This document shows positions 1-24,505 of a stretch of 24,505 bases of DNA, piece after piece (position 1 is the first letter of the stretch; each line of letters begins with the position of its first letter). The DNA comes from a virus: IMG/VR virus record IMGVR_UViG_3300046751_000543, positions 1-24,505 of that record. One strand, 5' to 3'. Below the pieces are notes generated by a model that saw only the letters and a program-made list of their open reading frames with translations, had not been told where the DNA came from and did no database searches. A program made the position numbers and the translations under genes.

Positions 1-267
1 TTACCAGATTATGCATTGATGACCGAGGATGGTGTAATTAACTTTGTTGCTCTGGATAAAAAATCTGATACATCTGATCTTGCGAAAGAACCTGTTGGTA
101 AATCTGATGCAGATTTTAAAATGTTTTTCCGCGCTGAAAACTTGAAACTTGTAGAGGGTGATTACAATGTACGTGTATCACGCCATAAGATTTCTACTTT
201 CCGCCATCAAACAAAGGCCCTGCAATATTGGGTAACTCTTGAACAGGATTCGGAGTACAATGGGTAA
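1..267 (+). CDS. 45: DNA polymerase sliding clamp gp45, C-terminal part (5' end outside window)
   Basis: The frame is open from the first base, so only the last 88 codons of the clamp are present; T4 gp45 has 228 residues. It forms a ring around DNA that tethers polymerase gp43, and in T4 it also activates late transcription with gp33/gp55. Seen here: a C-terminal stretch with the order FFRAENLKLVEGDYNVRVS followed by LQYWVTLEQDSEY, which closely follows the end of T4 gp45 (last beta strands of the clamp fold and the LQYW.ALE.DSE tail). The stop codon overlaps the start of the clamp-loader gene (TAATG), the order found in T4. Identification rests on remembered family sequence and on the neighbouring gp44, gp62 and RegA. 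Confidence 0.9.
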   Translation, partial: LPDYALMTEDGVINFVALDKKSDTSDLAKEPVGKSDADFKMFFRAENLKLVEGDYNVRVSRHKISTFRHQTKALQYWVTLEQDSEYNG

Positions 268-1205
268 TGAAAGAACAATTCCTATGGGTCGAGAAATATC
301 GGCCACAATCTATTGATGATTGTATTCTGCCAGAAGAATTAAAAGATACATTCAAAGAGTTTGTGGATAATAAAGACTTGCCTAACCTGTTATTGACAGG
401 TGGGCCCGGCGTAGGTAAAACTACAGTTGCAAAGGCTCTGTGTCTAGAAATGGGCATGGATCATCTTCTAATAAATGGTTCGGAGGAGGGTGGTATTGAT
501 ACCCTCCGAAATACTATTAGAAATTACGCATCCACTGTGAGTTTTTCGAGTCAGGGTAAAGTTGTGATTCTAGATGAGGCGGATTATCTTAATCCACAGT
601 CTACACAGCCTGCATTGCGTGGTTTCATTGAAGAATTTGCAGGCAACTGTAGATTTATTTTGACTTGTAATTTCAAAAACCGCATAATCGAACCGTTGCA
701 CTCACGATGTTCTGTAATTGAATTTAAAATAAAAAAATCTGATAAACCCAGACTTGCTGCAAGTTTTGGTAAAAGGGTTTGTGGTATTTTGGATGATGAG
801 AACATTAAATACCAAAAAAGTGTAGTTGGTCAGGTAATGATGAAATACTTTCCTGATTGGAGAAGGGTATTAAACGAACTACAACGTTATTCTGTTGGTG
901 GTACAATTGATTCTGGTATTTTTGAAAATCTTGGTGAGATATCTTTAGACAGTCTGGCAAATTCACTCAAAAATAGAGACTTTACTGAAATGCGTAAATG
1001 GGTTGCAGAAAACTCTGACAACGACCCAAATCAACTTTTTAGAAAGATTTATGATGGCATGTATGACTACCTTGAACCAAATTCGATTCCAGATGCAGTA
1101 CTTATTATTGCACAATATCAATATCAATCTGGATTTGTTGCAAATACTGATATTAATCTTGTTGCATGTCTTACAGAGATGATGGTTAGTTGTCAGTGGA
1201 AATAA
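267..1205 (+). CDS. 44: Clamp loader large subunit gp44 (AAA+ ATPase)
   Basis: ATPase subunit of the gp44/gp62 clamp loader, which opens the gp45 ring and places it on primer-template DNA. Seen: an RFC-type start (WVEKYRPQSIDD), Walker A GGPGVGKTT at about residues 45-53, Walker B with ILDEADYL near residue 100, a sensor-1 region FILTCNFKNRI, and the RFC-box SRC motif (HSRCSVIEF), whose arginine is the finger acting on the neighbouring subunit. Length 312 matches T4 gp44 (319). The ATG overlaps the gp45 stop codon, suggesting translational coupling. Unlike T4, the next gene is not gp62 but an HNH-like ORF starting four bases after the stop codon. Confidence 0.97.
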   Translation: MKEQFLWVEKYRPQSIDDCILPEELKDTFKEFVDNKDLPNLLLTGGPGVGKTTVAKALCLEMGMDHLLINGSEEGGIDTLRNTIRNYASTVSFSSQGKVVILDEADYLNPQSTQPALRGFIEEFAGNCRFILTCNFKNRIIEPLHSRCSVIEFKIKKSDKPRLAASFGKRVCGILDDENIKYQKSVVGQVMMKYFPDWRRVLNELQRYSVGGTIDSGIFENLGEISLDSLANSLKNRDFTEMRKWVAENSDNDPNQLFRKIYDGMYDYLEPNSIPDAVLIIAQYQYQSGFVANTDINLVACLTEMMVSCQWK

Positions 1206-1208
1206 CAA

Positions 1209-1673
1209 ATGTCAAAAAAACATTTCAAAAAACTTCTTAAAAATGTAGATTTTTCTGCAAACTATGGCGCAGCCGGAGGGAGAACTTTTACTCTACTGCG
1301 CGATGCTGGATACACTGAAAACCAAATTTCTAATAAATTTAATGGTCACGATAATAGTATCAGCTGGGAAGATTTGAGAGATATTTTTGAATTTCAAAAT
1401 AGATTGTGTTATTATCTTTCTTGGAAAATAGATTTAGATGAATTGTATGTACCATATTCTCCCTTTGCCCCTTCGGTAGATAGAATTGATAATTCTAAAG
1501 GATATGATTTAGATAATATTGTTATATGTACTAGATTTGCAAACTTGGGAATGAGTGCATACAACCATCCTAATTTCAGAGAAAGATTGCAGTATGAAAT
1601 GGATAATAGAGAAAACATATTTGTTGAAAGATACAAAAAGCAACCAAAGTTTGGATTGGACAATTTTTTATGA
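1209..1673 (+). CDS. HNH-like endonuclease family protein inserted between gp44 and gp62
   Basis: A 154-residue protein whose centre (residues 89-112) has the order SVDRIDNSKGYDLDNIVICT followed by a RFAN segment. This is the signature of a phage HNH-type family (S-x-D-R-I-D-x-x-K-G-Y-x-x-x-N-I/V) seen in stand-alone phage nucleases and homing endonucleases. The usual zinc-binding CxxC pairs are missing; only Cys67 and Cys107 are visible. The first catalytic His position is Asp91 in this subfamily. The gene sits between the two clamp-loader subunits, which are adjacent in T4, and overlaps the gp62 start by four bases (ATGA). It may be a free-standing homing endonuclease, a degenerate relative of one, or a domesticated protein. 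Activity cannot be judged from sequence alone. Confidence 0.55.
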   Translation: MSKKHFKKLLKNVDFSANYGAAGGRTFTLLRDAGYTENQISNKFNGHDNSISWEDLRDIFEFQNRLCYYLSWKIDLDELYVPYSPFAPSVDRIDNSKGYDLDNIVICTRFANLGMSAYNHPNFRERLQYEMDNRENIFVERYKKQPKFGLDNFL

Positions 1674-2056
1674 GTTATGATTTATTTAAAGACTATATCC
1701 CAGCAATATCAAACACTAAATTAGATTTAATGAATAGTGGTGATGAACTGTGGGAAAAAAATTATCCAGCATTTATGGTAAATAAAACATTTTCACATTT
1801 TCAAGATACAATTTTATATGCACAGGAGATGAATCGACGCCCCCACCTAGACAATAAGCTTCAGTTTGACTATTTACTAAATACAATTAGACCGATGAAA
1901 AGATTTTCAAGATGGCCTAAAAAGATTGCTCATGATGATTTAGAATATGTTAAAGAATATTATGGGTATAATGATGTAAGAGCTGAAGAGGCTCTTAGTT
2001 TACTTAATGATGAACAAATAAAAATAATAAAACAAAAGTTGAACAAAGGTGGATAG
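1670..2056 (+). CDS. 62: Clamp loader small subunit gp62 (short marine type)
   Basis: Non-ATPase subunit of the clamp loader, partner of gp44. The 128-residue protein has the order YDLFKDYIPAISNTK, FMVNKTFSHFQDTILYAQEM, LQFDYLLNTIRPMKRFS.W and VKEYYGYND. This matches the short gp62 of marine T4-like phages as I remember it. T4 gp62 is longer (187 residues) but shares the F.YL....PR.KR...W pattern. The start ATG lies inside the end of the HNH-like ORF (ATGA overlap). The next gene, regA, starts two bases after the stop codon, and its ribosome binding site AAAGGTGGA lies within the last codons of gp62. Confidence 0.88.
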   Translation: MSYDLFKDYIPAISNTKLDLMNSGDELWEKNYPAFMVNKTFSHFQDTILYAQEMNRRPHLDNKLQFDYLLNTIRPMKRFSRWPKKIAHDDLEYVKEYYGYNDVRAEEALSLLNDEQIKIIKQKLNKGG

Positions 2057-2058
2057 TT

Positions 2059-2454
2059 ATGGGGAATACAGATGTAGAAAGTCTGGTTGAGGTACGCCTC
2101 TCAGACCAAGAGGATTTCTTAAAAATTAGAGAAACATTAACACGAATTGGTGTTGCCTCTAGAAAAGATCGAAAACTATATCAGTCATGCCATATTTTAC
2201 ATAAACAAGGAAAGTATTACATTGTACACTTCAAAGAATTGTTTAAGTTGGATGGGAAAGATTCAGATTTTTCCGAAAACGACAGGGCAAGAAGAAATAC
2301 TATCGTAAACTTACTTAAAGAGTGGGCATTAATTGATGTAGTAAGAGAAGATGATTACGAGGCTGCACCATTGTCTCAGATAAAAATTTTATCACACAAA
2401 GAAAAAGATGGTTGGGAATTAGTTCCTAAGTATAATATTGGAAGAAAACGTTAA
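2059..2454 (+). CDS. regA: Translational repressor RegA
   Basis: RegA binds start regions of early phage mRNAs and blocks ribosome binding; in T4 it represses gp44, gp45 and itself. Seen: DFLKIRETLTRIGVASRKD, LYQSCHILHKQGKYYIVHFK, and the C-terminal WELVPKYNIG. These track T4 RegA nearly residue by residue (DFLKVKETLTRMGIANNKD, LYQSCHIL, WKLVPKYTIG). Length 131 against 122 in T4. The position directly after gp62 is the T4 position. The ribosome binding site AAAGGTGGA lies about ten bases upstream of the ATG. I did not find a clear RegA operator by eye. Confidence 0.97.
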   Translation: MGNTDVESLVEVRLSDQEDFLKIRETLTRIGVASRKDRKLYQSCHILHKQGKYYIVHFKELFKLDGKDSDFSENDRARRNTIVNLLKEWALIDVVREDDYEAAPLSQIKILSHKEKDGWELVPKYNIGRKR

Positions 2455-2473
2455 ATAATTTATGGAATTTGTT

Positions 2474-2986
2474 ATGGAAAATTTGAATGTTGGTTGCTAT
2501 AAAGTAACCGAAAACGCACACTTACCAGAATATGGAACTGAACAGGCTGCATGTTTTGACTTGAAGGCAAGTTTACAAGATGTAGAAACTGTATCTGTCT
2601 TTGGTTATTCAAATTCAAAATCAAAAAGAACTGTAAAGAATAATAGTGTAACACTATATTCTAATGAAAGAGTATTAGTTCCTACTGGAATAATTTTTGA
2701 TTTGAATTTTGGACAATCTCTTAGAATTCATCCAAGATCTGGACTTGCATGGAAAACTGGTATAACTTTATTAAATTGCGAAGGTGTGGTCGATGCAGAT
2801 TATGTTGACCCTACTTTTGTGATGTTATACAACATCTCTGATGTACAATTTAAAATTACTGATGGTGATAGAATTGCACAGGCAGAAATTATTACTGCAA
2901 GTCCTAGAATGAATTTCGATGTTATATCGGAAAAACCTGTTATTAAAACTGACCGTAAAGGCGGTTTTGGTTCAACAGGAGTATAA
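2474..2986 (+). CDS. dut: Deoxyuridine triphosphatase (trimeric dUTPase family)
   Basis: Hydrolyses dUTP to dUMP and pyrophosphate, keeping uracil out of phage DNA and feeding dTMP synthesis. The five trimeric dUTPase motifs are recognisable in order: AACFDLKA (1), RIHPRSGLAWKTG (2), GVVDADY (3, with the catalytic Asp), GDRIAQAEI (4) and the glycine-rich RKGGFGSTG at the C-terminus (5). An insertion of about 30 residues, rich in Ser, Asn and Lys, lies between motifs 1 and 2. An in-frame ATG lies at 2462 as well. I prefer 2474 because GGAA sits about six bases upstream and the protein then begins MENLNVGCYKV, which fits the first strand of the fold. This is an added gene compared with T4 order, where regA precedes gp43. 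Confidence 0.88.
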   Translation: MENLNVGCYKVTENAHLPEYGTEQAACFDLKASLQDVETVSVFGYSNSKSKRTVKNNSVTLYSNERVLVPTGIIFDLNFGQSLRIHPRSGLAWKTGITLLNCEGVVDADYVDPTFVMLYNISDVQFKITDGDRIAQAEIITASPRMNFDVISEKPVIKTDRKGGFGSTGV

Positions 2987-3023
2987 TTTTTTTTGTTTTT
3001 ATTAATAAAAGTGAAAAAAGTTT

Positions 3024-3031
3024 TATAAATA
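3024..3031 (+). promoter_or_regulatory. T4-type late promoter octamer upstream of hsp20
   Basis: Exact TATAAATA, the T4 late promoter -10 element recognised by sigma factor gp55 with gp33 and the gp45 clamp. It lies in the 106-base gap between dUTPase and hsp20, about 61 bases before the hsp20 ATG. That is farther than at the other octamers in this window (21-28 bases). The predicted start would fall near 3037, inside the following hairpin. A second weaker CTAAATA lies at 3071-3077. Confidence 0.6.
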
Positions 3032-3033
3032 AT

Positions 3034-3060
3034 ATTGGAGTTGCCGATAGGGGCTCCAAT
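3034..3060 (+). terminator. Hairpin with short T-run between dUTPase and hsp20 (possible terminator)
   Basis: ATTGGAG at 3034-3040 is exactly complementary to CTCCAAT at 3054-3060, with a 13-base loop, and TTT follows. It may end transcripts from the replication operon before the late hsp20 transcript begins. The T-run is short, so it could instead be a leader hairpin. The rest of the gap is A/T-rich, with a palindrome TTTTATTAATAAAA at 2997-3010. Confidence 0.4.
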
Positions 3061-3092
3061 TTTAACCTTGCTAAATATAATAGGAGGAAAAT

Positions 3093-3551
3093 ATGGTTAG
3101 GTTTACAACAGGACAATTAGATCCATTTCTACGTAGTAGTATCGGGTTCGATCATTTATTTAGAGAATTGGATAGGGATGCGACAAGAACGCAACAATCC
3201 TATCCACCATACAATATTATTAAAGAAACAGATGAAAAATACCGCATTGAGGTGGCTGTTTCGGGATTCTCTGAGAATGAATTGAATGTCGAAGTAAAAG
3301 AAAACACTTTGACAGTTAGTGGAGTTAAAGAAAAGGAAACTGAAATCGAATATCTACATAAAGGTATAGGTGGAAGAAACTTTGAAAGAACTTTTACACT
3401 GGCAACCGACCTCGTAGTAAAAAGTGCCGATATTCAAAACGGCATTCTTGTAATTGGAATGGAATTATTAATTCCAGAACACAAGAAACCAAGAACCATC
3501 AAAATCAATGGTGAAGAATCTACTTCAGAACCAGAGTTATTGGTTGAATAA
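3093..3551 (+). CDS. hsp20: Small heat shock protein, Hsp20/alpha-crystallin family
   Basis: ATP-independent chaperone that holds unfolding proteins. The 152-residue protein has a variable N-terminus, then the alpha-crystallin domain. Visible features are PPYNIIKETDEKYRIEVAVS followed by the conserved G-F near residue 58, NELNVEVKENTLTVSG, the F.R.F.L motif in NFERTFTLATDLVV, and the G-I-L sequence in NGILVIGMELL. The usual C-terminal I-x-I/V anchor is represented by the segment near PRTIKINGE. A strong Shine-Dalgarno sequence TAGGAGG precedes the ATG. Hsp20 genes at this position, between the clamp genes and gp43, are known from marine T4-like phages. A possible role is helping head and tail assembly or the stressed host; this is inference. 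Confidence 0.92.
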   Translation: MVRFTTGQLDPFLRSSIGFDHLFRELDRDATRTQQSYPPYNIIKETDEKYRIEVAVSGFSENELNVEVKENTLTVSGVKEKETEIEYLHKGIGGRNFERTFTLATDLVVKSADIQNGILVIGMELLIPEHKKPRTIKINGEESTSEPELLVE

Positions 3552-3560
3552 ATATTATAA

Positions 3561-3580
3561 GGTGGGGGGAAACCCCCACC
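3561..3580 (+). other. Strong GC hairpin with GAAA tetraloop after hsp20
   Basis: GGTGGGGG at 3561-3568 pairs perfectly with CCCCCACC at 3573-3580 around a GAAA (GNRA) tetraloop. It is the most GC-rich short element in an AT-rich window and begins nine bases after the hsp20 stop codon. No T-tract follows (AAACAACATG), so a simple intrinsic terminator is unlikely. It may protect the 3' end of the hsp20 message or attenuate read-through. Confidence 0.75.
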
Positions 3581-3604
3581 AAACAACATGTAAAGGTGAT
3601 AGTA

Positions 3605-3784
3605 ATGGAAACGCACGATCAAATTATTGCTGTAATTGAGCAATACAAACTAGAAAATCAAAAATTCGCAAGTGGTAATAAAAGTGCTGGCATTCGTGCC
3701 AGAAAATCACTTATGGAACTTAATAAATTGACTAAAGTTCGCCGAGCTGAAATCCAAGAAGAAAAGGAATGGATTGTCAAATGA
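3605..3784 (+). CDS. Hc1-like (histone H1-like) mini-protein
   Basis: A 59-residue basic and helical protein. Residues from about 20 read KFASGNKSAGIRARKSLMEL, followed by an NKLTKVRR segment. This resembles the core of the bacterial Hc1 histone-like family (chlamydial Hc1 has GNKAAAQRVR...LEKIAK). Marine T4-like phages often carry a short protein of this kind. The lysine-rich tail of true Hc1 is missing, so DNA compaction is not assured. ATG 3605 is preferred over the in-frame GTG at 3596, because the Shine-Dalgarno sequence AAAGGTGA covers that GTG. The stop codon overlaps the next gene's ATG (ATGA). Confidence 0.55.
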   Translation: METHDQIIAVIEQYKLENQKFASGNKSAGIRARKSLMELNKLTKVRRAEIQEEKEWIVK

Positions 3785-4092
3785 GCGATAAAATTCTTTA
3801 TCGCACCAAGAGAGGTAAATCTGGAAAGATTGGAGATTTAGAATTTCGTCCAGCACTTCCCAATGACCAACTCATGGGCGCGATTATGAATAATAAAGTA
3901 CTTATGTCAAATGGAAATCCACAAGTAATTATGCAAAAAGTTATAGATATGGAGTGGAGATGGTTTGAACGTAGGATTATTAAATTTTGTGGAAACACAG
4001 AAGAATCTCATGCATTACAACATGCATTGAGAGAACACATTAAAAAAGAAAAAAAATGGATCGCAAAAGGAGCAAAAGCAGATGCAATTTAA
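3781..4092 (+). CDS. Conserved phage protein of unknown function
   Basis: A 103-residue protein I cannot assign to a function. It opens with MSDKILYRTKRGKSGKIG, has a central segment MQKVIDMEWRWFERRIIKF rich in Trp and charged residues, and ends in a lysine-rich tail. The ATG overlaps the stop codon of the Hc1-like gene (ATGA), and the 3' end overlaps the next gene by 11 bases. It therefore belongs to a coupled string of small genes leading up to the gp43 promoter. The tight overlaps and codon pattern support a real gene. Confidence 0.75.
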   Translation: MSDKILYRTKRGKSGKIGDLEFRPALPNDQLMGAIMNNKVLMSNGNPQVIMQKVIDMEWRWFERRIIKFCGNTEESHALQHALREHIKKEKKWIAKGAKADAI

Positions 4093-4339
4093 TTATGTTA
4101 CAAGCCCATTTATGAGGGCATTAATTCGAAAATATGAATTTGAAAGAGATGAAGCAATCGCAAATCTACATGCATTTTTCGAAAATGGTGTAGGTGTGGG
4201 AGATCATGCAAATATTGTTTCAAGTATGGATGAGCAAGTATCTAAGTTAGAATCTGCAGAGGGTAAACTAAAATCATTGATTACACATTTTGCAGCACAA
4301 CCATCTGCGCCTGTCGAAGAACCATCAAATGAGTCTTAA
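4082..4339 (+). CDS. Small conserved phage protein of unknown function
   Basis: An 85-residue protein with no recognised domain. The first half is predicted helical (SPFMRALIRKYEFERDEAIA). The second half has a helical heptad-like stretch (SSMDEQVSKLESAEGKLKSL) that could form a coiled coil, then a Pro/Glu/Ser-rich tail. The start ATG lies within the last codons of the previous gene and its own end overlaps the following gene by 11 bases, so these three genes are probably translated as one unit. Confidence 0.72.
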   Translation: MQFNYVTSPFMRALIRKYEFERDEAIANLHAFFENGVGVGDHANIVSSMDEQVSKLESAEGKLKSLITHFAAQPSAPVEEPSNES

Positions 4340-4679
4340 ATCTGTAAAACTTGTACGTTTAATATCTGGCGAAGAACTTTTGGGCGAAGTTACCGTACTT
4401 GATAGTGGTAATGTTAAACTCAAAAATTCTTGTCAGGTTGCAACATCATATGCAGATCCTACATCTGCTACAGCAAGAATAGGCCTCGCACCATTTTTAC
4501 CGTATACAAACGCAAAAGATGGTGTAGAGGTACAACAGAATTATATTGGATTTATTACAGAACCTGTTACAGAACTTTTAAATGAGTATAGTAAAGTATT
4601 TGGTAGTGGATTAGTATTACCAGATAATGCATTGAAGGCTGCAACTTCTACATCAAATCATGGATTTGTGAAGGCATAA
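4329..4679 (+). CDS. Conserved phage protein with a possible Sm-like start
   Basis: A 116-residue protein that begins MSLKSVKLVRLISGEELLGE. The pattern V-x-L-(I/V)-S-G-E-x-(L/I/V)-x-G-x-V at the N-terminus recalls the strand order of Sm/Hfq-like barrels, where a loop glycine separates two bent strands. The remainder (beta-rich with FLPYTNAKD and a Thr/Ser tail) shows no motif I know. The ATG at 4329 is favoured because it sits in the end of the previous gene (11-base overlap) and gives the Sm-like segment directly; an upstream in-frame start at 4290 would lie deeper in the neighbour. It is the last gene before the gp43 promoter. The Sm-like call is weak. Confidence 0.7.
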   Translation: MSLKSVKLVRLISGEELLGEVTVLDSGNVKLKNSCQVATSYADPTSATARIGLAPFLPYTNAKDGVEVQQNYIGFITEPVTELLNEYSKVFGSGLVLPDNALKAATSTSNHGFVKA

Positions 4680-4683
4680 TAGC

Positions 4684-4712
4684 TTGACATTTTGTATCAT
4701 TAATGGTACTAT
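4684..4712 (+). promoter_or_regulatory. Sigma70-like promoter for the gp43-uvsX-gp41 operon
   Basis: TTGACA at 4684-4689, a 17-base spacer, and TACTAT at 4707-4712 form a near-consensus host sigma70 promoter in the 70-base gap before DNA polymerase. This matches early control in T4-like phages. Transcription would begin near 4719, giving a leader of about 30 bases. The Shine-Dalgarno-like TGGTGG ends four bases before the ATG at 4750. Confidence 0.7.
4694..4709. promoter_or_regulatory. Palindrome within the gp43 promoter spacer (possible operator)
   Basis: GTATCATTAATGGTAC is a 16-base palindrome with a single mismatched pair (4697 with 4706). It fills the space between -35 and -10 and touches the first bases of the -10. 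Its placement fits a repressor or activator dimer site. No regulator is identified in this window. Confidence 0.35.
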
Positions 4713-4749
4713 AACAACTAATACGATTTAATAATGACTGTGGTGGTAA

Positions 4750-7287
4750 ATGCGTTTTTATACAAATGTACAATGTGTCGGTAATAAAATATTCCTCAGA
4801 GAATACGACAATGGAAAGCGTAGGGAAGTAAAACTAGATTACTCTCCTACTCTTTTTGTATCTGGTGGTAGTGGTAAATCCAAATATAAAACTTTGCATG
4901 GAGAAAGTGTTGAGCCTATTAGACATGGTTCAATACGTGATGCAAGAGAATTTATCAAAAAGTATGACGATATAGAAAATATGAAAATCTATGGTCATAC
5001 ACAATTCATCTATCCATTTATTGGTGATGAGTATCCAAGTGAAATTCAGTATGATGAATCAAAGATAAACATTTGCAATATCGATATCGAAGTTGAGTGC
5101 GAAAATGGTTTTCCAGAACCAACTCTTGCAAACGAAATTGTTAACGCAATCACAATGAAAATGAAAGATCAATATATTGTTCTTGGATTGGGTGATTGGG
5201 AAAACAAAAGTCCAGAAACACAACATCTTAAAATTAAATACTATAAGTTTACTGATGAACTTGCACTCTTGCGTAGTTTTTTGGAAATTTGGACACATGC
5301 AAAAATCGATATTGTTACTGGTTGGAATGTGAACCAGTTTGATATGACGTATCTTGTCAATCGTATTGGTAAAACTCTTGGTGATGATGAAGTCAAAAGA
5401 TTGTCCACATGGGGGATTGTCAGGAAAATAGAAAAGAATATTCGTGGTCAGATGCAGACACAAGTACAGATCAGTGGATTATCTATTATTGATTATCTTG
5501 ATTTGTACAAAAAGTTTACATATGTAACTAGAGAAACGTATCGATTAGATCATATTGCATATGTCGAGTTGGGTCGGAAAAAACTTGACCACTCTGAATT
5601 TGCAAATATGCATTTATTCTATAAACAAGATTATCAAAAGTTTATTGATTATAACATTATCGACGTTGAGTTGGTCGATAAACTTGAAGATAAACTTAAA
5701 CTAATGGAATTACTTATTACCATTGCATATCAGTCTAAAGTAAATTATGACGAAGTATTCTCACCTATTAAGGTGTGGGATTCCATTGCATTTCATGAAT
5801 TGCGTAGAAGTAAAACTGTAATTCCGCCTCGTAATAATAATACTAAATCGGAAGCTTATGAGGGTGCATATGTAAAAGACCCAACTGTTGGTAAACATGA
5901 ATGGGTTATGTCATTTGATTTAAACAGTTTGTATCCACACTTAATTATGCAGTATAATATTTCACCAGAAACATTGTATGACAAAGAAAGAGTCAACACA
6001 TCTGTTGAGAAACTATTGAATCAAGAAACGGATTTATCTAGTTTGCAGCGCAGTAATATGACTGTGTGTCCAAGTGGGGTTCTTTTCAATAAAGATAAAC
6101 GTGGGTTTCTGCCCAAGTTGATGCAAAGTATGTATGATGATCGTACTACATATAAGAAGTTGATGTTAAAGACCAAACAAGATAAGATTGATGGTAAGGG
6201 CGACCCTGTTGAATTGGACAAGAAGATTGCTCAGTTAAACAACAAACAAATGGCCGCAAAGATTTTGTTAAACTCTGCTTATGGTGCTTTGGGAAATCAG
6301 TACTTTAGATACTTTGATATCAGACAGGCAGAATCTATCACTTTGTCTGGCCAACTTTCAATTCGATGGATCGAAGAGAAAGTAAATATATACATGAATA
6401 AAATTTTAAAAAACGATGAGGATAAAAATTATGTCATTGCAAGCGATACGGATTCAATTTACGTTGCTCTTGGTGACTTGGTTGACAAGTTTGTTAAAAT
6501 CAAGGAAGGTGAGTCAAAATCAGAAGAAACACGAAGGAAAGTTGACTTTCTTGATAAGGTTGCCCAAGAGAAGTTTGAACCATATATCGATAAGTGTTAT
6601 CAAGATCTTGCTACGTATGTAAATGCATACGACCAGAAGATGCAGATGGCCAGAGAGGTTATTGCCGATAGTGGTATCTGGACTGCAAAGAAAAGATACA
6701 TTCTCAATGTTTGGGATAACGAAGGTGTTAGATATAAATCACCAGAACTTAAAATCATGGGTTTGGAGGCAGTTCGTTCATCAACACCAGAATCTTGTAG
6801 AAATATGATTAAGAAATCACTTGAACTTATTCTGCGTAGTAACAACGATAGTTTGATTGAATTTATTGAACAGTTTAGACAAGATTTCAAAACATATGAA
6901 GTTGATGATGTTGCATTTCCTAGAAGTGTAAATGGACTTACTAAATATCATGACCCCGTTCTCACATACAAAAAAGGTACACCAATTCATGTAAAGGGTG
7001 TATTATTCTACAACCAACTAGTCAAAAAACATAAACTAGAAATGCAGTATCCGCCTATAAAAGACGGTGAAAAAATTAAGTTTTGTTATCTAAAAGAACC
7101 AAACCCATTGCAAAATAATACTATTGCAATTGCGGCCGGTACATTACCCAAAGAATTTGAGTTGGATAAGTTTCTTGATTATGATACACAATTTGAAAAG
7201 GCATATCTCGAACCAATTAAAACTATTGCGGAAACAATTGGTTGGGAAATAGAAAAGAAAATAACATTAGACAGTTTTTTTAATTAG
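4750..7287 (+). CDS. 43: DNA polymerase gp43 (family B)
   Basis: Replicative polymerase with 3'-5' proofreading. Exonuclease motifs: Exo I D-I-E with Asp112 and Glu114, Exo II in GWNVNQFDMTYLVN, Exo III in YNIIDVELVDKL. Polymerase motifs: A, FDLNSLYPHL with Asp390; B, K504 in KILLNSAYGALGN; C, D566-T-D568-S in ASDTDSIYV. All catalytic residues are present. At 845 residues it is somewhat shorter than T4 gp43 (898). The C-terminal DSFFN resembles the clamp-binding tail that contacts gp45 in T4-type polymerases. It is expressed from the TTGACA promoter just upstream. In T4 this protein represses its own translation through a leader hairpin; I could not identify such a hairpin here. Confidence 0.99.
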   Translation: MRFYTNVQCVGNKIFLREYDNGKRREVKLDYSPTLFVSGGSGKSKYKTLHGESVEPIRHGSIRDAREFIKKYDDIENMKIYGHTQFIYPFIGDEYPSEIQYDESKINICNIDIEVECENGFPEPTLANEIVNAITMKMKDQYIVLGLGDWENKSPETQHLKIKYYKFTDELALLRSFLEIWTHAKIDIVTGWNVNQFDMTYLVNRIGKTLGDDEVKRLSTWGIVRKIEKNIRGQMQTQVQISGLSIIDYLDLYKKFTYVTRETYRLDHIAYVELGRKKLDHSEFANMHLFYKQDYQKFIDYNIIDVELVDKLEDKLKLMELLITIAYQSKVNYDEVFSPIKVWDSIAFHELRRSKTVIPPRNNNTKSEAYEGAYVKDPTVGKHEWVMSFDLNSLYPHLIMQYNISPETLYDKERVNTSVEKLLNQETDLSSLQRSNMTVCPSGVLFNKDKRGFLPKLMQSMYDDRTTYKKLMLKTKQDKIDGKGDPVELDKKIAQLNNKQMAAKILLNSAYGALGNQYFRYFDIRQAESITLSGQLSIRWIEEKVNIYMNKILKNDEDKNYVIASDTDSIYVALGDLVDKFVKIKEGESKSEETRRKVDFLDKVAQEKFEPYIDKCYQDLATYVNAYDQKMQMAREVIADSGIWTAKKRYILNVWDNEGVRYKSPELKIMGLEAVRSSTPESCRNMIKKSLELILRSNNDSLIEFIEQFRQDFKTYEVDDVAFPRSVNGLTKYHDPVLTYKKGTPIHVKGVLFYNQLVKKHKLEMQYPPIKDGEKIKFCYLKEPNPLQNNTIAIAAGTLPKEFELDKFLDYDTQFEKAYLEPIKTIAETIGWEIEKKITLDSFFN

Positions 7288-7296
7288 GAGAATATG

Positions 7297-8328
7297 ATGA
7301 GTCTTATGAATAAAATTAGAAAGAACACTACCTTCAAGGATGGGAGAGTTGATGTTTTATCAGAGTCAAAGTTTCTGAATCAAAAAGACATGACCTCAAC
7401 AAGTATCCCTGCAGTAAATATTGCATTGTCTGGATCGCCAGATGGTGGATTCACTTCAGGACTTACTATGATTGCCGGGCCAAGTAAACACTTTAAGACT
7501 GCATTTGGTCTTTTGATGATGAAATCTTATTTGGATAAAAATCCAGATGGCGTTGCATTGTTTTATGATTCGGAGTTTGGTACGCCGCAGGCATATTTCG
7601 ATACTTTCCAAATCGATACTAGTAGAGTTATTCATGTGCCTGTTACAAACCTAGAAGAATTAAAATTTGATATTATGTCACAACTATCAGACATTGAAGT
7701 TGGCGATAAGTTGTTTATCGTAATAGATTCTGTAGGAAATCTTGCATCGAAGAAAGAAGTTGACGATGCGGAATCTGGTAAGTCTGCAGCAGACATGACA
7801 CGAGCAAAACAATTCAAGTCTTTGTTTAGAATGGTAACACCACATCTATCAATGAAAGATATCCCTATGGTTGCGATTAACCATACATACGACTCACAGG
7901 GTATGTTCCCCACTAAAGTCGTTTCTGGGGGTACTGGCATGTACTACAGTGCAGATACTATATGGATCATTGGTAGACAACAAGAAAAAACTGGTACAGA
8001 AATCTCTGGATATAACTTTATCATCAATGTAGAAAAATCTCGATATGTACGAGAAAAATCTAAAATTCCTGTGTCGGTAAGACATGAAGGTGGTATGGAT
8101 ACTTGGAGTGGTCTACTTGATATGGCATTAGATGCTGGGTGTATAAGTCAATCTGGTGCGTGGTATCAATTAGTTGATTTGGAATCTGGAGAAGTACAGG
8201 ATAAAAAATATCGATCCAAAGAATTTACTGGAAAAGAGTTTTGGACACCTATTTTAGAAAGTAATCATTTTAAGAAATATTTGAAAGAAAGATATGTAGT
8301 AGGTAATAGTGCGATTATGGAGGAATAA
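7297..8328 (+). CDS. uvsX: UvsX recombinase (RecA-like)
   Basis: Forms filaments on single-stranded DNA and performs strand exchange for recombination-dependent replication and repair. Walker A is GPSKHFKTAFG (T4 UvsX has GPSKSFKSNFG), preceded by IPAVNIALSGSPDGGFTSGL, which aligns with the T4 N-terminal region. Walker B-like LFIVIDSVGNL and the following KSAADMTRAKQFKSLFRMV are also characteristic. Two adjacent ATG codons exist (7294 and 7297). I chose 7297 because AGGAG at 7286-7290 is then six bases away. That Shine-Dalgarno sequence overlaps the gp43 stop codon. The next gene starts directly after the stop codon. Confidence 0.96.
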   Translation: MSLMNKIRKNTTFKDGRVDVLSESKFLNQKDMTSTSIPAVNIALSGSPDGGFTSGLTMIAGPSKHFKTAFGLLMMKSYLDKNPDGVALFYDSEFGTPQAYFDTFQIDTSRVIHVPVTNLEELKFDIMSQLSDIEVGDKLFIVIDSVGNLASKKEVDDAESGKSAADMTRAKQFKSLFRMVTPHLSMKDIPMVAINHTYDSQGMFPTKVVSGGTGMYYSADTIWIIGRQQEKTGTEISGYNFIINVEKSRYVREKSKIPVSVRHEGGMDTWSGLLDMALDAGCISQSGAWYQLVDLESGEVQDKKYRSKEFTGKEFWTPILESNHFKKYLKERYVVGNSAIMEE

Positions 8329-8652
8329 ATGGCACTATTTGCATCGAAGTATGTATATAAGCAAAGACTAGATATTTGTAAAGGGTGCGATCAATTTCAA
8401 AAGATGGCACTACTTTGCAAATCGTGTGGTTGTTTTATGCCTGCCAAGGCAAAGATTGCGAATATAAGGTGTCCAGAAGATAAGTGGGTAGAAGTTTATG
8501 GTACTGAAGAAAAAGAACCAGAGACAGTAACCCTCTTAAAATCTGTACAAACAGAAACATATCAAGAAAAAACAAGTAGACTTATGAATACTGCAAAAAA
8601 TCTTAGGATAGAGGCAGATAAATTAGAGAAAGAGGCGAAAGGAATATTATGA
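8329..8652 (+). CDS. Small Cys-rich, probably zinc-binding protein
   Basis: A 107-residue protein with Cys17-x-x-Cys20 and Cys30-x-x-Cys33-x-Cys35, plus Cys48, spaced like a zinc ribbon or zinc knuckle (ICKGCDQF...LCKSCGCFMP...RCPEDKW). The C-terminal third is predicted to be a charged helix (RLMNTAKNLRIEADKLEKEA) able to form a coiled coil. The gene begins immediately after the uvsX stop codon and overlaps the next gene by four bases. Its place between uvsX and gp41 suggests a role in replication or recombination; this is inference from position. In T4 the gene between uvsX and 41 is gene 40, to which I see no resemblance. Confidence 0.78.
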   Translation: MALFASKYVYKQRLDICKGCDQFQKMALLCKSCGCFMPAKAKIANIRCPEDKWVEVYGTEEKEPETVTLLKSVQTETYQEKTSRLMNTAKNLRIEADKLEKEAKGIL

Positions 8653-8960
8653 CCGACACTGTTACTGAACAAACTTTTACCATGATGCAAACCGAAAATG
8701 AAGAAGATGGGTATGCAATCAAAATTAATGAAGGCCAATTTCTTAATGTGATTTATACAATTGGTTCTGTAAAGATCCATGAAGAAGGTGATGAGGCAAG
8801 ATTAGAGTTTGATTTTACTCCAATAAAGGGTAACATTATGTGGCCAGTAGAAAAGTTATATGAAAACGAAAAATTACAAGAACTTGCTGGACAAATCCTA
8901 AAATATATGTTAGAAGTATCAGTCAATGATGCACTTAACAATGTAAACACGCAGGCCTAA
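8649..8960 (+). CDS. Small acidic conserved phage protein of unknown function
   Basis: A 103-residue acidic protein with no recognised motif. It holds an aromatic/acidic core (QFLNVIYTIGSVKIHEEGD, then ARLEFDFTPIKGN) and a predicted C-terminal helix (LAGQILKYMLEVSVNDALNN). The start overlaps the previous stop codon (ATGA) and the stop codon directly abuts the helicase start. It is presumably made with the replisome proteins. Possible roles such as a helicase accessory factor are guesses from position only. Confidence 0.75.
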   Translation: MTDTVTEQTFTMMQTENEEDGYAIKINEGQFLNVIYTIGSVKIHEEGDEARLEFDFTPIKGNIMWPVEKLYENEKLQELAGQILKYMLEVSVNDALNNVNTQA

Positions 8961-10340
8961 ATGGAAATTACAGAACTTATAATTTTAAAGAATTTGATTC
9001 ACAATGATGAGTATTGTCGCAAGGCAATGCCTTTCATACAGAATGAGTATTTCGTAGATGAAAAAAACAAGGTTATATTTAATGCAATATATGACCATGT
9101 AGACAAATATAATACTGCACCATCTACAACAACTTTGACTGTAACACTAGATGAAATGCAAGTCAGTGATATGGTACATAAAGAGTGTACTGAAACTATT
9201 TCTGTTATGAACCAATTAGAAGATGTTAGTTCTGATTGGTTGGTAGATACAACAGAGAAATGGTGCAAAGACCGAGCGTTATATCTTGCTATCATGGAAT
9301 CAATTCAAATTATTGATGGAAATGACAAGACACAAGATAAAGGTTCATTACCTAAAATTTTATCTGATGCACTTGCAGTTTCTTTTGATAATAATATCGG
9401 ACACGATTTTATAGAAGATTTTGAATCTAGATTTGAATTCTATCAAAGAGTGGAAGAAAGAATTCCTTTTCATTTGGATATGTTGAACAAAATCACCAAA
9501 GGTGGTTTGGTTAACAAATCTCTTAATATTGCACTTGCTGGTACTGGTGTCGGTAAATCTTTGTTTATGTGTGATGTCGCAGCAAACCATTTGATGATGG
9601 GTAAGAATGTTTTGTATATTACTTTGGAGATGTCCGAAGAAAAAATTGCAGAACGTATTGATGCAAACCTTTTAAATGTACCTATATCTCAAGTTGAGAG
9701 TATGCCGAAAGACTTGTTTGAAAAAAAGATTGAAAAATTAAGACAAAAAACAACTGGAAAACTTATTGTAAAAGAGTATCCAACTGCTTCTGCAAATGCA
9801 AATCATTTCAGACATTTAATACAAGAACTTGCACTCAAAAAGAATTTTGTGCCAGATATTATATACATTGATTATCTCAACATATGTACGTCATCTCGCA
9901 TTAAACAGGGTGGTAGTGTTAATTCATACACATATATTAAATCTATTGCAGAAGAAATACGTGGACTTGCAGTAGAGAATAATTTGCCTATCGTTAGTGC
10001 AACACAAACTACACGTAGTGGATATACCAACTCTGATGTTGGACTAGAAGATACGTCAGAGTCATTCGGTTTGCCTGCAACTGCAGATTTGATGTTTGCT
10101 TTAATTAGTACAGAAGAATTACAGGAATTAGATCAGATACTTGTAAAACAGTTGAAAAATCGATATAATGATCCAAATGTAAATAAAAGATTTGTAGTTG
10201 GTATCGATAGACCTAAAATGAGACTATACGATGCAGAAGATGCAGCCCAAGATGAATTGATTACAGAACAACAAGATAGTACATTTAAATCAAACTTTGG
10301 ACAAAGAAAGAAATTAGGAAGTGTAGAGATAAAAATATGA
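8961..10340 (+). CDS. 41: Replicative DNA helicase gp41 (DnaB-like)
   Basis: Hexameric 5'-3' helicase that unwinds DNA ahead of the fork and works with a primase. Walker A is AGTGVGKS at residues 193-200, followed by the DnaB-family motifs NVLYITLEMSEEKIAERIDA (H1a/H2 region), Walker B-like DIIYIDYLNI, and IVSATQTTRSGY (H3, with the conserved Gln). The N-terminal helical domain covers about residues 1-150. Length 459 is close to T4 gp41 (475). The ATG directly follows the preceding stop codon without a gap. The matching primase gp61 is not in the window. The stop codon overlaps the start of the oxygenase gene (ATGA). Confidence 0.96.
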   Translation: MEITELIILKNLIHNDEYCRKAMPFIQNEYFVDEKNKVIFNAIYDHVDKYNTAPSTTTLTVTLDEMQVSDMVHKECTETISVMNQLEDVSSDWLVDTTEKWCKDRALYLAIMESIQIIDGNDKTQDKGSLPKILSDALAVSFDNNIGHDFIEDFESRFEFYQRVEERIPFHLDMLNKITKGGLVNKSLNIALAGTGVGKSLFMCDVAANHLMMGKNVLYITLEMSEEKIAERIDANLLNVPISQVESMPKDLFEKKIEKLRQKTTGKLIVKEYPTASANANHFRHLIQELALKKNFVPDIIYIDYLNICTSSRIKQGGSVNSYTYIKSIAEEIRGLAVENNLPIVSATQTTRSGYTNSDVGLEDTSESFGLPATADLMFALISTEELQELDQILVKQLKNRYNDPNVNKRFVVGIDRPKMRLYDAEDAAQDELITEQQDSTFKSNFGQRKKLGSVEIKI

Positions 10341-10978
10341 GTGAAGAATTTACAGAAGAACAGACAGTTTTAGAAACTGAAGATACATTCGAAATGGTAC
10401 AACCAAGTGGTGCAAAGTCATTTATTTGTATGTATGATAATGCATTAGAAGATGATATGTGCGACAAGTTGGTTGAACTTTTTGATAAATCAGAAGAATA
10501 TCATAAAGTAACAGAAACTGAAGGGTTTCGTAAGTTTACTGAATTAAATATATTCAATAGTGAACTTTTGGAAAAAGAACCAGAGTTTAATAGACTCGGA
10601 TTTAGAATGTTGGAAAAGGTGCAAGAATATACCGAATCATATCGTAGATTTTGGAATATTGAACATTTTCCAACCCAGGCATCTAATGAAGAAATTAGAA
10701 TGAAAAAGTACACTGCAAATGCGGAGACAGAAGAACATTTTGGTTATCATTCTGATGTTGGAGATTATGCCTCCGCAAAGAGATTTTTGGTAGTTATGTT
10801 TTACCTTAATGACGTTGAAGAAGGTGGCCAGACTATTTTTCCAGAATATCAACTTGCCGCAAAACCAACAAAGGGTAGTCTTATGGTGTTTCCACCATTC
10901 TGGACTCATCCTCATCTTGCAGAAGCACCTAAAAGTAACGACAAATATATCATTAGTACGTATTTGCACTATCTATAG
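10337..10978 (+). CDS. 2-oxoglutarate/Fe(II)-dependent oxygenase (prolyl 4-hydroxylase-like)
   Basis: Member of the double-stranded beta-helix oxygenases that use Fe(II), O2 and 2-oxoglutarate to hydroxylate a substrate. The iron triad is visible: His138-x-Asp140 in FGYHSDVGDY and a distal His191 in PPFWTHPHLAEAP. Lys203 in NDKYIISTYLHYL is placed to bind the 2-oxoglutarate carboxylate (often Arg or Lys). FYLNDVEEGGQTIFPE matches the typical prolyl-hydroxylase loop (YLNDV..GG.T.FP). The first 25 residues are acidic. Such enzymes are common in marine phages, but their substrates are mostly unknown; a protein or a modified base are both possible. Translation is likely coupled to gp41. Confidence 0.88.
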   Translation: MSEEFTEEQTVLETEDTFEMVQPSGAKSFICMYDNALEDDMCDKLVELFDKSEEYHKVTETEGFRKFTELNIFNSELLEKEPEFNRLGFRMLEKVQEYTESYRRFWNIEHFPTQASNEEIRMKKYTANAETEEHFGYHSDVGDYASAKRFLVVMFYLNDVEEGGQTIFPEYQLAAKPTKGSLMVFPPFWTHPHLAEAPKSNDKYIISTYLHYL

Positions 10979-10995
10979 TATACTTTTTTACTTGA

Positions 10996-11047
10996 CAATC
11001 CTTGCCTAATAGTTTTTAATAAATATGAACTAACAGAGCAAGGATTG
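10996..11047 (+). promoter_or_regulatory. Inverted repeat covering the RBS of the next gene
   Basis: CAATCCTTGC at 10996-11005 and GCAAGGATTG at 11038-11047 are perfect 10-base complements with a 32-base loop. The 3' arm contains AAGGA, the probable ribosome binding site of the gene starting at 11054. The loop holds a late-promoter-like octamer. The 5' arm overlaps a TTGACA hexamer at 10992-10997 that lacks a good -10. In read-through RNA the arms could pair and hide the ribosome binding site. Confidence 0.65.
11018..11025 (+). promoter_or_regulatory. Late-promoter-like octamer AATAAATA
   Basis: AATAAATA differs from the T4 late consensus TATAAATA at one position and lies 28 bases before the ATG at 11054. 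This is the same distance range as the other octamers in the window. A start about six bases downstream (near 11031) would give an mRNA lacking the 5' arm of the inverted repeat. Confidence 0.45.
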
Positions 11048-11053
11048 ATTCTA

Positions 11054-12457
11054 ATGGCATATAATCTAAGATTAAATGACGCAAAAGACACTAAACTAGT
11101 TCCCGCAACACGCCCTAGGCGAAAAGATATAGTTGGAATACAACAGTATATCAACGAAACATATAGAAGTCCAATTATCTTAGATCCTAAAGGTAATTAT
11201 ACTACTATTAAAATTCCTAGAAGTGTTTCTAAGAATATCACTATCCCAAATCTCAAACGTGCATTAACAAAAGCTGGTTGTAACATCAGTCAATTAAATA
11301 TTACATTTGGTGATGGTTCTGGTAAAACCAAAGGTGGCATGGATGCATCTGAAACCAAGTTTCAAGAAAATGCCACACTAGAGTTTTGCAAACAAATGAT
11401 TGAAAAAAATAAAAAACCTACATTTAATACAATTAAAAATATCTACAAAAAAGTGGATGATGATTGGATGGAAAGTTTTGAGGCAACCGCTCAGGCATTA
11501 AAAGACTATGTGAAACGAGGTGGATATGAATATAGTAGAGATACAGGAGTCATGCCAGTAATTGAAAAACTCGCATCACAATATTGTGGAGTTACTAAAA
11601 AAGATGCTTGGAACCCAATGGATATTGTTATTATTCGTAGTTCTAAGAAATTTAAAATTATGAAGGAGTTGAATGAAGTGAGAAAATTTAATGATAAAGA
11701 TGCCGCACTAGATTACTTAAATTCTAAAATGAGATATTATGCCCATGATAAAGATTTGTTGGGAATCTCTTTAAAGAAAGTAAACCCTAAGAAAAGAATT
11801 AAAACTGAATGGAGTGACCCTAAAATAATCAGACAACAAGAATCTCCAAACATCAAAATTATTCAGAGTGGGATAAATTTTGATTGGACACTTCAAAGTA
11901 ATGGAGAATTCAAAACTGGAGAACTTTCCTTTCAATTGGATATTAATGGAAACTTAGTTACGATGCAGAAAAGATCCTTTTCTGGTGGAGTGCGAGAGAA
12001 AAACCAAATAGACATGACTGCAAAGGGTGCATCTGCAAAATTGGGTAAAGTATCTGGACCTCTTGCTGTAGACCCTTTCTTAAAACTATACTCTATGTCA
12101 CGGTTTGATATGAAAAATATGCCAAGAATGGGATCATTCACTCAAAATGAAATTGATTATTGGGTACACTTATATAAAAAGGTTTACTTGAAGAAAATTG
12201 ATAGACAGAATATCAATTTTGGACCTGCAAAAAATCCGACTATATTTAAAAACACTTTAACAGCCGCAATTGAATTGGAACAAGATATCGCAAGAACTGC
12301 ATCACAACTAAGTTCGAAATTACAGTCTCTTTATTTCTTAAATTTGTTGGTACAAATTGACGAAAAGGGTGGTATTAAAGATTTCTTTGAAGTGATGTAT
12401 TATGGTGCAAAAAAACAATATGAAAGTGCCGGTGTGTTTTTGAAAATATCCGATTAA
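11054..12457 (+). CDS. Unknown 467-residue phage protein, possible PD-(D/E)XK nuclease-like core
   Basis: A basic, Lys/Asn-rich protein. I see a segment AWNPMDIVII (Asp190) followed about 50 residues later by LLGISLKKVNPKK (Ser239-Leu-Lys241). The spacing and form (D-I-hydrophobic ... G-I-S-L-K-K) recall PD-(D/E)XK-type nucleases with a variant second motif, but there is no proof of catalysis. Later segments include QLDINGNLVTMQKRSFSGG and a helical C-terminus (AAIELEQDIARTASQLSSKL). ATG 11054 is chosen because AAGGA lies about eight bases upstream; an in-frame TTG at 11045 lies inside that site. It comes after the oxygenase and before the capsid-targeted block, and probably belongs to the late class. 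Alternatives include a virion structural protein. Confidence 0.72.
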   Translation: MAYNLRLNDAKDTKLVPATRPRRKDIVGIQQYINETYRSPIILDPKGNYTTIKIPRSVSKNITIPNLKRALTKAGCNISQLNITFGDGSGKTKGGMDASETKFQENATLEFCKQMIEKNKKPTFNTIKNIYKKVDDDWMESFEATAQALKDYVKRGGYEYSRDTGVMPVIEKLASQYCGVTKKDAWNPMDIVIIRSSKKFKIMKELNEVRKFNDKDAALDYLNSKMRYYAHDKDLLGISLKKVNPKKRIKTEWSDPKIIRQQESPNIKIIQSGINFDWTLQSNGEFKTGELSFQLDINGNLVTMQKRSFSGGVREKNQIDMTAKGASAKLGKVSGPLAVDPFLKLYSMSRFDMKNMPRMGSFTQNEIDYWVHLYKKVYLKKIDRQNINFGPAKNPTIFKNTLTAAIELEQDIARTASQLSSKLQSLYFLNLLVQIDEKGGIKDFFEVMYYGAKKQYESAGVFLKISD

Positions 12458-12464
12458 AAAAATA

Positions 12465-12472
12465 CATAAATA
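12465..12472 (+). promoter_or_regulatory. Late-promoter-like octamer CATAAATA
   Basis: CATAAATA, one base from the T4 late consensus, lies in the 40-base gap before the ligase-like gene and 25 bases before its ATG. This matches the spacing at the exact octamers at 18259 and 21000. Confidence 0.5.
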
Positions 12473-12497
12473 ATAGTTTAACAACAGGAAAAGTAGG

Positions 12498-13751
12498 ATG
12501 ATGGAATCCTTTAATGAATTTTTGACAGAAGATAAGGGTGGTAAGAACCTGCATCTCGAACATATTGAAGATGAAATCATCAATTATGGAATTAGTGGTG
12601 GTAGGGCTTCAATAAATTTCTTACGTTCGTTGAGAGATATGTTATCTGGTTCTTCTACCAAACAAGTTAATATGACTGTTAAGTGGGATGGTGCTCCAGC
12701 AATCTTTGCTGGAGTTGACCCATCTGATGGAAAATTCTTTGTTGCAAAGAAAGGAGTATTTAATATAACTCCAAAACTTTACAAAACTAAAGAGGAAATA
12801 GATAATGATCTCTCAGGCAACCTTAATTCAAAATTTAAAGTCGCGTTGGAAGAACTTTCGAAATTGGGTATCACTAATGTTTTACAAGGTGATCTTATGT
12901 ATACCGATGATGTAGAAACTAAAACTATAGATGGGATTAATTACTACACATTTCAACCGAATACAATTGTATATGCAGTACCAGTAGCTTCTGAATTGGG
13001 CAAAACCATCAAAAAGTCAAAATTGGGAATTGTTTGGCATACTACATATACAGGTAATGAGTTACAGGGTATGACTGCATCCTTTGGTGCTGATATTAGT
13101 AAGTTAAGAAAACCATCTACTGTGTGGATGGACGATGCTACATACAAAGATGTTTCTGGAAGTGCAAAATTTACTAAAAAAGAAACTTCTGAAATTACTA
13201 AAATACTATCATCTACTGGAAAAAGGTTTCAAAAAATTAAAACCTCAGATTTTAATAAATTTCAAAAGATGCAAATAGATGTAATGAAGGGAACATTATC
13301 TGGCGCATCATTTAAAACATATTTAAACTCTTTTATTAGAAAAGGTGAGTCATTTGACTCGACGAAGGCAAAAAGATTTGACTATCCTATGTACGTAAAG
13401 AAATATTTTGATGAAAAAATTATAGTCAAATTGAAAACTGAAAAGTCTCGAACTGCTAAGGCAGAATTGAGAGACCAATTAGTTAAAGATTTAATAAAGT
13501 ATAATTCTATGATAATTCAACTAATAGAATTTATGTCTGGAATTGTAAACGCAAAAATGATTATTGTCAAAAAACTTGACAAAGTACAACAATTAACAAA
13601 AACTTTCATTCGTACATCGAATGGATATAAAGTAACAAATGCAGAAGGTTACGTTGCTATTGATAATAATGGTAAATCTGCAGTAAAATTAGTGGATAGA
13701 TTAGAATTCAGTTATAATAATTTCACAGCAGCTAAGGCATGGGATAAATAA
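12498..13751 (+). CDS. Ligase/nucleotidyltransferase-like protein with capsid-targeting-like N-terminus
   Basis: A 417-residue protein. VKWDGAPAIFAG (Lys62-x-Asp64-Gly65) looks like motif I of the covalent nucleotidyltransferase superfamily (ATP-dependent DNA/RNA ligases, capping enzymes). It is followed by FFVAKKGVF (similar to the conserved basic motif after the lysine), VLQGDLMYT (similar to motif III, G-E/D-L) and NTIVYAVP (motif IV-like). Lys-rich IKKSKLGIVWHTTY could be motif V. Homologues exist in other T4-like marine phages as unnamed proteins. The N-terminus MMESFNEFLTE fits the T4 capsid targeting sequence with a cut after L-T-E. AGGA at 12486-12489 supports ATG 12498; ATG 12501 would give the ten-residue form exactly. 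The late-type octamer upstream suggests late expression. Ligase activity is inferred, not shown. Confidence 0.7.
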   Translation: MMESFNEFLTEDKGGKNLHLEHIEDEIINYGISGGRASINFLRSLRDMLSGSSTKQVNMTVKWDGAPAIFAGVDPSDGKFFVAKKGVFNITPKLYKTKEEIDNDLSGNLNSKFKVALEELSKLGITNVLQGDLMYTDDVETKTIDGINYYTFQPNTIVYAVPVASELGKTIKKSKLGIVWHTTYTGNELQGMTASFGADISKLRKPSTVWMDDATYKDVSGSAKFTKKETSEITKILSSTGKRFQKIKTSDFNKFQKMQIDVMKGTLSGASFKTYLNSFIRKGESFDSTKAKRFDYPMYVKKYFDEKIIVKLKTEKSRTAKAELRDQLVKDLIKYNSMIIQLIEFMSGIVNAKMIIVKKLDKVQQLTKTFIRTSNGYKVTNAEGYVAIDNNGKSAVKLVDRLEFSYNNFTAAKAWDK

Positions 13752-14108
13752 ATGTTTACATATAGAGCAACAATATTAAGATGGGTTGACGGTGATACCG
13801 TTGATGTGGATATTGATCTAGGTTTTGGGGTATGGTTACGAAAACAACGTGTAAGGTTGTTTGGAATTAACACTCCAGAAAGTCGTACTAGAGATTTGGA
13901 AGAAAAGGAGCGTGGACTTGCTGCAAAAGAATTTGCAAAAAGTTGTGCGCCAGTTGGTACATCAGTTACTATTCAAACTACTAAGGGTAAAGAGACAGGA
14001 AAATACGGTCGTATCCTTGGTACTATAATGGTAAATGAAGATCAATCAGTAAATCAAATGTTAATTGAAAACGGACATGCAGTAGAGTACTTTGGAGGAA
14101 AAAGATGA
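13752..14108 (+). CDS. Staphylococcal nuclease-like (thermonuclease) protein
   Basis: A 118-residue OB-fold nuclease homologue. VDGDTVDVDIDLGF matches the calcium-binding D-G-D-T segment. RLFGINTPESR gives Arg35, Thr41 and Glu43 in staphylococcal nuclease order, and GKYGRILG gives Arg87. The residue equivalent to Asp40 is Asn40, so one calcium ligand is altered. There is no signal peptide, so it acts in the cell or in the virion rather than being secreted. It starts at the base after the ligase-like gene's stop codon and overlaps the next gene by four bases. Roles could be host DNA or RNA degradation or nucleotide salvage. Confidence 0.87.
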   Translation: MFTYRATILRWVDGDTVDVDIDLGFGVWLRKQRVRLFGINTPESRTRDLEEKERGLAAKEFAKSCAPVGTSVTIQTTKGKETGKYGRILGTIMVNEDQSVNQMLIENGHAVEYFGGKR

Positions 14109-14416
14109 CTAATCATATAAATGCATGGCAAAAGATGATTGAAAATCTAAATGACAGATTTGACCCATCTTCTGACATAGAAGAAGATTTTGTACAACCT
14201 TTAGTTGAAGATCATGAGGCAGATATGGCACTCACTGAGTTAAAATCTATTTCTGATAAGGCATTACAACTGGCAGAAGAAATTGAAAAGAAGAAAAATG
14301 CAATGGGTGGTGAATTAGAACTTGCAGCATGGTGTCAATCCAAAATCACCAAATGCAATGATTATATGAACAGTGTATATGATTACATGATGTATTCTGG
14401 TGATGAGAATAGTTAA
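14105..14416 (+). CDS. Small conserved phage protein of unknown function
   Basis: A 103-residue acidic protein, predicted helical. Its C-terminal segment ELAAWCQSKITKCNDYMNSV with the following YDYMM resembles a short motif (W-x-Q-S-K-I-T-x-A/C-x-D-Y-(I/M)) that I recall in many marine phage proteins, some of them virion-associated. Central helices (ALTELKSISDKALQLAEEIE) could form a coiled coil. It starts within the nuclease gene's stop codon (ATGA) and its stop codon overlaps the next ATG (TAATG). Probably part of the same late, capsid-linked gene string. Confidence 0.72.
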   Translation: MTNHINAWQKMIENLNDRFDPSSDIEEDFVQPLVEDHEADMALTELKSISDKALQLAEEIEKKKNAMGGELELAAWCQSKITKCNDYMNSVYDYMMYSGDENS

Positions 14417-14709
14417 TGAAATCTTTTGGTTATTTCATATCTGAGGGTGTTAAACTCAAACTCATTCGTGGCAAAGACATGGATGTTTTGAAGATGTGGA
14501 ATAAGGGTGATAAAAAGTGGGTTGAACTTAGGGGTAAGAGTGGATTTGAAACGAAGTATGATCCAAAAGACCCACTGCATAAGGCAATCACCGCACTTGG
14601 AAAGTCTGCAAGTATATCAGACTTTATGAATGGTGATGAAGTAAGTATTAATCCAAAACATGCAGATGGTAAAAAAGCACTAAAGATGATTAAAGGACTG
14701 ATGAAGTGA
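14416..14709 (+). CDS. Small protein with capsid-targeting-like N-terminus
   Basis: A 97-residue basic protein. Residues 1-10 are MKSFGYFISE, the same length and pattern as the T4 internal-protein targeting sequence MKTYQEFIAE, with a predicted prohead protease cut after I-S-E. The remainder (VKLKLIRGKDMDVLKMWNKG ... KALKMIKGLMK) is Lys-rich and compact, like T4 internal proteins IPI-IPIII, which are small, basic and injected with DNA. No enzyme motif is visible. It is coupled to both neighbours by overlapping start and stop codons. Confidence 0.75.
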   Translation: MKSFGYFISEGVKLKLIRGKDMDVLKMWNKGDKKWVELRGKSGFETKYDPKDPLHKAITALGKSASISDFMNGDEVSINPKHADGKKALKMIKGLMK

Positions 14710-15311
14710 AAAGTTTTAATACATTTTTAGTTGAGGCCTCAGGTAAAGGACTAACAATCTTTGACATAGATGAAACTATGTTTATAACTAAGGCAGAAGT
14801 AAAGGTTGTTAAAGATGGAAAAGTTGTTAAAAAATTAAACAATCAGGAATTTAATACATATAAGAAAAAATCTGGAGAAGTGTTTGATTTTGGGGAGTTT
14901 AAAAGTGCAGAAGTGTTTAATAAAACTTCAACACCGATTGCCAGAATGATTAATAAAGTAAAGGTAATACTGAAAAATGCAACTAAGGCTGGTTCAAAGG
15001 TTATTATTGTAACGGCAAGACCAGATTTTGATGACAAAAAATTATTTCTTGATACATTTAAAAATCAAGGGATTGATATAGATAAAATTTTTGTGGAACG
15101 CGCTGGAAATTTAGGTTCTGGTCCTGCTGCGGATAATAAGAAAGTTATTTTTAAAAAGTACTTAGATACAAAAATATATAAAAGAATTAGACTGTTTGAT
15201 GATGCAAATTCAAACTTAAAAATGTTTCTAAGTTTACAAAAAGAATATCCAGAAGTATCTTTTGAGGCATTTCTGGCAAAACATAATGGATCAGTTAAGA
15301 GGGTAAGATGA
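14706..15311 (+). CDS. HAD-superfamily phosphatase-like protein with capsid-targeting-like N-terminus
   Basis: Begins with GTG at 14706, overlapping the previous stop codon; AAAGGA lies eight bases upstream. Residues 1-10 are MKSFNTFLVE (predicted cut after L-V-E). The enzyme domain follows at once: GLTIFDIDETMF gives the DxDx(T/E) nucleophile motif (Asp20, Asp22), VIIVTARPDF gives motif II (Thr), and RIRLFDDANSN gives the acidic motif IV. Thus all core HAD residues appear present. The family includes polynucleotide 3'-phosphatases, nucleotidases and small-molecule phosphatases; the substrate cannot be told. Its neighbour five genes upstream of the polyvalent protein region is ligase-like, which allows a nucleic-acid end-repair role, but this is inference. 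Confidence 0.82.
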   Translation: MKSFNTFLVEASGKGLTIFDIDETMFITKAEVKVVKDGKVVKKLNNQEFNTYKKKSGEVFDFGEFKSAEVFNKTSTPIARMINKVKVILKNATKAGSKVIIVTARPDFDDKKLFLDTFKNQGIDIDKIFVERAGNLGSGPAADNKKVIFKKYLDTKIYKRIRLFDDANSNLKMFLSLQKEYPEVSFEAFLAKHNGSVKRVR

Positions 15312-15655
15312 AAAGTTTTAACAGAGTAGAAGAAATTGACCAGATTTGCGAAGAATGCAATCTATATGAAGATTTAGAATTGATTGAATCTGAATATCAA
15401 GGTAAAAAAGTTACATTAAATAAACCTAGTAGATCCCAAGATGGAAAGAAAAAGTTTTATGTGTATGTAAAGAATGAAAAGGGTAATGTTGTTAAAGTTG
15501 GATTTGGTGACCCTAATATGGAAATCAAAAGAGATGATCCTGCAAGGAGAAAATCTTTCAGAGCAAGACATAACTGCGACAATCCTGGCCCTAAATGGAA
15601 AGCTAGATATTGGAGTTGTTATCAATGGCGTGGTGGAGCAAAAGTAAAGGACTAA
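15308..15655 (+). CDS. Conserved phage protein with RRKSFRARHNC motif (DUF5872-like)
   Basis: A 115-residue protein that starts MKSFNRVEEIDQICEE, so it shares the first four residues of the capsid-targeting motif but not the F-(I/L)-x-E part. The C-terminal half is a conserved phage domain with VKVGFGDPNMEIKRDDPARR followed by KSFRARHNCDNPGPKWKARYW and a W-S-C-Y-Q-W end. I associate it with DUF5872 and with virion or head-protease proteins of several phage groups. Two cysteines and one histidine in the RHNC/SCYQW area could bind metal. The start overlaps the phosphatase stop codon (ATGA). Confidence 0.75.
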   Translation: MKSFNRVEEIDQICEECNLYEDLELIESEYQGKKVTLNKPSRSQDGKKKFYVYVKNEKGNVVKVGFGDPNMEIKRDDPARRKSFRARHNCDNPGPKWKARYWSCYQWRGGAKVKD

Positions 15656-15663
15656 ATAGTAGT

Positions 15664-16092
15664 ATGACAAACGAATACAAATATGAAGATGTAGATTTTG
15701 GATTTACTGCAGTAGATGAAGATGAATTACGTAGTCTCTCTGGTGGTGATGAATCTGTAGAAAAAGTAACACAAGTCGCAGAGGCGACTAGTGCAGAACT
15801 ACGTGGACTTGACGGCAAACTCTCAGAATTAATTGAAATGCAAAGAGATGTTATGTCTGAATTAATTGCATCTAAAAGTTTGTATGAAGAAAAGAGTAGT
15901 GGACTTGATATTTCTAAGGAAGTATTAGAAGATAAGTTATTAAAGTTGGAAAGACTTATTATGCCATTATTGCAAAACCTATTAAAGAATAAAGATAAAG
16001 AATATATTTTCTGGCCGAATAGAGAACCTATCATCAAAGCGCAAATGGAAAAAGTCTTAGAAATTACGAGGGATAACGATGGCGAAGGATAA
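15664..16092 (+). CDS. Conserved marine phage protein, helical, unknown function
   Basis: A 142-residue acidic protein with DVDFGFTAVDEDELRSLSGG near the start, a segment I recall from marine T4-like phage proteins of unknown role. A long predicted helix (KLSELIEMQRDVMSELIASK) follows, probably a coiled coil, and the protein ends YIFWPNREPIIKAQMEKVLE. In-frame upstream starts exist at 15625 and 15610, but these overlap the previous gene. ATG 15664 is chosen because AAAGGA precedes it (13 bases) and it follows the previous stop codon. The 3' end overlaps the next gene by 14 bases. Confidence 0.75.
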   Translation: MTNEYKYEDVDFGFTAVDEDELRSLSGGDESVEKVTQVAEATSAELRGLDGKLSELIEMQRDVMSELIASKSLYEEKSSGLDISKEVLEDKLLKLERLIMPLLQNLLKNKDKEYIFWPNREPIIKAQMEKVLEITRDNDGEG

Positions 16093-18289
16093 AATTGTTT
16101 TTACGTTTGGTAGATTTAATCCTCCAACTACTGGACACGAAAAGTTAATTGAAAAGGTTGCTGCAGTCGCTAAAAAAGAGGCCGCAGATTTTATGGTCTT
16201 TCCAAGTCATTCTCAAAATCCAAAAAAAGATCCTCTTGATTTTAAGACCAAAGTCAGATTTATGAAAAAGATGTTTCCAAAATATTCAAGAAATATCATT
16301 TCAAATAATAAAGCAAAAACTGCAATTAATGTTGCAACAATTTTATATGAAATGGGATATAAAGAATGTGCAATGGTTGTCGGTGGAGATAGAGTTACAG
16401 AGTTTAAAACTTTATTAAACAAGTATAATGGTGTTGAAGGCAGACACGGACTTTATGATTTTAAGGGTGGTATTAAGATATATTCCGCAGGGGAAAGAGA
16501 CCCAGATGCAGAAGGTGTTACTGGTATGTCTGCATCTAAGATGAGAGCTGCTGCAGCTGCAGATGATTATGATAGTTTTAAAAACGGTTTACCATCAAAG
16601 TTTGAAAGGACTGATGGTAAAAAATTATACACTGCGATCAGAAAGGCAATGAAAGTTGAAAATACCGAATTTGGATTGTGGTTGGGTGATGCAGAATTAT
16701 TCTCAGAATTTATGAATTCTGGTTTCATTGATACTATAGGAGAGTCATCTAATGATGAGGTCTTTGATATGATTTATGAAAAGGTATCTCAAAAACAAGT
16801 TGGAGATTTAGAGAAGTTTGCAGATAAATTACTTGCAAAATTTAACATTGATGTTACATTTACGAAACACTTTGCAGATAGAATGAATGATTCTAGAAAC
16901 TCTCCAGATATTAAAATTGCAGAGTTGCAAAAATTATTTAAAAAGATACAAAAAAATAAAGGTAAGAATATCTTATCAAATCCTGATATAGAGGCTGTAC
17001 TAAAAGATATCTCAACTGACTTAAATTTGCCTGTAGTTATCAACTACAATAATGGTGAATTTGAATTGGTTACAAAAACTATTATGAGAAAGAAAAATTT
17101 TAGTACTTCTAGTAAAGTTATGAAATATGAAGAAAACGAAATGAAAGATTTTTCTAGTTTTATATCAGAAAGAAAAACTGCCCAAGACCCAGATGTAAAA
17201 GACAAAGAAGGCACTCAACCTAAAAAGTATTATGCAAAAGATGCTGATGGTGATGATATGTCTAAGGGTACGAAAGAAAAGCGTGCAGCACATTTCAAGA
17301 AACAGGCAGACAAACCAGATGGTGATGATAAGTCATATAAACCAGCGCCAGGTGATGCAAATGCAAAAACTAAACCATCTAAACATACGAAAAAATATAA
17401 AGATATGTTTGGTGAGCAGATTGACGGACTAAGAAAAAAGGCAGATAAGTCTGGTATGCCATACAGTATACTTAAAAAGGTATATGATAGAGGTATGGCT
17501 GCATGGAAATCTGGACATAGGCCAGGCACTACTCCACAACAATGGGCATTTGCAAGAGTCAATTCTTTTGTTACGAAATCATCTGGTACATGGGGTGGTG
17601 CAGATAAAGATCTTGCTGCAAAAGTAAAAAAAGAAAGTGTTGAAGAAGATAGAGATTATAAAAAAGAACGTGAAAACTATCATGGCACTCCAGAACAGAT
17701 GGAAAAAAATCGTGCCAGAAAACGTGCAAGATATGCAATGGAAAAGGCCGGTAAAGCAAAACGTGGTGATGGTAAAGATGTACATCACAAAGACAATAAT
17801 CCATTAAACAATGATCCAAAAAATCTATCATTAGTAACTCAACACTATAATAGAAAAGAACCTAGAATGAGAGAAGAACTTTCGCTAGATAAAATAGATG
17901 AAATTACTAGTAAAAGACGAATGCAACTGATAAACAAAATCAAAAAATCTGGTGTTGTCAAAAAAGGTTCTATGTCAAAAGATACCAAAGATAAAAAAGA
18001 AAATAATGGCCCATGCTGGCCTGGCTATAAACAAGTCGGTATGAAAATGAAAAATGGAAAAGAAGTACCAAATTGTGTACCAGAGGAAACAGTGCATGAA
18101 TCATTGTCTGGTGCAGAAAATCCACCAAAATTACCAAAGGCCGGTGGTGGAGAGTTTGGTACTAAAACTTTAAGAGACACTTATTTGAAAGATACTCCTT
18201 TTATGGAATTAGTTATGACGCCGAATGAATTAAAAAATTATCGCAATATAATTGATATTATAAATATAGAGAAAACCAAGGGAAATTGA
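16079..18289 (+). CDS. Multi-domain polyvalent protein: NMNAT-like, RelE/barnase-like, DUF5824-like and HNH
   Basis: A 736-residue modular protein. Residues 5-160: nucleotidyltransferase of the NMN adenylyltransferase/cytidylyltransferase class, with FGRFNPPTTGH (His20) and the distal TGMSASKMR (148-156). Residues 255-341: a small domain with KHFADRMNDSRN (His264) ending in VTKTIMRKKNF, like RelE/barnase-EndoU-type phage domains. Residues 355-364: MKDFSSFISE, an internal copy of the capsid-targeting motif. Residues 450-515: KVYDRGMAAWKSGHRPG and QQWAFARVNSF, a DUF5824-like domain. Residues 530-592: HNH nuclease with VHHKDNNPLNNDPKNLSLV (His569, His570, Asn582). Residues 646-671: CWPGYKQVGMKMKNGKEVPN, a short phage motif. 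The NTase domain is intact; activity of the others is inferred. It is probably late and virion-associated. Late promoter sequence for the next gene lies within its end. Confidence 0.82.
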   Translation: MAKDKIVFTFGRFNPPTTGHEKLIEKVAAVAKKEAADFMVFPSHSQNPKKDPLDFKTKVRFMKKMFPKYSRNIISNNKAKTAINVATILYEMGYKECAMVVGGDRVTEFKTLLNKYNGVEGRHGLYDFKGGIKIYSAGERDPDAEGVTGMSASKMRAAAAADDYDSFKNGLPSKFERTDGKKLYTAIRKAMKVENTEFGLWLGDAELFSEFMNSGFIDTIGESSNDEVFDMIYEKVSQKQVGDLEKFADKLLAKFNIDVTFTKHFADRMNDSRNSPDIKIAELQKLFKKIQKNKGKNILSNPDIEAVLKDISTDLNLPVVINYNNGEFELVTKTIMRKKNFSTSSKVMKYEENEMKDFSSFISERKTAQDPDVKDKEGTQPKKYYAKDADGDDMSKGTKEKRAAHFKKQADKPDGDDKSYKPAPGDANAKTKPSKHTKKYKDMFGEQIDGLRKKADKSGMPYSILKKVYDRGMAAWKSGHRPGTTPQQWAFARVNSFVTKSSGTWGGADKDLAAKVKKESVEEDRDYKKERENYHGTPEQMEKNRARKRARYAMEKAGKAKRGDGKDVHHKDNNPLNNDPKNLSLVTQHYNRKEPRMREELSLDKIDEITSKRRMQLINKIKKSGVVKKGSMSKDTKDKKENNGPCWPGYKQVGMKMKNGKEVPNCVPEETVHESLSGAENPPKLPKAGGGEFGTKTLRDTYLKDTPFMELVMTPNELKNYRNIIDIINIEKTKGN
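18259..18266 (+). promoter_or_regulatory. T4-type late promoter octamer inside the end of the polyvalent gene
   Basis: Exact TATAAATA, 24 bases upstream of ATG 18291, placed within the last ten codons of the preceding gene. The Shine-Dalgarno sequence AAGGGA follows. Its position relative to the start matches the octamer at 21000. Confidence 0.65.
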
Positions 18290-18290
18290 A

Positions 18291-20261
18291 ATGACCAATA
18301 ATATTTTCACACAAAAGAAAGAAGTTCTTGACCTAATCCAAAATATTATGGAGAATTCAGATACGGCCGAGATTCTAGAAGAAAAGTATAAACTGTATCA
18401 CAAAGATTTTTCTAGTGCTATGAAACATGCATACGATACTGTTAAGAAAATGGGATACGAAGTAGACCCAGAGAGTATTAATGATAAAGTTGCATTTGGA
18501 CCTAGAAAACCTTCAAGTGGTAAAACAAATAGTTATAGATTAGATTTACTCAAAAAAGGTAAACCCCAGAAAAAGGGTGTGCAAATTCAAGTTTACAACA
18601 TGGATAATAAAAGTTATGAATTGAATATGTACCTTGAAGAAGTTGAACTTGCAGAGGCTACTGGTGGTTTAAAGATGTTAGGTGCCGCCGATGAATTAGA
18701 AAAGTATGCCAAAAAATATGGTGGTATGGACAAAAAAGATTTTCTTAAAGTTGCAAAACTGATGAGAAAAGGTATGTCTGATAAAGTTGTCGGAATGACT
18801 AATAACTTAGATACTGAACCTAGAGAAAAAATTGTTGATGTTGTTGCAAATCACATTGGTGTTAAATCTACAGAAAAAATGTTTGGTGTAAAATTCTTAC
18901 ATAGAAAAGAATCTGTTGAAAATAAAGAAGTTTCTGAAAACAAAAGTCTCATCAAAGACTATGAAAAGTATATGTCGCAAAGTGGTAAGAAATCCCACAA
19001 TGCATTTGATTACTTAATGTCTATGCCAAAGTATAAGCGTATGTCAAAAGACCAGATGACAAAAATCATCGGTGATGCGAAACGCAAAGGCATCTTCAAA
19101 GAAGAAGGTGAACTTGATGAAAACAAAAAGGCTGCATTGCAAAAGAAACTCGCAAAAACCGCACAGTCATCCAAATCAGGAAAAGATAAAGTAACTCTGA
19201 AAAAGGCTCCTTGGGATAAAAAGGAAGAACTTTCACCAAAACAAAAGAAAATTGACGCAAATAATAATGGTAAAGTTGACGGGGAGGATCTTGCCAAGTT
19301 AAGATCTAAAAAAGAAGAAGTACTTTCTCAAATTAAAAACCTTATTTTAGACGAAGGTAGAAAACAAGTTCTTGCACATGGTGGTAAAGGACAATATAAA
19401 GTAGTTAGTACTGATGGTGCTGTTGATGTTGTTTTCAAAGGTAAAGTAGTAGGTAAAGGTGACTATGATAGAGGTGCAGATTCTTTCTTTATCAGTATGA
19501 AGGGGCAAAAAGGACAAAAATCTTTTGATGACGCTCAAGATATCGCCGATTATTTTGCAAAAAACAAAATTAAAGAAGAAGTTGAATTGCAAGAGTATTC
19601 TGCACTACCAACTGTCGAAACTTTAAAGAAAATGCATGATGAAGGTAAAACTAAAAAACAAATCATGGCTGCATACTCAGGATGTGATTCAGTAAAATTA
19701 GAAAAACTCTATGCACAACATTGTACCGAAGAATTAGAAGAAAAGTTTTCTCCAAAAGAAATTAAGATGGCAATTGGTGTTGCATCAGATAAGAGATATG
19801 CTGGTGGTAACATGACAGGTGCAGTAAAGGCAATCGATAAAATTAAAAAAGGATTATCTAATCATCCACAAGTCTCTGCAGTATTAAAAAGACAAAACGA
19901 AGATAATGTACAAGAGTCAGAATGTGATTGTTGCAATGAAGATCCTTGTAACTGCCCTGCAGACTGTAAATGTCGTAAATCCGAAGAACTTTCTCCAAAA
20001 CAAAAGAAAATCGATAAAAATAAAAATGGTAAAATTGATGGATCGGACTTGGCAAATTTGAGAAAGAAGAATGAAGATTTTGATGTTGAATCATTAATAG
20101 AATCATCTGATAAAAAAGATGCAAAAGAAATGGCAGATTTGGTGAAAGAATTAGAACCAAAAATCAAAATGACTGAACTTAAAAAACAAGTTTACGATAT
20201 GGCCATGGAAAAATATAACAATAAAACAAGAGCGAAGAAAATCGCATCTATGATTAAATAA
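18291..20261 (+). CDS. Large modular protein with duplicated EF-hand-like loops and Cys cluster
   Basis: A 656-residue, Lys/Glu-rich protein with short segments joined by acidic linkers. I see an N-terminal domain (SAMKHAYDTVKKMGYEVDPE), a helical part (DYEKYMSQSGKKSHNAFDYL) and two near-identical motifs at residues 312-338 and 565-591, each with a 12-residue D-x-N-x-N-G-x-(V/I)-D-x-x-D loop as in EF-hands or dockerins. Between them lie a small beta domain (QYKVVSTDGAVDVVFKGKVV) and a helical domain with EIKMAIGVASDKRYAGGN. A Cys-rich stretch (ECDCCNEDPCNCPADCKCRK) precedes the second loop. Several (L/I)-x-E sites (LEE, LDE, LQE) in linkers could be prohead protease cuts. It has its own late promoter. 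Probably virion-internal; function unknown. Confidence 0.78.
   Translation: MTNNIFTQKKEVLDLIQNIMENSDTAEILEEKYKLYHKDFSSAMKHAYDTVKKMGYEVDPESINDKVAFGPRKPSSGKTNSYRLDLLKKGKPQKKGVQIQVYNMDNKSYELNMYLEEVELAEATGGLKMLGAADELEKYAKKYGGMDKKDFLKVAKLMRKGMSDKVVGMTNNLDTEPREKIVDVVANHIGVKSTEKMFGVKFLHRKESVENKEVSENKSLIKDYEKYMSQSGKKSHNAFDYLMSMPKYKRMSKDQMTKIIGDAKRKGIFKEEGELDENKKAALQKKLAKTAQSSKSGKDKVTLKKAPWDKKEELSPKQKKIDANNNGKVDGEDLAKLRSKKEEVLSQIKNLILDEGRKQVLAHGGKGQYKVVSTDGAVDVVFKGKVVGKGDYDRGADSFFISMKGQKGQKSFDDAQDIADYFAKNKIKEEVELQEYSALPTVETLKKMHDEGKTKKQIMAAYSGCDSVKLEKLYAQHCTEELEEKFSPKEIKMAIGVASDKRYAGGNMTGAVKAIDKIKKGLSNHPQVSAVLKRQNEDNVQESECDCCNEDPCNCPADCKCRKSEELSPKQKKIDKNKNGKIDGSDLANLRKKNEDFDVESLIESSDKKDAKEMADLVKELEPKIKMTELKKQVYDMAMEKYNNKTRAKKIASMIK
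19224..19304 (+). repeat. EF-hand-like repeat, copy 1
   Basis: Encodes residues 312-338 of the 656-residue protein, EELSPKQKKIDANNNGKVDG and then EDLAKLR. The loop has Asp322, Asn324, Asn326, Asp330 and Asp333 in EF-hand spacing. The second copy is at 19983-20063. Confidence 0.75.
19983..20063 (+). repeat. EF-hand-like repeat, copy 2
   Basis: Encodes residues 565-591, EELSPKQKKIDKNKNGKIDG and then SDLANLR, with loop residues Asp575, Asn577, Asn579, Asp583 and Asp586. DNA of the two copies is also similar (both begin GAAGAACTTTC followed by CCAAAACAAAAGAAAAT), so this is a true internal duplication. Confidence 0.75.
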
Positions 20262-20273
20262 GGGAGACTGTTA

Positions 20274-20576
20274 ATGTCTATTAAGAAACCAAGTTATGCC
20301 CCTGATGCCGTTGCTACAAATCGCGGTTGGGAATCGCCGAAAGGTGAACTACTCGTATCTCATAGGGGATTGAAAGATAAACTAGGAGCATCAGCACCGG
20401 CACCCAAAAAGTCGAAACCCGCCCCAAAACCAGAAGTTGTTGAGGATGCAGGACCAGATTTTGCCAGTATGTCTAAAGATGAATTAGAATCGTGGGCAAG
20501 AGAAAATCTTGATGTAGAACTAGATAAAAGACAATCAAAGAAAAGTCTTATTGAAGAAATTAAAGAATTAATGTAA
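20274..20576 (+). CDS. Conserved marine phage protein with SAP/HeH-like C-terminus
   Basis: A 100-residue protein. The N-terminus KPSYAPDAVATNRGWESPKG and the following ELLVSHRGL is a conserved opening I know from marine T4-like phages, function unnamed. A Pro/Ala/Lys-rich linker follows (APAPKKSKPAPKPE). The C-terminus MSKDELESWARENLDVELDK then QSKKSLIEEIK fits a small helix-extended-loop-helix (SAP/HeH-type) fold, which in related phage proteins may bind nucleic acid. Shine-Dalgarno AGGGAG precedes the ATG. Confidence 0.75.
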   Translation: MSIKKPSYAPDAVATNRGWESPKGELLVSHRGLKDKLGASAPAPKKSKPAPKPEVVEDAGPDFASMSKDELESWARENLDVELDKRQSKKSLIEEIKELM

Positions 20577-20607
20577 TCTCCTATTTGGGGCCCTTGGTGA
20601 ATATTGA

Positions 20608-20997
20608 ATGTTTGAGAATTTAACTGAAGCGAACGTGAGCTTATATCAAATGAAATCTTATGAAAATCCTAGTTGTCATACTATGGATGAATTCATGGAT
20701 GATATGAAGCGGATTAAATATATAAAAAGATTGTTTTATAGGTATCATACTAAAAATCAACTTAAAGAAAGATTGATATTAAATCATCTGATAGTATTGT
20801 ATAATGTGTTGGGTAACGAACCTTGCACAAGAATTCTATTTTTAAAAATAGATAAAGAACAGTATTATATTTTAGTTAGTTTCTTAACCTTTATTAACAA
20901 GTTGCCTAGTGTAGTAAATGGAATTGAGAGTGGAAATATTCATACAGAGGACATTCCAGTAAAAAAAGAAATTATTGAAGTTTTGCAACAAATTTAA
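20608..20997 (+). CDS. Conserved marine phage protein of unknown function
   Basis: A 129-residue, mostly helical protein. I recognise the general form (SLYQMKSYENPSCHTMDEFM ... RIKYIKRLFYRY ... RLILNHLIVLYNVLG) from marine T4-like phages, but it has no assigned role. There is no membrane signal beyond the hydrophobic helix LILNHLIVLYNVL. It follows a 31-base gap containing GGGGCCC and has TTGGTGA as a possible ribosome binding site. It is the last gene before the fibre-like genes and their late promoter. Confidence 0.75.
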   Translation: MFENLTEANVSLYQMKSYENPSCHTMDEFMDDMKRIKYIKRLFYRYHTKNQLKERLILNHLIVLYNVLGNEPCTRILFLKIDKEQYYILVSFLTFINKLPSVVNGIESGNIHTEDIPVKKEIIEVLQQI

Positions 20998-20999
20998 AT

Positions 21000-21007
21000 T
21001 ATAAATA
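21000..21007 (+). promoter_or_regulatory. T4-type late promoter octamer before the first fibre-like gene
   Basis: Exact TATAAATA lies in the 36-base gap, 26 bases before ATG 21034, followed by the ribosome binding site TTGGAG. This is the clearest late promoter of the window and fits late expression of a virion protein. Confidence 0.75.
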
Positions 21008-21033
21008 ATAGAAAAGATTATTGGAGTTTTTAA

Positions 21034-23286
21034 ATGGCAGATACTAGATTATCCAGTTCGATATCATCACTCAGACAGAAACTATTAGATCAAATTCCGT
21101 CGGCAAATCCTGAACAATTAAAAAGAATTGCAAGGTCTGCAAGAAACCTTGGGCACACTCAAGATACTGATATTGAAGATGCAATCAATACAAGAGCAAA
21201 TACTCTTATTGTAACTGCAGATGCAACAGAATCTGAAGCTATTGCTGCCGCGATCAATCAAGTTGACGATTCAATAAATCCAAATATTACTGCATCTGGT
21301 ACAACCGCAACAGCTGCTGGTACAAATATTGTCACTTCTGACTCTGCGCCTGGTAATCCCGAAGATGGTGATTTATGGTTTAAAACAGATGAGATGAATT
21401 TATATATTTATTATGATGATGGAACATCTTCTCAGTGGGTACAATCAAACGCACCAACAGTTAGTGGTGGTTCTGGTGATATATCAGACTTGACAGACAG
21501 TACTGGACTATTAGGTTCTGGTGGTGCAACTGTTTATGCAGATATGGCGGCACTAATAGCCGCTACTGGAATGTCTTCTGGCGATCTTGCTTTGGTTACT
21601 GCAAATAATAATATGTATGTATATAATGGATCTGGTTGGTATAAGATTGCTACAGTACAAAACGATTCACCTAGTGCAATCACTGGAGTGAATGGAACTT
21701 ATTCGTTGGCAAAGGACGGAACACCTACGGTTATCACAGCAGTTTCTACAGACCCCGAAGGATTCACTCTCATATGGAGTTATGCAGTCACTTCTGGTTC
21801 TTTAGGAACAACTGCAACTGTTTCACAAAATGAAAATGTATTTACAATTACACCTAGTACTGATAGTGCTAATGCTGGAACATTTGGGTTGACATTTTCG
21901 GTTACTGATGGAGTCAACGGTGCAGTTAATGCAATTAGTACATTTACTTTAACATTTTCTATAGATTGGTCATCTGGGTCGTTACAGCATAGTCATCGTG
22001 CCTGGGGATGGGATGCTACAAGTCAGGGCAGTGATATAGCATTATCCGAAGATGGAGATAAAATGATTGTGGGCAATCCATCATCTGGCAACAACAATGA
22101 AGGTACTTGGTCTATATTCACAAGGTCTGGTACTAATTGGGGAAGTCCAACTCATATCGCACACACTGATAATTATGAAAACGGTAGGTTAGGAACATCA
22201 GTTGCTATGGACGCAACTGGTTCGAGAGTAGCGATTTCTGCTTTGTATGGTAGTACTTCAGGAAATACTTCAAATAAGGCGGGAAATGTAATAATATATA
22301 CACTAAGTGGTACAACTGCAACAAGAGAAGCTGTTATAGTTGCTGATACAAATTATTTATATGCATTAAATTATCCCACTTATGGTGGATGTATAAGTAT
22401 GGATAAATTAGGAGAAAGAATAATTGTTGGTCATGCAGGAGCCACTGCAGGAAATCGAACTAATCGTGGACAAGCACACATATATAAGAGGACTGGAACA
22501 ACGTGGGCAAAAGAACAAACTTTGGAAAGCGATTACAATTATGATTACCAAGGAAATGGAGTAGCAATTTCTGGTGATGGTAATACTGTTTTTGTGACAA
22601 GGGGCGCTGGTGGCGGAAATTCCAATGAGAGGGCCCAAACGGCCGCACCATCTGTTAAAATATACACAAGAAGTGGAACGAGTTGGAGCCTTCAAACAGA
22701 AATAGATTCTCCGGCGGGTATCTATCAGAACAATCGATTTGGTGGTATATCGACGGGTGGGATTGGGTCAATATCATGCACTAATGATGGTAATATTCTA
22801 GTGATTGGTGATGGTGGGGCATCAAGCAACGGCTCGAACAATAATAAGCATGGAAAGGCATGGGTGTTTACAAGAACTGGCACTTCATGGGATTCTGGAG
22901 TAGCATTAACTCCATCTAGCTCGTTGGGTACGAGGGATGGATTTGGAACAAGAGTTACAATAGATGACAATGGAACTGTTATTGTTGTAGGTAAACCACA
23001 AGCGGAAAATAGCCAATATTTAGATGGTGGTGAGTTTCATGTTTTTCAGAAAAACGAATCGGGAAGTTTTGTGGAAGTAGATAAAATATCAAATCCAGAC
23101 GATCTCAGTTCTGTATCAGGCACTGAAGGACCACAGGACGGCGCGAAATTTGGGCAAGGCCTTGCTATATCTGGCAATGCGGAATATCTAGGTGTCGGGG
23201 CACCAATCCATTTCTATTACGTGAGTGGCAACCCCACTGGTTATCATGGCGATCACTACGGCAAAACTTATGTTTATATACCTTAA
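21034..23286 (+). CDS. Tail-fibre or adhesin-like protein with seven-repeat beta-propeller
   Basis: A 750-residue protein. An N-terminal helical part (SSISSLRQKLLDQIPSANPE) is followed by a fibre-like Ser/Thr/Gly region (GNPEDGDLWFKTDEMNLYIY), a module shared with the next gene (residues 149-308, including the cadherin/Ig-like AVSTDPEGFTLIWSYAV and VTDGVNGA), and a C-terminal domain with seven repeats. Repeats begin near residues 332, 387, 451, 507, 577, 638 and 707. Each has the form G-x-x-(I/V)-x-(I/M)-x-x-(D/N)-G-x-x-(I/V)-(I/V)-(I/V)-G, such as GSDIALSEDGDKMIVGNP and FGTRVTIDDNGTVIVVGKP, which is the FG-GAP/propeller pattern. Seven repeats suggest a seven-bladed propeller. Such domains bind protein or carbohydrate surfaces, so host recognition is likely. 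No signal peptide. Confidence 0.82.
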   Translation: MADTRLSSSISSLRQKLLDQIPSANPEQLKRIARSARNLGHTQDTDIEDAINTRANTLIVTADATESEAIAAAINQVDDSINPNITASGTTATAAGTNIVTSDSAPGNPEDGDLWFKTDEMNLYIYYDDGTSSQWVQSNAPTVSGGSGDISDLTDSTGLLGSGGATVYADMAALIAATGMSSGDLALVTANNNMYVYNGSGWYKIATVQNDSPSAITGVNGTYSLAKDGTPTVITAVSTDPEGFTLIWSYAVTSGSLGTTATVSQNENVFTITPSTDSANAGTFGLTFSVTDGVNGAVNAISTFTLTFSIDWSSGSLQHSHRAWGWDATSQGSDIALSEDGDKMIVGNPSSGNNNEGTWSIFTRSGTNWGSPTHIAHTDNYENGRLGTSVAMDATGSRVAISALYGSTSGNTSNKAGNVIIYTLSGTTATREAVIVADTNYLYALNYPTYGGCISMDKLGERIIVGHAGATAGNRTNRGQAHIYKRTGTTWAKEQTLESDYNYDYQGNGVAISGDGNTVFVTRGAGGGNSNERAQTAAPSVKIYTRSGTSWSLQTEIDSPAGIYQNNRFGGISTGGIGSISCTNDGNILVIGDGGASSNGSNNNKHGKAWVFTRTGTSWDSGVALTPSSSLGTRDGFGTRVTIDDNGTVIVVGKPQAENSQYLDGGEFHVFQKNESGSFVEVDKISNPDDLSSVSGTEGPQDGAKFGQGLAISGNAEYLGVGAPIHFYYVSGNPTGYHGDHYGKTYVYIP
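21478..21957 (+). repeat. Shared fibre module, copy 1
   Basis: Encodes DISDLTDSTGLLGSGGATVY through the cadherin/Ig-like strands ending LTF. It is repeated in the next gene at 23479-23952, with long identical stretches such as VYADMAALIAATGMS and WYKIATVQNDSPSAITGVNG. Confidence 0.85.
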
Positions 23287-23287
23287 T

Positions 23288-23295
23288 TTTAAATA
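23288..23295 (+). promoter_or_regulatory. Late-promoter-like octamer TTTAAATA
   Basis: One base from TATAAATA, 21 bases upstream of GTG 23317, immediately after the stop codon of the propeller protein. The distance to the start fits the other octamers, but the match is imperfect in an AT-rich region. Confidence 0.35.
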
Positions 23296-23316
23296 GTACG
23301 AAAAGGATAATAGAAA

Positions 23317-24505
23317 GTGTCAATTAATTTTCCAAATTCACCAACAAATGGACAAGCATTTGATGTTGGGGCTATGACATTTGAATATAATTCCACTAAA
23401 GCAAGATGGGAAATTGTCGCTGGCACAACTAATACAGATATTTCCGATTTGACAGATACAACTAATGTTATTCCAGACGATATTTCCGATTTAACAGACA
23501 CTGGTGGACTATTAGGTTCTGGTGGTGCTACCGTATATGCAGATATGGCAGCATTAATTGCTGCAACTGGCATGTCTAATGGAGATTTTGGACTAGTCGC
23601 TGCGAACAATAACATATATGTTTACAATGGAGCCGGGTGGTATAAAATTGCCACAGTACAAAACGATTCCCCTAGTGCAATCACTGGAGTTAATGGTACA
23701 TATCAACTTGCTATAGATGGTACTGCAACTACTATTACAGCAGTTTCCACAGATCCAGAAGGTTTCCCTTTGACATGGAGTTATTCTGCAAGTGGACTTG
23801 GTAATATTGCAACTGTTTCTAATACAGATAATGTGTTTACAATCACCCCAAGCACTACTGTGGCAGATGCTGGTACATTCACTTTAACCATCAACGCAAC
23901 AGATGGGGTCAACGGCGCAGTAAGTACATCTACAAGCTTAACTCTAGAATTTATTGTTACTGTAACTAATAGTAATTACACAACTCTACTAGCAACAGCA
24001 GTAGACACATCTGATAACAACAATATAACTGATAGTTCAACAAATAATCATACGCCCACACTAATCAATCCTACTGATGCTTTAGCGCAAGGTTCTTTTA
24101 GTCCTTACCGTAGTGGTGGATATAGTACTAAATTTGAGCCAGATTCATATTTTAATATTCTTAATCAACCAGCCATAGGATCTGGTGACTGTAGTATAGA
24201 ATGTTGGGTTAATGTGTCAACTTTAAGCCACTGGCACGGCATTATAAAAAGAGGAGCCAATGGTAGTGCTGGATGTTTTCAATTCTATGTTAGAAATGAT
24301 ACAGAGTTATATCTTAATTGGAGTGGCACACAACAAAACACTTCTGGTGCAAATATACAAATAAACACTTGGCATTGGCTGCAAGTTATAAGAAGTTCAG
24401 GCACTGTTACAATATATGTTGATGGTGTATCAAGAGCAAGTTTTGATGGTGATTCAAATATCCAATCAACAACTTTTTATGATATAGGTGGTTGGACAGG
24501 CAATT
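23317..24505 (+). CDS. Second tail-fibre or adhesin-like protein with LamG-like domain (3' end outside window)
   Basis: An open frame from a GTG start (AAAGGA about ten bases upstream) to the window end, at least 396 codons without a stop. The N-terminus SINFPNSPTNGQAFDVGAMT then FEYNSTKARWEIV is the classic start of phage tail-fibre-like proteins. Residues about 55-212 repeat the module of the preceding gene, including a cadherin/Ig-like domain (VSTDPEGFPLTWSY). After a linker comes a LamG/concanavalin-like domain: GSGDCSIECWVNVS, GIIKRGANGSAGCFQFYVRN, then WHWLQVIRSSGTVTIYVDG. Such domains bind sugars. GTG is preferred because no ATG precedes the conserved SINFPNSP start. It is probably a paralogue with a different receptor-binding end. 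Confidence 0.82.
   Translation, partial: MSINFPNSPTNGQAFDVGAMTFEYNSTKARWEIVAGTTNTDISDLTDTTNVIPDDISDLTDTGGLLGSGGATVYADMAALIAATGMSNGDFGLVAANNNIYVYNGAGWYKIATVQNDSPSAITGVNGTYQLAIDGTATTITAVSTDPEGFPLTWSYSASGLGNIATVSNTDNVFTITPSTTVADAGTFTLTINATDGVNGAVSTSTSLTLEFIVTVTNSNYTTLLATAVDTSDNNNITDSSTNNHTPTLINPTDALAQGSFSPYRSGGYSTKFEPDSYFNILNQPAIGSGDCSIECWVNVSTLSHWHGIIKRGANGSAGCFQFYVRNDTELYLNWSGTQQNTSGANIQINTWHWLQVIRSSGTVTIYVDGVSRASFDGDSNIQSTTFYDIGGWTGN
23479..23952 (+). repeat. Shared fibre module, copy 2
   Basis: Encodes DISDLTDTGGLLGSGGATVY through the strands ending LEF, aligned with 21478-21957 over its whole length with a few small gaps. A short extra TDISDLTDTTN precedes it, a partial local duplication of the first few residues. 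Confidence 0.85.

Follow-up and report, generated by a model that had tools for sequence, protein, structure and literature searches.

Tandem fibre-like genes of a putative T4-like phage share a putatively Ig-like module and carry different C-terminal heads in near-identical relatives

Two tandem genes and their common module

The window, that is, the whole stretch of 24,505 nucleotides that was analysed (positions 1 to 24,505 of IMG/VR record IMGVR_UViG_3300046751_000543), contains T4-type replication genes for a DNA polymerase, UvsX, a DnaB-type helicase, clamp loader subunits and a translation repressor, and on the strength of these the record appears to be a fragment of a T4-like marine phage. 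The DNA polymerase has its best match in Synechococcus phage S-SM2 (52.5%), and no T4-type capsid or sheath families are listed for the scanned proteins of this fragment. A bacterial host was not found by matches to bacterial genomes. The substantial matches of this kind (four of six loci, 64%) come from only two contigs, and the occurrence of these same two contigs in two differently named MAGs suggests that they are mis-binned phage DNA.

Gene A (21034..23286; all features given here are on the + strand) encodes a protein of 750 aa with a helical N-terminus, a module and an FG-GAP propeller, as assigned from the open reading frame, the Pfam family FG-GAP_2, a predicted model (mean pLDDT 74.2) and matches to integrin propellers. 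In the model the N-terminal part (21034..21477) forms four predicted helices (residues 4-77) that lead into a DGDLW segment, and residues 82-141 are matched in PHROGs by phrog_3304 (L-shaped tail fiber protein assembly, E 4.4e-6). This part is the same or almost the same in sister contigs as far as 21469. The module follows at 21478..21975 and was defined by alignment, with confident strands at residues 222-306 of the model. The remainder of the gene is a cassette (21976..23283) in which the seven repeats claimed in an earlier note on this DNA can indeed be read, four by a strict FG-GAP pattern and three more by eye. Pfam reports FG-GAP_2 (E 9.3e-10, 39 bits against a cut-off of 23), and the top match of the model in Foldseek is the integrin alpha4beta7 headpiece (E 1.1e-11, query TM 0.36). 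By repeats and fold the C-terminal part of A is predicted to be an FG-GAP or integrin-like beta-propeller.

Gene B (23317..24505) starts with GTG and is incomplete at the window end. The entire gene is present on contig L048, which matches the window exactly over 10308 bp, and there spans 889 codons from stop to stop with three LamG stretches. Its N-terminal part (INFPNSPTNGQAF.., 23317..23478) carries a first DISDLTD copy and, by open reading frame and sister-contig comparison, is of a different type from that of A. The module lies at 23479..23961 by alignment, and a sister phage (P2, below) has the same sequence over its first ~50 bp and a different one thereafter. It is followed by adapter AD2 (NSNYTTLLATA..FSPYRSGGYST, 23968..24141), a linker kept across aligned LamG-type relatives, and by LamG domain 1 (24145..24474, residues 277-386), which was recognised by Pfam as Laminin_G_3 (E 7.8e-14, 52.5 bits against a cut-off of 27.6). 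Fold matches are to laminin, neurexin and pentraxin, with a model of moderate confidence only (pLDDT 63.5, pTM 0.48), and the head of B is predicted from family and fold to be a LamG or ConA-like lectin. The earlier description of two proteins that differ at both ends, with a propeller in one and a LamG/ConA-like domain in the other, is in agreement with these assignments.

The two genes have the module in common. BLASTP aligns residues 130-310 of A with residues 36-214 of B (124/181 identical, E 3e-76), and at the DNA level 331 of 449 positions are identical (74%, E 3e-77) with a longest exact run of 24 bp, while nothing above 25.6 bits is seen between the rest of the two genes. The record of 24505 bp holds exactly two copies. 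The module has two parts. The first is a short segment (DISDLTD..GGATVYADM..NNNMYVYNGSGWYKIA), and the second is a putative Ig/cadherin-like domain, which is matched by Big_9 and Cadherin_5 in two of 46 proteins each (best E 2.7e-5 and 5e-5) and weakly by profiles of antibody light chains (best E 3.5e-4). Further copies are present downstream, where the earlier note had proposed looking for them. One scan found 40 IMG/VR loci carrying the module, a single IMG/VR record has nine matches (eight of full length) and the collected set contains 115 full-length copies. Among 50,697 phage records the module has a single match (35.6% over residues 63-160), gene B has none and gene A matches 18, none of them with 80% coverage.

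Different heads on near-identical backgrounds

Four IMG/VR contigs, P1 to P4, carry the start of gene A. P1 (3300048011_000662) matches the window exactly over 10308 bp. In the sequence that precedes the junctions, differences from P1 are seen at 4/8512 positions in P2, 24/7272 in P3 and 23/6280 in P4 (99.6-99.95% identity), and the three then diverge in one of the two genes or in both of them, with the switch at the 5' edge of the module. In P2 the A protein is unchanged and gene B is different, with a Gly_rich_2 head instead of LamG. In P3 slot A is occupied by a LamG protein and slot B by one with the glycine-rich head. On the right side, past slot B, identity returns to 99.5% over 3792 bp in P2 and to 96.4% over 1291 bp in P3. 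At the module 5' edge in A (DISDLTDSTGLLGSGGATVYADM, 21478..21546) P3 is the same bar a 6-bp insertion and then continues with B-type sequence. The slot-A module of P3 agrees with A at 63/63 sites and then at 298/420, and with B at 53/63 and then at 369/420 (permutation p 5e-5, the lowest value reachable). Two of the five mosaic tests made inside the module are less favourable, with p values of 1 and 0.0089.

Cassettes also occur in other arrays and slots. On a fifth contig, L057, a relative of the propeller of A (86% aa identical) stands on the N-terminus and module of another phage, with the switch at the module 3' edge. The L057 N-terminus corresponds to that of the fourth protein of the L008 array, at 92-100% per 25-residue block to residue 275 and then at 84% to residue 325. 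Slot A of P3 and an 824-aa gene of P2 have the Ig end and LamG1 in common (88-100% per block) and differ in their flanks. Heads were typed by Pfam, which in 46 proteins found Laminin_G_3 in 21, FG-GAP_2 in 9 and Gly_rich_2 in 7; single-linkage clustering of the C-termini was dropped, as it merged glycine-rich and FG-GAP ends.

The genes are modular, natural recombinants at the module, which the earlier note had suggested seeking in metagenome populations, exist in near-identical backgrounds, and a cassette moves between slots. That near-identical relatives bear different heads joined at the module suggests that these phages swap parts probably used for host recognition. Tail-fibre variation has often been suspected in host-range change of marine phages and the joints have rarely been seen; here near-identical genomes reveal the replaced parts, the positions of the joints and a cassette in different slots. 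This format predicts the break sites of future recombinants and provides markers with which to track exchange in metagenomes.

Joints, adapters and the source of the variation

These observations are probably best read as follows. A and B would be two slots in an array of tandem genes for modular surface proteins. These would probably be tail fibres or adhesins that are carried on the virion and bind the host, each with a slot-typical N-terminus, the common Ig-like module and, at the C-terminal end, a head that can be exchanged and may be a propeller, a LamG tandem or a glycine-rich domain. Family matches give weak hints in this direction, with phrog_3304 on A and phrog_9729, a tail fiber protein family, on the fourth gene of the array. 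Co-infecting T4-like relatives would trade heads via homologous recombination, with joints at or near conserved adapters, namely both module edges and the linkers between LamG domains. The UvsX pathway may be the agent of exchange, the candidate being the UvsX-like recombinase at 7294..8328 (Pfam, PHROGs). An endonuclease with a match to the endonuclease VII family is encoded at 1209..1673 (PHROGs phrog_1035, E 7e-11).

The positions of the joints were determined by a strict scan of 136 related proteins, in which 26 of 215 candidate pairs contained a sharp switch, representing 25 distinct junctions. Only one lies in a binding-domain core, as against 65% expected from uniform breakpoints (null 0.652; P 1.6e-10, or 1.4e-6 with just 16 counted as independent), a comparison in which the 25 switches are mutually dependent and the class borders were drawn after the data had been seen. 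Class labels differ between the two sequences in 5 of the 25, whereas both sequences have the core label in the sole core case. The thresholds require sharper edges than those of the L057 chimaera, which is therefore outside this set. Joints at conserved segments are commoner than chance, and switch points concentrate at adapters. A looser scan, which flagged 339 of 767 candidate pairs, was not used further, since most of what it marks are conserved adapters flanked by variable cores, a pattern that does not in itself amount to recombination. Selection for folding would likewise leave breaks at domain edges.

Adapters may promote crossover or may merely tolerate it. Breaks might fall anywhere and only those at domain borders yield working proteins, and linkers in proteins built from beta domains offer natural places for a joint. 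Identity at fourfold sites is 0.39-0.44 in adapters and 0.345-0.354 in cores, with about 0.33 expected. As these sites are near saturation, conservation of the adapters looks mostly like protein constraint, and homogenisation at the DNA level was not upheld as strong proof of recombination. Against mere tolerance, adapters slightly exceed cores in fourfold identity, and identical runs of 45 and 50 bp coincide exactly with the joints in slots A and B; neither point is decisive, and tolerance is a real, if somewhat doubtful, possibility. If instead adapters promote exchange, they would offer a lytic phage a route to variation in several adhesins that needs no dedicated diversifier. It is further conceivable, although rather unlikely, that adhesin heads make up a pool spanning the whole population, with the Ig-like module and the LamG linkers as its shared format of exchange. 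On this reading the same adapters would stand at every array slot and between domains of one gene, so that any head could move to any slot, and a phage population would build new head sets by ordinary homologous recombination with no dedicated recombinase.

The earlier note had proposed duplication together with domain exchange at this locus. Exchange is supported by the recombinants and by the placement of the 25 switches. A recent duplication giving rise to A and B here, with ends later replaced and copies recombining with each other, could account for tandem neighbours with a module 74% identical, and true local duplication does occur elsewhere, for example in L032, where each of four tandem copies is nearest a neighbour at 88-92%. 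However, the module of A is 76% identical to that of B and 83%, 82% and 81% identical to copies on other contigs, and the module DNA of B is 73.7% identical to that of A but 83.8% identical over 581 bp to the copy that a sister phage carries in slot A; the module copies are closer to those of other phages than to each other, the outcome named beforehand as speaking against the claim. For 29 of 40 copies analysed the nearest non-identical relative is on another contig group, and the other 11 of 40 exceed chance (permuted mean 2.35) for relatedness within a contig; this analysis took 51 of the 115 full-length copies, leaving out loci outside a hand-typed locus-to-contig map, and grouped near-identical contigs by match statistics without full alignment. 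Together with the longest exact A-B run of just 24 bp, this makes a recent A-B duplication improbable, and it was rejected as the main source. The kinship of the modules points rather to a cassette pool exchanged among phages and across slots.

All compared sequences are metagenomic assemblies, and the alternative heads could be chimaeras in which strains sharing the module were mis-joined, since the switch regions are repeated across the population and the two junctions have the exact common runs mentioned above. However, the window and 3300048011_000662 agree across the 10308 bp, the A protein is found again unchanged in 3300046734, the L008-type array gives the same match in four contigs, P2 and P3 have the glycine-rich gene in allelic forms that differ slightly (95.3% identity over 2827 bp) and exact A-B runs are never above 24 bp. 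Mis-assembly is on this evidence very improbable. Variation driven by a dedicated diversifier, whether through retroelement mutagenesis or by an invertase, would suit hypervariable C-termini at an adhesin-like locus but can hardly be credited, as a scan of 28 proteins of this genome fragment against PHROGs lists neither a reverse transcriptase, as a diversity-generating retroelement would have, nor a site-specific recombinase family, and entire heads rather than single residues are replaced.

Relation to known systems

Exchange of heads by homologous recombination has a counterpart in T4-type phage, where Tetart, Desplats and Krisch reportedly described in 1998 that adhesin specificity at the T-even distal tail fibre locus is exchanged via recombination between conserved motifs. 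The present locus shows near-identical flanks with a replaced head, as such swapping would leave. In T-even adhesins the motifs are glycine/histidine motifs, whereas here the conserved segments consist of an Ig-like module and of LamG linkers and are found repeatedly, in several tandem genes. The swapping of adhesins at conserved motifs is known, and the present locus is a multi-slot variant.

In lytic E. coli phages conserved regions flanking the receptor-binding domain have been proposed as recombination hotspots (PMC10408124), again with a conserved anchor and a swapped head. The available part of that account describes three motifs around one tailspike domain, whereas here adapters also lie between domains of one gene and are common to several slots. 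For phage receptor-binding proteins a database-wide survey has described an ongoing exchange in which near-identical N-termini receive non-homologous C-terminal domains, with an N-terminal Ig-like domain among those over-represented in recent mosaicism (PMC10684548); this module, or tandem arrays sharing it, is absent from the portion of the survey available. Hypervariable host-recognition regions are known as metaviromic islands in marine phages (PMC3909814) and as a host recognition cluster in the T4-like pelagimyophages (PMC7029224), and contain genes for tail-fibre, lectin-like or concanavalin-domain proteins. In the accessible text of both, variability is treated by region or gene, whereas here the joints are placed at a common module. 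A literature search on FG-GAP domains in phage tail fibers and a stricter one on swapping found no paper. An FG-GAP repeat protein of Vibrio phage nt-1 matches residues 336-650 of A at 25.3% identity, so that the propeller is alike and the module lies outside the match.

Genes A and B and their phage setting

The window (24505 bases) is a complete IMG/VR record that, by family matches, encodes a family B DNA polymerase, a UvsX-like recombinase, a DnaB-type helicase, clamp-loader subunits and a translation repressor. The top match of the polymerase in the phage collection was Synechococcus phage S-SM2 (52.5%). The window is a piece of a T4-like phage, probably of marine origin. Also present are matches at 3093-3551 and 10337-10978 to Hsp20-type and 2OG-Fe(II) oxygenase families, and a single 736-residue protein (16079-18289) with cytidylyltransferase, DUF5824 and HNH endonuclease family matches. 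The adjacent region (18291-20261) contains a 77-bp repeat of about 82% identity (19224-19300 and 19983-20058) coding for two EF-hand/dockerin-like stretches (QKKID.N.NGK.DG.DLA.LR) whose Pfam scores lie slightly below the cut-offs.

The claim of the earlier note that gene A (21034-23286) and gene B (from 23317 to the window end) have a module in common (21478-21975 and 23479-23961) but different C-terminal ends was confirmed. The two are identical at 124 of 181 aligned residues and at 331 of 449 bases, and a search of the whole record gave exactly two module copies. Pfam identifies the C-terminal end of A as an FG-GAP propeller, and in a structure search its predicted model resembled integrin-alpha propellers. 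Searched against a viral structure library, the gene A model matched many giant-virus proteins with FG-GAP and LamG domains and also uncultured tailed phages. Gene B is broken off by the window end but is completed on the sister contig P1, where three LamG stretches are seen; its model, of moderate confidence, matched the folds of laminin, neurexin and pentraxin. Weak profile matches, together with confident strands in the gene A model, suggest an Ig- or cadherin-like domain in the second half of the module. One relative (L005:7795-9918) encodes a protein in which a full module is followed directly by a second copy of the Ig part.

Natural recombinants

A 26-base pattern from the start of A was matched on four viral contigs, P1 (3300048011_000662), P2 (3300046734_000631), P3 (3300048103_000516) and P4 (3300049810_001547). 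P1 is identical to the window over 10308 bp, and upstream of the joints the others differ from P1 at 4 of 8512 (P2), 24 of 7272 (P3) and 23 of 6280 positions (P4, which ends within slot A). In P2 the gene A protein is unchanged and slot B holds a different gene with a glycine-rich head. Here the identical stretch at the 5' edge of the module is about 50 bp long, after which identity per 30-bp block is roughly 50-90% in the module and 17-53% past it. In P3 a LamG protein occupies slot A, and slot B carries the glycine-rich head. The P3 slot A departs from P1 at 21469, carries an additional segment, regains identity over 21478-21546 except for a 6-bp insertion and is of B type thereafter. To the right of slot B identity is regained in both P2 (99.5% over 3792 bp) and P3 (96.4% over 1291 bp). 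The start codon of slot B is GTG in the window but ATG in P2 and P3, whose slot B genes are otherwise nearly identical.

Within the P3 slot-A module, the first 70 columns match A at 63 of 63 sites and B at 53 of 63, while the later columns match A at 298 and B at 369 of 420. A mosaic test reached p 5e-5, the lowest value that 20000 permutations allow; four other triples gave 0.00075, 0.0015, 0.0089 and 1.

A switch at the module 3' edge (A residue ~310-314) was found in the relative L057. Its propeller is 86% identical to that of A, with identity before the switch of at most 60% per block, and its N-terminus and module match the fourth protein of locus L008, with 92-100% identity in 25-residue blocks as far as residue 275 and 84% from there to 325. 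The earlier proposals of domain exchange at the module, and of recombinants among metagenomic relatives, are supported at the 5' edge by P2 and P3 and at the 3' edge by L057. Exchange also extends across slots and into the heads. The P3 slot-A protein and a downstream 824-residue protein of P2 have the Ig end and first LamG domain in common (88-100% per block) and differ on both flanks save at a later linker. P3 and P4 are 96-100% identical per block up to residue 600 and diverge at the linker ahead of the second LamG domain.

Placement of switch points and possible mechanism

Switches, defined as a change from 96% or more over at least 80 columns to 45% or less over 60 columns, were sought in 215 candidate pairs aligned from 136 distinct proteins. 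They were present in 26 pairs, giving 25 distinct junctions. Several of these have sequences in common, and all were classed by borders set after inspection: five at the module 5' edge, four at the 3' edge, 11 in adapters AD2-AD5, three in the module interior, one at the N-terminus and one in a binding-domain core. Under a null of uniform breakpoints on numeric match vectors from 700 pairs (7000 trials, 4493 detected), 65.2% were classed as core. The probability of at most one core junction among 25 is then 1.6e-10, or 1.4e-6 for an assumed 16 independent events. In LamG-type proteins (n=78), median pairwise identity is 0.54-0.62 in linkers and 0.32-0.35 in cores. At fourfold sites the adapters (0.39-0.44) are only slightly above the cores (0.345-0.354), with ~0.33 expected at saturation. 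Most adapter conservation looks like protein constraint, which counts against the adapters being DNA handles, and if selection favours joints that can fold, this accounts for where the switches lie no less well than a hotspot does.

Comparison of contigs shows exchange of heads between relatives. On the likeliest reading, co-infecting relatives undergo homologous recombination between their genomes, probably run by the phage's own UvsX pathway, and heads are swapped between conserved adapters and between slots. We infer the role of UvsX as enzyme, as well as the virion location and receptor role of the proteins. T-even phages reportedly swap adhesins at conserved motifs, a likeness to the window locus. 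What seems to be added to the known kinds is internal adapters common to several tandem slots, of which no description was found by full-text searches of open-licence papers. For lytic coliphages, the conserved motifs that flank receptor-binding domains have been suggested to act as hotspots (PMC10408124), shuffling of such domains is treated as general among phages (PMC10684548) and hypervariable recognition regions have been reported from marine phages (PMC3909814, PMC7029224).

Origin and spread of the module

The reading of A and B as recent local duplicates, under which their modules would be nearer to each other than to those of other phages, was not supported: the A module is 76% identical to that of B and 83%, 82% and 81% to copies elsewhere, and the B module DNA is 73.7% identical to that of A and 83.8%, over 581 bp, to the P3 slot-A copy. 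Local duplication does occur, as in L032:2-7629, where the modules of four tandem genes are 88-92% identical to a neighbour. Among copies from contig groups with at least two, the nearest non-identical relative lay in another group for 29 of 40 and in the same group for 11; over 500 permutations the same-group count averaged 2.35 and never exceeded 11. Taken together, these comparisons indicate that local duplication does not account for A and B.

One scan of viral contigs gave 40 module-bearing loci on 36 contigs, and each of the 35 of these 36 records that were searched whole had at least one module match. A 203815-bp record had nine, eight of them full length within ~21 kb. The further copies downstream that the earlier note proposed to look for were found: P2 has four module matches in all, and the beginning of a further copy lies at the end of P1. 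In a second scan, made with the LamG-type family, the best 80 of 298 related stretches represented 78 distinct loci, partly overlapping the earlier set. Two contigs bearing loci of relatives (L136-L139), MHASMcontig_807657 and 84293, are both present in a Flavobacteriales MAG and a Neomarinimicrobiota MAG, and are probably mis-binned phage DNA.
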